Assembly (NCBI RefSeq): GCF_003342675.1
Contig: NZ_CP031148.1
Span: 1,612,001 to 1,676,000, forward strand
DNA: 64,000 nt
Direction: 5' to 3'
From: Haloplanus rubicundus
Lineage (GTDB): Archaea; Halobacteriota; Halobacteria; Halobacteriales; Haloferacaceae
The notes beneath the pieces are model-generated. The model was not told the origin of the DNA. It did not search any database and saw nothing but the letters and a program-made list of their open reading frames with translations. The position numbers and the translations under genes are program-made. This document shows positions 1 to 64,000 of the stretch, one piece after another; positions within the stretch are counted from its first letter, which is position 1; each line of letters begins with the position of its first letter.

Positions 1-765
1 AAACCCATCGACACGGCGAAGATGGCGGCCGACCACCTCGGCTTCGGCTTCGTCTCCGTCCCCACCGCGGCCAGTCACGACGGCATCGTCAGCGGCCGCT
101 CCTCCATCCCCGAGGGCGACACCCGCCACAGCGTGGCTGCCGATCCGCCGCTGGCCGTCGTCGCCGACACCGAAGTCGTCGCGGCCGCGCCGTGGGAGCT
201 CACCACCGCCGGCTGTGCCGACATCGTCTCCAACTACACCGCCGTCGAGGACTGGCAACTCGCCCACCGCCTGCAGAACGTCGAGTACTCCGAGTACGCG
301 GGCGCGCTCTCCCGGATGACCGCCGAGATGCTCGTCGAGAACGCCGAGTCGATCAAACAGGGGCTAGAGGAGTCGGCGTGGGTCGTGGTGAAGGCGCTCG
401 TCTCCTCCGGCGTCGCCATGTCCATCGCGGGCTCCTCGCGGCCCGCGAGCGGCGCCGAACACCTCTTTTCGCATCGGCTGGACCGCATCGAACCCGGCCG
501 CGCCCTCCACGGCCACCAGGTCGGCGTCGGCTCCATCCTCGTCGCCTACCTCCACGAGGGCGAGAAGGGGATGTGGCGAAACATCCGCGACGCCCTCGCG
601 GTCATCGGCGCGCCGACGACGGCCGCGGAACTCGGCTTCGACGACGAGACGGTCATCGAGGCGCTGACGACCGCCCACCGCATCCGCGACCGGTACACCA
701 TCCTCGGCAACGGCATCAGCGAGGCGGCCGCGCGCGAAGCCGCGACGGTGACGGGCGTGATCTAG
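1..765 (+). CDS. egsA: Glycerol-1-phosphate dehydrogenase [NAD(P)+], 5'-truncated by window edge
   Basis: The frame is open from base 1, so only the C-terminal 254 residues are visible; the family is about 350 residues, so the N-terminal nucleotide-binding part lies outside. The enzyme reduces dihydroxyacetone phosphate to sn-glycerol-1-phosphate, the backbone of archaeal ether lipids. Family signatures seen: PTAASHDGIVSGRSSI near the start (metal-ligand Asp region), AEHLFSHRLD and GRALHGHQVGVGS (two conserved metal-ligand His). The acidic composition fits a haloarchaeal cytosolic protein. The neighbour downstream is an unrelated membrane protein. Confidence 0.93.
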   Translation, partial: KPIDTAKMAADHLGFGFVSVPTAASHDGIVSGRSSIPEGDTRHSVAADPPLAVVADTEVVAAAPWELTTAGCADIVSNYTAVEDWQLAHRLQNVEYSEYAGALSRMTAEMLVENAESIKQGLEESAWVVVKALVSSGVAMSIAGSSRPASGAEHLFSHRLDRIEPGRALHGHQVGVGSILVAYLHEGEKGMWRNIRDALAVIGAPTTAAELGFDDETVIEALTTAHRIRDRYTILGNGISEAAAREAATVTGVI

Positions 766-835
766 ACCCTCACCGCGTCGCGTGGCGACGCTCACAGAAC
801 GGAAGAGGCAAGCCGGTGCGGTCCAACCCCCCGCT

Positions 836-1444
836 ATGGCAACGGCCAGCGCCAGCGGCCCGGTCAAGGACCACCCCGCCGCCGTCACCGCCGTCCTCTC
901 CGTCGTCGGCTACACCCTCGTCGTCGGCACCTTCCTCGGAGTGGTTCCCGGGTCGATCTTCCCCGACCTCTCGCTCGAACAGGTAAACCGCCTCTCCGAC
1001 GCCATCGCCGTCGTCAACACCGTCGCCACCCTCTCGCTGATCGCCGGCTGGCGGTGGATCCGCCGCGACGAGGTCAAAAAACACGCGACCGCCATGGCCT
1101 CCGCCTTCGGTCTCATCCTCGTCTTTCTCGTCCTCTATCTGACCAAAATCGGCGGCGGCGGCACCAAGGAGTTCGTCGGCCCCCAACTCGTCTACTACGC
1201 CTACCTGGCGATGCTCGCCATCCACATTATCCTCTCTATCGTCTCCGTCCCCGTCGTCCTCTACGCCATCGTTCTCGGCGTGACCCACACCCCGGCCGAA
1301 CTCCGCGACACCGCCCACGCCCGCGTCGGACGGGTCGCAGCCGGCGCGTGGATCCTCTCGCTCTCGCTCGGCGTCGTCACCTACCTCCTCCTCAACCACG
1401 TCTACAGCTGGGAGTTCGTCGAGGCGGCGATTGTTTTCGTTTAA
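836..1444 (+). CDS. DUF420 family integral membrane protein
   Basis: A protein of 202 residues with about five membrane segments (roughly residues 18-40, 58-76, 88-108, 125-150 and 175-195). Sequence and topology match the DUF420 (YozB-like) family, often found near cytochrome oxidase genes and suspected of an accessory role in respiration; its biochemical role is unknown. I chose ATG 836, after the leader ccccccgct; an in-frame GTG at 782 would add 18 non-hydrophobic residues. His residues in the membrane segments (HATAMASAF, HIILS, HVYSW) could bind a metal or heme, but that is inference. Its stop overlaps the stop of the convergent Usp gene. Confidence 0.8.
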   Translation: MATASASGPVKDHPAAVTAVLSVVGYTLVVGTFLGVVPGSIFPDLSLEQVNRLSDAIAVVNTVATLSLIAGWRWIRRDEVKKHATAMASAFGLILVFLVLYLTKIGGGGTKEFVGPQLVYYAYLAMLAIHIILSIVSVPVVLYAIVLGVTHTPAELRDTAHARVGRVAAGAWILSLSLGVVTYLLLNHVYSWEFVEAAIVFV

Positions 1445-1878
1445 TCCCACTTCCCCCGAACCACCAGCGTCGGCACGTCCGTCGCCCGAACGACCCGCTC
1501 CGTGACGCTCCCGACCACGTACCGCTCCACCCCACGTCGGCCGTGGGTCCCCATCACGATCAGATCGATGCTGTTCCCCTCGGCGTAGTCGACGATGGCG
1601 TCCTCGGCGAGACCCTCGATCACCGCCTCGGTCACGTCGACGCCGCGGTCGGCCGCCCGCTCCGACACGGCCGCCGTCGCCGCCTCGCCCTCCTCGTGGA
1701 GCGCGTCGCGGAGGGCGTCGAGACCGAGCCCCGGCGCCTCGTGGGCGATACCGTCGACGTCGACGACGTACAGGGCGTGGACCGTCGCGTCGAACCGTTC
1801 GGCGATGGCCAGTGCGTGTTCGGTGGCCGCCATCGCCGGGTCGCTCCCGTCGGTCGGCACCAGAACGTGATCGTACAT
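1441..1878 (-). CDS. Universal stress protein, single UspA domain
   Basis: A cytosolic protein of 145 residues filling one Usp domain. It begins MYDHVLVPTDGSDPAM (first beta strand and nucleotide-contacting Asp) and ends with the ATP-binding signature GTHGRRGVERYVVGSVTERV, which fits G-x2-G-x9-G-[ST]. Such proteins bind ATP, form dimers and are linked to stress survival; no specific partner is visible. The gene is convergent with the DUF420 gene and shares stop-codon bases with it. A second, tandem-domain Usp lies at 46619-47452. Confidence 0.92.
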   Translation of the reverse strand: MYDHVLVPTDGSDPAMAATEHALAIAERFDATVHALYVVDVDGIAHEAPGLGLDALRDALHEEGEAATAAVSERAADRGVDVTEAVIEGLAEDAIVDYAEGNSIDLIVMGTHGRRGVERYVVGSVTERVVRATDVPTLVVRGKWD

Positions 1879-1994
1879 GGCCGCCGATTCGGTCGCCCAG
1901 CCCTCATATCCCCCGGCGGTTCTCGGCCGGCGGGAACCGCCCCATCGTTCGCCGACGGCGGGGATTTTTGGTCACCCGCTTCGTGGGCGGCCGT

Positions 1995-3056
1995 GTGCGA
2001 GTCGCGTTCGCGTCGATGTCGACGGCCCACCACGGCGACGACTGGTACGCGGGTCGGCTGCAGGCGGTCGCCGAACGCCTGGCGGCCCGTGGCCACGACG
2101 TGACGATCTGCTGTGTGCAGTGGTGGGACGGCGATCATCCGAGCTTCGACTTCGAGGGCGTCACCTACCGCCGGGTGACCGCCGACCACGCACCACGGGC
2201 GTTCGTCACCAAGCTCCCGTTCGCGCTCAACAGCGTCCGCCCCGACGTGGTCCACGTCGCGACGCGGCCACACCTCGCCGTCCCCGCCGCGAAGGCCGCC
2301 GGCCGGCTCCGACGCACCCCAGTCGTCGCCGAGTGGTGGGCGTACCCCGACGACGAGACGCCGCCGTGGCGCCGCCGCTGGGCCGCCCGCTCGCCCGCTC
2401 GCGTCCTCGTCCCCTCCGACACCGTCGGGACGACGGTCCGCGAGTGCGGGGCGGCCGCCGCCGACGTCGAGGTGATCCCCGACAGCGTCGACGTGGCGGG
2501 CATCCGCGACGCCCCCGTCGACCCTCGCGCCGACGTGGTGTACGCCCGTTCGCTCGACGAGTACGCCAACGTCGAGGCCTTTCTCCTCGCGCTGGCGGAA
2601 CTCCGACAGCGGGACTGGCGGGCCGCGGTCATCGGCGACGGGCCGGCCCGTCCCGACGCCGAACGGACCGCCCGTGACCTCCGCATCGACGACCGAGTGG
2701 AGTTTCTCGGCGCCCTCGACCCCGGGGACCAGATTCCGATCCTCAAGGGCGCGCACGTCTTCGCCCAGACGGCGACGTGGGCGCCGTTCGCGACGGACCT
2801 CCTCCGGGCGCTCGCGTGTGGCTGCGTCGGCGTCGTCGCGTACCAGGCCAACTCGGCCGCCCACGAACTCGTCGAGGGGGACCCCCGCGGCGCGCTGGTG
2901 ACCAGCCCCCGCGAACTCGCGGACGAAATCGTCGCCGCGGCGGAGCTGGAGCGCTGGACGGTCAACGAGGCGTACGCGTCTTACGATCACGAGGCGGTTC
3001 TCGACCGCTACGTCGACTGCTACGAGACGGTCGTCGCCGACTACGGCCTCTTTTGA
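1995..3056 (+). CDS. Glycosyltransferase, GT-B fold (GT4-like), degenerate donor motif
   Basis: A protein of 353 residues starting at GTG 1995 (VRVAFASMSTAHHGDDWYAG, the usual first strand of GT-B transferases); longer in-frame starts give a basic, non-homologous extension. Two Rossmann-like halves are recognisable: the acceptor half (RPDVVHVATRPH, near residues 80-90) and the donor half (RAAVIGDGPARPDAERTA; VEFLGALDPGDQIPILKGAH). Where GT4 enzymes have the E-x7-E nucleotide-sugar motif, this protein has TWAPFATDLLRALACGCVGV, keeping the LRALACG part but not the first glutamate. It probably glycosylates a lipid or protein-linked glycan; donor and acceptor are unknown. Confidence 0.75.
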   Translation: MRVAFASMSTAHHGDDWYAGRLQAVAERLAARGHDVTICCVQWWDGDHPSFDFEGVTYRRVTADHAPRAFVTKLPFALNSVRPDVVHVATRPHLAVPAAKAAGRLRRTPVVAEWWAYPDDETPPWRRRWAARSPARVLVPSDTVGTTVRECGAAAADVEVIPDSVDVAGIRDAPVDPRADVVYARSLDEYANVEAFLLALAELRQRDWRAAVIGDGPARPDAERTARDLRIDDRVEFLGALDPGDQIPILKGAHVFAQTATWAPFATDLLRALACGCVGVVAYQANSAAHELVEGDPRGALVTSPRELADEIVAAAELERWTVNEAYASYDHEAVLDRYVDCYETVVADYGLF

Positions 3057-3108
3057 CGTTCCCGACCGTTTCGGAACGCTTTTGCCCGCGATACGTCCAC
3101 GACAATCC

Positions 3109-3369
3109 ATGAGCGACGACGTTGCGGCCGAGCTTCGCGAGCAGTTCAGGACGGCATTCGAGGGCGCCGACTTTCCCGTCACCGACCAGATGGACCTCGT
3201 TCCCGCGCTCCCGGACGGACCGGGCACACGGTTCGAGGCCGGCGACGTGTCCTTCTCCGCGATGGAACTCGCCGCGAACCTCGACGGCCACCAGGAGTTC
3301 CCCTACGAGTCCGTCGACGAACTCGTCGACGACGTGATGGCGGCCATCGAAGCGGAAGGCCTCATTTAG
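3109..3369 (+). CDS. MTH865-like family small protein
   Basis: A small acidic protein of 86 residues. The start is ATG 3109 (MSDDVAAEL); an upstream in-frame start adds only PAIRPRQ-type residues. The pattern FEGADFPVTDQMDLVPALPDG, then FEAGDVSFSAMELA and ending VMAAIEAEGLI matches the MTH865-like fold, a small EF-hand-like helical protein of unknown function widespread in euryarchaea. There are no membrane segments or cysteines. It lies 52 bases after the glycosyltransferase and 36 before the peptidase and may be cotranscribed with either. Confidence 0.8.
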   Translation: MSDDVAAELREQFRTAFEGADFPVTDQMDLVPALPDGPGTRFEAGDVSFSAMELAANLDGHQEFPYESVDELVDDVMAAIEAEGLI

Positions 3370-3405
3370 GACAACACGTTTGGTCGCCCCCGACCAACGG
3401 CCCGT

Positions 3406-5244
3406 ATGTTCGACATCGAGCGCTACCTCAACGTGCGGAGCGCACACGGCGCCTCCGTCGGCCCCGACGGCGACACGCTCTCCTTTCTCATGGACACCAC
3501 CGGCGTCCCGCAGGTGTGGACCCTCGACGCCCCCGGCGCGTGGCCCGAACAGCGCACCTTCTTCGACAACCGGGTCACCTTCGCCTCGTGGTCGCCCGAA
3601 CGCCTCGAACTGATCGTCGGCCGTGACCGCGGGGGCGACGAGAAGGAGACGCTCTACCGACTCGACGCCACCGACGGCTCGATCACCGATCTGACCGAAC
3701 ACCCCGACGCGAAACACTGGTTCGGCGGCTGGAGCCCCGACGGCGAGCGCTTCGCCTTCGCCTCCAACCGCCGCGACGAGTCCGTCTTCGACGTCTACGT
3801 CCAGAACCGCGACGCCACCGGCGCCGACGCCGAACGCGTCCACGAGGGCGACGGCTGGTTCTCCGTCGCCGGCTGGAGTCCCGACGGCGACCGCCTCCTC
3901 CTCACCGAATCGCACTCCAGTTTCGACCAGGACGTCTACGTCCTCGACGTGGAGACGGGGAGTCGCCGCCACCTCACGCCCCACGAGGGGACCGTCCGCC
4001 ACCTCAGCGCCAACTGGGGACCGGACGGCGAGTACGTCTACCTCGTCACCGACCGCGACACCGACACCCTCCGGCTCTCCGTCATCGACCTCTCGGCGGA
4101 CGAGCTGTCCACCGTCGAGGCGGCGGGCTCCGAGGATACCCCTCTCGCCGACGACGCGTGGAACGTCGACGGCGTCGCGGTCGATCAGGATTCCCGACGG
4201 CTGGTCTACTCCCGCAACGTCGACGGCTACACCGAACTCGGCGTCGGCGAACTCGTCGCGCCCGGCCGTCTCGATCACTTCCCGACGCCGGACCTCCCGC
4301 CCTGTGTCGCCGGCGGGGTCAGCTTCGGGCCCGACGGCGACCGCTTCGCGCTGACGGTCACCCGGAGCGACGACACCGCCAACGTCCACGTCGTCGACGT
4401 GACGAGCGGCGAGACGGAACGATGGACCCGCGCCTCCACCGCGGGCATCCCCCGCGACACCTTCGTCACCCCGGAACTCGTCCGGTACCCCTCCTTCGAC
4501 GGGCGGGAGATCCCCGCTTTCTTCTCCCTGCCCGAGACGGATACGGGCCACGGCGAGACGCCCGTCGTCGTCGACGTCCACGGCGGTCCCGAGTCACAGC
4601 GTCGCCCCTCCTTCGGCCGCGTGAAACAGTACCTCCTCTCTCGGGGCTACGCCGTCTTCGAACCCAACGTCCGCGGGTCGACGGGCTACGGCAAGGCCTA
4701 CACCCACCTCGACGACGTGGAAAAACGGATGGACTCGGTGGCGGACCTGAAAGCCGGCGTCGACTGGCTCCACGACCATCCCGCCGTCGACCCCGACCGC
4801 ATCGCCGTCATGGGTGCCTCTTACGGCGGGTTCATGACACTCGCCGCCATGACGGCGTACCCCGACGTGTGGGCCGCCGGCGTCGACATCGTCGGCATCG
4901 CCAACTTCGTCACGTTCCTCGAGAACACCGGCGACTGGCGGCGCGAACTCCGCGAGGCCGAGTACGGCTCGCTCGATTCGGACCGGGAACTGCTGGAGTC
5001 GATCAGTCCCGTCAACCACGTCGACGAGATCGCCGCACCCCTGTTCGTCCTCCACGGCGAGAACGACCCCCGGGTCCCCGTCAGTGAGGCCCACCGTATC
5101 GTCGAGGGCGCCCGTGAGGCGGGCGTCCCCGTCCGCGAACTGATATTCGAGGACGAGGGTCACGGCTTCACGAAACTCGAAAATCGGATCGAGGCCTACG
5201 CCGCAATCGTCGAGTTCCTCGATACGCACCTCGCGAGCGAGTAG
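3406..5244 (+). CDS. S9 family serine peptidase (acylaminoacyl/prolyl oligopeptidase type)
   Basis: A protein of 612 residues. Residues 1 to about 330 form a beta-propeller with repeated WSPDG/SPDGDR blades (WSPERLEL, GWSPDGERFAF, GWSPDGDRLLL). The C-terminal alpha/beta hydrolase carries the catalytic triad: Ser in GASYGGF (about residue 471), Asp in GENDPRVPV (about 553) and His in DEGHGF (586). DVHGGPESQ and NVRGSTGYG supply the oxyanion region. The family removes acylated or short peptides in the cytosol; no signal peptide is present. It ends three bases before the convergent acidic repeat gene. Confidence 0.92.
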   Translation: MFDIERYLNVRSAHGASVGPDGDTLSFLMDTTGVPQVWTLDAPGAWPEQRTFFDNRVTFASWSPERLELIVGRDRGGDEKETLYRLDATDGSITDLTEHPDAKHWFGGWSPDGERFAFASNRRDESVFDVYVQNRDATGADAERVHEGDGWFSVAGWSPDGDRLLLTESHSSFDQDVYVLDVETGSRRHLTPHEGTVRHLSANWGPDGEYVYLVTDRDTDTLRLSVIDLSADELSTVEAAGSEDTPLADDAWNVDGVAVDQDSRRLVYSRNVDGYTELGVGELVAPGRLDHFPTPDLPPCVAGGVSFGPDGDRFALTVTRSDDTANVHVVDVTSGETERWTRASTAGIPRDTFVTPELVRYPSFDGREIPAFFSLPETDTGHGETPVVVDVHGGPESQRRPSFGRVKQYLLSRGYAVFEPNVRGSTGYGKAYTHLDDVEKRMDSVADLKAGVDWLHDHPAVDPDRIAVMGASYGGFMTLAAMTAYPDVWAAGVDIVGIANFVTFLENTGDWRRELREAEYGSLDSDRELLESISPVNHVDEIAAPLFVLHGENDPRVPVSEAHRIVEGAREAGVPVRELIFEDEGHGFTKLENRIEAYAAIVEFLDTHLASE

Positions 5245-5247
5245 GGT

Positions 5248-5919
5248 CTACGTCGCCCGCTGGTCGTCGGGGTTCTCGGCGCGGTTGTGGACGGTGTTGT
5301 CCTCGTCCTCGCGGCGGCGTGGATCGGCCATCTCGGCGACGGCTTTGGTTGACATGCCGCCGTCGTCTTCCTCCTCGGCTTCTTCAGCTTCGGCTTCTTC
5401 CTCCTCGGCCTCCGCGTGGTCGTCGGGGTTCTCGGCGCGGTTGTGGACGGTGTTGTCCTCGTCCTCGCGGCGCCGCGGGTCGGCCATCTCGGCGACGGCC
5501 TTGGTGGACATGCCGCCGTCGTCCTCCGCTTCGGATTCTTCCTCCTCGGCCTCCGCTTCCTCGGCTTCTTCCTCCGCGACTTCCGCGTGATCGGCCGGGT
5601 TCTCGGCGCGGTTGTGGACGGTGTTGTCCTCGTCCTCGCGGCGCCGCGGGTCGGCCATCTCGGCGACGGCCTTGGTGGACATGCCGCCGCCGTCTTCCTC
5701 TTCGGCTTCCGCCTCTTCGGCTTCCGCCTCTTCGGCTTCCGCCTCCTCGGCTTCCGCCTCTTCGGCTTCCGCCTCCTCGGCTTCCGCCTCCTCGGCCTCC
5801 GCGTCGGGTTCTGGCTCTGGTTCCGGCTCCGCTGGCTCCTCCGATTCCGCCGACGGCGTGGGGTCGGAGGTGCTCGATCCCCCGCCGAAGATGGACAGAA
5901 TCTTGTCGATCAGACCCAT
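5248..5919 (-). CDS. Acidic repeat protein with three near-identical basic modules (unknown function)
   Basis: A protein of 223 residues; I do not recognise the family. It starts at ATG 5919 (MGLIDKILSIFGGGSS, a short amphipathic helix), followed by a Ser/Pro/Glu linker and a low-complexity tract of EAEEA units. Three copies of GGMSTKAVAEMADPRRRED plus EDNTVHNRAENP follow, separated by Glu/Ala linkers of different length. The module is nearly invariant while the linkers vary, so the module looks like a binding unit and the linkers like disordered spacers. The start overlaps by 10 bases the end of the small membrane-protein gene at 5910-6119, so the two should be translated together. Confidence 0.8.
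   Translation of the reverse strand: MGLIDKILSIFGGGSSTSDPTPSAESEEPAEPEPEPEPDAEAEEAEAEEAEAEEAEAEEAEAEEAEAEEAEAEEEDGGGMSTKAVAEMADPRRREDEDNTVHNRAENPADHAEVAEEEAEEAEAEEEESEAEDDGGMSTKAVAEMADPRRREDEDNTVHNRAENPDDHAEAEEEEAEAEEAEEEDDGGMSTKAVAEMADPRRREDEDNTVHNRAENPDDQRAT
5263..5694 (-). repeat. Three intragenic ~100-bp direct repeats
   Basis: The units lie at about 5263-5366, 5419-5523 and 5590-5694 and encode the same 30-odd residue module. The second and third are almost identical at the DNA level, while the first has a few synonymous changes (cggcggcgtgga versus cggcgccgcggg). A 15-bp unit (tcctcggcttccgcc-like) repeats many times at about 5699-5805 and encodes the Glu/Ala tract. This is coding repetition, not a CRISPR array. 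Confidence 0.9.
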
Positions 5920-6119
5920 GCCGACCCACCTCCGTTCTCGGCGCCGTCGTGGTCGACGGGTGCTGTCTCGGGTGTGGCCGTCACCTCGGCCCACTCCGTC
6001 TGGTCGGCGTGGACCCTGAGAACGGTGTTGACCATCGAAAGCACTGTCAGGACGATACTCGTCACGGCGGCAGCGACCACCTCGCCCCCGTCGCCGATTC
6101 TCGTGATGAATCGATTCAT
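5910..6119 (-). CDS. Small single-span membrane protein, partner of acidic repeat protein
   Basis: A protein of 69 residues starting at ATG 6119 (MNRFITRIGDGG). One membrane segment covers roughly residues 13-35 (VVAAAVTSIVLTVLSMVNTVL), followed by an acidic soluble tail ending GAENGGGSAWV. A TTG farther upstream (6134) is open, but the TATA-like box at about 6143-6150 lies 27 bases before ATG 6119, fitting a leaderless start there. The 3' end overlaps the next gene by 10 bases. I know no homologous family; an anchor for the following protein is a guess from gene order. Confidence 0.7.
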   Translation of the reverse strand: MNRFITRIGDGGEVVAAAVTSIVLTVLSMVNTVLRVHADQTEWAEVTATPETAPVDHDGAENGGGSAWV

Positions 6120-6142
6120 GTCTTTCGTTAACAATCCGATCC

Positions 6143-6150
6143 GTTATAAA
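6143..6150 (-). promoter_or_regulatory. TATA-like box for the 6119-5248 operon
   Basis: On the minus strand this reads tttataac, centred about 27 bases before ATG 6119. That spacing places the transcription start at or near the start codon, as is usual for leaderless haloarchaeal genes. Confidence 0.6.
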
Positions 6151-6245
6151 GGTGGGCCATGGTATCACCCGTCGTACGCCGACCGTCTTCCGATCCGTCC
6201 GGCGCCTCCGTTAGAGTCAAACGGGCGCACGGTGAACGGTACCAC

Positions 6246-6659
6246 ATGAGTACGGGGCAGGAACAGCGGACGATCCGGTGTCTCGTCGCCAAGGTTGGCC
6301 TCGACGGCCACGACCGCGGCGCTCACGTCATCGCACGCGCCTTCCGCGACGCCGGGTTCGAGGTGATCTACTCCGGGCTGCATCGCGCCCCGGAGGAGAT
6401 CGTGCAGGCCGCGGTGCAGGAGGACGTGGACGTCCTCGGCATCTCCATCCTCTCGGGCGCACACAACACGCTCGTCCCGAAGGTGATCGAGGGGCTGAAG
6501 GAGTACGGCGCGTTCGAGGACACCCTCGTCATCGTCGGCGGCATCGTCCCCGACGAGGACCGCGCCGACCTCAAGGCGGCGGGCGTGGCCGAAATCTTCG
6601 GCCCCGGGACGCCGATGCAGGAGACCATCGACTTCGTGCGCGAGAACGTCTCACGATGA
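6246..6659 (+). CDS. mcmA2: Methylmalonyl-CoA mutase, B12-binding (C-terminal/small) subunit
   Basis: A protein of 137 residues filling one cobalamin-binding domain. The DxHxxG motif that supplies the lower axial His to cobalt is D20-G-H22-D-R-G25 in VAKVGLDGHDRG. It continues with SGLHRAPEEIV, GISILSGAHNTL and VGGIVPDED, all standard for this subunit. It should pair with a separate large catalytic subunit, not present in this window, to interconvert methylmalonyl-CoA and succinyl-CoA. ATG 6246 was chosen because homologs begin just before the TIRCLVAKVGLDGHD strand. The stop overlaps the start of meaB (ATGA), so the two are translationally coupled. Confidence 0.93.
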   Translation: MSTGQEQRTIRCLVAKVGLDGHDRGAHVIARAFRDAGFEVIYSGLHRAPEEIVQAAVQEDVDVLGISILSGAHNTLVPKVIEGLKEYGAFEDTLVIVGGIVPDEDRADLKAAGVAEIFGPGTPMQETIDFVRENVSR

Positions 6660-7708
6660 GCGAGGCGGCAGTCGACGACCTCGTGACGGGCGTCCTCGAC
6701 GGCGAACATCGGGCGCTCGCGCGAACGATCACGACCATCGAGAACCAAGAGCCGGGCTACCGCGATCTGGTGTCGGCGCTCCACGCCCACACCGGCGACG
6801 CGGAGGTCGTCGGCGTCACCGGCAGCCCCGGCGCCGGCAAGTCGACGCTGGTCGACAAACTCGCCAAACGGTACCGGGACGACGGGCTGACCGTCGGCGT
6901 CATCGCCGTCGATCCCTCCTCGCCCTACACGGGCGGGGCGGTCCTCGGCGACCGCATCCGCATGGCCTCGAACGTCGGCGACATGGACGTGTTCTTCCGG
7001 TCGATGAGCGCCCGCGGCCAGTTGGGCGGGCTCTCGACCGCTACCGGCGACGCCATCACCGCCCTCGACGCCTTCGGGAAGGACCGCATCGTCGTCGAGA
7101 CGGTCGGTGCCGGGCAGAACGAGGTGGACGTGGTGCGTACCGCCGACACCGTCGTCGTCCTCGTCCAACCCGGCAGCGGCGACGACGTGCAGATGCTCAA
7201 GGCGGGAATCCTGGAGATCGGCGACGTGTTCGTCGTCAACAAGGCCGACATGGACGGCGCCGCGACCACCGTCTCCGACCTCCGCGAGATGCTCCACCTG
7301 CGCGAGGGGTCGACGACCGGCGCCGCCGGCCACCACGGACTGGGATCGATGGCCGACGGTGAGGACGCCGACGACGGCGACGACGGCGAGGGCTGGGACC
7401 CACGGATCGTCGAAACCGTCGCCACCGAGGGCGAGGGCGTCGACGACCTGATCGGCGTCCTCGACGATCACTACGCCCACCTCCGCGAGACGGGCGAACT
7501 CGCCCGCCGCGAGCGGACGCGCTACGCCGAGAAGATCCGCCAGTTGCTCCGGTCGGACGCCGCGGCCCTGCTGGAGGAGGAACTCGAGCGCCACGGCGGC
7601 ATCGACGCCCTCGTCGACGAGGTGCAGGCGCGGGAGGCGGATCCGTACACGGTCGCCGACCGGATCGTCGACCCGCTCGCGGACTGCGTCGAGGGTCGCC
7701 GGGAATAA
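6656..7708 (+). CDS. meaB: Methylmalonyl-CoA mutase-associated GTPase MeaB
   Basis: A protein of 350 residues of the G3E/ArgK GTPase family that protects or reloads the B12 cofactor of the mutase. Seen: Walker A GSPGAGKST (56-64), VDPSSPYTGGAVLGDRIRM, ETVGAGQNEVDV and NKAD (about 195-198) for guanine recognition. An acidic insertion (ADGEDADDGDDGEG, about 230-245) sits before the helical C-terminus and is probably a halophilic surface loop. It overlaps the B12 subunit gene by ATGA, supporting a shared task. Confidence 0.95.
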   Translation: MSEAAVDDLVTGVLDGEHRALARTITTIENQEPGYRDLVSALHAHTGDAEVVGVTGSPGAGKSTLVDKLAKRYRDDGLTVGVIAVDPSSPYTGGAVLGDRIRMASNVGDMDVFFRSMSARGQLGGLSTATGDAITALDAFGKDRIVVETVGAGQNEVDVVRTADTVVVLVQPGSGDDVQMLKAGILEIGDVFVVNKADMDGAATTVSDLREMLHLREGSTTGAAGHHGLGSMADGEDADDGDDGEGWDPRIVETVATEGEGVDDLIGVLDDHYAHLRETGELARRERTRYAEKIRQLLRSDAAALLEEELERHGGIDALVDEVQAREADPYTVADRIVDPLADCVEGRRE

Positions 7709-7732
7709 GTCGACTGCGGCCTACCTCCACCT

Positions 7733-8671
7733 ATGAAGCTCAGACGACTCGGCGCCGCCGTCGCGGGTCTCGCCGGTGGCGTCGTCGCCGGCGACCGCCT
7801 CCTCCGCGGCGCCGCGGGCGAACTCGAACCGGCCCTCGACGCGACCGAGCGGACGTATCGCTGGCGCGGCATGGACGTGGCCTACGCCGAACTGGGCGAC
7901 GCCGACGACCCCACCCTCGTCTGTCTCCACGGCATCAACGCCGCCGGATCGAGCGGCGAGTTCCGCGAAGTCGCCGCGACGCTCGCCGAGACCCACCACG
8001 TCGTCGCCCCGGACCTCCCGGGATTCGGTCGCTCCGACCGGCCGCCGCTTCGCTACTCCGCCGCGCTCTACGAGGACTTCGTCGCCGACTTCCTCGCCGA
8101 GTACGACGCCCCCGCCGTCGTCGCCTCGTCGCTCTCGGGCGCGTACGTCGCCCGCGCGGCCGACGACGACCGGGTGACCGTCGACTCCCTCCTGACCATC
8201 TGCCCGACGACCCGTGGCGGCCCGCATCCGCCGAAGACGTGGCTCCGCGAACTCCTCCGCTCGCCCGTGGTCGGCACCGGCCTCTTCGACGCCCTCGTCT
8301 CGAAACCCTCGATCCGTTACTTCAACGCCGACCACGCCTACGCCGATCCCGCCTCGGTCTCCGACGAGTGGACCGACTACCAGTGGCGGACCACCCACCA
8401 GCGAAACGCCCGCTTCGCCGTCGCTGCCTTCGTCTCCGGACACTGCAACTCCGATATCGACCTCGGCGCCGCGCTCCGGGACCTCGACGCGCCGGTGACG
8501 CTCGTCTGGGGCCGCGACGCGACGCTCCCGCCGCTCTCGACGGGACGGGAACTCGCCGACGAGGCGGACGCCCGGCTCGTCGTCTTCGATCACGCCAAAC
8601 TCCTGCCGCACGTCGAACACCCGACGGCGTTCGTCGACGCGGTGCGCGAGGCTATCGCGCCCGCAGAATGA
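7733..8671 (+). CDS. Alpha/beta hydrolase
   Basis: A protein of 312 residues. The N-terminus (MKLRRLGAAVAGLAGGVVAG) is hydrophobic and could anchor it to the membrane. The core has the HG oxyanion motif (LVCLHGINAAGS), the strand VVAPDLPGFGRSDRP, and the nucleophile elbow SSLSGAY with Ser near residue 133. A late Asp (VWGRDATLP) and His (LLPHVEHP, about 295) complete a plausible triad. The elbow is S-L-S-G rather than the usual G-x-S-x-G. Substrate unknown. The 3' end overlaps the convergent DUF35 gene by 20 bases. Confidence 0.8.
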   Translation: MKLRRLGAAVAGLAGGVVAGDRLLRGAAGELEPALDATERTYRWRGMDVAYAELGDADDPTLVCLHGINAAGSSGEFREVAATLAETHHVVAPDLPGFGRSDRPPLRYSAALYEDFVADFLAEYDAPAVVASSLSGAYVARAADDDRVTVDSLLTICPTTRGGPHPPKTWLRELLRSPVVGTGLFDALVSKPSIRYFNADHAYADPASVSDEWTDYQWRTTHQRNARFAVAAFVSGHCNSDIDLGAALRDLDAPVTLVWGRDATLPPLSTGRELADEADARLVVFDHAKLLPHVEHPTAFVDAVREAIAPAE

Positions 8672-9026
8672 GCAGGTCGTCGCCGGTCGTTCGGTTCGTG
8701 CCGACCGCCGCCTCGACGGGCATTCCGACCGTCACCTCCTCGGGGTCGACACCGCGGACGACGCCCGTCAGGCGCACGTCGCCGAAGTCGGCGATGGCGG
8801 TGGCGTACGGCTCCTCGTCGGCGAAGTCGGGGCCGCCGACGTAACAGATGGTAAACGTTTCCACCGTTCCCGCCGTCGGCAGGTCGGCGTGGTCGAGGTC
8901 AGCCGATCCACAGTGGGGACACACCCGCCGCGGCGGGAGCGACCCGTGGCCCTCGGGACAGGCGAGGTAGAACCCCTCGCCGTCGTCGACGGCGTCCAGC
9001 CACTCGTCGTAGCCGGCGTCGGTCAT
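8652..9026 (-). CDS. Zn-ribbon/OB-fold protein (DUF35), acyl-CoA-binding partner of thiolase
   Basis: A protein of 124 residues with an N-terminal rubredoxin-like zinc ribbon (Cys23, Cys36 and Cys39 in FYLACPEGHG and RRVCPHCGSADL) and a C-terminal OB fold (GTVETFTICYVGG; GMPVEAAVG). In archaea such DUF35 proteins form complexes with thiolases and HMG-CoA synthase and bind the CoA moiety between active sites. It overlaps the upstream thiolase gene by ATGA, the usual arrangement. The thiolase partner here is a paralog of the mevalonate-pathway enzyme, so the substrate is uncertain. Confidence 0.9.
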   Translation of the reverse strand: MTDAGYDEWLDAVDDGEGFYLACPEGHGSLPPRRVCPHCGSADLDHADLPTAGTVETFTICYVGGPDFADEEPYATAIADFGDVRLTGVVRGVDPEEVTVGMPVEAAVGTNRTTGDDLLILRAR

Positions 9027-10189
9027 CGGTCCACCTCCAAGACGTGAACGACGGCGCTCGCGACGGTGCCGCCCGCGTTGTGCGTGACACCGACCGTCGC
9101 GTCCTCGACGTGGTCGCTGTTCGGGTGATCGCCGCGGAGCAGGCGCGTCATCTCCGCGATCTGACTGCCGCCGGTGGCGCCGACGGGATGGCCCTTCGCC
9201 TTCAGGCCGCCCGAGAGGTTCACCGGCAGGTCGCCCGTCGCCGTCGTCTCGCCGCGCCGGGCCGCGCCGATTCCCTCGCCGTGGTCGTAGAAGCCCAGCC
9301 CCTCGATGGCCAGCACCTCCGCGATGGTGAAGCAGTCGTGTACCTCGACGAGGTCCACGTCGTCGGCCGCACAGCCGGCGTCGTCGTAGGCCTCCGCCGC
9401 CGCCCGCTCCGTCGCGGGCGTGACCGCGAGGTGCTCGCGGTCGTGGAGCGCGAGGTTGTCGCCGCCCTGTCCGCTCCCCGTGATCGAGACCGGTGCGTCG
9501 AGGCCGTTCGCCTCGGCGTACTCGTCGCTGACGAGGACGAGCGCGCTCGCGCCGTCCGTGACGGGACAGGCGTCCAGCAGGCCGACCGGATCGGAGACCA
9601 TCGGCGCGTCGAGCACCTCGTCGACGGTGATGGCGCGGTGGAACTGCGCGTACTCGTTGGGGAGGGCGTTGTCGTGGTTCTTCACCGCGACGTGCGCGAG
9701 GTCCTCGCGCTCGCCGCCGAACGACTCGAAGTACGCCCGGGCCATCAGGGCGTACGCGCCGGGGAAAGTCATCCCCGCCCGAATCTCGTAGAGTTCGTCG
9801 GCGGCCGTGGCCAACCCCTCGGTCACGTCCGCCGTCGAGAGGTTGGTCATGCGCTCACAGCCGCCGGCGAGCATCACGTCGGCCTCGCCGGAGCGAACGG
9901 CTCTGACCGCCTCACGGATCGCGACGCCCGCGGAGGCACACGCCTCCTCGTAGCGCGTCGCCGGACACTGGAGCCCGGCCATCTCGGCCATGAGCGGCGC
10001 CTGGTGGCCCTGTCGCTCAGCCAGCGACCCCATGAAGTTCCCGTAGTTGATCGACTCGATGTCCTCGGGATCGACCCCCGACTCCTCGCGGGCGGCGAGG
10101 GCGGCCTCCCCGAACAGATCGCGCCCGGTTCGCTCCGGATGCCGCCCGAAATGCGTCAGTCCGACGCCGGCGACACGTACGCCTGTCAT
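9023..10189 (-). CDS. Thiolase family protein (acetyl-CoA C-acyltransferase / SCP2-type)
   Basis: A protein of 388 residues. The nucleophilic Cys is Cys84 in YEEACASAGVA; the late HDCFT and GLKAKGHPVGATGG (His near 336) form the rest of the active site, and HNAGGTVASAVVHVLE closes the fold. These features mark the archaeal/SCP2-like thiolase branch, which condenses or cleaves acyl-CoA. The start is ATG 10189 (MTGVRVAGVGLTHFG). It is first in a two-gene operon with the DUF35 partner. Whether it acts in fatty-acid breakdown or synthesis cannot be told from sequence. Confidence 0.9.
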   Translation of the reverse strand: MTGVRVAGVGLTHFGRHPERTGRDLFGEAALAAREESGVDPEDIESINYGNFMGSLAERQGHQAPLMAEMAGLQCPATRYEEACASAGVAIREAVRAVRSGEADVMLAGGCERMTNLSTADVTEGLATAADELYEIRAGMTFPGAYALMARAYFESFGGEREDLAHVAVKNHDNALPNEYAQFHRAITVDEVLDAPMVSDPVGLLDACPVTDGASALVLVSDEYAEANGLDAPVSITGSGQGGDNLALHDREHLAVTPATERAAAEAYDDAGCAADDVDLVEVHDCFTIAEVLAIEGLGFYDHGEGIGAARRGETTATGDLPVNLSGGLKAKGHPVGATGGSQIAEMTRLLRGDHPNSDHVEDATVGVTHNAGGTVASAVVHVLEVDR

Positions 10190-10357
10190 GCAGTCACATA
10201 GACGGACGAGCGGATAAAGACCTGCCGGATTCGGAAGCTCTGGCGCCCGGTATCGGCCGTTTGACGTTCGACAGCTGTCCGTCGACGGATCGACGTTCGA
10301 CGTGCTCTCGCCCCCACCGACCGAAACCGTTAGTCACGGCCGGCCACACCTCCACGC

Positions 10358-11665
10358 ATGAACTGGATCGGCGAGACGTTCACCAGCGACGTCGGCTGGG
10401 GTCACCTGGAGCGACTGGTCGACATCGGGAACCGCATGGCCGGGAGTCCCGGCGAGCACGAGGCGCTGACGGCGACCCGCGACGCCCTCGATACGCTCGG
10501 TGCCCGGAACGCTCACGTCGAGGACTTCGGGATACAGGGGTGGATCAGGGGGTCCAGTCGGATCGAAACCGCCGACGGTGTCGTCGACTGCATCGCGCTG
10601 CCCCGAAGCCCCGCCGGGACCGTCGAGGCGCCGCTGGTCGACTGTGGCGACGGCCTCCCCGACGACTTCGCGGACGCCGACCTCGAGGGGGCCGTCGCCC
10701 TCGTTTCCGCGGGCGTCCCGGACTACTACGACCGCTTTATCCACCGCCGGGAGAAGTACTACCGCGCCGTCGAGGCCGGCGCCGTCGGGTTCGTCTTCCG
10801 CAACCACGCGTCGGGCTGTCTCGCCCCCACCGGGAGCGTCGGCACCGACGCCGACCCGCTCGGTCCCGTCCCCGCCGTCGGCGTCAGCCGCGAGGTAGGT
10901 GCCCGCCTCGCCCGCCGTCACGCCGGCGACACCGTCACCGTCGGCGTCGACTGCGAGACGCCCCGGGCCGAGAGCGGGGTCGTCCGCGCCGACATCGGCC
11001 CCGACACCGACCGCGCTATCTACCTGACCAGCCACGTCGACGCCCACGACATCGCGGAGGGCGCCGTCGACAACGCTGCCGGCACCGCGACGGTCGTCGA
11101 AATCGCTCGCACCCTCCTCGACCGGGACGCCGCCCTCGACCGCCGGGTTCGGATCGTCTGCTTCGGCGCCGAGGAGGTCGGACTGCAGGGCTCGAAACGC
11201 GAGGCCGACCTGATCGATCCCGACGATATACAGGCGGTCGTCAACTGCGACGGCGTCTGTCGCGGCCGGACGCTCCAGTACTACACTCACGGCTTCGACG
11301 CCCTCACGGCGGCGGTCGAGCGGGTGGCCGACCGCTTCGACCACCCCGCTTCCGTCCGCCCGACCCAGCACCCCCACAGCGACCACTGGCCGTTCGTCGC
11401 CCGCGGCGTGCCCGCCGTCCTCGTGTCGAGCGACGATGGCGACCGGGGGCGTGGCTGGGGCCACACCCGCGCCGACACCCTCGACAAACTGGAGCGCCGG
11501 ACGCTTCGGGAGGGGGCGATCCTCCTGACAGCGCTCGTCGACGACCTAGCGTCGACCGACCGGATGCCCCGCCGCGATCCCGACGACATCGCCGCTGACC
11601 TCGATGCACAGGACCTAGCGGCCGGTATGCGCGCTACCGGCGACTGGCCGTTCTCGACCGAGTGA
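10358..11665 (+). CDS. M28 family zinc aminopeptidase
   Basis: A protein of 435 residues. The two-zinc site of M28 peptidases is recognisable: His in LTSHVDAHDIAEGAVDN with the bridging Asp of AVDNAAGTAT, the Glu-Glu of CFGAEEVGLQGS, Asp in VVNCDGVCRG and a late His in HPHSDHWPF. An inserted PA-like domain occupies about residues 100-200 (VPAVGVSREVGARLA). There is no signal peptide, so it is probably cytosolic. The region 10190-10357 before it carries no gene and may hold promoters for both this gene and the divergent thiolase. Confidence 0.88.
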   Translation: MNWIGETFTSDVGWGHLERLVDIGNRMAGSPGEHEALTATRDALDTLGARNAHVEDFGIQGWIRGSSRIETADGVVDCIALPRSPAGTVEAPLVDCGDGLPDDFADADLEGAVALVSAGVPDYYDRFIHRREKYYRAVEAGAVGFVFRNHASGCLAPTGSVGTDADPLGPVPAVGVSREVGARLARRHAGDTVTVGVDCETPRAESGVVRADIGPDTDRAIYLTSHVDAHDIAEGAVDNAAGTATVVEIARTLLDRDAALDRRVRIVCFGAEEVGLQGSKREADLIDPDDIQAVVNCDGVCRGRTLQYYTHGFDALTAAVERVADRFDHPASVRPTQHPHSDHWPFVARGVPAVLVSSDDGDRGRGWGHTRADTLDKLERRTLREGAILLTALVDDLASTDRMPRRDPDDIAADLDAQDLAAGMRATGDWPFSTE

Positions 11666-11738
11666 ACTTTTTACCGTCGTCCGGTGACGTATCCCGCATG
11701 GTACCGACGAGGCGCGGCGGCGGCGGGAGGTCCCGGCG

Positions 11739-12437
11739 GTGAACGTCGCCGTCCGGGGCGGAAGCGACGACGACGCGGCGGCCCTCGCCGTCGGCGGTGC
11801 GACGATCGTCGACGAGACTGCCGACCCGGCCGTCGTCGTCGCCGTCGGGGACGAGGCGATCCGGTCGGCCGTCGCCGACCCGCCCGCCGCGCCGCTGCTT
11901 CCCGTGACCGCCGCTGGCGGGCGCCACCTCGTCGCCCGCGACGCCCTCGACGCCGCCGTCGCCGCCGTCGCCGCCGGCGACTACCGCGTCGCCTCCCACC
12001 CCATCCTCGGCGTCCACGACGACGGCGACGCCCTCGCCCGCGCGCTCCGCGACGTGACGCTCGTGACCGACGCCCCGGCGAGCATCTCCGAGTACGCCCT
12101 CGCCGTCGGCGACGAGCGACTAGCGTCGGTCCGCGCCGACGGCGTCGTCCTCGCGACGCCGCTCGGGAGCGACGGGTACGCCGCCGCCGCGGGCGGATCC
12201 GTCCTCGAAGCCGGCGCGGGCGTCGCCGTCGTCCCCATAGCCCCGTTCTCGACGACCGCGGAGACGCGCGTCGTCGACCCCGACGGGACCGTCACCGTCT
12301 CCGTCGAGCGCGAGGGCGCCGTCGCCGTCGTCGCCGACGGCGTCCACCGCGGCGTCGTCGACCGGGGGGCGGCCGTCCGAATCGATCGCGTCGGATCGCT
12401 CGACGTGGTCGCGCCGACCGGAACGGAAAACTTCTAA
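11739..12437 (+). CDS. ATP-NAD kinase-like protein lacking the GGDG motif
   Basis: A protein of 232 residues starting at GTG 11739, preceded by gggaggt at 11727-11733. The C-terminal half matches NAD kinases: LATPLGSDGYAAAAGGSVLE (compare TPTGSTAYSLSAGG) and VVPIAPFSTTAE (compare TPICPHS). The N-terminal half, where NAD kinases have the ATP-binding GGDGT loop, reads VVVAVGDEAIRSAV, so the loop is lost. It is a diverged paralog; kinase activity is doubtful, and a regulatory or NAD-binding role is only a guess. It probably shares a transcript with the following membrane protein. Confidence 0.7.
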   Translation: MNVAVRGGSDDDAAALAVGGATIVDETADPAVVVAVGDEAIRSAVADPPAAPLLPVTAAGGRHLVARDALDAAVAAVAAGDYRVASHPILGVHDDGDALARALRDVTLVTDAPASISEYALAVGDERLASVRADGVVLATPLGSDGYAAAAGGSVLEAGAGVAVVPIAPFSTTAETRVVDPDGTVTVSVEREGAVAVVADGVHRGVVDRGAAVRIDRVGSLDVVAPTGTENF

Positions 12438-12461
12438 TGAGTCTACACCCGAGTTCGGGGT

Positions 12462-12902
12462 ATGCAACCGCTACAGTTCGCCGTCCCGGTCGGCGCCCTC
12501 GACGCGCTCGAACCGTACATCGCGCACGTCGTGTTGGCGCTGGTGGTGGTGAACATGCTCACGCGAATCCGCGCCCACTCCGTGCACCAGAGCCAGGTCG
12601 ACGACGGCGCCGAGGAGCTGAGCCGGTACTTCCCGCACTCGCTGACGTCGATTGCGCTCGTGCTCGCGTCGTTCGCCTTCCTGGTGATCGAACCCCACGG
12701 CGGCATGGTCATGTCGGTGCTCGCCATCGGCCTGTTCCTGACCGACTTCTTCGAGTTCGAATCTCGACAGGTCGAGGCACGTAACGACATGACGTTCGAA
12801 CGGCCGAAAGGTGCCGTCGCGGCGTCGGTGCTCGCTCTGCTGTACGCCGGTTACCAGAGCCTGTTCGTCTTCATCGAGCCGCTCTGGAACGCCGTCGTCT
12901 GA
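12462..12902 (+). CDS. Haloarchaeal membrane protein (probably DUF7313)
   Basis: A protein of 146 residues with about four hydrophobic segments (near 15-35, 62-80, 84-102 and 118-142). The stretch between the first two is polar (RIRAHSVHQSQVDDGAEELSRYF). It lies next to the cytochrome b/halocyanin cluster, as this type of protein does in other haloarchaea, so an accessory role in that complex is plausible but unproven. The family number is from memory. Its stop codon TGA is the first three bases of a nested palindrome (12900-12984). Confidence 0.6.
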   Translation: MQPLQFAVPVGALDALEPYIAHVVLALVVVNMLTRIRAHSVHQSQVDDGAEELSRYFPHSLTSIALVLASFAFLVIEPHGGMVMSVLAIGLFLTDFFEFESRQVEARNDMTFERPKGAVAASVLALLYAGYQSLFVFIEPLWNAVV

Positions 12903-12984
12903 TACGGCTCATCGCCCCGTCTACCGGTGGGTCGTCGAGACGATCCGGCGACCCACCGGTAAGGACTTACGATAAACCGTCTCA
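12900..12984 (+). repeat. Nested palindrome copy A (stop-codon-linked dispersed element)
   Basis: Outer arms: TGATACGGCTCATCG at the left and cgataaaccgtctca at the right. Inner arms: ACCGGTGGGTCG and CGACCCACCGGT, a perfect inverted repeat. The left end supplies the TGA of the gene ending at 12902; the element lies between convergent genes. It is aligned with the copies at 23762, 28187, 42403 and 46536, which share TGATACGG-type ends and a GGTTCGCC/GGCGAACC-type core. Confidence 0.85.
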
Positions 12985-13153
12985 CACAAAGCGTATGCGG
13001 TCGACCGGTGACCAGTTCGAACCCCTACTACGTCTTCTCGTCCGCCGGACGCGCCGCTCCGACACAGAACGCCAGCCGCACGTTCGAATTCACCCCGAAC
13101 TGCCGTGTCGATGAATCCGATCCAGAGGAGTCGTTTCGTCTCGGTCGGCCGCG

Positions 13154-13432
13154 CTACGCCTGCCGCTCGTTCATCGCCTTCCGTGCCTGCCGGACCGCGG
13201 GCAGGATCACCCAGAACGCCAGCGGGCCGAGGATGGCGAACCAGAGCAGCGTGTCCATCAGCCCGATGGCCAGCAGGTTGAACATGTCGGCGCTCGCCGG
13301 ATCCGGCGACACCGGACTCACGAGTTGCCGCGTGCTCTCGAACCCCGGCGTCCGGTACCACCCCGCGAGCACGAGCCAGCCGAGGCCCGCGCCCGTGAAG
13401 ATGCCGAGCCCTTTGATGAATTCGTCAGCCAT
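13154..13432 (-). CDS. Small membrane protein of the cytochrome b cluster (probably DUF7314)
   Basis: A protein of 92 residues with two hydrophobic segments (about 8-27 and 50-76: FNLLAIGLMDTLLWFAILGP) and a short basic tail (RQARKAMNERQA). It is the last gene of the seven-gene minus-strand cluster that encodes cytochrome b and halocyanin, and its start overlaps the preceding gene by eight bases. This implies cotranslation and a small-subunit or assembly role. No cofactor residues are visible. Confidence 0.65.
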   Translation of the reverse strand: MADEFIKGLGIFTGAGLGWLVLAGWYRTPGFESTRQLVSPVSPDPASADMFNLLAIGLMDTLLWFAILGPLAFWVILPAVRQARKAMNERQA

Positions 13433-13808
13433 TACCTGAGGATTCGTCGGCGTCCTCTTGAGGGTTTCCCATTCCGTGGGCGCGAAAGCGCGTCCCGAGG
13501 ACGTAGACGCCGGCCCCGAACCCGATTGCGGCGAGACCGAGGACGGCGAGGACGGCGCTCAGTACGGTTTCGGGGGGCACGACGCCGACCGCTCGGAGGA
13601 GACCGAGGACGAGGCGTCGCAGAAGGCTGAGTCGGATGGTCGCCGCGTCGAGGAGGACGAAGCCGAAGACGACGCCCACGATGGCGATGAGCGTCGAGAA
13701 GACGGTGACGGTCTTGTAGAGGCGCATCGGGACGACCACGTCCCGACGCCCGTCGGCGTCGTGGACGCCCTCCTGTGCGTCGGCGTCGTGGTCGTCTGAA
13801 GAAGACAT
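13425..13808 (-). CDS. Membrane protein of the cytochrome b cluster (probably DUF7315)
   Basis: A protein of 127 residues: an acidic, His-containing N-terminus (MSSSDDHDADAQEGVHDADG), two membrane segments (about 32-52 and 80-107) and a short soluble tail. It follows the cytochrome b C-terminal subunit by ten bases. Function unknown; conserved position suggests a structural subunit of the quinol-oxidising complex. Confidence 0.65.
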   Translation of the reverse strand: MSSSDDHDADAQEGVHDADGRRDVVVPMRLYKTVTVFSTLIAIVGVVFGFVLLDAATIRLSLLRRLVLGLLRAVGVVPPETVLSAVLAVLGLAAIGFGAGVYVLGTRFRAHGMGNPQEDADESSGNG

Positions 13809-13818
13809 CGGAGAGCGG

Positions 13819-14589
13819 TTACTTCGGCGGACGGAGCCGGTAGTACCGCCGGTTGAGGTCGTACATGTACCCCTCGCGCATCGTCTTCAGCACCGCGTAG
13901 GTGATCGTCGTAGCCACGATGGGCAGGAGGAAGGTCAGATCGAACAGCAGGTCGACGTTCATCGGCATCAGGTTCTTGACCGCGAGCAGGCTGATGGTGA
14001 ACGCGAAGACGACCCCGCCGACGCCGACGGCCGACCAGAACGGCTGCTCGACCGGGCGTCGGGCCGACCCCTTGTTCAGGAAGGGAACGATGGCGATGAA
14101 GCCGACGACGACGACGTTCGCGAGCACGCCGTACGTCCGGTCGGCGGTGATCTTCGCCCCGCCGAGGATGGCGAGGTCGGGGTTCAGCGGGCCGAGCTTC
14201 AGCAGGCCAAAGGACCAGTAGAGATACCAGTCGGGCAGGATGATCGCCGGCGTCGAACTCGGGTTGGCCGGCGCGCCGATGTGTGGCGGCATCGTCGCCG
14301 AGAGGAAGAAGATCATCCCGGTGAAGAAGGCCGCGATGGAGAGGTTACGAACCGTCTCGTGGGGCCACGTCGGGAACGCGAGCACGTCGCGTTCGACGTA
14401 GTCCGACTCGGTTCGCAGGTCCTGGTCCTCGCGGCGGGCGCGTTCGAAGTACTCGTACGTGAGCCGCGAGAGGCCCGTCGTCCGTTCCTTGCGCTCGCGC
14501 CACGTCGGCGTCTCGTCGTCCGGGGCGACGATGCCCGGGCTGCCGCCGTCGGTGCGCGTCTCGTCCGTGGTGGATTCGTTGTCGCTCAT
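13819..14589 (-). CDS. petD: Cytochrome b C-terminal subunit (subunit IV/PetD-like)
   Basis: A protein of 256 residues. After a long acidic N-terminal region (residues 1 to about 75), three or four membrane helices follow. The quinol-site motif PDWYLYWSFGLLKLG replaces PEWY of classic cytochrome b C-terminal domains. Together with the adjacent cytochrome b6-like protein it makes a split cytochrome b, as in b6f complexes. It should sit in the cytoplasmic membrane and oxidise menaquinol. The gene starts four bases after the previous stop. Confidence 0.9.
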   Translation of the reverse strand: MSDNESTTDETRTDGGSPGIVAPDDETPTWRERKERTTGLSRLTYEYFERARREDQDLRTESDYVERDVLAFPTWPHETVRNLSIAAFFTGMIFFLSATMPPHIGAPANPSSTPAIILPDWYLYWSFGLLKLGPLNPDLAILGGAKITADRTYGVLANVVVVGFIAIVPFLNKGSARRPVEQPFWSAVGVGGVVFAFTISLLAVKNLMPMNVDLLFDLTFLLPIVATTITYAVLKTMREGYMYDLNRRYYRLRPPK

Positions 14590-14593
14590 GGTT

Positions 14594-15388
14594 CTAGTGG
14601 GGTTCCGCGATGCCCTGCACCCAGACGATGCCGATGTGGATCGCGATCAGCGTCGTCACGACGAAGGGGAGCAGGAACACGTGGAGGATGTACATCCGCT
14701 GGAGCGTCGCCTGACTCAGGGTGAAGCCGCCGAACAGGAGCTGGGCGATCCACTCGCCGGCGAGCGGGATGGACAGCGACATCTCGACGCCGATCTGTCC
14801 CGCCCAGAAGGCGAGCTGGTCCCACGGGAGCAGGTAGCCCGTGTACCCGAACACCATCGTCAGGCTGATGAGGACGATCCCCAGCAGCCAGTTGAGTTCG
14901 CGCGGTTCCTTGTACGCGCCCGTGAAGTAGACACGGAGCATGTGGAGGAACACGGCCGCGACCATCACCTGTGCCGACCACCGGTGGATGGAGCGCAGCA
15001 TGAACCCGAACTGGAGATCCGTCATGATGAACGTGATCGAGTTGTACGCCGTACTCGGGTCGCCGGTCTGTGCGGGGGCGTAGTAGAAGCCCAGCAGGGC
15101 GCCGGAGACGGCGGCGACGATGTACGCCAGCGTCGAGAACGACCCCAGCGCGTACAGCGGGTACCAGTACCAGAACTTGTTGTCCAGGTCGTACTGTTCG
15201 GTGTGACTCTTCGGCATCTGCATGTTGACCTTGTAGTACAGGTCCTCCAGCAGTTCCAGGTAGTCGACGACCCGGAGCCGCTTGTCCATCCAGATGAGCG
15301 CCGTCAGGAAGGTGGCTTCCACGGGTGTCAGATCCTTCCGCTTCATCCACCCTTTGTGGTCCATCTCGTCTTTCTTTTCTAAGCTCAT
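14594..15388 (-). CDS. petB: Cytochrome b N-terminal subunit (b6-like), di-heme
   Basis: A protein of 264 residues with four core helices. Helix B carries SIHRWSAQVMVAAVFLH (H-x13-H) and helix D ILHVFLLPFVVTTLIAIH (H-x14-H), the spacing of b6-type di-heme cytochromes. GYTGYLLPWDQLAFWA is the conserved quinol-oxidation loop. A soluble N-terminal extension (about 75 residues) precedes helix A. Co-transcribed with its C-terminal partner, halocyanin and small membrane proteins, so it is the core of a complex III-like menaquinol dehydrogenase. Confidence 0.94.
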   Translation of the reverse strand: MSLEKKDEMDHKGWMKRKDLTPVEATFLTALIWMDKRLRVVDYLELLEDLYYKVNMQMPKSHTEQYDLDNKFWYWYPLYALGSFSTLAYIVAAVSGALLGFYYAPAQTGDPSTAYNSITFIMTDLQFGFMLRSIHRWSAQVMVAAVFLHMLRVYFTGAYKEPRELNWLLGIVLISLTMVFGYTGYLLPWDQLAFWAGQIGVEMSLSIPLAGEWIAQLLFGGFTLSQATLQRMYILHVFLLPFVVTTLIAIHIGIVWVQGIAEPH

Positions 15389-15391
15389 TGC

Positions 15392-15778
15392 TTATCGCTT
15401 GTAGTACGGGTAAACCGCGCGTTTGACTGTGTCCCACGCCCCGTCGCCGAGGGTTTCGCCGTCCACGTCCTCCTCGCGGATGTAGAGGTCCTCCCACTTC
15501 CGACGCCGCTTCTTGACGATGACGACGTCCGGCAGGAACTCCTTGCGGTACAGCGCGAGGATGAACGCGAGGTCGACGAAGATCACGGCGAGGATGCCGC
15601 CGAGGAACATGTTGCCGTACTCGCTCAGCCCCCAGCCGCTCACGAGGCCGTAGGCGAACATGAACACGAACACCACCTCCACGACCGTCAGGAGGACGAT
15701 GGTGATGGCGGCGGCCGTACTCTCGCGGGCCGGTTCGTATCGGTGAATATCGCCGTACGTGCTTCCACTCGATGACAT
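15392..15778 (-). CDS. Membrane protein of the cytochrome b cluster (probably DUF7318)
   Basis: A protein of 128 residues with two membrane segments (about 22-47 and 58-78) and a basic-then-acidic soluble C-terminus (KKRRRKWEDLYIREEDVDG). It lies between halocyanin and cytochrome b, one base after the halocyanin stop and three before petB. There are no metal-binding motifs. Likely a small structural subunit; no known biochemical function. Confidence 0.65.
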   Translation of the reverse strand: MSSSGSTYGDIHRYEPARESTAAAITIVLLTVVEVVFVFMFAYGLVSGWGLSEYGNMFLGGILAVIFVDLAFILALYRKEFLPDVVIVKKRRRKWEDLYIREEDVDGETLGDGAWDTVKRAVYPYYKR

Positions 15779-16414
15779 TTACTCTCCTCTCCCGGTTCCG
15801 GTGTGTGGTGACTCGCCGTATTTCAGCACGTAGAAGCTGAATATCAGCGAGACGATGATGCCGAGGATCGTCGCGGCGCCGACCCAGTGGGCCTGGATCG
15901 GCACGCCGAGTTCGTGGAGGTCGACCTCGCCGCCACCGCCGCCACCGCCGCCACCGCCCTCGCCGCCACCGCCCGGCATCGCGCCGACGACGACGACGCC
16001 TTTCATGCCGAGCGCGCGGTGGGGCTGGCAGAAGTACTTGACGACGCCCTCGGATTCGAGGGTCTGTTCGAAGGTGAAGCCGGCTTCGGCGGTGAGTTCG
16101 CTCTCGAACTCGCCGCCCTCCTCGGCGACGACGTTGTGCTGGCCGCCCTCGCCGTTCCACTCCCAGACGACGGTCGTCCCGGGATCGACCTGGACGGCCG
16201 GCGGGTCGAACGCGAAGTTCCCGCCGTTGCCCTGGGCGCCGACGGTGATGGTCACCTCGTCCTGTCCGGTCGCGTCAGCCACCTCGCTGTAGTTGCCGAC
16301 GTCGCTCATCCACCCGTCGAACGACGCCTGCGCAGCGGCCGGCGTCGCCGTGGCGGCGGCCGTTCCGACGGCGGTGGACCCACCGGCCACTCTCAGGAAG
16401 TCCCGCCTCTTCAT
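15779..16414 (-). CDS. hcp: Membrane-anchored halocyanin (blue copper protein)
   Basis: A protein of 211 residues. The N-terminus MKRRDFLRVAGGSTAVG is a twin-arginine signal. The plastocyanin-like domain (about 45-150) has all four type 1 copper ligands: His in GQHNVV, Cys and His in YFCQPHRA, and Met in LGMKGVVVV. A glycine-rich linker (about 155-168) leads to a C-terminal helix (about 178-200), so the cupredoxin is tethered on the outer face of the membrane. Within a cytochrome b operon it should accept electrons from that complex. Confidence 0.92.
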   Translation of the reverse strand: MKRRDFLRVAGGSTAVGTAAATATPAAAQASFDGWMSDVGNYSEVADATGQDEVTITVGAQGNGGNFAFDPPAVQVDPGTTVVWEWNGEGGQHNVVAEEGGEFESELTAEAGFTFEQTLESEGVVKYFCQPHRALGMKGVVVVGAMPGGGGEGGGGGGGGGGEVDLHELGVPIQAHWVGAATILGIIVSLIFSFYVLKYGESPHTGTGRGE

Positions 16415-16440
16415 ACGGTCGAATCTGAGGATGGAACGCG

Positions 16441-16447
16441 CTTAAAC
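16441..16447 (-). promoter_or_regulatory. TATA-like box before halocyanin gene
   Basis: The minus strand reads gtttaag about 30 bases before ATG 16414. This suggests that the halocyanin-cytochrome b block has its own leaderless promoter inside the cluster, after the 17328-16471 gene. Confidence 0.45.
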
Positions 16448-16470
16448 CCACCGACTCCCCACCGACGTCC

Positions 16471-17328
16471 TCACGGGCGGTCGGCGCTCGAACCGGCCGT
16501 CTCCGCGCCGTCCGTGGCCGTCTCGTCACCCTCCGCCGCCAGTGCCTCGGCGTCGTCGCCCAGCGGTGGCAGGAACTCCGGTCGCTCACCGTCTTCGACG
16601 CCGGCGGCGCGAAGTCGGTTGCGGAACTCCTCCGCCCGGAACCGGTCCGAGAGGCGGGCGTTGGCGACCACCATGAACAGGAAGAGGCCGATGCCGACGA
16701 AGATCAGGGCCGTCATCGGCGCCACGAGGTCGACGTAGCCGCCCGGCGTCGGGATGGCGTCGGTGAACAGCCAGACGCCGACCAGCCCCAGTCCGACCAG
16801 AATCTGTGCGAACGCGATGAGCTGGAGGAGGTTGTTCCCCAACTGGCCGGTTCCCTCGGGCACGTCCGCGGGGCTGGGCAGGGAGACGTCCTCGGGGGCG
16901 TCCGGCACCTCGTAGCTGTCCATCGAACACAGCGCGACGGTCGGTTTCACGTCCCGTACCACCGTCCCCTGTCCCTCGACGCTGCCGTCCGGGAAGACGA
17001 TGGCGTACCCTTCGTCCGAGTAGGCGACCAGTCGCTCTTCGCCGCCCTCCTCGAACCGTTCGAGGACGGCGAACACCTCTCGGCTCTGGATGCGGCTCTT
17101 GAGGTCCTGCTCCACCCGGTCGAGTAACTCGGGGCCGACGATCCAGGTGTCCGGATCGAACGCCGCCTCCCACTCCTCGGCGCTCATCCGCGCCATGTCG
17201 CTCGGGCCGAAGTTCTCGAAGTCGTAGTTCTCCTCGACTTCGCGTCGGAGGGCGTCGACGGCGTCGGCGTCGGCCTTAGCCGCCGTCTCGGCCGTCCCGT
17301 CGGTCGACGACGGTGACGAATCAGCCAT
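16471..17328 (-). CDS. Membrane protein of the cytochrome b cluster (probably DUF7319)
   Basis: A protein of 285 residues starting at ATG 17328 (MADSSPSSTDGTAE). The N-terminal 160 residues are soluble and acidic (EENYDFENFGPSDMARMSAEEWE), followed by two membrane segments (about 175-198 and 208-230) and an acidic tail. It heads the minus-strand cytochrome b/halocyanin cluster. It has no Rieske CxH motifs, so it does not replace the iron-sulfur subunit in any visible way. Function unknown. Confidence 0.65.
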   Translation of the reverse strand: MADSSPSSTDGTAETAAKADADAVDALRREVEENYDFENFGPSDMARMSAEEWEAAFDPDTWIVGPELLDRVEQDLKSRIQSREVFAVLERFEEGGEERLVAYSDEGYAIVFPDGSVEGQGTVVRDVKPTVALCSMDSYEVPDAPEDVSLPSPADVPEGTGQLGNNLLQLIAFAQILVGLGLVGVWLFTDAIPTPGGYVDLVAPMTALIFVGIGLFLFMVVANARLSDRFRAEEFRNRLRAAGVEDGERPEFLPPLGDDAEALAAEGDETATDGAETAGSSADRP

Positions 17329-17417
17329 CGGTCGACATTGGGTCCACAGCGTCATACGCTTTCCGACCTTGTCCCCGAGTCGGGCCCGTTTTAACGTCGC
17401 CCTCCTAAGCGCCGACG

Positions 17418-17894
17418 ATGGTGAGTGAGGCGACGACGGCGACGCTTGCGGGGCTGTCCGTCACCGCGAGTTTCCCCTTCTATCTCTACGGCGCGTGGAT
17501 CGTCATCGACGCCGAGACGGTGACGTGGAGCGTCCTCCTCCGGCACCTGAAGTTCATCGTCGTCGGCCTGGTGTTGACGACGGTGCCCGTCGTGGGGTGG
17601 ATGGTCCCTCGGTTGATGGACCAGTTCGGCGGCCTCGCCGTCCTGCACGCCGTGCTCGGCCTCCAGGCCTACGCGATGCTCGCGTTCGCCCTGACCGGCA
17701 TCGTCCGCATCTTCCAGGCCAAACACGCCGCGAATCTCTATCGTGACCCCGATCAGGACGTGGACCTGAACGACCTCCACGAGAACATGAGCGCGTGGCG
17801 CGGCCGCCTCCGAATCGGCGTCTTCGGCTACGTGCTCTTCTGGATCGGCGCCTACCTGATCGGCGTCGTTCGGTACGTGCAGCTGCACCTCTAG
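17418..17894 (+). CDS. Four-helix membrane protein next to cytochrome b cluster (probably DUF7321)
   Basis: A protein of 158 residues with four membrane segments (about 12-32, 42-62, 72-95 and 130-152). Conserved-looking His residues occur in LLRHLKFIVVG, LAVLHAVLG, QAKHAANLY and LNDLHENMSAW; a DUF420- or cytochrome-like fold is possible but not shown. It is divergent from the cytochrome b cluster and ends by overlapping the endonuclease III stop by four bases. Confidence 0.6.
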   Translation: MVSEATTATLAGLSVTASFPFYLYGAWIVIDAETVTWSVLLRHLKFIVVGLVLTTVPVVGWMVPRLMDQFGGLAVLHAVLGLQAYAMLAFALTGIVRIFQAKHAANLYRDPDQDVDLNDLHENMSAWRGRLRIGVFGYVLFWIGAYLIGVVRYVQLHL

Positions 17895-18577
17895 TCCCAC
17901 GCCTCGCCGCTCGCCAAGTCGACCTCCGCGTCCAGTTTCGAGGACGGACAGATGTCCTCCAGCACACAGTCCGCACAGTCGGGGTTGCGGGCGTCACACA
18001 CCGCCCGCCCGTGACTGATGAGCAGGTGGGTGAGCTGTTGCCAGTCGTCTTCGGGCACCACGTCCATCAGGTCGTCTTCGATCCGTTCGGGCCGCACCTC
18101 GGTCGTCAGGCCGAGCCGTCGCGAGAGCCGCTGTACGTGCGTGTCGACGACGATGCCCTCCACCACGTCGTGGCCGTGCTGGAGGACGACGTTCGCCGTC
18201 TTGCGCCCGACGCCTTTCAGGTCCGTCAGTTCGCTCATCGTGTCGGGCACGTCGCCGTCGTGGTCTTCGACGAGCGTCTCGCCGATGGACTTCAGGTATC
18301 CGGCCTTGTTGTTGTGGAAGGTGATGCCGTAGATGTCGTCGGCGAGCGTCCCCTCGTCCGCCGCGGCGTAGTCGGCTGCGGTCCGGTACTTCTCGAACAG
18401 CTCCTCGGTCACCTCGTTGACCCGCTCGTCGGTACACTGTGCGGAGAGGACGACGGCGACCAGAAGTTCCAGCCGGTTCGAGTAGGTGAGTGAGATGGTC
18501 GCGTCGGGGTACTCGTCGTACAGTCGGTCCAGCACCGCCTCGACCTGTGCCTCCCGCGAGTCCAGTGGTGTGCCCAT
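17891..18577 (-). CDS. nth: Endonuclease III (DNA glycosylase/AP lyase)
   Basis: A protein of 228 residues. The helix-hairpin-helix ends in the catalytic Lys (LKGVGRKTANVVL) and the catalytic Asp is in VVDTHVQRLSRRLGL. The C-terminal [4Fe-4S] loop C-x6-C-x2-C-x5-C is complete (CDARNPDCADCVLEDIC). It removes oxidised pyrimidines and cuts at AP sites in base excision repair. ATG 18577 is taken as start (MGTPLDSREAQVEAVLD); a GTG at 18622 would add 15 residues that look non-homologous. Confidence 0.96.
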   Translation of the reverse strand: MGTPLDSREAQVEAVLDRLYDEYPDATISLTYSNRLELLVAVVLSAQCTDERVNEVTEELFEKYRTAADYAAADEGTLADDIYGITFHNNKAGYLKSIGETLVEDHDGDVPDTMSELTDLKGVGRKTANVVLQHGHDVVEGIVVDTHVQRLSRRLGLTTEVRPERIEDDLMDVVPEDDWQQLTHLLISHGRAVCDARNPDCADCVLEDICPSSKLDAEVDLASGEAWD

Positions 18578-18652
18578 GGCTCGCGGTGCGGGGCGGTCCC
18601 CGTTGAGTCTATCGACCGACACCGCTCTCAGGTTTGATTTCTGGGCCGCACG

Positions 18653-18660
18653 TTATTTAT
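18653..18660 (+). promoter_or_regulatory. TATA-like box for lipoprotein gene
   Basis: The sequence ttatttat is centred about 27 bases before ATG 18684, the spacing expected for a leaderless haloarchaeal transcript. Confidence 0.55.
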
Positions 18661-18683
18661 CCGGGCCTATCTTTGGGGCGGCC

Positions 18684-19904
18684 ATGGAGCTGACACGTCG
18701 GGCGCTGCTGGGGACCGCGACGGCGCTCGGTCTGACCGGCTGTCTCGGATCCGGCGACTCGAACGTCGCCTACCCCGAATCCGGGACGCCGACCCGGACG
18801 CCGACCGACGCCGCCCTCGCCGACGCGGACCCCGAGCCGTCCGCGGTCGACGAGGAGGAGACGGTCCAGCAGACGGAGCCGTCGGTGCCGAACCGTCGGC
18901 TGGCGGCCGAAGTCGGGCGCGTCTACGGCGAAATCGAGTGGTTCGCCACCGACTACGACGACGCCATCCACGCGTACCGGCGAACCCTCGGCAACGCCAT
19001 GGCGACGGTCGAACGCGTCCGCGACGCCGCCGAGTTCGACGCCAACAGCCTCGGACTGGTTCGCCGCGCGACGGATCGAGCCGTCGCCACCGCTGAGGCC
19101 GAACTCGGCGGGCACTTCGGCATCCCCGGGCAGATGCGCGAAGAGATCGACCGCCACGTCGCGACGATCCGCCGGTTCGCCGACCGTGGCGACCTCGACC
19201 GCGTCGACGAGGAACTCGAACGCCTCCACGACTATCTCGGCGGCATCCGGAGCGACCTGTTCGTCCGTCGGGTGCTCTCGGATCGACAGATCGACGCCGC
19301 GCTCTACCGGCACCTCCACGACGAAACCGTCGACGACACGGACGACGACGATGACGACGACGAGGCCACCCCGGGACTCTTCGAGGTGCACCACTCCACG
19401 GGCTACTCGGGCTACGCCTACGCCGGCCCTCGATACGTCGAGCGCGACCCGTTCGACGACGCCCCGGGCGACGACGACAACGCCGGCCGGGAACTGCTCG
19501 CTCGCCAGCGCCTACAGTTCGAGCCACCGAGCGAGGCGACGGGCCGGACCGGCTTCGCCTACGTCGTGAGCTACGCGGTGCCCGACGAGGACGAACAGCC
19601 GTCGAATCTCGCTCCCCTCGACTACCCCTACACGTCGCTGTTCGTCCAGCACTACGACGGCGTGGCGGCCGCGACCGACGCGGTGGAGACGCTCCTCGAG
19701 ACGGCGGTCAGTCAGGAGGGGTGGTACTCCTTCGGCCGTGACCGGTGGCGGCAGGTCTACTATCGGGCCGACGGCGACGTGACCTACGCCTACCTGATCC
19801 AGGCCGGCCCCTTCGTCCTCGTCGCCGCTCCCTCGGAGGTGGCGTGGGAGGAACGCGTCGACTGGACCGCCCCGCTCGACCGACTCTGGCTGTGGAGACC
19901 GTAG
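18684..19904 (+). CDS. Secreted lipoprotein, unknown function
   Basis: A protein of 406 residues. The N-terminus MELTRRALLGTATALGLTGC joins a twin-arginine-like signal to a lipobox (LTGC, Cys20), so the mature protein should be lipid-anchored outside the cell. A Thr/Pro-rich linker follows, then an alpha-helical region (about 75-200) and a mixed region with an Asp-rich loop (about 213-223). The C-terminal domain includes GYSGYAYAGPRYVERD and DVTYAYLIQAGPFVLVAAPS. I do not recognise the family. The following membrane-protein gene starts two bases after the stop. Confidence 0.7.
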   Translation: MELTRRALLGTATALGLTGCLGSGDSNVAYPESGTPTRTPTDAALADADPEPSAVDEEETVQQTEPSVPNRRLAAEVGRVYGEIEWFATDYDDAIHAYRRTLGNAMATVERVRDAAEFDANSLGLVRRATDRAVATAEAELGGHFGIPGQMREEIDRHVATIRRFADRGDLDRVDEELERLHDYLGGIRSDLFVRRVLSDRQIDAALYRHLHDETVDDTDDDDDDDEATPGLFEVHHSTGYSGYAYAGPRYVERDPFDDAPGDDDNAGRELLARQRLQFEPPSEATGRTGFAYVVSYAVPDEDEQPSNLAPLDYPYTSLFVQHYDGVAAATDAVETLLETAVSQEGWYSFGRDRWRQVYYRADGDVTYAYLIQAGPFVLVAAPSEVAWEERVDWTAPLDRLWLWRP

Positions 19905-19905
19905 C

Positions 19906-20397
19906 GTGTCCGGGCGAAACGCGCTCCCTTCGGCTCGCCGACAGGCCGGCCTGATCGTCGCCACCTTCGCACTCGTGGGCATCGCCCTCGGCGTCCTCGG
20001 GTTCGTCGCCGGTGACTGGGCGCGGACCCAGTTCGTCACCGCCGCGTCCGGCGCCGCCCCCGAGACGTTCGGCCCCGTCTTTCTCGCGCTCTCGGTCTTC
20101 CAGACGACGGTGACGATGCTCGTCGTCGGCCCCGTCCTCGCCGCGGTCCTCGGCCTGCTCTCCGGCTCCCGGTTCGCGGACCCGAGTGCGGCGGCGAGCG
20201 TCGCCGCCGGCGGCGCCCTCGTCGGGTTCTTCTGCATGGCGGGGCTCGGCCTCCTCGGCCTCTCGGCGCTCTCGGGCCCCGGCACCGCGCAGGTCTACTC
20301 GCTCCGCGGCGCGGTCGGTCCCCTCCTCCTCGCGGGCGCCGTCACGACGGCCACCGGTGCCGGCGCCGGCGCTCTCGGCTCGCAGTTCGTCCGCTAA
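19906..20397 (+). CDS. Hydrophobic membrane protein, unknown function
   Basis: A protein of 163 residues with four predicted membrane helices (about 15-37, 57-82, 95-115 and 132-155) rich in Ala and Gly. The start is GTG 19906, two bases after the lipoprotein stop, so the two genes probably form an operon. No motif suggests an activity. Confidence 0.6.
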   Translation: MSGRNALPSARRQAGLIVATFALVGIALGVLGFVAGDWARTQFVTAASGAAPETFGPVFLALSVFQTTVTMLVVGPVLAAVLGLLSGSRFADPSAAASVAAGGALVGFFCMAGLGLLGLSALSGPGTAQVYSLRGAVGPLLLAGAVTTATGAGAGALGSQFVR

Positions 20398-20405
20398 CCG
20401 GCAAG

Positions 20406-20411
20406 CATAAC
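20406..20411 (+). promoter_or_regulatory. TATA-like element before shikimate kinase
   Basis: The sequence cataac is centred about 27 bases before ATG 20436. It is a weak match to the archaeal TATA box but sits at the right spacing. Confidence 0.35.
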
Positions 20412-20435
20412 TGTCCGCTCCGCGCGGGGTTCGGT

Positions 20436-21302
20436 ATGTACGGCGAGGCCGTCGCACTCGGTGCGGGTACGGTCCTGAACGCCCTCGCGACGGGCGTCGG
20501 ATCGGCCTTCGCCATCGACGCGGAGACGACTGCCCGGGTCGAACTCGACGACTCCGGGACCGTCGAGGGTGCGATTGCCGGTGCGCCGGACGGCGACACG
20601 CGGCTCATCCGCCGCTGTGTCGAACGCGTCGTCGACCGGTTCGGCGACGGTCAGGGCGGCCACGTCCGCACCGAAAGCGACGTGCCGATGGCCGCGGGGC
20701 TGAAGAGTTCCAGCGCCGCCGCGAACGCGACGGTGCTGGCGACGCTCTCGGCGCTCGACGTGTCGGTCGGTGACGACGCCGAACTCGACCGCGAGGCGGC
20801 CTGTCGCATCGGCGTCGCCGCCGCCCGCGACGCCGGCGTCACCGTCACCGGCGCGTTCGACGACGCGAGCGCCAGCATGCTCGGCGGCGTCACCGTCACC
20901 GACAACGCGGCGGACGACCTGCTCGCCCGCGAGGCGGTGGACTGGGACGCCCTCGTCTGGACGCCGCCGGCCCGCGCGTTCAGCGCCGACGCCGACGTGG
21001 CGCGCTGTGAGCGGGTGGCGCCGATGGCGGACCTCGTCGCCGAACTGGCGCTCGACGGCCGCTACGGCGAGGCGATGACGGTCAACGGACTCGCCTTCTC
21101 GGCGGCGCTCGGCTTTCCGACCGATCCCGCCGTCGAGGCGATGCCACACGCCGACGGCGTGTCGCTCTCGGGGACCGGGCCGAGCGTCGTCGCCGTCGGC
21201 GACCGGGACGGACTGGAACGCGTACGCGACCACTGGAACCAACGGGAGGGAGACACATGGCTAACGACGACACGAACGGACGGCGCACGGGTGATCGAAT
21301 GA
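20436..21302 (+). CDS. aroK: Shikimate kinase, archaeal GHMP type
   Basis: A protein of 288 residues of the GHMP kinase superfamily, the archaeal replacement for bacterial AroK. The ATP loop is VPMAAGLKSSSAAANATV (about 83-100), the N-terminal strand GEAVALGAGTVLNALATG is typical, and SGTGPSVVAVG near the C-terminus is the third GHMP motif. It phosphorylates shikimate on the way to chorismate. The 3' end overlaps the chorismate mutase start (ATGA), so two steps of aromatic synthesis are coupled. aroE lies at 49104 and tyrA at 27408. Confidence 0.95.
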   Translation: MYGEAVALGAGTVLNALATGVGSAFAIDAETTARVELDDSGTVEGAIAGAPDGDTRLIRRCVERVVDRFGDGQGGHVRTESDVPMAAGLKSSSAAANATVLATLSALDVSVGDDAELDREAACRIGVAAARDAGVTVTGAFDDASASMLGGVTVTDNAADDLLAREAVDWDALVWTPPARAFSADADVARCERVAPMADLVAELALDGRYGEAMTVNGLAFSAALGFPTDPAVEAMPHADGVSLSGTGPSVVAVGDRDGLERVRDHWNQREGDTWLTTTRTDGARVIE

Positions 21303-21592
21303 GCGAGAGCGACGCGGCCGAGGAGATGTCCCTGGACGAACTCCGCGAGGAGATCGAGGAGATCGACCGCGAACTCGTCGAACTCATCGCCCGCCGAACC
21401 TACGTCGCGGGCACCGTCGCGCAGGTCAAAGAGGAGCGAGGGCTGCCGACGACCGACGAGTCACAGGAGGCCCGTGTGATGGAGCGAGCGGGCGAGAACG
21501 CCGAAACCTTCGACGTGGACGCCAACCTGGTGAAGGCGATTTTCCGGCTGCTGATCGAGTTGAACAAGGTGGAGCAACGAGAGAGCCGATAG
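21299..21592 (+). CDS. aroQ: Chorismate mutase (AroQ class, archaeal)
   Basis: A protein of 97 residues, the size of a stand-alone AroQ-fold mutase. MSLDELREEIEEIDRELVEL, ARRTYVAGTVAQVKEERGLP and FRLLIELNKVEQRESR are the three helices that form the active site and convert chorismate to prephenate. I chose ATG 21299, which overlaps the aroK stop as ATGA; ATG 21257 would add 14 polar residues. The last 32 bases are duplicated at 22922-22953 beyond a toxin-antitoxin islet, with only synonymous differences. Confidence 0.93.
   Translation: MSESDAAEEMSLDELREEIEEIDRELVELIARRTYVAGTVAQVKEERGLPTTDESQEARVMERAGENAETFDVDANLVKAIFRLLIELNKVEQRESR
21561..21592 (+). repeat. Direct repeat, copy 1 (3' end of aroQ)
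   Basis: These 32 bases encode the end of AroQ (NKVEQRESR-stop). Copy 2 at 22922-22953 matches 27 of 32 positions, and all five differences are synonymous (CAA/CAG, AGC/TCA, CGA/CGG). The 1.33 kb between the copies is a toxin-antitoxin islet, so the pair looks like attachment or recombination junctions. Confidence 0.75.
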
Positions 21593-21769
21593 CCGTAATC
21601 AGGTGACACGGGGCTTGTAGCGCCCGTTCAGTCCCACCGGTATTCTTCCGATTGCTGTTCTCTCGGTTCGGGTTCGGAGAAAACCTCCGTACTTGGCCTC
21701 GGTGGCTCCGAAAGACGGGGAAGCGACGGCACGACAAGCGTTTTGCTTCTGCACTCACAATGTACACAC

Positions 21770-22090
21770 ATGAGTTCCGGGTCGGAGAAAAAGCGCGTCC
21801 AGTTCCGCGCACCGAGGGGGTTGGTAGACCGGGCCGACGCGCTCGCTGCGGTGTTCGAGACGGACCGGACGGACATCCTCATTTCCGCACTTCGGGAGTA
21901 CCTGCGCGACGCCGCGCACTCCGACGAGGTGAAACAGGAGATCGCGGACGCCTACTACGACGACAACATCACGTTCGAGGAACTGAAGGACCTCGTCGGG
22001 CACGAGGAGGCCGCCAACTTCCGACTACTGAAAGAGCAGTTGACCGACGAGTTCGTGGACGAGGTCGCAGAGGAGCTGGCCGACTCGTAG
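21770..22090 (+). CDS. Antitoxin-like protein, probable ribbon-helix-helix
   Basis: A protein of 106 residues. Residues 10-50 (KKRVQFRAPRGLVDRADALA and TDRTDILISALREYL) have the beta strand and two helices of a ribbon-helix-helix DNA binder. The acidic C-terminal half (ITFEELKDLVGHEEAANFRL) would wrap the toxin. The next gene, a PIN-domain protein, begins directly after its stop codon, the usual antitoxin-toxin order. ATG 21770 is chosen; upstream in-frame codons encode no RHH strand. Confidence 0.75.
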   Translation: MSSGSEKKRVQFRAPRGLVDRADALAAVFETDRTDILISALREYLRDAAHSDEVKQEIADAYYDDNITFEELKDLVGHEEAANFRLLKEQLTDEFVDEVAEELADS

Positions 22091-22615
22091 ATGGTGCTGA
22101 TCGTCGCCGACACGTCAGCCCTCGTGAGCCTCGGGCCCGTGGCGGACGCCTCGCCGAACCCACTCGATCTGCTCCTCGATTCGCACACCGTAGTCGTCCC
22201 AGAGCAGGTCGTCGACGAACTCATCGAGACGGCCTCCTACGACGACGCCTCCGGTCAGGGGGCACAGGCGGTTCTCGACCGTCGCTCTGCGTTCGAGGTG
22301 TGTTCCGTCGAACTGGACGAGACGTTCCCGCTGGACGACGGCGAGAACGCGGCGGTCACGCTGGCGAACGAGATCGACGCCGTGCAACTGCTCTGTGATG
22401 AGTTCAACCGACTCGCGCTCGTCCACGCCTCGCTGGCCGAGACCCGCCTCGTCACGACGCCGATTCTCATCACTGCGTTGGTTCGCAACGACGCGCTCTC
22501 ACCCGACGCTGCCGAGGAGTTCTTGGCCGAGATGAGTGACGCTCGCAGCTGGTCGTCGAACTCCTACGTTGAGCGTGCGAAGGCCACGCTTCGACAGCAA
22601 CGCGAGAATGGATGA
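22091..22615 (+). CDS. PIN-domain protein, probable toxin ribonuclease
   Basis: A protein of 174 residues. The PIN acidic residues are visible: Asp7 in LIVADTSALVSLG, Glu in VVDELIETA, the D-x-E-N-A of FPLDDGENAAVTLAN and Asp in LLCDEFNRLALVHA. These bind Mg2+ or Mn2+ for RNA cleavage. It follows the RHH antitoxin with no gap. It is longer than a classic VapC (about 130 residues) and closer to the archaeal PIN proteins near 160-175 residues. The base composition from here to 22920 is visibly AT-richer than the flanking core genes. Confidence 0.8.
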   Translation: MVLIVADTSALVSLGPVADASPNPLDLLLDSHTVVVPEQVVDELIETASYDDASGQGAQAVLDRRSAFEVCSVELDETFPLDDGENAAVTLANEIDAVQLLCDEFNRLALVHASLAETRLVTTPILITALVRNDALSPDAAEEFLAEMSDARSWSSNSYVERAKATLRQQRENG

Positions 22616-22639
22616 CTTGATTGGACTTGCGACCCGTGA

Positions 22640-22885
22640 GGTATCGTTCCACCCTCACTATTTAACAGCCAAGAGCAAGAACGGATCTTGGGCAAACTCG
22701 ACGAAATCGTCGATTCGCCGTGGCGTGACCCGCCAGATTACAGTGAACCTCTCCGAAACAGCCCACACAGGAAAGTCCGCGTTGGCGAGTTCCGTCTGGC
22801 CGTGACGTTGCGACAGAACGAACAGCGGATGGTGGTGGCTCGAATCAAGCGACGCGGTAGTGCCTACACTGTCGACGACGATTGA
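22640..22885 (+). pseudogene. RelE/ParE-family toxin remnant without a start codon
   Basis: The frame is open from 22640 to the TGA at 22885. From about 22670 it reads QERILGKLDEIVDSPWRDPPDY, then VRVGEFRLAVTLRQNEQRMV and ARIKRRGSAYTVDDD. That is the C-terminal two thirds of a RelE-like toxin of a type common in haloarchaea. The N-terminal strand and helix are missing, an in-frame TGA stands at 22637, and the only candidate start is an internal TTG at 22688. It is therefore most likely a decayed gene, though a short protein from TTG cannot be excluded. Confidence 0.6.
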
Positions 22886-22921
22886 TTTCGTTCATTAAGA
22901 GCATAATGGATTTCAGCTACG

Positions 22922-22953
22922 TGAACAAGGTGGAGCAGCGAGAGTCACGGTAG
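22922..22953 (+). repeat. Direct repeat, copy 2 (displaced aroQ 3' end)
   Basis: The sequence encodes NKVEQRESR and a TAG stop in frame but is preceded by unrelated sequence (MDFSYV). Compare the intact copy at 21561-21592. It marks the right edge of the toxin-antitoxin islet. Bases 22954-23024 after it hold no recognisable gene. Confidence 0.75.
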
Positions 22954-23024
22954 GACGGATTGCCTCGGAAGCGGCGGGCGCGGCGCTCACGTTCCTCGAG
23001 CGGGCCGCGAAGTAACGGCTCGGT

Positions 23025-23705
23025 TCAGTACACCCACAACCGACGGATCCGATCTTCGATAGCCGGATACGTCGCCCGCAGGTCGGCGACGCCGCGCTCG
23101 CCGTCGACGTTGACGACGTGCACCTCGCCCCGGTCGCCGCCGTACACGTCCTGGAAGTCGTAGACGGCGCCGACCACCTCCACCCCGGGCGGCACGTCGT
23201 CGCTCCCGACGAGCACGTCCACCTGCCGGTCGACGTTGTACTCGACGAGCCGATTGATCGCCTCCGGGCGGCTCAGGTCGTCCGGGAGCGCCTCGACGCC
23301 GGGTTCGAGGAGGGGTTTCAGCAGGTCGAGACAGCCTTCGATGCCTGGCAGGTCGTTCACGTCACCGGTCAGGGCGTCGTACGTCGCGGTGACGGCCCCA
23401 CAGCCCGTGTGGCCGACGACCACCGCCGTCTCCGTCCCCGTGTGTGCCAGCGGATACAGTACGTCCCCGGAGACGACGTCGCCCTCGTCGGTCCGCTGGA
23501 CGACGCGGTTTCCGATGTTCCCGCAAGTGAAGATGCGACCGGGAGCCTCGTTTCCCCACATGTGGTCCTGCAGGACGCGCGAATCGGAACAACAGATGGT
23601 GACGGTGTGGGGATGCTGTGCCGCTTGCAGGTCGTCGAACCGGTCGTCGAACGCGGCGGCGTGGGCGAGATTCCCCGCCAGGAGGTCGACGAACGTTTGA
23701 TCCAT
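23025..23705 (-). CDS. Beta-class carbonic anhydrase
   Basis: A protein of 226 residues from ATG 23705 (MDQTFVDLLAGNLAH). The zinc site of beta carbonic anhydrases is complete: Cys39 and Asp41 with Arg43 in ICCSDSRV, and His and Cys in VVVGHTGCGAV (about 96-99). GNIGNRVV and PLAHTGTETAV are also typical. It interconverts CO2 and bicarbonate in the cytosol. Nested palindrome copy D lies 56 bases upstream of its start codon. Confidence 0.95.
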   Translation of the reverse strand: MDQTFVDLLAGNLAHAAAFDDRFDDLQAAQHPHTVTICCSDSRVLQDHMWGNEAPGRIFTCGNIGNRVVQRTDEGDVVSGDVLYPLAHTGTETAVVVGHTGCGAVTATYDALTGDVNDLPGIEGCLDLLKPLLEPGVEALPDDLSRPEAINRLVEYNVDRQVDVLVGSDDVPPGVEVVGAVYDFQDVYGGDRGEVHVVNVDGERGVADLRATYPAIEDRIRRLWVY

Positions 23706-23761
23706 TGGAACTGGATAGTCCGTCCGCCGATATAGTCGTTGGTGGCCATCGCGACGGCGAC

Positions 23762-23836
23762 TCATACGGATTATTGTGGTGGTTCACCGAGACGGGTCGG
23801 CGAACCACCGGTACTGGCTTACGATCAGCCGTATCA
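23762..23836 (-). repeat. Nested palindrome copy D
   Basis: Read on the minus strand it starts TGATACGGCTGATCGTAAG and ends ATAATCCGTATGA, an outer inverted repeat. The inner arms are GGTGGTTCGCCG and CGGTGAACCACC. The leading TGA is the stop codon of the NikR gene (23834-23836). The distal end faces the carbonic anhydrase start. Confidence 0.85.
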
Positions 23837-24253
23837 CGCGTCGTCCCGGATGACCATCACCTTCACCCGTCGCACGGCGTCGAAATCGCGGAGGCGGTAG
23901 GTGAGTTCGCGCACCCGCTCGCTCGGCCCGCGGCAGAACAGCGATTCGAGACACCACTCGCCCTGATGGGTGTGACTCGTGTTCAGGATCACGTCCTGGT
24001 AGTCGTGCTGGACGGCGTGCAGGTCACGGATCACGTCGTGGTGACGGTAGTCGAAGCCGACGAGGGCCACCACCTCGCCGGTCGTCGATTCGAGTCGCGA
24101 GTGGGCCTCGATGTATTCGAGCATCGCCTCCCTGACCGCCCGGGATCGACTCTCCAGTTCCTGGTCGCGCCACACGCGGTCGAACGCCTCGACGATGTCG
24201 TCGGGGATGTTGAAACTCGTTCGCACGTCACCCCGCTCGTCGCGCAGGACCAA
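23834..24253 (-). CDS. nikR: NikR family nickel-responsive transcription regulator
   Basis: A protein of 139 residues from TTG 24253; an in-frame GTG at 24226 (VRTSFNIPDDIVEAFD) is an alternative. The N-terminal ribbon-helix-helix (RTSFNIPDDIVEAFDRVW; SRSRAVREAMLEYI) binds DNA. The C-terminal ACT-like domain has likely nickel ligands: His in VQHDYQD, HTH in NTSHTHQGEW, and Cys in WCLESL. The spacing H-x-H-x4-C is one residue shorter than the H-x-H-x5-C I recall for bacterial NikR. It is divergent from a nickel-transporter gene, so it probably represses that gene when nickel is ample. Confidence 0.88.
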   Translation of the reverse strand: MVLRDERGDVRTSFNIPDDIVEAFDRVWRDQELESRSRAVREAMLEYIEAHSRLESTTGEVVALVGFDYRHHDVIRDLHAVQHDYQDVILNTSHTHQGEWCLESLFCRGPSERVRELTYRLRDFDAVRRVKVMVIRDDA

Positions 24254-24324
24254 GAGACCCCGTTATGACGATTCCCCCGATTCGATATTAACAACCGCTA
24301 ACTCGGATCGATCCCGAGTAAGAC
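24254..24324. promoter_or_regulatory. nikR/nickel transporter divergent control region with candidate operators
   Basis: This 71-bp region separates the divergent nikR and transporter genes. Two inverted repeats are visible: gttatgacga and tcgatattaac (arms about 24261-24292), overlapping an AT-rich box, and the near-palindrome ctcggatcgatcccgag at 24302-24318 just before the transporter start. NikR binds dyad operators as a tetramer, so either could be its site; which one is inference. Confidence 0.4.
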
Positions 24325-25179
<855 letters not shown>

Positions 25180-25192
25180 GGCGGCGGTCAGT

Positions 25193-25981
25193 TCAGGTCA
25201 GATACGTCTCCGCCAGCGCGTCGAGGGCCTCGTGGTGCTGGGTGGTGTGGGGGGCCGTGAGCGGCGAGACGCTGACTCGTCCCTCGACGATGGCCCGGCG
25301 GTCGGTTCCCTCCGGGTCGGGGATGTCACCGTCGCGCATCCGCGCCCAGATGTTGTCGGTGAGGCTGATTCGCTCGCCGTCGCGTTCGGCACGCATGTCG
25401 TACAGCGTCGACGGCTCGGTGATCTCGATCGGTGCGGGGTCGTCGTCCTCGTGGTGGATGGGGGCGTTGACGTTCAGGTATTCGGCCTGCTCGAACACGC
25501 CGGCACCGAGGGCGTGATCGACGAGATACGTCGTCGCCGCGGTGGCGTTCCGGTAGTCGAGGGGGTCCTTTGCCTTCTCCTGCCACTCCCCGTCCGCGCC
25601 GGGGACGTACAGCGAGACGGCGATGGCGGGCACGTCGAAGAAGGCGGCCTCGACGGCGGCGCTGACGGTGCCGGAGCGACCGAGGACGTACGCCCCGAGG
25701 TTCGCTCCGCGGTTACAGCCGGCGACCACCATGTCCACGTCGGGACACAGGGCTTCGAGCCCGACGACGACGCAGTCAGCCGGCGTCCCGTGGATGGCGT
25801 AGCCGAGGTCGTGGGTCTCGACCTGTACTTCCCGGGACATCGCACGGCCGACGGCGCTCTTGTCGCCGTTCGGTGCGACGGCCGTCACGTCGGCGAACCG
25901 GGAGAGCGCGTCGTAGAGTGCCCGGAAGCCGACGGAATCGATCCCGTCGTCGTTCGTCAGGAGCACGTGTGGCTCGTCCAT
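25193..25981 (-). CDS. surE: 5'/3'-nucleotidase SurE
   Basis: A protein of 262 residues from ATG 25981. The metal-binding motif NDDG is at residues 10-13 (VLLTNDDGIDSVGF), with APNGDKSAVGRAMS, the substrate loop GTPADCVVVG and GCNRGANLG (Asn metal ligand). The C-terminal swapped segment ends QHHEALDALAETYLT. It dephosphorylates nucleoside monophosphates and is linked to stationary-phase survival in other organisms. Confidence 0.95.
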   Translation of the reverse strand: MDEPHVLLTNDDGIDSVGFRALYDALSRFADVTAVAPNGDKSAVGRAMSREVQVETHDLGYAIHGTPADCVVVGLEALCPDVDMVVAGCNRGANLGAYVLGRSGTVSAAVEAAFFDVPAIAVSLYVPGADGEWQEKAKDPLDYRNATAATTYLVDHALGAGVFEQAEYLNVNAPIHHEDDDPAPIEITEPSTLYDMRAERDGERISLTDNIWARMRDGDIPDPEGTDRRAIVEGRVSVSPLTAPHTTQHHEALDALAETYLT

Positions 25982-26019
25982 GCCACCTCTCGGGCGGCCG
26001 GCGAGAAAGGCGCACCGCT

Positions 26020-27411
26020 TCAGGCGACGACGTCGACGACCGCCTCGGCGTCGACGACGAGGTTGTACGCCCCCTCGTCGTCGTTCCAGAGCGCGAGGAC
26101 GTTCTCGAACTGGCACACGGCGCCGTAGTCCGCCCGCAGGAGGTCGCGGTTCAGCCCCGACTCGCGGGTCAGCACCGCGTAGTGTTCGAGTCGTTCGCTC
26201 CCGTCGCCGATTTTGAACAGCGGGTTACCGCCGTCAGCGAGGTTCCGGCTCAGCTTCACCGCCAGCAGGTCGATCCGATCCGTGACGTGATCGTCCATGT
26301 CGGCCATCCGGGCGTGTCGCGACCGGTCGGCGCGAACGTCCACCCGCCGTGTCCCGTCGGTCCGCAGGAGCGAGTAGGAGAACTTCACCGTCTCGTTGCG
26401 GAAGGTACCGGGTTCGCCGCCGGCGTCGTCGAGGCGCCGCTGAAAGCTCGGCGCGGCGATCCGGGGGCGCTCGTCGAACGACCACCCGCGGTCTTCGGGG
26501 GCCATCCCCGGCCACAGACGGAGCGTCGGAGCGTAGACGGTCACGTTCCGGCCGTCCGCGACCGCCCGTTCGACCGACCGGAGGCCCGTGCTTGTTTCGA
26601 GGTCCGCGGGCGCGATGGCGGCGAGCGTTCCGCCGTCGGCGAGGGCGTCGAGGGCGTCCTCGACGACCGGCACGGGGTCGTCGAGTTCGCTCAACACGTT
26701 CGCGCAGACGACGAGGTCGTACGGGCCGTCGAAGGCGAACGCCTCGGCGCGTTCGCGGTGGATCGTCGACCGGAAGTTCCGCCGCGTCCCGTCCAGCAAG
26801 GCGTCGAGCACGTCGGCGGCGGCGCTCGGCTCGACCGCGTGGTAGTCGACCACCGCGTCGTCGGGCAGGTAGTCGTGGAGACCGAGCGCCGGGCCGCCGA
26901 CGCCGGCGCCGATGTCGAGGACGCGGAGGTGGCGGGGGAGAAGCGACTGCTCGACCAAGTCGTCGAGGACGTAGCCGACGGCGGCGTAGTAGTCCGAGAG
27001 GTGGTAGACGGCGTAGCCGAGCGCCACCTCGTCGTCGTACTCGACGGGGTTTTGCGCGTAGTAGTCGGCCTTCAGCCGCCGGATCACCTCGCGCAGGCGG
27101 TCGCCGGAGTCGCCGCGGTGCCAGTTCGCGCCGTAGCGGCCGACGAGCAGGTCCTCCAGCGCGTGTGCGTAGCGGTCGGGGAACGCCTCCGGTTCCCATC
27201 CCGGCGCCGAGACGGGGTCGGTCTCGACCGGGACGAACGTGCCGTCCTCGCGCTCGAACAGGCCGAGGTCGTACGCCTCCTCGCGGAGGACACGCCGGAC
27301 GACCGCCGGATGTGGCTCCCCCTCGACGTACTCGGAAATCTCGTCAGGGTCGATGGGGCGGACCTGCCGCAGATACTTCGCGTTCGACCGGACGGCCTCG
27401 CGGTCGATCAT
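26020..27411 (-). CDS. Rsm22-like SAM-dependent methyltransferase
   Basis: A protein of 463 residues from ATG 27411 (MIDREAVRSNAKYLRQVRPI), which overlaps the tyrA stop as ATGA. An N-terminal helical region (1-155) precedes the Rossmann methyltransferase core with LRVLDIGAGVGGPALGL (about 170-186), HAVEPS and DLVVCANVLSELDDP. The order of elements resembles the Rsm22 family linked to the small ribosomal subunit. I see no cysteine cluster in it, so the iron-sulfur site reported for mitochondrial members is absent. rRNA is the likely target, by family only. Confidence 0.6.
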   Translation of the reverse strand: MIDREAVRSNAKYLRQVRPIDPDEISEYVEGEPHPAVVRRVLREEAYDLGLFEREDGTFVPVETDPVSAPGWEPEAFPDRYAHALEDLLVGRYGANWHRGDSGDRLREVIRRLKADYYAQNPVEYDDEVALGYAVYHLSDYYAAVGYVLDDLVEQSLLPRHLRVLDIGAGVGGPALGLHDYLPDDAVVDYHAVEPSAAADVLDALLDGTRRNFRSTIHRERAEAFAFDGPYDLVVCANVLSELDDPVPVVEDALDALADGGTLAAIAPADLETSTGLRSVERAVADGRNVTVYAPTLRLWPGMAPEDRGWSFDERPRIAAPSFQRRLDDAGGEPGTFRNETVKFSYSLLRTDGTRRVDVRADRSRHARMADMDDHVTDRIDLLAVKLSRNLADGGNPLFKIGDGSERLEHYAVLTRESGLNRDLLRADYGAVCQFENVLALWNDDEGAYNLVVDAEAVVDVVA

Positions 27412-28142
27412 CCGTCGTGCCTCGCTTCGCGGTAGCACTCGTCGAACGCCTCGCCTTCGGCGTCCGCGATCCGTCGGGCGGCTTCGGCGACTCGCTCCGC
27501 GCCCGCGAACGTCTCCTGAATCTCGCGGTACACCCGCGGCGTCCCGCCGGTCACCGTCGCCACGAGGTCGTCCATCGCCGCCGAGACGGGCGTGGCGAAC
27601 TCCTCGCGGACGTCGGCGGCGGCGAGCGCGTACGCGAGGACGGCGGTGTGGGCCGCGGCCTGGACCGTCTCCATCGCCGTGTCGTGTTCGGCGGCGGTCG
27701 TCTCGAAGAGGTGGTTGCCCGCCGCCCGCAGGTCCTCCCGGAGCGCGTCGGTCGCCGGTCCGGGCGCGTCGGCGACGACGGCGACGTTGCCGGGGGCGTT
27801 CGCCGCCGCGAACAGCGGGTGGAGGGAGACCCGCTCCCGATCCGGCAGGGTCGCCCGCATCGCCTCCACCGGTCCCGTCATCACGCCCGATACGTCACAC
27901 ATCGCGCGGTCGGCGTTCGGGGCGTAGCGCTCGACTGCGTCCTCGACGACCGAAATCGGCACGGCGAGACAGACGATATCGAACGTCTCGTCCGTATCCG
28001 TAGGCACGGCTCGAACCCCGTCGAGGCTCTCGGCGGCCCGCTCCGCGACCGCGGGGTCGACGTCCGTGACCGCGACCGGCCGGTCGGCAGTGTGGGCGAT
28101 CCACCGTCCCATCTCGCCCGCGCCGACCACCAGCATATCCAT
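27408..28142 (-). CDS. tyrA: Prephenate dehydrogenase
   Basis: A protein of 244 residues from ATG 28142 (MDMLVVGAGEMGRWIAHTAD). The Rossmann GAGEMG loop binds NAD(P). The middle has CDVSGVMTGPVEAMRA and SLHPLFA, where the His is the catalytic residue class of TyrA. The helical C-terminal half forms the dimer. It oxidises prephenate to 4-hydroxyphenylpyruvate for tyrosine. It overlaps the methyltransferase gene, an unrelated partner. Nested palindrome copy E lies 44 bases upstream of its start. Confidence 0.88.
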   Translation of the reverse strand: MDMLVVGAGEMGRWIAHTADRPVAVTDVDPAVAERAAESLDGVRAVPTDTDETFDIVCLAVPISVVEDAVERYAPNADRAMCDVSGVMTGPVEAMRATLPDRERVSLHPLFAAANAPGNVAVVADAPGPATDALREDLRAAGNHLFETTAAEHDTAMETVQAAAHTAVLAYALAAADVREEFATPVSAAMDDLVATVTGGTPRVYREIQETFAGAERVAEAARRIADAEGEAFDECYREARHDG

Positions 28143-28186
28143 GCGCGTGGCTTCCCTCTCACTGTCTAAAAGGGGTTCGGTGCGCT

Positions 28187-28264
28187 TCATACGGCTCACT
28201 GTAACTGCGTCCCGGCGGTTCGCCGGGACGGTCCGGCGCCCCACCGGTCTGACGAACAGTATCA
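28187..28264 (-). repeat. Nested palindrome copy E
   Basis: On the minus strand it starts TGATACTGTTCGTCAG and ends TTACAGTGAGCCGTATGA. The core is ACCGGTGGGGCGCCGG then CCCGGCGAACCGCCGGG. The opening TGA is the stop codon of vapC. It lies between vapC and the start of tyrA. Confidence 0.8.
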
Positions 28265-28636
28265 GTACGGCGAAATTCGAGCCGGCGTCCGCGAGAACTC
28301 GTCCGCGTTACGCGTGACGATCGGTTGGTCTCGTGCGAGGGCGATACCGGCGATCATCGCGTCGACCGCCCCGACGGGGTGCCCGTTCTCGCGCAGGGTT
28401 CGCTGGATGTCGACGGCCCGCCGCGCGGCCTCCGCGTCGTAGGGAACGAGCGTCATCCGATCCATGGCCGCTTCGAAGCGGCGCTCCCCGTCCGACCCGC
28501 CGTCGAGACCGACGCCGACTTCGGTGTACACGAGCGTTGGCACCGCCAGCAGTTCGTCGTCGATCTCTTCGAGTTTTGCAACGGCACCCGTATCCTCGGC
28601 CAGCAGATCGATCAGAAACGACGAATCGAGAATCAT
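28262..28636 (-). CDS. vapC: VapC-family PIN-domain toxin
   Basis: A protein of 124 residues. The PIN acid residues are Asp4 in MILDSSFLIDLLAED, Glu in LVYTEVGVGL, Asp in VGAVDAMIAGIALA and Asp in VTRNADEFSRTP, a complete active site for an Mg2+-dependent RNase. Its ATG overlaps the antitoxin stop (ATGA). The stop codon coincides with the end of nested palindrome copy E. Confidence 0.92.
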   Translation of the reverse strand: MILDSSFLIDLLAEDTGAVAKLEEIDDELLAVPTLVYTEVGVGLDGGSDGERRFEAAMDRMTLVPYDAEAARRAVDIQRTLRENGHPVGAVDAMIAGIALARDQPIVTRNADEFSRTPARISPY

Positions 28637-28863
28637 CCGTCGGCGCTCATGCGACCGTCGACGTCCTCGCGGAACCCGCGGGCACGCTCGCGCAGTCTCT
28701 CGGCGTCCGATTCGTCCAGCGCGCCGACCAGGTGGTAGAGCGGGTGGTCGTCCTCCGTCCGGAGCAAGCGGTCGATCACGTCGCTGAAGCTCTCCCCTTC
28801 TCCCTTGGACCGCGAGAGTCGCTCGTACGTCTCCTCTTTCACGCTGATCGTCTTGCTCGGCAT
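28633..28863 (-). CDS. vapB: VapB-type antitoxin
   Basis: A protein of 76 residues. The N-terminus MPSKTISVKEETYERLSRSK with FSDVIDRLL is the ribbon-helix-helix-like fold of short archaeal antitoxins; the C-terminal acidic helix (DESDAERLRERARGF) would cover the PIN toxin. Overlap with vapC by ATGA fixes the pairing. The upstream region (28864-28961) is visibly AT-rich and probably holds the promoter autoregulated by the complex. Confidence 0.85.
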   Translation of the reverse strand: MPSKTISVKEETYERLSRSKGEGESFSDVIDRLLRTEDDHPLYHLVGALDESDAERLRERARGFREDVDGRMSADG

Positions 28864-28961
28864 TGTGTATCTGTGTATTACTACTCTGTACATACATTTC
28901 AACGCTCGGGGACCACGCGCCGGCCAGCGCCGCCTCGCGTGGTGCCGCCTCGCCCGGCCGA

Positions 28962-30131
28962 CTACAGCCCCAGCCGAAGCGCACGGTTCCCGAGCAAGAG
29001 CGCGAGTCCCAGCCCCATCACGCCGACGAGCAGGCCGTAGGCGGCCTCCCATCCCGCCACGTCGGAGAGGACGCCCACCACGACGCTCCCCGAGGCGCCG
29101 AGGATCATGTACGCGGTGCGGACGAGGCCGAACGCGGCGCCGCGCTCGTCGGCCTCGAAGGTGTCGAAGTAGCGGGACTGGAGCGGCGCTCCCCACGTCA
29201 TCGCGGCGCCGACGCAGACGACGGCGGGCAGGAGCGCGACCCGCGGCCCGATCACGAGGGCGGCGTAGCCGACGACACCGAGCGCCATCGTCGCGGCGGC
29301 GGCGCCGTCGCGGCCGATCCGGTCGGACACCCACCCGATGGTCGGCTGGGAGAGGCCGTTGACGACGAAGTAGGCCGAAAAGAGGAGCCCGGCGCTCGTC
29401 TCGGGCAGGTCGCGGAAGGCGACGAGGAAGGTGGGGAGAAAGGAGGCCGTCGCCTGCCAGCAGAACGCGCCGAGGAAGGCGACGAGCGTCGTGAAGGCGA
29501 TGGGCGGCCGCGAGAGCAGGGCAACGAGGGGTTTGATCGCCATGCGATCCCGCATCGACTCGTCCGGACGCTCCGGCGGCGTCGGTTCGATCCGCCACGC
29601 GAAGGCGACGAAGACGGGGACGGCGACGGCGGCGCCGACGGCGACCCCCGCCCGCCAGTCGTACCGCGTCGCCACCGCGGTGGCGACGACGGGGGCGATC
29701 AGCCCCGCCAGCGGCCCGCCCGCGACGTGGACGCCGATGGCCCGCCCGATATCGTCGAACTCCTTCGTGAGGAGGGTGGTGGCGACGCTGTAGTGGAGGC
29801 CCGCGCCGGCGCCGAGGGCGACGGTCAGCACCGCGAAGACGGCGAAGGTCGGCGACAGGGCGAGCAGGAGGCTCGCACACCCGGTGATGCCCACCGCGGC
29901 GAGGATCACCCGTCGCTCGCCGAAGCGGTCGCCGAGGATGCCGGAGGGGAACTGCGTCAGCGCGTAGGCGGCCCACATGCCCGAGAGCGCGAGGCCGACG
30001 GCGCCGGTGGAGACGCCGAACCCGTCGGTCACGTCGGGGACGACCGGACTGATGACCAACCGGGCCAGCATCGTCGACGCGAACGCGAGCGTACAGAGGC
30101 CGAGGACCGTGTGGCGGTACCGCCAGTTCAC
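28962..30131 (-). CDS. Major facilitator superfamily transporter
   Basis: A protein of 389 residues from GTG 30131. Twelve hydrophobic segments are evident. The loop 2-3 signature appears as GILGDRFGERRV and its repeat in loop 8-9 as GWVSDRIGRDG, both standard MFS G-x3-D-R/K motifs. The topology fits proton-driven small-molecule exporters, but no substrate motif is visible. It ends about 100 bases from vapB and starts 45 bases after the M24 peptidase stop. Confidence 0.9.
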   Translation of the reverse strand: MNWRYRHTVLGLCTLAFASTMLARLVISPVVPDVTDGFGVSTGAVGLALSGMWAAYALTQFPSGILGDRFGERRVILAAVGITGCASLLLALSPTFAVFAVLTVALGAGAGLHYSVATTLLTKEFDDIGRAIGVHVAGGPLAGLIAPVVATAVATRYDWRAGVAVGAAVAVPVFVAFAWRIEPTPPERPDESMRDRMAIKPLVALLSRPPIAFTTLVAFLGAFCWQATASFLPTFLVAFRDLPETSAGLLFSAYFVVNGLSQPTIGWVSDRIGRDGAAAATMALGVVGYAALVIGPRVALLPAVVCVGAAMTWGAPLQSRYFDTFEADERGAAFGLVRTAYMILGASGSVVVGVLSDVAGWEAAYGLLVGVMGLGLALLLGNRALRLGL

Positions 30132-30176
30132 ACTGGCGATGCGCCGACGCCGACGAAGTGCCTTGCGATTCCGGCG

Positions 30177-31346
30177 TTAGAGGACCAACTCGACGGGGTA
30201 CTCCGTCAGGTTCTCGTAGCCGTCCTCGGTGACGACCACGAGGTCCTCGATGCGCACGCCGCCCACGTCGGGGTCGTACAGCCCCGGTTCGATGGTGATC
30301 ACGTTCCCCGGTTCGAGTTCGGGACCGTCCGGCGCGACCCGCGGGAGTTCGTGCACGTCGAGGCCGACGCCGTGGCCCGTGCTGTGGATGAAGCCCGTCT
30401 CCGCGTCCGGATCGCTCCGAAGCGTCGGCAGGCCGGCGTCCTCGTACACGTCGCAGGCCGCGTCGTGGACCGCGCCGCCCGTGACGCCGGGTTCGACGGC
30501 GTCGAGTGCGGCCGTCCGGGCCTCGTCGGTCAGGTCGAACCACTCCCGCAGCATCTCGGTCGGCTCCCCCTTCACGAACGTCCGCGTCATGTCCGCGTGG
30601 TACCGCGTCTCCGTATCGCGCGGGAAGATGTCGACGACGATTGGCTCGTCGGCGCGCAGGGGACCCGATCCTCGATTGTGCGGGTCGGCGGCGTCGGCGC
30701 CACAGGCGACGATGGTCTCGTCCAGCGCACAGCCCTCGCGGACGAGCGTCAGCTCGATCTCCCGCCTGACCGCCTCGCTGGTTAGCGGGTCGCCGTCGCG
30801 GTGGAGGACGCCCTCGACGACCGACGCCGACTCGATCAGCGACTCGGCGGCCGCCATCGCCCGCTCGTTCGCCCGCTGGGCGCGGCGGACGTGTTCGATT
30901 TCCTCGGCCGTCTTCACGGCCCGAAGCTCCGCGACGGCGTCCGACTCGTCGACGCGGACTGCAACGCCGGATTCGCGGAGGCCGTCGGCGGTGCCGAGGG
31001 GAAAGCGCCCCGGCACCGCCACCCGGTCCACGCCGTGGTCGGCGAGAAAGTCCGCGACCACGGCCCCCCGGCCGGTCGCGCGCCCCAGTTCGCCGATCCG
31101 GTCCCGGTAGTCGTACGCCGAGAGGCGGGTCACCGTATCGGCGCGGGCTTCCTTCGTCGCGCGGCCGTACTCCAGCCCCGAGACGAGGAGGTGGACCCCG
31201 TCGGGCGTATAGCAGGTGACGAACGGATCGGGTGCGTCGAAGCCGGAGAGGTAGCGCTGGGTGGAGTCGGTGCCGTCGGCGTCGAGGAGGTAGCCGTCGG
31301 TGTCGTCGCCGAGGGCGGAATCGAGGGGCGAGAGGTCGGGTTGCAT
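30177..31346 (-). CDS. pepQ: M24 family Xaa-Pro peptidase
   Basis: A protein of 389 residues from ATG 31346 (MQPDLSPLDSALGDD). The N-terminal creatinase-like domain (1-150) precedes the pita-bread fold. All five metal ligands are present: Asp in VVDIFPRD, Asp in HADMTRTF, His in STGHGVGLDVHE, Glu in ITIEPGLY and Glu in GVRIEDLVVV. It should cleave the bond before proline in short peptides in the cytosol. A longer start would add about 23 residues that do not match the family. Confidence 0.93.
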   Translation of the reverse strand: MQPDLSPLDSALGDDTDGYLLDADGTDSTQRYLSGFDAPDPFVTCYTPDGVHLLVSGLEYGRATKEARADTVTRLSAYDYRDRIGELGRATGRGAVVADFLADHGVDRVAVPGRFPLGTADGLRESGVAVRVDESDAVAELRAVKTAEEIEHVRRAQRANERAMAAAESLIESASVVEGVLHRDGDPLTSEAVRREIELTLVREGCALDETIVACGADAADPHNRGSGPLRADEPIVVDIFPRDTETRYHADMTRTFVKGEPTEMLREWFDLTDEARTAALDAVEPGVTGGAVHDAACDVYEDAGLPTLRSDPDAETGFIHSTGHGVGLDVHELPRVAPDGPELEPGNVITIEPGLYDPDVGGVRIEDLVVVTEDGYENLTEYPVELVL

Positions 31347-31435
31347 AGACGACTGTGGGAGGTGAAACGGGAAAACGCTTGGCAGGGGAGTGCCCTCACC
31401 GGGTGTCGAACCCACTCCCGACCGATCGACCGTCG

Positions 31436-31930
31436 TCAGTCGTCGTCGCGTTCGTCGTCGCGTTCGTCGTCGCGTTCGTCGTCGCGTTCGTCGTCGCGTT
31501 CGTCGTCTTCATCCTCCTCGACGTCGTACTCGTACTTCTCTTCGACGAGCGTGAGCGAGCCGTTCTGGACGACGAACTCCAGGCTTCCCTCGGCGTGTTC
31601 GGTTTCGTACTCGACTTCCAGTTCGTCCAGCGACTCGCCGTCCTCGGTCAGGTTCGACCGGTCGACGGCCGCCGTGCCGTTCGCGTCGGTCGTGACCGTG
31701 ACTTCTTCGTCGCCCTCGACGGTGATCGAGGCGTTCTCGACGGGCGTGCCGTCGTCCGCGACGGTCACGGTGACCGTTTCGTTACCGAGTGTCGCGTCCA
31801 TCTCCAGCGCCGAGACGGAGGCCGTCGTCGACGTGTCCGCGTCGGTCTGTGCCACGCCGGTCGCGGCGACGCCACCACCGGCGACGAGCAACACGGAGAG
31901 GACCACGATCAGGGGTTTCGAGAGTGCCAT
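31436..31930 (-). CDS. Secreted acidic protein with C-terminal DDER repeats
   Basis: A protein of 164 residues. The first 27 residues (MALSKPLIVVLSVLLVAGGG) form a Sec-type signal peptide ending near AQTDAD. A beta-rich domain (about 40-95: ETVTVTVADDGTPVENASIT; EGDEEVTVTTDANGTA) resembles an Ig-like or carboxypeptidase-regulatory-like fold, including the typical sequence for inserted-ligand binding. The end is a low-complexity tail of five DDER units. No enzyme motif. The gap 31931-32014 before it holds no gene. Confidence 0.65.
   Translation of the reverse strand: MALSKPLIVVLSVLLVAGGGVAATGVAQTDADTSTTASVSALEMDATLGNETVTVTVADDGTPVENASITVEGDEEVTVTTDANGTAAVDRSNLTEDGESLDELEVEYETEHAEGSLEFVVQNGSLTLVEEKYEYDVEEDEDDERDDERDDERDDERDDERDDD
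31441..31500 (-). repeat. Five perfect 12-bp tandem repeats (DDER-coding)
   Basis: The unit cgtcgtcgcgtt (plus strand) is repeated five times and encodes Arg-Asp-Asp-Glu on the minus strand. Perfect identity indicates recent expansion; any unit change keeps the frame. Confidence 0.95.
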
Positions 31931-32014
31931 TGCAGTCGGCCACTGGGTCGACTACTGCATAAACCGGGGCGACGATCAACACCGATGTTGGCGAGTTAAT
32001 CCGGATTAAGTCGA

Positions 32015-32707
32015 TCATACGAGCGTCCGCACGGCGTCGATCAAGAACACGACGCCGAACCCGGCCAGCACCAGCGCACTCGTGCCGGCGACGACGGGCG
32101 CGAACGCGGCGACGCGGCGCTGGGCCGCTCGGAGCGCCGCCGGGAACCCTGTGATCCACAGCGTGATGCCGAGGAAGAAGCCGACGATGAGCGCGGGACT
32201 TCCGGTCCGTACCACCAGCAGGCCGGCGAGGTCCGCGCCCACGTAGGGCGTATACGAGAGCACGTCGAGTTCGCCCGGTTCGAGCAGTCCGACGCCGATG
32301 GTGAGCCAGAAGAGGATCTGGTAGGGGTTGGTGAGCGCGAGCACGAACGCCTTGCGGAAGCCGGTGGCCGCTTTCCGGGCCGCGCCGTCGCCGGACGGCA
32401 CGGTCTCCACGTCGCCGACCGCGTCCCTCGCGGCGCCGTAGGCGAAATAGCACATCAGGACGCCGCCGACGCCGACCATCGCGGCGCGGACGGTCGGGAA
32501 CCGCTCGACGAAGGCGACGACGCCGAACAGCGAGCCGACGAAGAAGACGGCGTCGGCGGTCATCGCGCCCAGGCCGGTGCGGGCGCCCGCGAGCCAGCCG
32601 TTGTTGACGGACTCCTCGGCGATGACGGCGTTCATCGGTCCCGGCGGGGCGGCGAGCGCGAGGCCGAAGACGACGCCAGCGAGGAGCGACGGGAGGGGAT
32701 TCGGCAC
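32015..32707 (-). CDS. LysE family translocator
   Basis: A protein of 230 residues with six membrane helices. The N-terminus has the LysE/RhtB signature AAPPGPMNAVIAEES and NGWLAGARTGLGAMTADAVF; FVLALTNPYQILFWLTIGVG is the conserved third-helix Asn-Pro motif. The family exports amino acids or related metabolites. It stands alone between the secreted protein and the Mn operon; no substrate can be assigned. Confidence 0.9.
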   Translation of the reverse strand: MPNPLPSLLAGVVFGLALAAPPGPMNAVIAEESVNNGWLAGARTGLGAMTADAVFFVGSLFGVVAFVERFPTVRAAMVGVGGVLMCYFAYGAARDAVGDVETVPSGDGAARKAATGFRKAFVLALTNPYQILFWLTIGVGLLEPGELDVLSYTPYVGADLAGLLVVRTGSPALIVGFFLGITLWITGFPAALRAAQRRVAAFAPVVAGTSALVLAGFGVVFLIDAVRTLV

Positions 32708-32750
32708 GGGTAGCCGTCGCCGCCGGCGAAAAATAACGCTTCCGAAGCGG

Positions 32751-33464
32751 TCAGAGCAGGCTCAGAACGGCCGTCGACGCCGCGGAGACGACCGTCTCCC
32801 AGACGGAGAAGCCGGTGACGATGCTCAGCACGGTATCCGCCGCGAAGAAGGCGAAGAGACCGGCGGAGAAGAAATGTGCCTTCCGGAGGTCGAGTCGGTG
32901 CGAGAACTTGTGAAAGAAGAAGGCGTTCGCGAGGCTCACGGGGATGATGGCGAGCATCTCGCCCGCCCAGATGGCGGGATGGGCGCCGTACTGCGCGGCG
33001 AGGCCGATGGTCACCAGTTGGGTCTTGTCGCCGAACTCGCCCGCGGCCATCATCGCGAAGATGGGGACGAAGCCGTTGTTGAACACCTGTGGCACCTCCC
33101 GGCCGAACACCGTCGGCTCGAAGTCGTCGGAGAGCGCGGCCACGCCGCCGTCGGTCGCCGCCGGATCGACCCGCTCCGGCTCGCCGCCCGAGGGCGCCGA
33201 CCGGTAGAGCAGGACGGCGAAGACTGCGAAGAGCGCAGCGGTGAAGCCGTCGAGGACGACGGGTGGGAGCGCCCGCTGGAGCGCCTCGCCGAACAGGATT
33301 TCGAGCGCCGTCCACCCGGCGAAGGCCGTGCCCGCGGCGCCCACGACCACCAGCGGGTTGTACCGCGTCGACAGCCCCGCGATGATGAACTGCACCTTCT
33401 CGCCGGGCAGGACGACGAGCTGGGCGACGAAGGCGACGGTGAGGATTTCGAGCCAGCCGGTCAC
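32751..33464 (-). CDS. TMEM165/GDT1 (UPF0016) family cation transporter, probable Mn2+ exporter
   Basis: A protein of 237 residues with six helices in two inverted halves. The second half has the canonical acidic motif GEFGDKTQLVT (E-x-G-D-K-T). The first-half motif is altered to VLPGEKVQ, lacking the leading Glu and the Asp. The family moves Mn2+ and Ca2+, often in exchange for H+. It overlaps by four bases the gene of an MntR-like regulator, which supports manganese as the substrate. Confidence 0.88.
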   Translation of the reverse strand: MTGWLEILTVAFVAQLVVLPGEKVQFIIAGLSTRYNPLVVVGAAGTAFAGWTALEILFGEALQRALPPVVLDGFTAALFAVFAVLLYRSAPSGGEPERVDPAATDGGVAALSDDFEPTVFGREVPQVFNNGFVPIFAMMAAGEFGDKTQLVTIGLAAQYGAHPAIWAGEMLAIIPVSLANAFFFHKFSHRLDLRKAHFFSAGLFAFFAADTVLSIVTGFSVWETVVSAASTAVLSLL

Positions 33465-34138
33465 ACGTCGCTCACCTCCGTCTCGGTCGACCGCACCCGG
33501 ATGGTCCGCGCCACCGACTCGGGCAGGCTCTGCTCCGCGTCGCCGATGCGGACGGTCACCATGCCGAACGGCGCCACGTCGACGATTTCGAGCTCCGTCC
33601 CCGGCCGCACGCCCGCGTCGTCGAGGTAGGCGAGTTCGTCCTCGTCGCGGTCACGAACCCGACTCACGACGACCCGGTCGCCCGGCTCGTGGTCGCTCAA
33701 CGGCGTCGTCTCGTCGCCCTCCAGCGGTCGCAGGTCGGCACCCGGAATCGGGTCGCCGTGCGGGTCCACCTCCGGGTCGCCGAGCGCCTCCGCCACCCGC
33801 CGCTCGAACTCCTCGGAGATGTGATGTTCGAGGGCGTCCGCCTCCTCGTGTACCTTCGTCCACGAGTAGTCGAGGTGTTCGGCGAGATACGCCTCCAGCA
33901 GGCGGTGGTGCCGGAGCACTTCGAGCGCCACCGTCTCCCCCTCGGGAGTGAGTTCGACCCCCTTGTACTTCTCGCGCTCCAGCAGTCCCTGGTCGGCGAG
34001 TTTCTGCACCATGCTCGTCACCGTCGGCGCCGTCTTCCCCACCTCGTCGGCGATGGCCGAGGTGGACACCGGGGCACCACCCTCCGACTGGAGGCGGTAG
34101 ATTGCCTTGAGGTAGTCCTCCATGGCGTCGCTCAACAT
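33461..34138 (-). CDS. mntR: DtxR/MntR family metal-dependent regulator, probably Mn-responsive
   Basis: A protein of 225 residues from ATG 34138; GTG 34141 is one codon earlier. Domains: winged helix (1-62, AIADEVGKTAPTVTSMVQKL), dimerisation/metal domain (65-138, HHRLLEAYLAEHL; EEADALEHHISEEFE), and a FeoA/SH3-like domain (150-218). At the first metal ligand it has Asp8 (MEDYLKAIY), as in MntR, where DtxR has Met. It is transcribed with the GDT1 transporter. A 14-bp near-palindrome lies between its TATA box and start codon, suggesting self-control. Confidence 0.9.
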   Translation of the reverse strand: MLSDAMEDYLKAIYRLQSEGGAPVSTSAIADEVGKTAPTVTSMVQKLADQGLLEREKYKGVELTPEGETVALEVLRHHRLLEAYLAEHLDYSWTKVHEEADALEHHISEEFERRVAEALGDPEVDPHGDPIPGADLRPLEGDETTPLSDHEPGDRVVVSRVRDRDEDELAYLDDAGVRPGTELEIVDVAPFGMVTVRIGDAEQSLPESVARTIRVRSTETEVSDV

Positions 34139-34151
34139 CACTCTACCCGGA

Positions 34152-34165
34152 TTTGACGCGTCTAA
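34152..34165. promoter_or_regulatory. Candidate MntR operator, 14-bp near-palindrome
   Basis: The sequence tttgacgcgtctaa is palindromic at 12 of 14 positions and lies between the TATA-like box at 34168-34174 and the mntR start, where bound repressor would block transcription initiation. Binding by MntR is inferred from position only. Confidence 0.45.
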
Positions 34166-34167
34166 TC

Positions 34168-34174
34168 TATAAAC
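34168..34174 (-). promoter_or_regulatory. TATA-like box of the mntR-GDT1 operon
   Basis: The minus strand reads tttatag, centred about 30-33 bases before the GTG/ATG start pair at 34141/34138, consistent with a leaderless or near-leaderless transcript. Confidence 0.6.
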
Positions 34175-34206
34175 CTATTGTACCGAAACCGTGGGTCGGT
34201 GGTGTC

Positions 34207-35376
34207 TCAGACGCCCTGTCCCATCAGGTGACTGCGGAGCACGTCCGCCGTCTTCACGCCCGCGTCGGCGTTGACGACGAGAACCGAGTCGTCCGGCCCG
34301 AAGTCGCCGCGCTCGGCGAGCGCCCACGCGCCCGCGGCGGCCGCGCCGCCCGTCGCGCCCACCTCCGTCCCGAGCCGCTGGGTGAGCGTCACCGCGCTCT
34401 CGAGGAGGTCCTCGTCGGCGACGGCCACCGCGCCGCCGCCCGTCGACTCGACGGCGTCGAGGGCCATCGACCCACCCGCCGGCGCGGGCACCTCCAGTTC
34501 GCCACAGATGGTGTCGGGGTACTCGACCGGCGCCACGTCCGTCCCGTCCTCGTGGGCCGCGACGACCGGCGCACACCCCTCGGGCTGGGCGGCGTAACAC
34601 CGCGGCACCCGGTCGGTCAGCCCCAGTGCTTCGAGGTCACGGAACCCGCGTGCGACGCCCACGAGCGTCTCGCCGGTGCCGACGGCGACGACGACGGCGT
34701 CCGGAACCGACCAGTCCCGCGCGGCGGCGACTTCGTAGGCGAGCGTCTTCGCGCCGTCGTGTCGATACGGCGTCGTGAACTCCTGCAGGGAGTACCACTC
34801 GCGCGCCAGATCAGATTCGAGGGCTTCCAGCGCGTCGGGGTAGCGTCCCCCGATCACGCGCATGTCGGCGCCGTGGACGTTCACCATCGCCTTGTTCGGG
34901 AAGGGGGCGCGCGAGGGGAGGTAGGCGTACAGATCCGTCTCGGTCCGCCCGGCGTAGGCCGCCGCCGACTGCCCGGCGTTTCCGGGCGCCGCGAGCGCCA
35001 GCAGGTCGGCGTCGTGAGCGTGCGCCATCGTCACCGCGACCGACAGCCCCCGGTCGAGGACCGTCCCCGTCGGGTTTCGGCCCTCGTCTTTCAGCCACAC
35101 GCTCCCGACGCCGAGGTCGGACGCGAGTCCGGGCGCGTCGAGTAGCGGCGTCGCCCCCTCGCTCGCCGAGACGGCGCGGTCCGCGGGGACGGGCAGGAGG
35201 GCGTCGTAGTCCCACATCGAGTCCGGACGGGTCGGCAGGGCGGCGGCGTCCACGGTATCGAGGTCGTAGACGGGAGAAAGTGGCGCGTCGGCGTCGCTCC
35301 GCCCGGCGCGGTCGGGCGCGTATCGGTCGCCGGTCGCGGTGCAGTCGAGGCCGACGAAGGCGTCGGAGGTGTCCAT
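34207..35376 (-). CDS. Threonine synthase-like protein lacking the PLP lysine
   Basis: A protein of 389 residues from ATG 35376. It has the type II PLP fold of threonine synthase: substrate loop SEGATPLLDAP, VWLKDEGRNPTG, phosphate loop APGNAGQSAAAYAG and VAVGTGETLVGVARGF. But where the family has NPTG-[ST]-F-K-D-R-G, with Lys forming the Schiff base, this protein reads NPTGTVLDRGLS, so the lysine is Leu. Codons in this stretch (gtc ctc gac) are unambiguous and no frameshift is present. It may be an inactive or regulatory paralog, or have another activity; calling it ThrC is unsafe. Confidence 0.75.
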   Translation of the reverse strand: MDTSDAFVGLDCTATGDRYAPDRAGRSDADAPLSPVYDLDTVDAAALPTRPDSMWDYDALLPVPADRAVSASEGATPLLDAPGLASDLGVGSVWLKDEGRNPTGTVLDRGLSVAVTMAHAHDADLLALAAPGNAGQSAAAYAGRTETDLYAYLPSRAPFPNKAMVNVHGADMRVIGGRYPDALEALESDLAREWYSLQEFTTPYRHDGAKTLAYEVAAARDWSVPDAVVVAVGTGETLVGVARGFRDLEALGLTDRVPRCYAAQPEGCAPVVAAHEDGTDVAPVEYPDTICGELEVPAPAGGSMALDAVESTGGGAVAVADEDLLESAVTLTQRLGTEVGATGGAAAAGAWALAERGDFGPDDSVLVVNADAGVKTADVLRSHLMGQGV

Positions 35377-35462
35377 GTGCGGCCCTCGGCCCGAACGCGC
35401 AAATCCCTGTCCCTCTTCCCGTCGTCCGTGAGTTCTTTGTCTCGGCCCCCCGACCGACCGAC

Positions 35463-36743
35463 ATGGACGATACACCGTCGGTCGCCGTCGTCGGCGCCGG
35501 GTTGGCGGGGCTCGTCGCCGCCCGCCACCTCGCCGACGTGGGCGCGGACGTGACCGTGTTCGAGCGCCGTGACGACGTGGGCGGCCGGGTCCGCACCCGC
35601 CACGAGGACGGGTTCACCATCGACCGCGGCTTTCAGGTCCTCTTTACCGCCTACCCCGCCGTCCGACGGGAACTCGACCTCTCGGCTCTCGACCTGCAAG
35701 CGTTCTCGCCCGGCGCGGTCATCGCCCGCCCCGGCGAGCGGTCGGTCCTCTCGGACCCCTTGCGCGACCCCTTCTCGCTCACCGACTCCATCTTCAACCG
35801 CGAGGTGACGACGACGGACAAACTCCGGACGCTCGCGCTCCGCCAACACGTCGGCGGCCGCGACGAGGCGGCCATCTTCGAGAGCGACGACGCCCCCATC
35901 GACGACTACCTCCGCGACTGGGGCTTCTCGACCGACTACATCGAGAACTTCGTCGCCCCCTTCTACGGCGGCATCACCCTCGACCGCTCGCTCTCGACCT
36001 CCAAGCGGGTCTTCGAGTACACGTTCAAGGCGATGAGCGAAGGGAAGATCGCTCTCCCCGCCGAGGGGATGGCCGCCGTCCCGGCGCAGTTGGCCGAGGG
36101 CGCACGCGACGCCGGGGCGACGATCCACCTCGACGAACCCGTCGCCGCCGTCTCCCCCGACGGCGACCGGGCGACCGTCGAGACGGAGACGCTGACGGTC
36201 GACTTCGACGCCGTCGTCGTCGCCGCCGATCCACGGACCGCCCGCCGGCTGACGGGCGTGGCCGCGATTCCGACGACCGCACGCCCCTCGACGACGCTCT
36301 ACTGTGCGCTCCCCGACGACACGCCCCTCGACGACAGGCGAAAGATCCACCTCAACGCGGCGGACGACCGCCCCAACATCGTCGTCCCGCTGTCCTCCGT
36401 CGCCACCTCCTACGCCCCCGACGGCCGGACGCTCCTCGCGGCCACCTTTTTGGGAGCCGACGCTCTGGACGTCGACGAGGCCGATCTCCTCGAATCGACC
36501 CGCGACGCCCTCGCGGCGTGGTATCCCGAACGCCTCTTCGGCGGCCTCGAAGCCGTCCGGACGGAACGGATCGAGTTCGCACAGTTCGCCCAGCCGCCGG
36601 GCGTCCACGACGACTTGCCCGACGCCCGCGACCCGAACGGTCCCGTCTACCTCGCCGGCGACTACACCGCGTGGTCGTCGATTCAGGGCGCGATGCGGAG
36701 CGGGCGGGAGGCCGCCGAGGCCGTCGTCGCGGACCTCGATTAG
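35463..36743 (+). CDS. FAD-dependent oxidoreductase, amine oxidase/phytoene desaturase-like
   Basis: A protein of 426 residues from ATG 35463. The N-terminal dinucleotide fold is SVAVVGAGLAGLVAARHLAD with VFERRDDVGGRVRT, the signature of FAD-binding amine oxidase, protoporphyrinogen oxidase and carotenoid desaturase relatives. FTIDRGFQVLF follows, and the C-terminal FAD contact is VYLAGDYTAWSSIQGAMRSG. The substrate is unknown; a carotenoid or quinone-related role is possible. Overlaps the convergent exonuclease by four bases. Confidence 0.85.
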   Translation: MDDTPSVAVVGAGLAGLVAARHLADVGADVTVFERRDDVGGRVRTRHEDGFTIDRGFQVLFTAYPAVRRELDLSALDLQAFSPGAVIARPGERSVLSDPLRDPFSLTDSIFNREVTTTDKLRTLALRQHVGGRDEAAIFESDDAPIDDYLRDWGFSTDYIENFVAPFYGGITLDRSLSTSKRVFEYTFKAMSEGKIALPAEGMAAVPAQLAEGARDAGATIHLDEPVAAVSPDGDRATVETETLTVDFDAVVVAADPRTARRLTGVAAIPTTARPSTTLYCALPDDTPLDDRRKIHLNAADDRPNIVVPLSSVATSYAPDGRTLLAATFLGADALDVDEADLLESTRDALAAWYPERLFGGLEAVRTERIEFAQFAQPPGVHDDLPDARDPNGPVYLAGDYTAWSSIQGAMRSGREAAEAVVADLD

Positions 36744-37435
36744 TCGAACCGGCGCTCGGTGCCGAGATACGCGCCTTCGACCGACTCGCCGAGATCAGCG
36801 TAGTAGAGCGCGAGCGTCGCCTCCAGATCGCCGATCAGGTAGTGATCCACCACCTCGGCGAGCGACGCCCGGAACCGCGCTCCCGTCTCGGTGCCGAGCG
36901 TCCGTAGGTACGCCGGGCCCAGCTCCTCGCCGAACCGCCCGTTCGTGAGCGGGGCGCCCCGCCAGACCGTCTGCGGCGGCGCGTGACCGTACGACTCCAG
37001 ACACGCCTCCAGGCTCGGCCACTTCTCCCCCGCCTCGTCGGCGCGGCGCTTCCGGTCGAGAAAGAGGTCCAGATGCCCCGGTTGCGACGCGACGGCCGGC
37101 AGGTCGACGTCGGCGCCGAGTCGGTCGAGCCGCCCCTCGACGAACGGCAGGTCGAACTCGATCCCGTTGTACGTCACGAGGGCGTCGGCGTCGGCCGCGG
37201 CGAGACGGGTCATCGCCCGGTCGACGAGCGACGCCTCGCCGTCCTCGCGGTGGAACGTCTCGTAGGTCGCCTCGGTCAACGGCTCGGCACGGTCGTGGAC
37301 CCCGACGCCGACGGAGACGAGTTCCCCGTCAGTCGGGTCCGTCGCCGTCGTCTCGATGTCGAAGGTCGCGATCCGGTCGTCCCCCGGGTCGTCGCGGGCG
37401 TAGCGCATTCGGTAGAGCGTGTGTTCGGCATCCAT
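36740..37435 (-). CDS. DnaQ-like 3'-5' exonuclease (ribonuclease H-like)
   Basis: A protein of 231 residues from ATG 37435. The exonuclease motifs are: Exo I ATFDIETTATD (Asp and Glu), Exo II YNGIEFDLPFVEGRL and Exo III HYLIGDLEATLALY (Asp). These match the stand-alone archaeal family related to the proofreading domain of B-family polymerases. It could act in repair or RNA/DNA trimming. No polymerase domain is attached. Confidence 0.85.
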   Translation of the reverse strand: MDAEHTLYRMRYARDDPGDDRIATFDIETTATDPTDGELVSVGVGVHDRAEPLTEATYETFHREDGEASLVDRAMTRLAAADADALVTYNGIEFDLPFVEGRLDRLGADVDLPAVASQPGHLDLFLDRKRRADEAGEKWPSLEACLESYGHAPPQTVWRGAPLTNGRFGEELGPAYLRTLGTETGARFRASLAEVVDHYLIGDLEATLALYYADLGESVEGAYLGTERRFD

Positions 37436-37500
37436 CTTGAGGGCTCGGATCGCCGCGGACGACGCCCCACTTTTACCACCCCCACGCGAGAAGCGGCGGT

Positions 37501-38136
37501 ATGGACTCCCGTCCCGACTGGCTCTCCACCGACGCCGATGAGACGGTCGTCTGGCAGGGTGCGCCTCGCGTCCGGCGCATCCTGCCCACGGCCGCCGCCG
37601 CAACGCTCTGGATCGCCCTCCTCGTCCTCGCCGTCACGGTGGGCCCACGAGTCACCTCCCTCCCCGTCCGTGCGTTCCCGGGCGTCGTGCTCGCGGGGGC
37701 GGCCCTCCTGCTCGCCGTCCCGGCCGTCGCCGCCGTCGCGTGGGCGTACCTCCGGACGACGAACGTCGAGTACGTGCTGACCGACCGGAACTGCTACCGG
37801 AAGTCCGGCGTCCTCTCGACACGGGTTTCCCGGATCGGCCTGTCGACCGTCGAGCGGACGAGCCTGAGCAAGGACGTCTGGGGCAAGCAGTTCGACTACG
37901 GCACCATCTCGATCAGCACCGCCGGCTCCGACGGCGTCGACCTCCGGTTTACCGACCTGGACGACCCCGAACCCGTCCGGGCGGAGATGCGGCGGCTGAT
38001 CGGCACCCGTCGCTCGCGCGTCGACCCCGAGACGACGACGCCGCTCGACGAATCGACCGCCGACGCATTGCTGGCCGACTTCCGCGCCCTCCGCGAGTCG
38101 GCGGCGCGCGTCGAACGCGGGGTGAGCGACCGATGA
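37501..38136 (+). CDS. PH-domain (bPH2) membrane protein, first of a tandem pair
   Basis: A protein of 211 residues. Two membrane helices (about 27-48 and 60-82) are followed by a bacterial-type PH domain (TTNVEYVLTDRNCYRKSGVL; GKQFDYGTISISTAGSDG) and a helical tail. It resembles YdbS/YdbT proteins, which sit in the membrane with the PH domain in the cytosol; their function is unclear. Its stop overlaps the start of the next gene, a diverged copy of itself. Confidence 0.85.
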   Translation: MDSRPDWLSTDADETVVWQGAPRVRRILPTAAAATLWIALLVLAVTVGPRVTSLPVRAFPGVVLAGAALLLAVPAVAAVAWAYLRTTNVEYVLTDRNCYRKSGVLSTRVSRIGLSTVERTSLSKDVWGKQFDYGTISISTAGSDGVDLRFTDLDDPEPVRAEMRRLIGTRRSRVDPETTTPLDESTADALLADFRALRESAARVERGVSDR

Positions 38137-38816
38137 GCGACGCCGCGACTGCGGGCGAGACGGGCACCGCGACCGGCGACGACGGACCGCCCGAGTGGCT
38201 CTCGCTCGACCCCGGCGAGGAAGTCGTCTGGATGGGTCGGCCGGCGTTCGAGACGCTGTACGGGACCATCCTCAGTGGCCTCCTCCTGACCGTCGTCCTC
38301 ATCGGCTTCCTCATCTTGCTCGGTCTTCCCTTCGCCTACCTGCGCATCCAGAACACGGACTACGTCGTCACCACCGAGTCGCTGTACGTCAAGTCGGGGG
38401 TCTTCTCGACCAATATCGAGACGGTGGATCTGGACCGCATCCAGAACACGGAGTACAACCGCAGCTTCTGGGGCAAGCAGTTCGACTACGGCTCCATCTC
38501 GATCAGCACCGCCGGCAGCAGCGGCGCGGAGATTTCCTTCGACGGGATTCCGGACGCTCCGGCCGTCCGCGACCGCATCACCGAACTCCAGCGCCGCCGG
38601 TCGGAACGCGGCGAGGAGGACGCGAGCGACGGCGGCGCCCCCGCCACCGCCGAACAGTTGACCGAACTGATCGAGGAGGTGCGCGCCACCCGCGAAGCGT
38701 TCGAACGGATCGAACGCCGACTCGTCGACAGCGAGGCGTCGGAGACGTCTCGAACGACCGGTGACGACGAGGCGTCGACCCTATCGTCGACCGACGACGC
38801 CGAGGCCGACCGCTGA
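38133..38816 (+). CDS. PH-domain (bPH2) membrane protein, second of a tandem pair
   Basis: A protein of 227 residues from ATG 38133, which overlaps the previous stop. It has the same plan: an acidic N-terminus, two close membrane helices (about 45-68), a PH domain (NTDYVVTTESLYVKSGVFST; NTEYNRSFWGKQFDYGSISI) and a long acidic, coiled-coil-like tail (about 165-200). It shares WGKQFDYG-x-ISISTAGS with its neighbour, so the pair arose by tandem duplication and may form a heteromer. Confidence 0.85.
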   Translation: MSDAATAGETGTATGDDGPPEWLSLDPGEEVVWMGRPAFETLYGTILSGLLLTVVLIGFLILLGLPFAYLRIQNTDYVVTTESLYVKSGVFSTNIETVDLDRIQNTEYNRSFWGKQFDYGSISISTAGSSGAEISFDGIPDAPAVRDRITELQRRRSERGEEDASDGGAPATAEQLTELIEEVRATREAFERIERRLVDSEASETSRTTGDDEASTLSSTDDAEADR

Positions 38817-38822
38817 CCGCCG

Positions 38823-39917
38823 TCAGTCCCGCAGGAACGCCTCGTCGCCGTACCGCTCCAGCATCGACAGGAAGCCCTCGCGTTGACGCCGTAACTCCGG
38901 GGGCAACTCCGCGTACGCGTCGTCGAACATCGACTCGGGATCGGCCTCGAACTCGGACGACTCGTCGATGATCCTCGCGACGTGGTCCTCGACCGCGGCC
39001 TGGATGTCGGCGTCCAACTCGTCGTCCAGGCGGTCGGTCCGGTGGAGGAACGCCTCGAACCGCGACAGAGGGTCGCGCGCCTTCCACTTCTCGACCTCCT
39101 CGTCGTCACGGTAGACCGTCGGATCGTCCGCGGTGGTGTGGGCGCCGAAGCGGTACGTTACCGCCTCGATCAGGGTCGGGCGCGTCTCGCCCTCGGCCGG
39201 ATTCCGTGCCCGCTCGACCGCCTCTTTCGTCACCGCGTAGCAGGCGAGGGGATCCATGCCGTCGACGCGGACGCCCGGCATTCCGTAGGCGTCGGCTTTC
39301 ACCGCGATGGTGTCGGTCGCCGTCTGGTTCTCGACCGGATGCGAGATGGCCCAGCCGTTGTTGTTACAGAAGAAGATAGTGGGCGTGTCGAAGACGCCCG
39401 CGAAGTTCATGGCCTCGTGGAAGTCGCCCTCGCTGGTCGCGCCGTCGCCGAAGTGGACGACCGCCGCCCGGTCGTCGCCTTTCAGCTTCGACGCCCACGA
39501 CATCCCGACGGCGTGGGGGAGGTGGTCCGCGATGGCGATGTTGAGCGGGAAGATATGTTTGTCGGCGAGGCTGGCGTTGCCCGACTCGTGACCCATCCAG
39601 TATTCGAGGTAGCCGGCGTCCAGACCCCTGACGACGACGGCGCCGTGTTCGCGATACTGATAGAGGATCCAGTCGTCGTCCGCCAGCGCGTACGTCGACC
39701 CGACCTGTGCGCCCTCCTGTCCCGCGGCGGAGGCGAAGGTGCCGATCCGCCCCTGCCGCTGGATGTTGATCGCCCGCTGGTCGAAGTGACGAGTCAGGCG
39801 CATGTCCCGGTACATGCCGACGAGCGTTTCGTCGGAGAGGTCGGGCATCGTCTCTTCGTCGACGACGTGGCCGTCCTCGTCGAGGACCCGGACGAACTCG
39901 CCGTCGTCGTAGTCCAC
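38823..39917 (-). CDS. pdhA: Pyruvate (2-oxoacid) dehydrogenase E1 component, alpha subunit
   Basis: A protein of 364 residues from GTG 39917. The thiamine diphosphate motif is GDGATSEGDFHEAMNFAGVF with FFCNNNGWAIS (GDG-x20s-NN). HIFPLNIAIADHLPHAVGMS and YRFGAHTTADD are typical of the alpha chain. It needs the beta chain (E1-beta), E2 and E3 to oxidise a 2-oxoacid to acyl-CoA; none of these is beside it here. The substrate (pyruvate or branched-chain 2-oxoacid) is not settled by sequence. Confidence 0.9.
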   Translation of the reverse strand: MDYDDGEFVRVLDEDGHVVDEETMPDLSDETLVGMYRDMRLTRHFDQRAINIQRQGRIGTFASAAGQEGAQVGSTYALADDDWILYQYREHGAVVVRGLDAGYLEYWMGHESGNASLADKHIFPLNIAIADHLPHAVGMSWASKLKGDDRAAVVHFGDGATSEGDFHEAMNFAGVFDTPTIFFCNNNGWAISHPVENQTATDTIAVKADAYGMPGVRVDGMDPLACYAVTKEAVERARNPAEGETRPTLIEAVTYRFGAHTTADDPTVYRDDEEVEKWKARDPLSRFEAFLHRTDRLDDELDADIQAAVEDHVARIIDESSEFEADPESMFDDAYAELPPELRRQREGFLSMLERYGDEAFLRD

Positions 39918-40010
39918 GGTCAGTCACCCCCGGCGGCTGGGCGCCGCCAGCCGCATCGATCCGCTACCCGTCGGTGCATACGTCGGTCGTCACGCTCCGC
40001 CGAGTAAACC

Positions 40011-40784
40011 CTATCGACGGAGGTACGGTCGCAGGTCGGCGAGGGGTGGGAACCAGAGCGTCTCTCCGGTCCCGGTGCCCTCCGCCCCGTCGTCGTCGGC
40101 CGCCGACCGACTCTCCGTGGCGCGTGGGCCGTCGACGACCCCCGGCCGCACGGCGTCCAGGTCGGGCACCAGCGGCGAGTCGACGGCCTCACGGCGCTCG
40201 ATCCGGAGTCCGGCCGCGAACGTCGAGAACGCGGGCAGGACCAGCGTCGGCCGGTCACGGTATCCCGCCGGATCGTACAGGAAGCAGTCACGCTTTCGAC
40301 CCTCGATTTCGATGGCTGGGTGGAGGTGACCACAGACGTACCGCTCGGCGGGTTCGTCCGGGGCCTCGTGGCCGTGACAGACGAGAGTGTCGTCGGCGAG
40401 ACGGTAGGCGTCGTGGACCGGCCCGGGCCAGACGCCCCCGAGTCCCACGTCGTGGTTGCCCGCGACGGCGACGGGGCGGGCCCCCGCCGCGCGGACCGCC
40501 CCCGCGAGCGCTCGGACCGTGCCGGCGGTTCGCTCGCTCGGCGCCCCGAACCGGTGACAGAGGTCGCCCGCGAACACCACCGTCTCCGGGTCCGTCGCTG
40601 CCACCGCCGCCGACAGCCGATCCAGCAGGTCGCGGCGCTCGTTCAACAGGATGCCGGCGTTCGTCGCGGGCGAGGAGCGACGCTCCTCGGGATGGGTGCG
40701 CCCGGCGTGGAGGTCGGCGACGACGAGCGTCGACGCCGTGGGGAGATACGCCGTCCGGCCGTGGAGGATGCAGTCGGGCGGCAC
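40011..40784 (-). CDS. Archaeal metallophosphoesterase (SbcD/ICC-like)
   Basis: A protein of 257 residues from GTG 40784. The calcineurin-like motifs are: D-x-H in VVADLHAGRTHPEE, GDLCHRFG, GNHD in VAGNHDVGLGG, GHEAPDE and a final GHLHP in YVCGHLHPAIEIEG. All metal ligands are present. The protein is of the short archaeal group often annotated as a phosphoesterase of unknown substrate. The C-terminal 60 residues are acidic and probably disordered. It follows a J-domain gene by three bases. Confidence 0.88.
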   Translation of the reverse strand: MPPDCILHGRTAYLPTASTLVVADLHAGRTHPEERRSSPATNAGILLNERRDLLDRLSAAVAATDPETVVFAGDLCHRFGAPSERTAGTVRALAGAVRAAGARPVAVAGNHDVGLGGVWPGPVHDAYRLADDTLVCHGHEAPDEPAERYVCGHLHPAIEIEGRKRDCFLYDPAGYRDRPTLVLPAFSTFAAGLRIERREAVDSPLVPDLDAVRPGVVDGPRATESRSAADDDGAEGTGTGETLWFPPLADLRPYLRR

Positions 40785-40787
40785 CGC

Positions 40788-41384
40788 TCAGTCCGCGTGT
40801 TCCTTCGCCGTCGCGTAGGCGTCCTGCAGTCGCTTGAACGACTCGCTGTCCCCGCCGTGGTCGGGGTGGACGTGCTTGACCCGCCGCCGGTAGGCCGCCT
40901 TCACCTCGTCCGTGTCGGCGGTCGGGGGCAGGCCGAGGCGGTCGAAGGCCGCACCGATTCGGGTCGACGTGCGCCCCGCCCGCCGCCCCTGATCGGGCGT
41001 CCGGAACGGGAGGCGACGCCCCAACTGGTGGCCGGGCATCTCGTGTTCACAGAGGATGGCGTGGGTCCCCGACCGCTCGATGGCGAAGAAGGCCTGCGGA
41101 TCGAAGGTGATGGCCACCTCCCGCTCGGGGAGGTAGAAGGCGACGGTGTAGCCCTCGACATCCGCGTCCTCGACGTACCGTTCACCGATGGAGCCGAGGT
41201 AGGTTCGAATCTCGCCCCGCCGCCGGTCGGTGCCGTCGATCCGTGGCCCGCGGTCGGTCGGCGCGGTGGGGAACAGGCGGTCGCCGGCGACGAAGATACC
41301 GGCCACGAGGACGACGGCTGCGGCGCCCATCCCCACGCCAGCCAGCATCCACGGCGGCAACAGTTGCACCCACTCCGGTAGCAC
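40788..41384 (-). CDS. Membrane-anchored J-domain protein
   Basis: A protein of 198 residues. A single N-terminal membrane helix (about 10-34: LPPWMLAGVGMGAAAVVLVA) leads to a cytosolic part with a small unknown domain and a C-terminal J domain. That domain has helix 2, the HPD motif in VKHVHPDHGGDSESFKRLQ (about 165-180) and helix 3. J domains stimulate Hsp70 (DnaK) ATPase, so this may recruit DnaK to the membrane. It is co-oriented with the phosphoesterase. Confidence 0.85.
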   Translation of the reverse strand: MLPEWVQLLPPWMLAGVGMGAAAVVLVAGIFVAGDRLFPTAPTDRGPRIDGTDRRRGEIRTYLGSIGERYVEDADVEGYTVAFYLPEREVAITFDPQAFFAIERSGTHAILCEHEMPGHQLGRRLPFRTPDQGRRAGRTSTRIGAAFDRLGLPPTADTDEVKAAYRRRVKHVHPDHGGDSESFKRLQDAYATAKEHAD

Positions 41385-41450
41385 GGTCGGCCGTTAGCGA
41401 CGCGTCGTAAAGAAGCTCTCGCCCGCTGGCGGTTCGCCGCTCCCGGTTCC

Positions 41451-42209
41451 TCAGCCGATGTACCGCAGGTCGTCGTCGGTCGGCATCTGGGCGCCCTGGT
41501 TCTGCATCTCCTGAATCTTGCCGACGACTTCCTCCATCTCCTCGGCGCGGTCCTCCAGCGACTCGTAATCGAGTTCGAAGTCGAGGACCGCTTCGAGCAC
41601 TTCGAGTACCGCACGGGCGCTCTTGGGGTCGACCAGATAGCCACTCGTTTCGCCCATCAGGCAGGTGGCGTCGAGGCCTCGACGGCGGCCGATGCCGAGC
41701 AACAGGCCGCTCACGCCGACGATGCCCCCTGCGGGTTCGTCCTCGCGGAACTCGACGTCCTCCGCCTCAAGGTCGGCCTTCAGGTCGGCGTCCGTCACCG
41801 CCCCGAGGACGTGATACTCCTCGATGAGTTCGCCCGTCGGGACGCCGCCGAGGGCGTACAGATCCGCGACGCCCATCCCCTCCGCGATGTCGAGAAACGA
41901 CTCCGTGAGGTGGTAGTGGCCGGCGTTGCTCCCCGCCTGGTGGTCGCCGGTGAGGACGAGGAGGTCACGGCCCGCCGTCTCGACGGCGTGAAACTCCGCA
42001 CAGACCAACTCGGCGACGCCCTCCTCGTCGATGCTCACCTGCGGCGGGAACTCGTCTGCGTACACCCGCCGGACGAGTTCGCTCTCGAACTCTTCTAAGA
42101 GGTATTCGGCGGCGAGTTTCCCGACGTGTCCGACGCCGGGAAGCCCCTCGACGAGCACCGGGTCCGACAGCGTCGGCTCCGCGACCGTCTCGATCTCGAT
42201 GGCGTCCAT
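41451..42209 (-). CDS. PAC2-family protein (proteasome-assembly chaperone-like)
   Basis: A protein of 252 residues. The PAC2 pattern is visible: VLVEGLPGVGHVGKLAAEYL, VLTGDHQAGSNAGHYHLTES, LYALGGVPTGELIEEYHVLG and GIVGVSGLLLGIGRRRGLD. It ends in a coiled-coil-like helix (LEDRAEEMEEVVGKIQEMQ). Archaeal homologs have been linked to proteasome assembly. It is last in the conserved order L44e, S27e, aIF2-alpha, Nop10, PAC2, five bases after Nop10. Confidence 0.9.
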   Translation of the reverse strand: MDAIEIETVAEPTLSDPVLVEGLPGVGHVGKLAAEYLLEEFESELVRRVYADEFPPQVSIDEEGVAELVCAEFHAVETAGRDLLVLTGDHQAGSNAGHYHLTESFLDIAEGMGVADLYALGGVPTGELIEEYHVLGAVTDADLKADLEAEDVEFREDEPAGGIVGVSGLLLGIGRRRGLDATCLMGETSGYLVDPKSARAVLEVLEAVLDFELDYESLEDRAEEMEEVVGKIQEMQNQGAQMPTDDDLRYIG

Positions 42210-42214
42210 ACCGC

Positions 42215-42397
42215 CTACTCGCGTTCGCGGCGCTTAAGAGCGCGTCGGTACTTCCCGTACGGGTCCGCCGGATCGAACGGCGCCGGGGCGCTGTTGACCG
42301 CCTCGGCGCCGCAGTCGGGGCACGTCGATCCGAGCGTGTAGACGGGGCGGTCGTGTCGGTCGTGCCACGCCGAACACACTCGGATGTCGGATTTCAT
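42215..42397 (-). CDS. nop10: H/ACA RNP protein Nop10
   Basis: A protein of 60 residues. MKSDIRVCSAWHDRHDRPVY with TCPDCGAEAVN has one zinc-ribbon knuckle (CPDC) and a first Cys8, then the conserved PAPFDPADPYGKYRRALKRR that wraps Cbf5. Its role is pseudouridine synthesis guided by H/ACA RNA. Nested palindrome copy F lies immediately upstream, six bases before the start codon. Confidence 0.94.
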   Translation of the reverse strand: MKSDIRVCSAWHDRHDRPVYTLGSTCPDCGAEAVNSAPAPFDPADPYGKYRRALKRRERE

Positions 42398-42402
42398 TGA
42401 AA

Positions 42403-42482
42403 GGGTAGTTGTAGCTGTTTTCCGGCGGTTCGCCGGAACTCGTCGGCGAACCGCCGGTGATGACCTACAACGACCATTACTA
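42403..42482 (-). repeat. Nested palindrome copy F, inside the aIF2a-nop10 operon
   Basis: The minus strand starts TAGTAATGGTCGTTGTAGG and ends CAGCTACAACTACCC. The core arms CCGGCGGTTCGCC and GGCGAACCGCCGG form a 13-bp perfect inverted repeat. The leading TAG is the aIF2-alpha stop, and the other end is close to the nop10 start. A hairpin here would fall in the mRNA between two genes normally co-transcribed. Confidence 0.85.
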
Positions 42483-43280
42483 CTCGTCGTCGGTCTCGCG
42501 CTCGCGGTGGTACCGCCCCGTGCCGCCAGCCGCCGAAATCGACTCCCGTGCGCGCTCGGCGCTGGCTTCGAGCGCCGACTCCGCGGTCTTGTAGTCGGGG
42601 GCTTGCACCTGAATGCGGTACTCCGGCGAGCCGACGTACGACACCGAGAGCTCGATTTCGTCGCTCACCTCGCCGTTGCCCTCCGCGGCCTGCAGCGCCG
42701 CCTTGATGTGGTCGACGCCGTCGCCGGTCGGACACTCCAGATCGACGTAGCCGGTGACGTTGACGTAGGGGACCGAGACGTTCTCGCGGGCCGTCTCGAC
42801 GACCGTCGCCACGTCGTCGTCGTCGAGGTCGACCTCGTCCAGCGCCTCGGTTCCGTGGATAGCCGCGGACTCGAAGGCGTCGTAGAGGCTCTCGAACTCC
42901 GCGAGGAGGGCGTTCGCCACCGACTCGTAGCGCTCGTCGGAGACGTCCTCGCCGAAGGCGATGGCCATCCAGTTGTCGGCCTTCTGCTCGTTTTTCCACT
43001 CCTGAATCTTCTCCTTGCGCTGGTGCTCGTTGACGTCCTTGATCGAGAGGTCGATCTGCTGGGACCCCTCGTCCACGTCGAGCACCTTCGCGACGACCGT
43101 CTGCCCCTCGCGGACGTGGTCGCGGACGTTCTTGATCCAGCCGCTGGCGACCTCGCTGATGTGCGCGAGGCCCCGTTTGTCCTCGTACTCCTCGAGGTCG
43201 ACGAAGACGCCGAAGTCGGTTATCTCGTCGACCTTGCCGACGACGAGTTCACCCTGATCGGGCCAGCCACTGTATTTCAT
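42480..43280 (-). CDS. eif2a: Translation initiation factor aIF2 alpha subunit
   Basis: A protein of 266 residues from ATG 43280. It begins with an S1 domain ([59 protein letters not shown]), then a helical domain and a C-terminal ferredoxin-like domain ([34 protein letters not shown]). It binds initiator tRNA together with the gamma subunit. It sits after S27e by three bases in a conserved archaeal operon. Confidence 0.96.
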
Positions 43281-43283
43281 CGC

Positions 43284-43457
43284 TTACCGTGCCTCGACGG
43301 TGTCGACGACTTCGCCCTCGAACGCCGTCTGACCGCCGGTCGGGCGGGCGAGCGTGCTGCCACAGACCGCGCAGTTCACCGTCGTCGACACCTTGCCGAA
43401 GACCGTTTGCTCGTTACCACAGTCCGCGCACTCGACGGCGAAGAAGCTCCCCGTCAT
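43284..43457 (-). CDS. rps27e: Ribosomal protein S27e
   Basis: A protein of 57 residues from ATG 43457. The zinc ribbon is complete: Cys pairs in [10 protein letters not shown] and [18 protein letters not shown] (C-x2-C ... C-x2-C). The start overlaps the L44e stop (43454-43457, ATGA). It is a small-subunit protein of archaeal and eukaryotic ribosomes. Confidence 0.96.
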
Positions 43458-43735
43458 TCCTGGAACTCCAGTCGACCGGCGCGCCATCCTTCGCGCATGT
43501 GGGCCTTGCCACACTCGGCGCAGCGGTACTTCAGGTGGGTCTTCTTGGTGGGCTTGTCGCCACCGGGCACCTTCGAGAACTTCCCGGCGTTGCCGATGGT
43601 GGCCTTGGCGCGGGCGCGCTGTCGGTCGATCCACTTCATCCCCGTCTCGCGGCCGCGACGCACTTTCTCGACCTCGTGCTCGAAGTGCCCGTTGCAGTGC
43701 GGGCAGTACGTGTTGAATCGGCGTGGCATCTGCAT
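43454..43735 (-). CDS. rpl44e: Ribosomal protein L44e
   Basis: A protein of 93 residues. [21 protein letters not shown] has the first zinc pair, [14 protein letters not shown] the second, and the basic middle ([21 protein letters not shown]) contacts 23S rRNA near the E site. First gene of the operon. ATG 43735 was taken; ATG 43729 is possible. Confidence 0.96.
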
Positions 43736-43836
43736 AGATAATCTACCTTGCCGGCACTTTCGCGTCGGGCGTTAAAACCCGTTTGGTTCGGCGTCGGCGT
43801 TCGTGACCGTCAACCCCACCGACTGGAAAAGAGCGA

Positions 43837-44994
43837 CTACTCCACGTAGTCGATGTCGTCGCCCGGTTCGGGCGCCGGCGCGTCCTCGCCGCGGCCGTAG
43901 ATCTGTGGCGACTCGACGCCCGTGACGACGATCATCGTCCGCATCGTCCCGTCGAGTTCCTCGTCGATGGAGGTGCCCCAGATGATGCGCGCGTCGGGGT
44001 CGATCCGGTCGTAAATCTCCTCGACGACGCCCTCCGCCTCCTCGATGGCCATGTCGGTGCCGCCGGTGACGTTGACGAGCGCCGAGTTGGCGCCGGAGAT
44101 GTCCACGTCGAGCAGGGGCGACCGCAGGGCCGACCGCACCGAGTCCTGGGCCTTCTGCTCGGAGTCGCTCTCGCCGAGGCCGATCATGGCGACGCCGCCT
44201 TTCTCCATGACCGTCTTCACGTCGGCGAAGTCGAGGTTGACGAGGCCGGGCTTGGTGATCAGTTCCGTGATGCCCTTGACCGAGCGCATCAGCACCTCGT
44301 CGGACACCTTGAACGCCTGCCGGACGGGGAGTTTCCCCACCGAGTCGAGCAGGCGGTCGTTGGGCACGACGATGACGGTGTCGGCCACGTCGCGCAGGCG
44401 TTCGAGGCCGGCTTCGGCGTTGGTGCGCCGGACCTCACCCTCCGCGGTGAAGGGCGTCGTCACGATGGCGATGGTGAGCGCGCCGGACTCGCGGGCCGCC
44501 TCGGCGACGACGGGCGCGGAGCCGGTGCCGGTGCCGCCGCCGAGGCCAGCGGTGACGAACACCATGTCCGACCCCTCGATGGCGCCGTAGATGTCTTCCT
44601 GGCTCTCGATGGCGGCCTCCTCGCCGACCTGCGGGAGCGACCCGGCGCCGCGGCCGCCGGTCTTCTCTTCCCCCATCAGGATCTTGGTGTCGGCCTCCAC
44701 GTCGACCAGATGCTGCACGTCGGTGTTGGCGGCGACGAGGTTGGCCCCCTTGATTCCCTCCTCGGCCATCCGATTGACGGTGTTGCCGCCGGCGCCCCCG
44801 CAGCCGACGACCGTGATGTCCGTCTGGAGGTCCTCGAGAACGTCTTCGAGTTCCTCGTCGGTCATCTTGCCCGTTCGATTCGCCTCGTTCGGCGACGCGT
44901 CGGTGCTGGGTGCGTGGTTGGCGTCCACCTCGGCCGCGGTCCCATCCCCCGGCTCCTCGGCATCCTCGATTGCTTCCTCCACGATGGAGTCCAT
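43837..44994 (-). CDS. ftsZ1: Cell division protein FtsZ (FtsZ1 type)
   Basis: A protein of 385 residues. An acidic N-terminal tail (1-55) precedes the GTPase domain: [27 protein letters not shown], the tubulin signature [14 protein letters not shown], and [15 protein letters not shown]. The polymerisation T7 loop is [13 protein letters not shown], and the C-terminal domain ends [17 protein letters not shown]. It polymerises with GTP at mid-cell. The neighbour upstream is D-aminoacyl-tRNA deacylase; secE-nusG, often near ftsZ1 in haloarchaea, is 14 kb away. Confidence 0.95.
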
Positions 44995-45124
44995 GGTATG
45001 CTCACGCGTTCTTACACCAGCCTCATTATCTTTCCGCCCGTTGTCACGCGCGTGTCTGACGACTCGACGAACCGAACGACTGGATGCGTCGTGCGTGCGT
45101 CAGACAAACATACGAAGAATTACA

Positions 45125-46483
45125 CTATTCGGCGGCCGGGAACCGCTCGGTCCGCTCCGTCCGCACCGCGTCGGGATCGATCCGTTCGCCGTCCACGTCG
45201 ACGGCCTCGCCGTTCGCGAGGCGGCCGAACGCCGGTCCTTCCGGCACGCCGAGGTCCTGCGCCGCCGCGGGGTCGAACGCCTCGGTCCGGGCGATGACCT
45301 CCCCGTCTCGACGCGTCACCTCGTCGTAGGACTCGCGGAGGACGGCCGCGAGCGCCTCCGTCAGCGCGTCGGCCGCGGCGGTCGGATCGTCGGCCGGCAG
45401 GGCGACCCGGCCGCTGGGGCGGGTCCCACCCTCCGTCGTCTCGAAGGCGACGGCCACGCCGGCGACGGCGGCCCGCGTCGCCGCGGCGTCGACGCCGTGG
45501 GCGGCGTCGACGAGGGCCGTCGGCAGGTCGGTCACGACGACGGCGTCCGCCGGGTCCCCGTTCCCGTCGACCGGCGGCGTCACGTCCCCGAACCGGAGTC
45601 CTTCGCTCACGGTATCCATCCGGGCTTCGACGGCCTCGACGAGGGGGAGGGAGTGGTCGCTCGTCTCCCGGAGCCACGTCTCGGTGACGACGCGGTACCC
45701 CAGGTCGTCGAGGACGCCCGCCAGTCCCCCGTGGTCGCCGTCGACGAGGACGTACTCCGTCGCGCTGGCCTCGACGACCCGCCGGAGTACGTCGCGGTTC
45801 GTGGCCGGATTCCCCATCGCCTCCAGGCCCCAGTCCGCGGCGACGTGGCCCACGGCCCACGCCGTCTCGCGGACGACGCGCCCGAACCGGGGGGCGTAGT
45901 GGCCGCCGCCGAAGCCCGCGACCTGCTTGTCCCGATCCGCGTCGATGCCGCGCAGGTCGAGGACGGCGCGGGCGACGGCCTCGGCGCCCGCCGGGTCCGA
46001 CCACTGCGCCTCGTCGCTCCCGAGTTCGACGAACATCGAGGGGACGCCCACGTCGGTCGGGCCGTGGTGGGTGCATTCGGTGCCCACCTCGTACCCCTCG
46101 GGCGCGTATCGATCCAGCGCCGCGACGGCCTCGGCGGCGGCGTTCGGACAGGCGCGGGCGAACTGCCCCGGCTCGCCGCCGTACTCCGCGTCGCCGACGT
46201 TGCCCGTGAAGTGGGCGGTGAGGAGCGGTCCCGTCTCCCCCGAGTGTCGGGAGACGACGACGAGGAGGTCCGGGTCGTCGAAGGCGGCGTCCGGACGCTC
46301 TAGGTAGATGTGCAGGTCGTCGAAGGTGCGAAGCGAGAACCCGTCGGTCCGGTAGTACGTGCCGCCGCCGTCGGCGTCGGGTCGCGAGTCGTCGTGGCGT
46401 TCGGTCCAGTCCCCGAGGTCGAGCAACTGCTCGCCGACGTGTTCGGAGGCGCTGTCGGCGCGGCTGACGACGAGTGCGATCAC
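45125..46483 (-). CDS. dtdA: D-aminoacyl-tRNA deacylase (archaeal/plant type)
   Basis: A protein of 452 residues. Family features seen are the N-terminal IALVVSRADSASEHVGEQLL, VVVSRHSGETGPLLTAHFTG, THHGPTDVGVPSMFVELGSD and GFGGGHYAPRFGRVV, where clustered His may bind zinc. The family, related to plant GEK1, hydrolyses D-amino acids from tRNA. The C-terminal 130 residues are an acidic haloarchaeal extension with weaker conservation. Confidence 0.9.
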   Translation of the reverse strand: MIALVVSRADSASEHVGEQLLDLGDWTERHDDSRPDADGGGTYYRTDGFSLRTFDDLHIYLERPDAAFDDPDLLVVVSRHSGETGPLLTAHFTGNVGDAEYGGEPGQFARACPNAAAEAVAALDRYAPEGYEVGTECTHHGPTDVGVPSMFVELGSDEAQWSDPAGAEAVARAVLDLRGIDADRDKQVAGFGGGHYAPRFGRVVRETAWAVGHVAADWGLEAMGNPATNRDVLRRVVEASATEYVLVDGDHGGLAGVLDDLGYRVVTETWLRETSDHSLPLVEAVEARMDTVSEGLRFGDVTPPVDGNGDPADAVVVTDLPTALVDAAHGVDAAATRAAVAGVAVAFETTEGGTRPSGRVALPADDPTAAADALTEALAAVLRESYDEVTRRDGEVIARTEAFDPAAAQDLGVPEGPAFGRLANGEAVDVDGERIDPDAVRTERTERFPAAE

Positions 46484-46535
46484 GGCGAATCCTCGCGGTC
46501 GATCCTCAAAACGAACTCGATTCGTGGCCCGACGG

Positions 46536-46621
46536 TCGTACGGATCGTTGTAACGGTGCTCCGATGGTTCGCCGGATCGTCGTGGCGAACCAGCGGTACG
46601 GCCTTACCACACCCCGTCTCA
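46536..46621 (-). repeat. Nested palindrome copy G
   Basis: The minus strand starts TGAGACGGGGTGTGGTAAGG and ends GTTACAACGATCCGTACGA. The inner arms are CCGCTGGTTCGCC and GGCGAACCATCGG. The first TGA is the stop codon of the double Usp gene (46619-46621). It lies before the start of dtdA. Confidence 0.8.
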
Positions 46622-47452
46622 GTCCTCGGTGACGACCAGCACCGGCCGGTCGACCGTGCGGAGGACACGGCCCGCGACGGTACCCAGCTGCTGGCCGGCG
46701 AGGTTCGACTGCCCTTCCGAGGACATGACGACCAGGTCCACATCGTTCTCGTCGACGTAGTCGGCGATCACGTCGGGGGCGTAGCCTTGGACGACGGCTT
46801 CGCGGACGTCGAGATCCGTCGCGTCGATCCCCGCGATCAGGTCGTCGACCGCCCGCTGTCCCTTCCGTTCGAGCCGCTCGATGTACTCGCGATCGACGCC
46901 GCCGGCGTTGAACACGCCAGCGGCGGCCTGCACGTCGACGGCGTTCAGGACGTGGAGGATCGCGTCGAACCGGCCGGCGAGGTTCGCGGCGTACGGTCCC
47001 GCCTCCGCCGCGAGGTCGCTCCCGTCGGTGGTGACGAGAATATCGTCGTACGCGGTGCCGGTGTCGGCATCCACCTCGCTCCCGGGCACGGTCAACACCG
47101 GCGGCCCGCTCCGACGCAGGACGCGCTCGGTGATGCTGCCGAGCAGTCGTTCCCGCACGCCCGACCGTCCACGGCGCCCCACGACGATGAGGTCGGCGCC
47201 GGTTTCGTCCGCGTAGTCGACGATGGACTTGGCCGGTTTTCCCGAGAGCAGTTCGGTGTCGACGGCGACGCCCGCGTCGGCCGCCAAGTCGGCGATCTCG
47301 TCGAGGGTCGCCTGTCCCTGCGTTTCGCCGCCGCGGTAGACCGAGACGACATCGACGTCGGCGTCGTATCGCGCCGCGAGTTCGATGCCGTACTTGGCTG
47401 CCCGCCGCGCACAGTCGCTACCGTCGGTCGCGATCAGGAGTCGGTCGAACAT
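46619..47452 (-). CDS. Universal stress protein with two Usp domains
   Basis: A protein of 277 residues from ATG 47452. Domain 1 (1-138) starts MFDRLLIATDGSDCARRAAK and has the ATP motif GRRGRSGVRERLLGSITERV. Domain 2 (143-277) starts YDDILVTTDGSDLAAEAG but its motif SSEGQSNLAGQQLGTVAGRV lacks the first Gly, so ATP binding is likely only in the first half. It directly follows the cation antiporter gene, a common Usp-transporter pairing. Confidence 0.92.
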   Translation of the reverse strand: MFDRLLIATDGSDCARRAAKYGIELAARYDADVDVVSVYRGGETQGQATLDEIADLAADAGVAVDTELLSGKPAKSIVDYADETGADLIVVGRRGRSGVRERLLGSITERVLRRSGPPVLTVPGSEVDADTGTAYDDILVTTDGSDLAAEAGPYAANLAGRFDAILHVLNAVDVQAAAGVFNAGGVDREYIERLERKGQRAVDDLIAGIDATDLDVREAVVQGYAPDVIADYVDENDVDLVVMSSEGQSNLAGQQLGTVAGRVLRTVDRPVLVVTED

Positions 47453-47453
47453 A

Positions 47454-48779
47454 TCAGTCTGCCCCCCGTGGTTCGCCGCTACTCGAAAACGCGTCACTCA
47501 CCGTCCCGGCCGAATCTCGGACGATGCTGCCGAGCGCGTTCCGGCGGGCGACGAACAGCGTCGTCCCGAGGACGATGTAGATGCCCGTGAACACGAGCAG
47601 GAGCTGGTAATCCGAGATTGGGAGTTCGAGGATGCCCCGGATGAGCAGGAACTCCGAGAGCACCTGTGTGAGGAAGAGCACGAGCAGGACGATGGCCTCC
47701 CGGACCGAAATTTCGAAGTTGACCAGCAGGGAGATGGCGAAGAAGGACTGGGCGGCGGTCAGCCAGATTTCCCCCGACTGCTTCTGGTCGAACGGGAGCG
47801 CGCCGTACTGACCGAGCGCGATGGAGTAGACGACGACGAGCGTCCCGATCAGGAGCGTCCACTGGTTGAGCTTCGAGGAGATGAGCGCGTTGAACCCCGC
47901 CGTCGAGCGCGCCTTGTTCACGAGGTAGACGACGACGATCAACTCGGGTGACTCCGAGGCCAGCGGTGCGATCCACTGGATCATGAAGAACGAGGGGATG
48001 CCGATGTTCTGGCCGAGCTGCTCGAGCCCGTGGGCGAACGGTTCGACCGCGGTGAAGATCATCAGGCCGGAGTAGACGAAGAGACCGATGACCGTCGCCG
48101 CGCGGTAGGGTTTCGGGAACCGCTGGAGGTAGGCCGGCACGCCGACGTGGGCCTCGTCGGGGTCGACGTCACCCTTGAGGATGACGGCGATGTACGCGAT
48201 GTAGAGGCCGACGAGGAAGGCCATATCGAGGATGTCGATGCCACCGCCGAGCGGCACGAGAAAGGCCCAGAGCGTCGCCAGAAAGAGGAAGACGATTTCG
48301 AGGCCGATGTCGTGGTCGAGCGTCACCGCGTCGGCGAGGAAGCCGCTGCGGCTCTCGACGGCCGGATCGTCGCCCGAGCCGGCCCGGTAGACGGTAAAGA
48401 GGGCGATGCCGGCCCAGCCGATACCGATGAGGATACGGTTCGCCCCCGTCATGTTGGCGACGGCGAGGTTCCCCGCCTCGACGCCGCGTGCGGTCCCCGC
48501 GTGCACGCCGGCGTTCCACGCGTACAGCGCGTCGACGGCGTACTCCGGCGCGACGGCGAGCACCGCGAGCACCGCGATGGCGAACGCGCGCGGCACGTCC
48601 TTCTCGGCCGTCTCGGCGCCCCACGCGAGCAGGAACGACGCGCCGAGGACCGACAGCCCGCTCACGAGGACGACCGTGCCCGTCGCGAGGCTGTGTGCCA
48701 TACCGCTCAGGTAGGTGACGACCCACGGGAGCGTCAGCGCCGTCGCGCCACCGAGCGCGGTGAGCGCCTGCCGCCTCAT
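47454..48779 (-). CDS. Ca2+/cation antiporter family (CaCA) membrane protein
   Basis: A protein of 441 residues with about ten membrane helices. The two alpha repeats are AEKDVPRAFAIAVLAVLAVA with PEYAVDALYAW, and IQWIAPLASESPELIVVVYL. The acidic residues in P-E and S-P-E should bind the cation. This divergent branch of sodium:calcium exchangers moves Ca2+ or another cation against Na+ or H+. It is cotranscribed with a Usp protein. A TATA-like tttatta lies about 110 bases upstream (48883-48895), implying a leader of about 80 nt. Confidence 0.82.
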   Translation of the reverse strand: MRRQALTALGGATALTLPWVVTYLSGMAHSLATGTVVLVSGLSVLGASFLLAWGAETAEKDVPRAFAIAVLAVLAVAPEYAVDALYAWNAGVHAGTARGVEAGNLAVANMTGANRILIGIGWAGIALFTVYRAGSGDDPAVESRSGFLADAVTLDHDIGLEIVFLFLATLWAFLVPLGGGIDILDMAFLVGLYIAYIAVILKGDVDPDEAHVGVPAYLQRFPKPYRAATVIGLFVYSGLMIFTAVEPFAHGLEQLGQNIGIPSFFMIQWIAPLASESPELIVVVYLVNKARSTAGFNALISSKLNQWTLLIGTLVVVYSIALGQYGALPFDQKQSGEIWLTAAQSFFAISLLVNFEISVREAIVLLVLFLTQVLSEFLLIRGILELPISDYQLLLVFTGIYIVLGTTLFVARRNALGSIVRDSAGTVSDAFSSSGEPRGAD

Positions 48780-49103
48780 TGTTTCTCTCCGATGGCCGTG
48801 CCAGCCGTGTCGGCCGTCACGACCGGTGTCTGTGTCTGTATCATACGTAACGCGTGTCTACGGTTACCAGTCCCCCGCGTAATAAAACACAAGTTGTCGC
48901 CGTTCCCGGCGATATCCGTGGAGAGAGCCCTCATGCTGGGCGAATCGCTCGAATAGCGACGATGCCGGATATTGCGCGCTATGGACTCGCTACCCCGTGA
49001 TATAGTGCGTTTCGGGGGCTAGAACGGTCGCGGGCTCCGTGACGTCCGCCGACCGCCACCCGGATAGGGGGGCTTTTGCCCCTCCCTTCACAACGGCCCT
49101 CCG
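48780..49103. other. Intergenic region, no gene seen
   Basis: These 324 bases lie between divergent genes (antiporter and aroE). No open frame with homology and no RNA gene is recognisable. An AT-rich box (gtaataaaaca) near 48883-48895 may serve the antiporter. The stretch 48950-49015 is lower in GC than its surroundings. Confidence 0.5.
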
Positions 49104-49928
49104 ATGACGATGCACGTCTTCGGGCTGATCGGCAACCCCGTCGGCCACTCGCTCTCGCCGCCGATGCACGAGGCGGCCTACCGCGAACTCGACATGGACG
49201 CGAAGTACGTCACCTTCGAGCCCGACCCGGACGCCGTCACGGCGGCCATCGAGGGCGCGGCCGCCCTCGGCATCGACGGCCTCAACGTCACCATCCCGTT
49301 CAAGCAGGACGTCCTCTCGCTCGTCGACCCCGACCCCCTCGCGGCGCGCATCGGCGCGGTCAACACCGTCGACTTCTCCACCTCGCCGCCCCGCGGCTAC
49401 AACACCGACGCCGCAGGCGTGCGGCGCGCGTTCGATCACCACGGCGTCGGGCTGTCGGGAACGGACGCCGTCGTCGTCGGCGCCGGCGGTGCCGCCCGCG
49501 CCGTCGCCTTCACGCTCGCCGACGCCTGCGAACGGGTCCACGTCGCCAATCGCACGGTCGAGAAGGCGGACGCGCTCGCGGCCGACGTGCGCGCCGACGC
49601 CGACGAGACGGTGACGGCGGGCGGCCTCGACACCCTCGCGGACCGCGTGCCGACTGCCGACGTCCTCGTCAACGCGACGAGCGTCGGGATGGAGAGCGAT
49701 GAGACGCCGGTCCCCGCGACTCTGCTTCACGGCGACCTGGCCGTCCTCGACGCCGTGTACGCGCCGGTCGAGACGCGACTCCTCCGTGACGCCGCCGCCG
49801 CGGGGGCGACCACCGTCGACGGCGCCTGGATGCTCCTCTTTCAGGGCGTCGTGGCGTTCGAGCGCTGGACCGGGCGGGACGCCCCCGTCGAGGCGATGAA
49901 CGACGCCCTCCGATCCCACCTCGGATAG
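49104..49928 (+). CDS. aroE: Shikimate dehydrogenase
   Basis: A protein of 274 residues (ATG 49104; ATG 49110 is possible). The substrate site is [20 protein letters not shown], the catalytic Lys/Asp are in [12 protein letters not shown] and [12 protein letters not shown], and the NADP fold is [18 protein letters not shown] with ANRTVEKAD. It reduces 3-dehydroshikimate to shikimate, the step before AroK at 20436. Confidence 0.95.
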
Positions 49929-49959
49929 ACCGCGGGGACCCGCTTCGCCGCCTCGAAGG

Positions 49960-49967
49960 TTTTTAAG
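49960..49967 (+). promoter_or_regulatory. TATA-like box of the HhH gene
   Basis: The sequence tttttaag is centred about 29 bases before ATG 49993. The bases following it (tatcggggcgttgtaactgt) resemble one outer arm of the nested palindromes. Confidence 0.5.
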
Positions 49968-49992
49968 TATCGGGGCGTTGTAACTGTCAGTA

Positions 49993-50514
49993 ATGGGAAT
50001 CTTGGACACGCTCCTGTCGTTGCTCGGACTGGGTGGTTCGTCGGACGACGACCGTCGAGAGACGACCGTCAGCGTGGAACGTGAGGCAAGCACCGAGACG
50101 GAGGCGGCGGTCAAAGGGACCGACGAAGCCGCCGCCGGCACTGACGCGGCGGCGTCGACGGAGTCGCTCGTCGACGGGACGAACGAGGCGGCCGAACCCG
50201 CCGAGGCCGTCGAGACCGGTAGCGTCGAGACGGAACTCGACACGGCCACCGCCGAGTCGGAGGGGGAGACGACCGGCGAACACGAGGCGACCATCGATAT
50301 CGAGGACGCGGAAGGGGAAGAGGCGGCCGACGCCGACCCCGAATCGGTCGAGGTGATCAAGGGTATCGGCCCCGCGTACGCCGAGCGCCTGGCGAACGCG
50401 GGTGTCCACTCCGTCTCCGACCTCGCGGCCGCCGACGTAACCGACCTCGCCGCCGCCGTCGACCTCTCCGAGACGCGGGTCGGCCGCTGGATCGAACGCG
50501 CACAGGACCGCTGA
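49993..50514 (+). CDS. Acidic protein with C-terminal helix-hairpin-helix domain
   Basis: A protein of 173 residues. The N-terminus MGILDTLLSLLGLGGSS is amphipathic, residues 18-112 are a disordered acidic linker, and the C-terminal 60 residues hold an HhH unit (VEVIKGIGPAYAERLANAGV; SVSDLAAADVTDLA) of the type found in 'helix-hairpin-helix domain-containing' proteins with possible DNA contacts. The N-terminus closely resembles that of the acidic repeat protein at 5919. The class IV aminotransferase gene follows after four bases. Confidence 0.75.
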   Translation: MGILDTLLSLLGLGGSSDDDRRETTVSVEREASTETEAAVKGTDEAAAGTDAAASTESLVDGTNEAAEPAEAVETGSVETELDTATAESEGETTGEHEATIDIEDAEGEEAADADPESVEVIKGIGPAYAERLANAGVHSVSDLAAADVTDLAAAVDLSETRVGRWIERAQDR

Positions 50515-50518
50515 TCGG

Positions 50519-51397
50519 ATGCGGTTCCACGTCGACGGACGCCTCGTCGACGCCGCGGACGCGACGCTCCCGGTCGCCGACCGCGGGGTGACCGTCGGCG
50601 ACGCCGTCACCGAACCCGTCCGCGTCGCCGACGGGAGGCCCGTCGCGTGGGCGGCCCACGCCGACCGCTTGCGCGACGCGTGTGCCGCGCTCGAGTTCGG
50701 CGTCACTCCCGACGCCGCCGACCTCCGGGCACGCGTCGACGAGACGGTCGCCGCGAACGACCACGACGACGCGCTGGTTCGGGTGACGGTGACCCGCGGG
50801 CGCGGCGGTGGCGCGTCCACGCTCCCCGACGCCGCCCGTCTCCGCCCGCCGACCGACCCCGACCCGACGGTCGTCGTGACGCTCGAACCGCTCACCGTCG
50901 AGCGCGACCCGATCCGGCTCCAGACCGTCCGCGCCCGCGCCATCCGGCCGGCCGCCGTGCCCGTCGCACCGGCGACGCACAACCGCCTCGACGCGGTTCG
51001 TGCTCAGGCCGAACTCCGGCGAGCGGCACCGCCGGACGACGACCCGGCCGACGAGGCGCTCGTCCTCACCGACGACGGCCACGTCGTCGGCGGGACGGCG
51101 AGCGATCCGCTGTTCGTCGCCGGCGACGCGCTTCGACTGCCGGCGCCCGGCGAGTGGCCGGCACGGACGGCGACCCGGCGTCTCGTCCGTGACCTCGCCG
51201 CCGCTGAAGGGTTGCCGGTCGCCGAGGGGGCGTACACGCCGGCCGACGTCCGCGCCGCCGACGAAGTCTTCGTCGCGGAACCGACCGCCGGCGTCCGGCC
51301 CGTCGACCGCATCGACGGCGTGGCCGTCGACGACGGGCCGGTCACCCGCCTCCTCGCGCACCTGTACGACGCGCGGTTCGTCGACGGCGACGCGTAG
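50519..51397 (+). CDS. Class IV aminotransferase-like (PabC-like) protein lacking the PLP lysine
   Basis: A protein of 292 residues. The fold of aminodeoxychorismate lyase/BCAT is evident: MRFHVDGRLVDAADATLPVA, ALVRVTVTRGRGGG, ATHNRLDAVRAQAELRR and EALVLTDDGHVVGGTASDPL. In active members the sequence before THN reads A-K-T-H-N, with Lys bearing PLP; here it is APATHN (codon gcg), so the lysine is missing. The typical E-x-x-x-S-N-x-F motif is also weak (GTASDPLF). No pabA/pabB genes flank it. It is probably degenerate or repurposed. Confidence 0.7.
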   Translation: MRFHVDGRLVDAADATLPVADRGVTVGDAVTEPVRVADGRPVAWAAHADRLRDACAALEFGVTPDAADLRARVDETVAANDHDDALVRVTVTRGRGGGASTLPDAARLRPPTDPDPTVVVTLEPLTVERDPIRLQTVRARAIRPAAVPVAPATHNRLDAVRAQAELRRAAPPDDDPADEALVLTDDGHVVGGTASDPLFVAGDALRLPAPGEWPARTATRRLVRDLAAAEGLPVAEGAYTPADVRAADEVFVAEPTAGVRPVDRIDGVAVDDGPVTRLLAHLYDARFVDGDA

Positions 51398-51441
51398 TCG
51401 GAGCGCGGAGTATATATTTCGCCCACGAATACGGGGCACCG

Positions 51442-51864
51442 ATGGCTCCCGACCCGGATCGACGGATCGCGCCGCTCGACGCCGTGCCCGCCGACACGAC
51501 GTATCTCGTCACCCTCCGCAACGGCGACGACGACCCTCGGGAGGCGGTGCTCGTTCGCACCGACGACGGCGTGGCCGGCTGGCTGAACTACTGCCGGCAC
51601 CTGCTCGACGTGCGCCTCGACAAGGGGTCGGGGGCGCCGATGCGCGACGGCGAACTCGTCTGTGCGAACCACGGCGCGTACTTCGAGGCCGACACCGGTT
51701 ACTGCACTTTCGGTCCCTGTGAGGGCGCCACCCTCGAACCCGTCGACGTCTCCGTCGTCGACGGCGACGTGTATCTGACCGACGACGACTACGCGTTCGT
51801 CGAGACGGGCGGTATCGACGACGGGAGCGCGGGACCGTCGCCCACGTCGAACTTCGAGTTCTAA
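51442..51864 (+). CDS. Rieske-type [2Fe-2S] protein, soluble
   Basis: A protein of 140 residues. The cluster ligands are Cys and His in LNYCRHLLDVRL (C-x-H) and Cys-His in LVCANHGAYFEADTG (C-x2-H). There is no membrane segment or signal, so it resembles Rieske ferredoxins and oxygenase electron carriers rather than the bc1 subunit. A second pair of cysteines (GYCTFGPCEGATL) is also typical of these. No oxygenase gene is nearby. Confidence 0.88.
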   Translation: MAPDPDRRIAPLDAVPADTTYLVTLRNGDDDPREAVLVRTDDGVAGWLNYCRHLLDVRLDKGSGAPMRDGELVCANHGAYFEADTGYCTFGPCEGATLEPVDVSVVDGDVYLTDDDYAFVETGGIDDGSAGPSPTSNFEF

Positions 51865-52162
51865 CGCTGCCAGACGTACACCACGAGCGCCAGGATTTCG
51901 CCGAAGAAAGTGAGGAAGGTGCTACTGTCGGCTGTAAGTCGATACAGATATTCGCCACCCAGAGGTGGCGAATATCTTGAAACAGTTACAGCCGACAGTA
52001 GAGTCCGCCGACGGCGAGCGCCCAGAACGCCGCCCGGTCGTCGCCGCGACTCTCCGCGTCGTTGTACACCCAGTACGTCAGCACGAAGGGGACGACCAGG
52101 AGGAGGAGGCCGATTATCAACAGCTCCGGACCGCCGGGGAGATCCATCTGAAGGGGGACCAT
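51861..52162 (-). pseudogene. Small two-helix membrane protein split by an 80-bp palindrome
   Basis: From ATG 52162 (MVPLQMDLPGGPELL) the frame runs through a helix (LLIIGLLLLVVPFVLTYWVY) and NDAESRGDDRAAFWALAVGG, then stops at TAA 51986-51988 inside the palindrome. The other side of the element continues a second helix in another frame (TFLTFFGEILALVVYVWQR, stop 51861-51863). Removing exactly bases 51922-52001 joins them as ...VGG-LTFLTFFGEIL... in one frame of about 73 residues. The gene was therefore intact before insertion. The truncated form ending YCRL may still be made. Confidence 0.8.
51922..52001. repeat. Nested palindrome copy H: 80-bp perfect double inverted repeat inserted in a gene
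   Basis: The outer arms ctactgtcggctgtaa and ttacagccgacagtag are a 16-bp perfect inverted repeat. The inner arms agatattcgccacc and ggtggcgaatatct are a 14-bp perfect inverted repeat around a 4-base loop. The spacers are 8 bases each. Shared features with the other copies are CAGTTACAG at the right arm (as in copy E) and TTCGCC/GGCGAA at the core. No target duplication is visible. Confidence 0.9.
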
Positions 52163-52342
52163 GACGGGGGCGTCTCGGTAACGGGTAGTAACTGTTGTGG
52201 GTGTGGGCGGGAGGTGGATTTGAACCACGGTCGTTCCGTTCGCTTCGCTCACTTCACTCCCTGGTTCAAATCTACTGGGCGAGTGCTCTGGCGACTGGTT
52301 CCCTCCTCGCTGCGCTCGCCGGTCACAGTCGTCGCCAGAACA
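52163..52342. repeat. tRNA 3'-end fragments in direct and inverted orientation
   Basis: Next to the tRNA, bases 52207-52228 (gcgggaggtggatttgaacc) repeat the tRNA 3' end in direct orientation, and 52259-52276 (ccctggttcaaatctact) repeat it inverted, forming a hairpin. A second hairpin covers about 52286-52340 (tctggcga ... tcgccaga). No gene lies here. These look like scars of tRNA-targeting integration. Confidence 0.6.
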
Positions 52343-52417
52343 TAGCGGGAGGTAGATTTGAACTACCGATCTCCGGGTTATGAGCCCGGCGGAATCTCCT
52401 GGCTATCCCATCCCGCT
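52343..52417 (-). tRNA. Initiator tRNA-Met (CAU)
   Basis: Read on the minus strand it is 75 bases, with acceptor arms agcggga and tcccgct plus discriminator A; CCA is not encoded. The anticodon stem-loop ccgggctcataacccgg has anticodon CAU and the three consecutive G:C pairs typical of initiators. The first pair is A1:U72, also an initiator feature. The T arm is ggtagttcaaatctacc. No intron. The region 52418-52485 between it and the GtrA gene holds nothing recognised. Confidence 0.9.
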
Positions 52418-52485
52418 ACCAGAATCGAATCCGGTCGCGGCATTAAGGGTTGTGATTCACGTACCGGCCGTCGATCGCTGGCGGG

Positions 52486-52944
52486 TCACTCCGCGCCGAC
52501 CCGCCACGTGAACAGGCCCTCGGTGAGGTAGTTCAGCAACATACCACAGCCGATGCCGATGGCGTTCGCGACGGTCGGCCAGAGGTCCGCGCCGGCGACG
52601 ACGAGCGTCACGTCCGTCCACGAGGTCAACGCCGTCAGGACGGCGAAGCCGACGACGAGGCCCCCCGCCCGAACCAGATGCGACTTGAGGTAGCGTCGAA
52701 TTCGGGGGAGCCACCCCGCGGCCCCCGCCTCCGAGAACGTCCACCGGTCGTTGATGAGGAACATGAGCGTGATGGACACCTCGGCGCCGACGGCCTTCGC
52801 CAACTGCGGCAGGACGCCGTAGCCCGCGGTCAGGATGGCGACGACGATGGTCTCTGCCGTCGCGCCCACGGCGCCGACGGAGACGAACTGGCCGAAGCGA
52901 ATCCCGGAGTAGAGTTCCTCCAGCTTGCCCAGCCCGCCGCTCAT
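52486..52944 (-). CDS. GtrA-like membrane protein
   Basis: A protein of 152 residues with four helices (about 17-38, 47-66, 86-106 and 118-140), fitting the GtrA/DPMS1 family that helps flip or position polyprenyl-linked sugars. FGQFVSVGAVGATAET and LINDRWTFSEAG are the usual first-helix and loop motifs. The start (ATG 52944) overlaps the stop of the GT2 gene (ATGA), so the pair works together. Confidence 0.88.
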   Translation of the reverse strand: MSGGLGKLEELYSGIRFGQFVSVGAVGATAETIVVAILTAGYGVLPQLAKAVGAEVSITLMFLINDRWTFSEAGAAGWLPRIRRYLKSHLVRAGGLVVGFAVLTALTSWTDVTLVVAGADLWPTVANAIGIGCGMLLNYLTEGLFTWRVGAE

Positions 52945-53717
52945 CGGTGCTCCCGCTCGACGAGGGCGGGCGTCGAGTCCCGCGGTCGGTCGAGAAGCGA
53001 GTGGAGCCGGTCGTTTCGCAGCAGCTTCGCGCGGTGCCGGGAGACGACCAGCCCCCGGGCGAGCCGAAGGGTCGTCCGCACCGGCGAGACGGTGGATTCG
53101 GGGCGGTCCTCCCAGACGACGGGCACCTCGACGACGTGACAGCCGACCGCGTCCGCGACGGCGAGGAGTTCGATGTCCCACGCGAAGCCGGGTTCGTGGA
53201 GGTGCGGGCGAATCCGGTCCCACGCGTCGCTCGTGAGCGCCTTCGCGCCGCACTGGTAGTCGTAGAGGTGGACGTCGAGGAGGCGACGGGCCAGCCACGC
53301 GAAGCCGTCGCCGAGATACCGGCGGGCGACCGTCTGGTGGGACTCCACGGTCGCCTCGGGGTGGCGACGCGACCCCGCGGCCAAATCGGCGTCGCCGGCG
53401 ACGACCGGGCGGAGCACGTCCGCGATGGATGGAGCGGGCGTGCTCCCGTCGGCGTCGGCGAATGCCAGTACGTCCACTTCGGCCGACAGCGCCTCGAAGC
53501 CGGCGGTGATGGCCGCGCCCTTGCCCCGACGGCGCGACGCCTCGTGGAGCGTCACCGGGAGGTCCTCGATCCGGTCGCGAACCGCCGGCGTCGCCGCATC
53601 GAGTTCGACGCGGATCACCTCGGGATCGACGGCGTTGTGGAGGGCTCGGACGTACGCCCCGAGGCGGTCGACGTCCGGATGGTACGCGGGGATCACGACC
53701 CCCACGGAACGGCTCAT
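52941..53717 (-). CDS. GT2-family dolichyl-phosphate glycosyltransferase
   Basis: A protein of 258 residues from ATG 53717 (MSRSVGVVIPAYHPDVDRL). The GT-A motifs are: VGVVIPAYHP, the metal D-x-D in FADADGSTPAPS, and YDYQCGAKALTSDAWD. The order resembles dolichol-phosphate mannose/glucose synthases, which transfer a sugar from a nucleotide donor to the lipid carrier. It is followed by a GtrA protein, the usual partner. Confidence 0.88.
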   Translation of the reverse strand: MSRSVGVVIPAYHPDVDRLGAYVRALHNAVDPEVIRVELDAATPAVRDRIEDLPVTLHEASRRRGKGAAITAGFEALSAEVDVLAFADADGSTPAPSIADVLRPVVAGDADLAAGSRRHPEATVESHQTVARRYLGDGFAWLARRLLDVHLYDYQCGAKALTSDAWDRIRPHLHEPGFAWDIELLAVADAVGCHVVEVPVVWEDRPESTVSPVRTTLRLARGLVVSRHRAKLLRNDRLHSLLDRPRDSTPALVEREHR

Positions 53718-53801
53718 GGGAGCCACTTTCGTCACGGCGGTAAAAAACCGACCGACTTCGGATCACAAACGGTTTATCGACGCTGGGCCGTCGTGGGATA
53801 G

Positions 53802-56123
53802 ATGGAGTACGGCCTCGTCGTTCGGTGGCTCGTCGCCTACGGCGTCCTCGCCGCGCTCGGGCGCCCCGTCGCCGCACGCCTCTGCTCGACGCTTCCCGGC
53901 CGCGGCGTCGGCTTCGCCCTCCCGACGGCGCTCGTCGTCGTCGGCACCGTCGGCTACTGGGTCGGCCACCTCACGTTCGGCCCCGTCGCCCTCGCCGCCG
54001 CCCTCCTCGCCCTCGTCGCCCTCGCCGCCCTCACCGGTCTCGACGGCGACGCGCTCCGCGAGCGTCGCCTCGAACTCGCTCACGGCGTTCGACCCACCCG
54101 CCGGAACGCGGAGGCCGCCGTCGTCTTCCTCGGTGCCTTCCTCCTGCTCGTCGCCGTTCGCGCCGTCGACCCCGCGGTCTACCCTATCGGCGGCGAGAAG
54201 TTCCTCGATTTCGGCCTGCTGAAGTCGCTCGAACGGGCGACGGTCCTCCCCCCCGAGGACATGTGGTTCGCGAACGACCCCGTCGCCTACTACTACGGCG
54301 GCCACCTCCTGACGGCGCTGCTCGGTGACCTCACCGCGACGCCGCCGCGCTTCGCCTACAACCTCTCGCTCGCGGGCTTCTACGCCATGCTGGTGACGGC
54401 TGCCTACGGACTGGCCGGGGCCATCGCTCGGGACCGCGCGAACGCGTGGCGCCCCGCCGGCCTCGCGGCCGCCTTCTTCGTCGGCGTCGCGAGCAACCTC
54501 GTCACCGTCAGCCGCCTCGTCGTCGCTGCGCTCCCCCCGTCGCTCCAGCGGGACGTGGCCGCCGCCGTCGCCGCCCGGTCGCGCTACACGACCGACGGTC
54601 TCCTCGGCGGCGTCGACGCCTTCTCGTACTGGACCGCCAGCCGCGTCATCCCGGGCACGATCAACGAGTTCCCCCTGTTCGCGTGGCTGAACGGCGACCT
54701 GCACGCCCACATGATGGGGACGCCTTTCCTCCTCCTCGGTGCCGCCCTCGCCTTCGCGCTCTACCGGACGCCGCCCCGTGATCTGCGGCGGCGACGCCTC
54801 CTCGCGTTCGTCGTCGTCCCGCTGCTCGCCGGGCTACAGACCGTGATCGACACCTGGAGCACCCCCTCGCTGTTCGGCCTCCTCTTTCTCGCCGTCGCGC
54901 TCGGCCCTACCGATCCCTGGCCGATCCTCTCGAAACGCGTCGCCGAGTGGCGACGGGGTCGGGACGACGGTCCACTTCTCGACGAGTTCGGCCACCTCGT
55001 CGGCGCCCTCGGCGTCGCTGGCGTCGCGGGCGCCCTCGGCGGCGCCCTCGCGCTTCCCTTCCTCTTGGGGGCGGGCGGCGGACGCGAGGTGGCACTCCTC
55101 GCCGCCGCGGAGCGGACGAGCCTCCCCGGTCTCCTGCTCGTCCACGGCGCCTTCCTCGTCGTCTTCTACGCCACCCTGCTGGATCGGCTGTCTGTCGACC
55201 GGACGCTCCCGCTGCTCCTCGGCGTCGCCGCGCTGGGACTGCTCGCCGCGACGGCCAACCTCCCCGTCGCCGTCGCCGTCGGCCCGCTCCTCGTGTTCGG
55301 CTGGGTCGCCTGCCGGACGGATCGGCCGGTCGGGTTCGAGACGGTCCTGATCGTCGCCGGCGCGGGACTGGTCGGCATCGTCGAACTCCTGTACGTGAAA
55401 GAGCAGGCCGGCCCCCTCCGGATGAACACCGTGTTCAAGACGTACATGCAGGTGTGGGTGCTGTGGGGGACGGCCGCAGGCGCCGCCCTCCCGGCGTTCG
55501 TCCAGTGGGCCGGCGGTGCCGACGCGCCGTCGCTTCCCGGAACGCGTTCGCGCTGGCTCCGGGTCGGCCTCGCCGTCGCCGTCGTCCTCGCGACGGTGTC
55601 CTACGCGGGGCTGGCGCTCTCGGCCCACTTCGGCACGCCCGCCGACCCGACGCTGGACGCCACCCGGTTCGTCGAGCGCGAACACCCAGACGAGGCGCCG
55701 GCTATCGCCTACGTCGACGGGCTATCCGGCCGGCCGACGCTCCTCTCGGCGCCCGCGACGGGGCGGTATCCGGGGCCGAACGGCGACTACCCCGCGCCGC
55801 CGGGGATGTACAGCTGGGACTCCAGCCCGGCCGCGAGCCTGACCGGCGTCCCCACCGTCGCCGGCTGGGGCCACGAAATCGGCTACCGCGGCCCGGAGCC
55901 GTACCTTCAGCGGGTTCGCGACGTGGACGACGCCTACACCGGGTCGCCCGAGCGGACCGTCGCGGTGCTCGACCGCTACGGCGTCGAGTACGTGTGGGTC
56001 GGCCCGGCGGAGCGCGCCCGCTACGGGTCGGTGACGTTCGCGGGCGTCGAGGGACTCACGCCCGTCTTCGAAAACGAGGCAGTGACGATATACCGGGTCG
56101 ACGATCCGCGAGTCGCCCGGTAG
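53802..56123 (+). CDS. DUF2298 (YYY) polytopic membrane protein, likely GT-C glycosyltransferase
   Basis: A protein of 773 residues with about 13-15 membrane helices. The diagnostic triple Tyr is in PVAYYYGGHLLTALLG; other blocks are FAYNLSLAGFYAMLVTAA, FPLFAWLNGDLHAHMMG and EQAGPLRMNTVFKTYMQVW. The DUF2298 family has the architecture of GT-C enzymes that use lipid-linked sugars. Divergent to the GT2-GtrA pair, so a joint role in glycan or lipid glycosylation is likely; the substrate is unknown. Confidence 0.85.
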   Translation: MEYGLVVRWLVAYGVLAALGRPVAARLCSTLPGRGVGFALPTALVVVGTVGYWVGHLTFGPVALAAALLALVALAALTGLDGDALRERRLELAHGVRPTRRNAEAAVVFLGAFLLLVAVRAVDPAVYPIGGEKFLDFGLLKSLERATVLPPEDMWFANDPVAYYYGGHLLTALLGDLTATPPRFAYNLSLAGFYAMLVTAAYGLAGAIARDRANAWRPAGLAAAFFVGVASNLVTVSRLVVAALPPSLQRDVAAAVAARSRYTTDGLLGGVDAFSYWTASRVIPGTINEFPLFAWLNGDLHAHMMGTPFLLLGAALAFALYRTPPRDLRRRRLLAFVVVPLLAGLQTVIDTWSTPSLFGLLFLAVALGPTDPWPILSKRVAEWRRGRDDGPLLDEFGHLVGALGVAGVAGALGGALALPFLLGAGGGREVALLAAAERTSLPGLLLVHGAFLVVFYATLLDRLSVDRTLPLLLGVAALGLLAATANLPVAVAVGPLLVFGWVACRTDRPVGFETVLIVAGAGLVGIVELLYVKEQAGPLRMNTVFKTYMQVWVLWGTAAGAALPAFVQWAGGADAPSLPGTRSRWLRVGLAVAVVLATVSYAGLALSAHFGTPADPTLDATRFVEREHPDEAPAIAYVDGLSGRPTLLSAPATGRYPGPNGDYPAPPGMYSWDSSPAASLTGVPTVAGWGHEIGYRGPEPYLQRVRDVDDAYTGSPERTVAVLDRYGVEYVWVGPAERARYGSVTFAGVEGLTPVFENEAVTIYRVDDPRVAR

Positions 56124-56153
56124 GCCGTTCCGTGGTCGACCGACGACGACGCA

Positions 56154-56417
56154 CTACGACTGCCGGCCGAGCGGCGACACCACGTCGAGCGCGTCGGCAT
56201 CGATCGAATCCACGTCGAGCCAGTGGGGGACGTACTGGCGCTTCTCGAAGGCCTCCCGCTCGTCGGGCGTGCCGATGGTACACCAGAGCTGTACCTCCTC
56301 GGGGCCGTGGTAGTCGCCCTGGCGCTGGATCGAGAAACAGACCTGCTCCTCGCCGTCGTAGTCGATGACGGCGTCCTTGCGGATGCCGGGGTCACCCCTG
56401 ACGATGAGCTGTTGCAT
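56154..56417 (-). CDS. Small conserved haloarchaeal protein (HAH_0734-like)
   Basis: A protein of 87 residues from ATG 56417 (MQQLIVRGDPGIRKDAVIDY). It is beta-rich with a polar centre (FSIQRQGDYHGPEEVQLWCT) and an acidic end. It matches a small uncharacterised haloarchaeal family annotated as HAH_0734-like. No known function, no membrane segment. Confidence 0.7.
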   Translation of the reverse strand: MQQLIVRGDPGIRKDAVIDYDGEEQVCFSIQRQGDYHGPEEVQLWCTIGTPDEREAFEKRQYVPHWLDVDSIDADALDVVSPLGRQS

Positions 56418-56501
56418 GGACGGGGGTTCGGTCAGTCCGGGCTTAATCGCTTCGATGGCCGACGGGGAACGGGTTTTCTTCGCCGGGCACCTATCTCCTA
56501 T

Positions 56502-57350
56502 ATGCTCCCCCCGATCGCCGACCGATTCGTCGCCGGCGAGTCGGCCGACGGCGCCGTCGCCCACGTCCACGCCCTCGACGACGCGGGGATCGGTGCCATC
56601 GTCAACCACCTCGGCGAACACTACGACGACCCCGCGGACGCCCGCGCTGATACGGAGGAGTATCTCCGCCTCCTCGAACACCTGCCCGCGACCGACCCGC
56701 CGGCGACGATGTCGGTCAAACCCTCACAGCTCGGGCTCGGGGTCGGTGAGGACGCCTTCCGCGACAATCTCGACCGGATCGTCGAGGTAGCGGCGGCGAC
56801 GGACACCTTCGTCTGGATCGACATGGAGGATCACACGACGACGGACGCGACGCTCCGCGCCTACGAGGCACTCGCCGACGAGTACGACGGCGGCGTCGGC
56901 GTCTGCCTGCAGGCCAACCTCAGGCGCACGCCCGACGACGTGGCGCGGCTGGCGGACACGCCGGGCCGGATTCGACTGGTCAAGGGCGCGTACGACGAAC
57001 CGGCCGAACTCGCACACCGCGACGGCGCCGCCGTCGACGAGGCCTACCGCGACCTGCTCCGGCGACTGTTCGCCGAGACGAGCGTCGGCATCGCCGTCGC
57101 CACCCACGACGACGCGATGATCGACCTCGCGCTCGAGTTGGGCACCCGGTACGACCGCGACTGCGAGTTCCAGATGCTGATGGGCGTCCGCGAACGCCGC
57201 CAGCGCGAACTCGCCGCGACGGAGACGGTCTACCAGTACGTCCCCTACGGCTCCGCGTGGGTCTCGTACTTCTACCGACGGGTGCGGGAACGCCGCGAGA
57301 ACCTCCGGTTCGCGCTTCGGGCCATCGTGGACAGCGTCGCCGGTCGGTAG
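56502..57350 (+). CDS. putA1: Proline dehydrogenase
   Basis: A protein of 282 residues from ATG 56502 (MLPPIADRFVAGES). The PRODH barrel motifs are: VWIDMEDHTTTDATLRAYE, GVCLQANLRRTPDDV, IRLVKGAYDEPAELAHRD and FQMLMGVRERRQREL, with YVPYGSAWVSYFYRRVRER at the end (Arg pair and Tyr for substrate). It binds FAD and oxidises proline to pyrroline-5-carboxylate. An aldehyde dehydrogenase follows, the next step. The short size is typical of monofunctional archaeal enzymes. Confidence 0.93.
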   Translation: MLPPIADRFVAGESADGAVAHVHALDDAGIGAIVNHLGEHYDDPADARADTEEYLRLLEHLPATDPPATMSVKPSQLGLGVGEDAFRDNLDRIVEVAAATDTFVWIDMEDHTTTDATLRAYEALADEYDGGVGVCLQANLRRTPDDVARLADTPGRIRLVKGAYDEPAELAHRDGAAVDEAYRDLLRRLFAETSVGIAVATHDDAMIDLALELGTRYDRDCEFQMLMGVRERRQRELAATETVYQYVPYGSAWVSYFYRRVRERRENLRFALRAIVDSVAGR

Positions 57351-57422
57351 GACGGCGGTGGACGAACGTCGGCGTCTCCACCCCGAACTGCACGATCATC
57401 GCCACGAATCGATCCGAACACG

Positions 57423-57430
57423 TAATTTAT
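57423..57430 (+). promoter_or_regulatory. TATA-like box of the aldehyde dehydrogenase gene
   Basis: The sequence taatttat lies about 30 bases before ATG 57457, fitting a leaderless transcript; so the ALDH gene can be expressed separately from PRODH. Confidence 0.6.
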
Positions 57431-57456
57431 CCGAACGCTCCGCCTACCTCCGGAGT

Positions 57457-58980
57457 ATGGTCAATGGTAACGAGCCGTACGAGTGGTACGTCGACGGCGA
57501 GTGGGTCGGCGGCGCGGGCGATACCTTCGAGAGTACGAACCCCGCGACTGGCGAGGTCATCGCGGCGTTCGAACACGCGTCGGCGGCGGACGTGGAACGG
57601 GCGGTGGGCGCGGCGCGCGCCGCGGCCGACGAGTGGCGACGGCGGTCCTACGTCGACCGTGCCGAGGTGCTGTGGGACGTGTTCGCCGAACTCCGCGAGC
57701 GCAAGGCGGAGTTGGGCGAAATCGTCAGCCGGGAGTGTGGGAAGGAGATCGGCGAAGGGCTCGCCGACATCGAGGAGGCGGCGCACATGGTGGAGTGGGC
57801 GGCGGGCAACGCCCGACACCCCCACGGCGACGTGGTGCCGAGCGAGATCGCGAGCAAGGACGCGTACATGCGGCGCCGTCCACGCGGCGTCGTCGGCTGT
57901 ATCACCCCGTGGAACTTCCCGGTCGCCATCCCCTTCTGGCATCTGGCGGTGACGCTGGTCGAGGGTAACACCGTCGTCTGGAAGCCCGCGGAGCAGACGC
58001 CGTACTGCGGCCGGATCGTCGCCGAGCTGTTCGACGACGCCGGCGTCCCGTCCGGCGTCTTCAACGTGGTTCAGGGCTACGGCGAGGTGGGCGCGGCCAT
58101 CGTCGACGACGACCGGGTGGATACGGTCCTGTTCACCGGGTCGGCCGCAGTTGGTCACGCCATCGACGAGCGACTCGGCGGACGGCCCGGCCGCGACTGC
58201 GCGCTGGAGATGGGCGGGAAAAACGCCGTCGTCGTGACCGAGGCGGCCGACCTCGACATCGCGGTGCCGGCGGCCGTCCTCTCGGCGTTCAAGACGACCG
58301 GCCAGCGCTGTGTCTCCGCCGAGCGCCTGATCGTCCACGAGGACGTGTACGACGACTTCCGGGACCGCTTCGTCGACGCCGCCGAACGGGTCGCCGTCGG
58401 CGACCCGCTGGACGAGTCGACGTTCATGGGGCCGCTGATCGACGCCGACGCGGTGGCGAAGTTCCGCGAGTACAACGCCCTCGCCCGCGAGGAGGGGGCG
58501 ACGGTCCTCGTCGACCGCGTGGACCTCGACCCCGACGAGATTCCGGCCGGGGGCGACGCCGGCCACTGGGTCGGCCCCTTCGTCTACGAGATGGACTACG
58601 ACCCCGAGCACCGCGTCCTCCGCGAGGAGGTGTTCGGTCCACACGTCGCCCTGATCCCCTACCGCGGTGGCGTCGAGCGCGCGGTCGAGATTCACGACGC
58701 CGTCGACTACGGGCTGGCGGGTGCGATCATCAGCGAGGACTACCGACAGCTCAACTACTACCGCGACGAGGCGGCCGTGGGGCTGGCCTACGCCAACCTT
58801 CCCTGCATCGGCGCCGAGGTGCAACTGCCCTTCGGCGGCGTCGGCAAGTCGGGGAAGGGTGCGCCCTCGGCCCGGGAAGTGATCGAGGCGGTCACGGAGC
58901 GGACGGCGTGGACGCTGAACAACGGCCGCGGCATCGAGATGGCGCAGGGGCTGTCGGCGGAACTGCGGTTCGAGGGATGA
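57457..58980 (+). CDS. putA2: Aldehyde dehydrogenase, probable 1-pyrroline-5-carboxylate dehydrogenase
   Basis: A protein of 507 residues from ATG 57457 (MVNGNEPYEWYVDGEWVGG). Active-site residues are all present: Asn in TPWNFPVAIP, Glu in LEMGGKNAVVV and Cys in KTTGQRCVSAER; VEGNTVVWKPAE is the NAD-binding loop and EEVFGPHVALIPY the late Glu motif. Position directly after proline dehydrogenase supports glutamate semialdehyde as substrate, though broader ALDH activity is possible. It uses NAD+ or NADP+. Confidence 0.85.
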   Translation: MVNGNEPYEWYVDGEWVGGAGDTFESTNPATGEVIAAFEHASAADVERAVGAARAAADEWRRRSYVDRAEVLWDVFAELRERKAELGEIVSRECGKEIGEGLADIEEAAHMVEWAAGNARHPHGDVVPSEIASKDAYMRRRPRGVVGCITPWNFPVAIPFWHLAVTLVEGNTVVWKPAEQTPYCGRIVAELFDDAGVPSGVFNVVQGYGEVGAAIVDDDRVDTVLFTGSAAVGHAIDERLGGRPGRDCALEMGGKNAVVVTEAADLDIAVPAAVLSAFKTTGQRCVSAERLIVHEDVYDDFRDRFVDAAERVAVGDPLDESTFMGPLIDADAVAKFREYNALAREEGATVLVDRVDLDPDEIPAGGDAGHWVGPFVYEMDYDPEHRVLREEVFGPHVALIPYRGGVERAVEIHDAVDYGLAGAIISEDYRQLNYYRDEAAVGLAYANLPCIGAEVQLPFGGVGKSGKGAPSAREVIEAVTERTAWTLNNGRGIEMAQGLSAELRFEG

Positions 58981-59082
58981 CGGCACCGGCCGTCAGCCGC
59001 GACGTTCCGCCCTCGGCTGTCCCCGCCAGTGTGTGCGCGCCCTATCAATAGATAGAAAAAGCCCGCTCGTCTAGGGTCACGT

Positions 59083-59256
59083 ATGGACGTCAAATACGAC
59101 CTCTCAAGCTACGTCCGCGTGCTAAAGATGGCGAGCACGCCGTCGTGGAACGAGTTCTCGCAGGTTTCCAAAGTCGCGGGTGCCGGTGTCTTTCTCGTGG
59201 GTCTGCTCGGCTTCATCATCTTCGCCATCATGACCTTCATCCCCGGAGGCGCATAG
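59083..59256 (+). CDS. secE: Protein translocase subunit SecE (Sec61 gamma)
   Basis: A protein of 57 residues from ATG 59083 (MDVKYDLSSYVRVLKMASTP). It has one C-terminal membrane helix (about 31-52, GAGVFLVGLLGFIIFAIMTF) after an amphipathic helix, the form of archaeal SecE that clamps SecY. It is followed without gap by nusG, the standard archaeal pair. An AT-rich box at about 59051-59060 is a candidate promoter. Confidence 0.95.
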   Translation: MDVKYDLSSYVRVLKMASTPSWNEFSQVSKVAGAGVFLVGLLGFIIFAIMTFIPGGA

Positions 59257-59694
59257 ATGGGCATCTTCGCCGTCAAGACCACGGCCAGTCAGGAGCGCAC
59301 CGTCGCGGACATGATCGCCAGCCGTGAGGAAGACGAGGTACACGCCGTCCTCGCGCCCGACTCGCTCACGAGCTACGTGATGGTCGAGGCGGACAACAGC
59401 GCCGTCCTCGAACGCGTGATGGACGAGATCCCTCACGCCCGCTCCATCGTCCCCGGCACCTCCTCGCTGACCGAGGTGGAACACTTCCTGTCGCCGACGC
59501 CGGACGTGGAGGGCATCGCGGAGAGCGACATCGTCGAACTCATCGCCGGCCCGTTCAAAGGCGAGAAGGCCCGCGTCCAGCGTATCGACGAGGGCAAGGA
59601 TCAGGTGACCGTCGAACTGTACGAGGCGACCGTTCCGATTCCGGTGACGGTTCGTGGCGACCAGATCCGCGTGCTCGACAGCGACGAGCGATAG
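59257..59694 (+). CDS. nusG: Transcription elongation factor NusG/Spt5
   Basis: A protein of 145 residues. The NGN domain (1-85) starts [20 protein letters not shown], and the C-terminal KOW domain is [20 protein letters not shown] (about 90-125). Archaeal Spt5 binds the RNA polymerase clamp with Spt4 and couples transcription to translation. ATG directly follows the secE stop, so they are one unit. Confidence 0.96.
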
Positions 59695-59790
59695 CGCGTC
59701 GGGCCGTGCGAACGGCTTCGCCACGCGGACGAACGCCGAGACGGATCGCTGGAAGCCAGAACCGGCACACAGCTACGATAAACCGTCTGA
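59692..59790 (+). repeat. Possible degraded nested palindrome after nusG
   Basis: From the nusG stop, 99 bases end in gctacgataaaccgtctga, which matches the distal arm of copy A (cttacgataaaccgtctca) at 17 of 19 positions. A weak core (ggcttcgccacg ... gaagcc) lies between. The length and position fit the family but the left arm is not recognisable. Confidence 0.45.
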
Positions 59791-59878
59791 CCCACGCCGC
59801 CGCGCAGTCCTCTCGTTTTTCCGACATTCGCCCGACGGAATAGCAACCCATAACTGCGCCGTCGATGCAGGTCCGCCC

Positions 59879-60652
59879 GTGACGACGGCATGGCCGACCC
59901 GAGTGGACATGCACGTGAAGACCCTCGACGAGCGCGTCGTCTCGCGGGCGAAGGCCCGCGGCCTCGACGCGCTGGTGTACGCCCCGCATTTCACCCGACT
60001 GCCCGACATCCGCACCCGAGCAGAACGCTTCTCCGACGACGACCTGCTCGTCGTTCCCGCGCGCGAGGTGTTCACCGGACCGTGGTACGACCGCCGCCAC
60101 CTCCTCGCCGTCGGGCTCTCGGACCCCGTTCCGGACTTCATCAGCTTTCGTGGCGCGCTCGACGAGTTCATCCGCCAGGACGCCGCGGTACTCGTCCCCC
60201 ATCCCGAGATGCTGAACGTCAGTTGCTCGCGCGACGACGTGGCTGCCAACCGAGACGCCCTCGACGCCGTCGAGACGTACAACGCGAAGTGTCTCCCCCA
60301 CCAGAACCGCGCGGCACGAGCCGTCGCCCGCGAGACGGGGCACCCTGCCTTCGGCTCGTCGTACGCCCACTTCCGGCGGACCGTCGGCGAGGCGTGGACG
60401 GCCTTCGAGGACGCCATCGACGACGAATCCGACCTCGTTTCCGCGCTGCGTACCGGCGCCCCACGGCGGGTCGTCCACCGGGGCGGCGTCGGCCACCGCC
60501 TCCGGAGCCTCGCCGAGTTCACTCACCTCGGCTACGAGAACTCGTGGGGCAAACTCGACCGGCTCTTCCTCTCGGGAACCGAGCCGACGCACCCGAGCAA
60601 CGTCGCCTACGGTGGCCGGTTCGACGACGTCTTCGCGTACGCGCAGGGGTGA
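59879..60652 (+). CDS. PHP-domain protein (phosphoesterase-like)
   Basis: A protein of 257 residues from GTG 59879 (VTTAWPTRVDMHVKTLDERV). The PHP metal motif would be D-L-H-V-H; here DMHVKT has Lys for the second His, seen also in haloarchaeal relatives as far as I recall. Later elements are VPAREVFTG, AVLVPHPEMLNV, ETYNAKC and SSYAHF (a late His). The family includes phosphoesterases and parts of polymerases; loss of one His makes catalysis uncertain. Confidence 0.75.
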   Translation: MTTAWPTRVDMHVKTLDERVVSRAKARGLDALVYAPHFTRLPDIRTRAERFSDDDLLVVPAREVFTGPWYDRRHLLAVGLSDPVPDFISFRGALDEFIRQDAAVLVPHPEMLNVSCSRDDVAANRDALDAVETYNAKCLPHQNRAARAVARETGHPAFGSSYAHFRRTVGEAWTAFEDAIDDESDLVSALRTGAPRRVVHRGGVGHRLRSLAEFTHLGYENSWGKLDRLFLSGTEPTHPSNVAYGGRFDDVFAYAQG

Positions 60653-60654
60653 GT

Positions 60655-61461
60655 CTACGCCACCAGCGCGTAACGGAGCAAGAGGACGGCAAAGGGGAGC
60701 CCCAGTAGCGTCAGATACCCCGTCACGAGCGTCGCGTCGGCGCTCGCGGGGAGGAGGAGCCACGCGACCGGACCGGCGAGGAGGAATCCCAGACCGAGCG
60801 TCGCCGCCGCGGCCCGCTCGCCCCAGCCGGCGCCGTCCGTCGCCGCCGCGTCGGCGTCGCCCGTCGCCGCCGCGTCGAGCGCCACGCGCACGTCGGCGTC
60901 GACGCGACGCGGCACCACGACCGTTCGGGGGACGCCGCTGCCGACGCTCCCGCGGGCGAAGTCGAGCCAGTAGACGGACACGATTCCGAGCGGCACCCGT
61001 CGGACACCGTCGAGACCGGCGAGCGACGCCGTCCGCCCCCCGTACGTGAGCGTCCCCGCCGCGGGGTCGAGGCGCCCCCGCGTCCGACAGGCGGCCGCTA
61101 CGATCCACAGGCCGGCCGCGCCCGCGAGGAGCGCGACGGCGACGAGCGGCCGCCACCGGAGGACGGCCGCGAGGACGAGCGCCCACGCGCCGCCGGCGAC
61201 GAGGAGCGGGCGCCGACTGAGCGAGGCGTCGGTCGGCGCCCCGACGGCGCGGATCCCGAGGAGCGCCCGGCCCGTGAGTGGGAGGAGCGCGAGCGCGAGA
61301 GCGAGGGCCAGTAGCCGGTCGTACGCGCCGGCCCGGAGCGCCGTCCACCCGAACGCGAGCGCGCCACCCACGAGGAGGAAGGCGACGCCGACGGCGCCCC
61401 CGGCGGCGACGTGTCGAACGGCGGCGGGGCCGTCGTCGGCCCACTCGATGGGGGCAGTCAC
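60655..61461 (-). CDS. Polytopic membrane protein, unknown function
   Basis: A protein of 268 residues, Ala/Leu-rich with about seven hydrophobic segments (near 22-42, 50-66, 85-102, 103-124, 215-237 and 243-262). A soluble part (about 130-200) contains GVRRVPLGIVSVYWLDFARG. No family recognised. Next gene upstream starts two bases away, suggesting an operon. Confidence 0.6.
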   Translation of the reverse strand: MTAPIEWADDGPAAVRHVAAGGAVGVAFLLVGGALAFGWTALRAGAYDRLLALALALALLPLTGRALLGIRAVGAPTDASLSRRPLLVAGGAWALVLAAVLRWRPLVAVALLAGAAGLWIVAAACRTRGRLDPAAGTLTYGGRTASLAGLDGVRRVPLGIVSVYWLDFARGSVGSGVPRTVVVPRRVDADVRVALDAAATGDADAAATDGAGWGERAAAATLGLGFLLAGPVAWLLLPASADATLVTGYLTLLGLPFAVLLLRYALVA

Positions 61462-61462
61462 G

Positions 61463-61969
61463 TCAGAGGATCAGCGCGTTCATCGCGCCGGCGACGCTCC
61501 CGAGAGGCATCACGTAGACGTGGAACGCGCCGAGGACGCCGAGTTCCAGCAGCGTGACGACCACGGTCACGGGGTTGGCGTACTTGCTGCTGGTCGTGAC
61601 GCCGGAGGGGAGGCCCCACTCCTGGCTCGTGAGGGGGTAGAAGAAGGCGATACCGCGGCGACTACCGACCACGTCGAGGAGGAAGTGGGTCGCGACGCCG
61701 ATCCAGACGAACTGGAGGTTGTCGAAGAAGACGGGGTAGGCGGCGATGACGCCGAGGACGAAGACGTTGTGCAGCGTCTTGCGGTGTTTGCCGAAGGCGG
61801 TGTCGACGTCGGGGAAGAGCGCCCCGAGGACGATGGGGACCGAGAGCCTGACGATCATCTCGACGGTTTCGAGCGCCGTCGACGCGGACGGCATCGTCGG
61901 CAACACGAGCACGACGCCGAGACCCACGCTCAACAGCGCCGCGTTGAGGACGTGTCCTTCTTTGTTCAT
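61463..61969 (-). CDS. Metal-dependent hydrolase-like membrane protein (YdjM/DUF457)
   Basis: A protein of 168 residues from ATG 61969 (MNKEGHVLNAALLSVGLGVV). Four membrane segments plus the family signature GALFPDVDTAFGKHRKTLHN (Asp and His) and ATHFLLDVVGSRRGIAFFYP. These His/Asp residues are the presumed metal site of the YdjM/DUF457 family; no activity is established. The gene is upstream of the 61461 gene. Confidence 0.8.
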   Translation of the reverse strand: MNKEGHVLNAALLSVGLGVVLVLPTMPSASTALETVEMIVRLSVPIVLGALFPDVDTAFGKHRKTLHNVFVLGVIAAYPVFFDNLQFVWIGVATHFLLDVVGSRRGIAFFYPLTSQEWGLPSGVTTSSKYANPVTVVVTLLELGVLGAFHVYVMPLGSVAGAMNALIL

Positions 61970-62054
61970 CCGTCGGGGGCTTGGCCCCCGCCCGTCAAAA
62001 GTGTCGGTCATCGACGAGCGAAAGAGGGATTTGACGGCCGTCCGCAGGGCACCT

Positions 62055-63148
62055 ATGGACTACGACACGCCCCTCTTCTTTCACGTCATGCAGTACGCGG
62101 CCGCGGCCGACCGCGACGTGATCGACATGGTGAGCGGCGGGCCGGACTGGGAGCCACCCGAAGCGCTCCGGGACGGCCTCCGGGAGTACGCCGACGCCGA
62201 CGCCGACGCGTTCCAGTATCCGCCGAGCGACGGCCTGCGCGAACTCCGCGAGGAGATCGCCGCCCGCCGCGGCGTCGACGTGGATCGCGTCGTCATCACG
62301 AACGGCGCGGGCGAGGCGAACTACCTCGCCATGGCGGCGGCGCTCGAACGCGACGCCGGCGACGAGATACTGCTGACCGACCCGGTCTACCCCTACTACC
62401 CGGGGAAGGCCCGGATGCTCGGCGCCGACCCCCGTCTCGTCCCCGTCGCCGACGACGGCGGCCTCGACGTGGCGGCGATGCGCGAGGCGGCGTCTCCCGA
62501 CACCGCGGCCATCCTCGTCAACTCCCCCAACAATCCCACCGGCGCGGTGTACGACGCCGACACGATGGGTGCGATAGTCGACCTCGCCGAGGCCAACGAC
62601 GCCCTCCTCATCTCCGACGAGGTGTACGACCACTACGACTTCTCCCGCCGCTTCGAGAGCGCCTTGGCCGTCGACTCCGACCACACCGTCGTCACCAACT
62701 CCTTCTCGAAGTCGATGGCGATCACGGGCTTTCGTGTCGGTTACGCGGTGTTCCCGCCCCACCTCGTCGAGGCCGCGCGAACACGACACATGCTCGTCAA
62801 CGTCACCGGCGCCCGGCCCTCGCAGGTCGCCGTCCTCCGCGCGCTGCGGGAGACGGGACCGGGGTACTACGAGGCTTCGCGCGACCTCCTGCGGAAGCGG
62901 GTCGACGCCTTCACCGACGCCCTCGACGCGGCGGGGGCGGAGTACATCGTCCCCGACGGCGCCTTCTACGTCTTCGCGCGCTTCGAGGGCTTCCCCGGCA
63001 CTCTGGAGAACGTCGAACGCCTGGTCGACGAGGCGGGCGTCGCCTGCATGCCCGGCGACACCTTCGGCACCTACGACGAGTGGGTGCGCTTTGCCCTCGT
63101 CACGCCGCGGGCCGAGGAGGCGGCGCGGCGACTGGCCGACTACGAGTT

Positions 63149-63152
<4 letters not shown>
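62055..63152 (+). CDS. Class I/II PLP-dependent aminotransferase
   Basis: A protein of 365 residues from ATG 62055 (MDYDTPLFFHVMQYAAAADR). PLP-site residues: TDPVYPYYPGK, NSPNNPTGAVYD, ISDEVYDHYDF and the Schiff-base Lys in TNSFSKSMAITGFRVGY. The final Arg (WVRFALVTP) binds the substrate carboxylate. It resembles aspartate/aromatic aminotransferases of archaea; the amino donor cannot be fixed. Overlaps the convergent lipoprotein by four bases. Confidence 0.9.

Positions 63153-64000
<848 letters not shown>

Follow-up and report, generated by a model that had tools for sequence, protein, structure and literature searches.

A palindrome inside a Haloplanus rubicundus membrane-protein gene as a member of a haloarchaeal family of probable MITE-like elements often found at stop codons

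In the 64,000-nucleotide stretch of the Haloplanus rubicundus genome analysed here (the window), a palindrome at 51922-52001 lies inside the gene of a small membrane protein, which raises the question of whether it arrived by insertion and, if so, what kind of element it is. The arm analysis confirmed the earlier description of an 80-bp palindrome with perfect 16-bp outer and 14-bp inner repeats; the two arms of 38 nt (51922-51959 and 51964-52001) showed a complementarity of 84%, and the near-perfect palindrome folded as single-stranded DNA to -32.6 kcal/mol (z = -12.9 against shuffles). Alignment of copies set the ends of the element, designated type 1, at 51923-52000 on the plus strand (78 bp, TA at both ends). 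The left terminal inverted repeat, TACTGTCGGCTGTAA (51923-51937, plus strand), is the 15 bp common to 78-bp and 108-bp elements across haloarchaea, and the right repeat was placed at 51986-52000 on the minus strand by arm analysis and copy alignment. An asymmetric internal loop is formed by GTCGATA (51938-51944, plus strand; consensus GTCAATC) and an opposing strand containing ACAG (51980-51985, plus strand), of which GTCA and ACAG are kept in types 1 and 2.

The interrupted gene is read from the minus strand. Its 5' part (52001-52162) encodes 54 amino acids with 62-85% identity to congeners, its 3' part (51861-51921) completes a joined protein that matches intact homologs, and the minus-strand ORF at 51986-52252 has its stop codon within the element. 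The broken gene overlaps tail to tail with a Rieske-like gene ending at 51864. When the 80 bp was taken out by joining 52002 to 51921, the product read MVPLQMDLPGG...AFWALAVGGLTFLTFFGEILALVVYVWQR up to the stop and aligned without a gap to the homologs in genomes G008, G009, G011, and G019, as expected from the earlier proposal of an insertion into a once-intact gene. The suggested search for the uninterrupted gene in related genomes recovered empty orthologs in five congeners (G003, G004, G008, G009, and G011), and the gene was missing beside the Rieske gene in G005. The earlier note had held that homologs with the same palindrome would speak against an insertion. One congener only, G002, carries it, interrupted at the same base as in the window genome (G000), and shared ancestry explains this case; because G002 has the same filled site, the window insertion is older than the split of H. 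rubicundus from G002. At this locus the elements of G000 and G002 (L024 in the latter) differed at 2 of 80 bases and the surrounding broken gene at 29 of 223, and such low element divergence relative to the flanks was not consistently repeated in other orthologous copies.

The insertion had been described as a clean 80 bp without target duplication. The net gain is indeed 80 bp, but the element proper, judged from other copies, comprises 78 bp. The plus strand reads GAAGG-TGA-GTCC when empty and GAAGG-TGC-(78 bp)-GA-GTCC when filled, and the net length is 80 bp (78+3-1) because one base of the usual 3-bp duplication appears to have been substituted and another lost. A decayed duplication thus appears to flank the window copy after all, as TGC (from TGA) at 51920-51922 and GA (TGA minus its T) at 52001-52002, both on the plus strand; the empty site and the family rule TNA, described below, point to this decay. 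No relative with both duplication copies intact at this locus was found among the relatives compared. In the Rfam comparison the palindrome matched no known RNA family, and only the neighbouring tRNA was significant. The tRNA gene lies at 52343-52417 (minus strand), and part of its conserved end sequence recurs ahead of it (GGGAGGTGGATTTGAAC, near 52210, within 52207-52417), possibly as the remnant of a tRNA or a scar left at an integration site.

The window copy belongs to a large repeat family. The window genome contains at least 22 type-1 copies by BLAST and 59 strand-hits by the covariance model of the subtype, and copy numbers are estimated at about 25-30 for type 1 and about 45 for a sister subtype, type 2 (80 bp, ends TACGGATTATTGTAA / TACGGTTTATTGTAA). 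Type-2 end matches numbered 44/45 in the window genome, where a reversed control pattern gave 0/1, and 106/107 in G002; over both genomes the control gave 0-2. The types have in common TA ends, the core TGTA, the asymmetric internal loop GTCA/ACAG, and the hairpin, and a 40-48 bp form is missing most of the inner stem. Overall, the elements are non-coding and 40-108 bp long, with 15-bp terminal inverted repeats kept across subtypes and genera. The 108-bp elements of Halostella, Halorussus, and Natronomonas match the 15-bp ends exactly and show the duplication too; their interiors are unrelated and without a long hairpin. Since the 108-bp class has only the 15-bp ends in common with the 78-bp class, these ends are probably the moving part and the common denominator of mobility in the family. 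Within the window itself, the covariance model also detected a type-2-like palindrome at 46539-46618 (minus strand; E = 1.5e-5), whose right flank TCA is a minus-strand stop codon, a diverged relative at 42400-42478 (minus strand; E = 8.5e-9), and a probable decayed relative with TAC...GTA ends at 28190-28267 (minus strand; E = 5e-4). A further match at 26631-26713 was set aside as chance in GC-rich coding sequence.

The wider distribution was determined by a GTDB genome scan using TNA plus the type-1 end as the query, the results of which cover the matches listed. Among these, haloarchaeal ends formed pairs, for the most part 78 or 108 bp in length, and the genera included Haloarcula, Halomicrobium, Halostella, Salinibaculum, Natronomonas, Halorussus, Halovenus, Halostagnicola, Natrarchaeobius, and others; copies were also detected on plasmids of Haloarcula, Halomicrobium, and Natribaculum. 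Bacterial end matches among those listed were unpaired and due to chance, save one Clostridiales pair. In this pair (L349), on a contig of Clostridiales bacterium DTU033, two type-1 ends with TGA flanks lie 3.6 kb apart with 3 mismatches between the ends; it is the sole long pair outside haloarchaea among the matches listed and is probably a chance occurrence. The phage records searched gave no family match.

Outside the TA ends, the copies are flanked by a 3-bp direct repeat, mostly TGA or TCA and less often TAA/TTA (rule TNA). Its direct orientation, next to a palindromic element, identifies this repeat as a duplication rather than as more of the palindrome, and its position outside the TA ends led us to reject a TA-only (IS630-like) duplication. 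All three bases agreed in 47 of 88 Haloplanus copies, and 2 of the 3 in most of the others; outside Haloplanus, 70 of 85 copies had the exact duplication. The family target, learned from copies away from recognised stop codons, is the palindromic motif GACTNAGTC. Empty sites in relatives hold a single TGA where the window genome reads TGA-element-TGA (L004 against G005; L015 against G005, G001, G010, and G011; L088 against G005 and G002). Nested insertions were also found: a type-2 copy lies at TCA within a small type-1 copy in the window genome (L082, C2:577768-577894), a similar case occurs in G002 (L083), and a third subtype sits at TGA within a type-2 copy (L226). The duplications across the 88 Haloplanus copies examined, the empty sites, and the nested insertions bear out the claim that the element is or was mobile. 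A composite transposon considered in G005 (C3) was rejected, since the copies are each flanked by a duplication of their own.

In Haloplanus, 49 of 87 copies lie directly against the stop codon of a coding-like ORF, as do 42 of 85 in other genera, and neither orientation with respect to the host gene is preferred (25:24). In a Halomicrobium urmianum plasmid record with annotated genes, the CDS ends on the base just before the element. Active targeting was suspected first, with an enzyme steered to translation stops or transcript ends beyond the preference for GACTNAGTC, as only 11% is expected if non-coding TNA sites are picked uniformly. One stop codon is occupied in both G000 and G009 by divergent copies that face opposite ways and is free of insertions in G001, G003, G005, G010, and G011; this suggests two independent insertions with reuse of good sites and fits such steering as well. 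However, the suspicion was downgraded once a null weighted by the target motif gave 44%, which leaves a slight excess (p = 0.013) over a null whose PWM may itself include unrecognised stop codons. Moreover, copies away from stop codons have the same target motif and duplication, and the nested insertions occupy non-stop TCA/TGA. Active steering is accordingly considered unlikely. We infer that target preference and purifying selection produce the placement, most of the bias arising because the target resembles the common gene end GAC-TGA and gene-breaking insertions are lost.

Two pairs of copies at gene ends were recorded besides. The half-elements L149 (G002 C7:1646432) and L161 (G000 C2:1997793), each with one terminal repeat, occupy the same TTA (a TAA stop codon) in both species, which shows that half-copies left by decay can remain at gene ends. 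The type-2 elements L079 (3216-3295) and L087, on the secondary contig of G005 (C3) and the main contig of G000 (C2), are identical over 80 bp at the same stop codon, with flanks 86-93% identical.

The stem of the hairpin covaries strongly: both partners have changed in 19 of 28 pairs, a level reached by 0 of 500 shuffles, which shows that pairing is maintained or repaired between the arms. This exceeds the need of mobility alone and, together with the lack of an intact duplication at the window copy, counts against a purely mobile nature of the palindrome. The hairpins might instead be 3'-end regulatory elements, acting as bidirectional terminators or to stabilise mRNA, that selection retains right after stop codons; the compensatory changes, the adjoining stop codon in about half of the copies, and the small excess over the motif-weighted null would agree with such a role. 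Covariation alone, however, does not imply an RNA role, because the interiors of the 108-bp elements, whose ends are the same, are unrelated and contain no long hairpin. In addition, the 3-bp duplication, the empty sites, and the nesting show insertion and not inheritance, and the window copy is located inside a gene. The few orthologous filled sites, with element identity from 100% to 64% and flanks of 85-95%, indicate no consistent constraint. A regulatory origin is therefore regarded as distinctly improbable.

No autonomous element or transposase with the family ends was found at the PF01609, PF13358, or PF01797 loci examined or among unpaired ends. The 13 unpaired type-1 ends and 5 near-matches considered as an autonomous partner turned out to be truncated or decayed copies, and the PF01609 loci fetched from five genomes showed IS5/ISH-type ends unrelated to those of the family. 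Two longer end pairs, of 763 bp in G009 (around MoaD-like genes) and of 2.15 kb in Haloarcula rara, each proved to be two separate palindromes. IS630 and rve families were absent from the window genome. That a Y1 (HUH) transposase such as RAYT moves the elements as REPIN-like single-stranded hairpins is very improbable, for although the imperfect palindromes, the conserved asymmetric loop and mismatch position, the high copy number, the lack of an autonomous copy, and the presence of Y1 genes in most of these genomes would fit, the regular 3-bp duplication indicates a staggered double-strand cut unexpected for IS200/IS605-type chemistry, G003 carries elements (though only 3 hits of type 1) and no Y1 match, and the Y1 loci fetched have no flanking element and one isolated weak end match (L379). 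The 3-bp duplication is the one feature that points to a mobilising enzyme of the DDE type.

Taken together, the palindrome is best explained, with a probability of roughly 0.85, as a MITE-like, non-autonomous DNA transposon whose family is class-wide in haloarchaea, moved by a putative enzyme that cuts with a 3-bp stagger. This explanation joins the insertion, the empty sites, the duplication, the nesting, and the spread over several genera. The putative enzyme would recognise the 15-bp ends, TACTG-N-CGGCTGTAA, and cut the palindromic target at TNA with the 3-base stagger, and insertion would leave the 3-bp duplication. Haloarchaeal genes often end in GAC-TGA, and insertion there would double the stop codon and leave the protein unchanged. 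Most host genes would thus remain whole, and copies of either orientation would collect right on stop codons. By contrast, the window copy, a rare family member that broke a gene, hit a TGA inside the membrane-protein gene (antisense) in the ancestor common with G002 and inactivated it. More tentatively, this class-wide family may have no autonomous partner at all and depend on an enzyme, resident in the host or domesticated, for which the 15-bp end suffices, with the GACTNAGTC target making insertion at stop codons harmless; because the duplication rebuilds the stop codon, stop codons would be a built-in harmless landing site.

The family resembles MITEs in being short, non-coding, and of high copy number, with terminal inverted repeats, a duplication of fixed length (3-bp TNA), presence/absence between relatives, and an intergenic bias. 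No parent transposon with these ends turned up at the loci examined, and, unlike MITEs, the family is only 40-108 bp long and is placed by its target exactly on stop codons, which get duplicated. The closest description in the literature is that of SMR-A and SMR-B of Haloquadratum walsbyi, which are about 110 or 80 bp long, have terminal repeats unrelated to known transposons and no known mobiliser, insert into other mobile elements, and reportedly produce no target duplication, SMR-A preferring palindromes of IS605-type elements (IS605/PATE) (PMC3119063). The present family is similarly haloarchaeal, of similar size, with prominent terminal repeats, no known mobiliser, and insertion into mobile elements, but the regular 3-bp TNA duplication and the location of about half of its copies at stop codons set it apart from SMRs as described. 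REPINs and REP elements with RAYTs are likewise small, palindromic, high-copy, and without autonomous copies, whereas the haloarchaeal family has a target duplication and does not flank the Y1 genes at the loci fetched. Rickettsia palindromic elements may lie in genes, and a net insertion of 81 bp would keep the frame; nearly all copies of the present palindromic family, in contrast, are at or after stop codons and not within coding sequence. Stop codons are not mentioned in a MITE review (PMC10969869), and no report of stop-codon-duplicating elements was found in the open-access literature searched; this large family has apparently been undescribed so far.

A class-wide family with a harmless site at stop codons is of more interest than a single broken gene. 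It offers a concrete, testable case of a selfish element limiting harm through insertion at, and duplication of, the stop codon. With the ends, target, and duplication defined, the question of what moves haloarchaeal small mobile repeats becomes testable. In many haloarchaeal genomes the family also bears on how genes end, how they are annotated, and how they decay.
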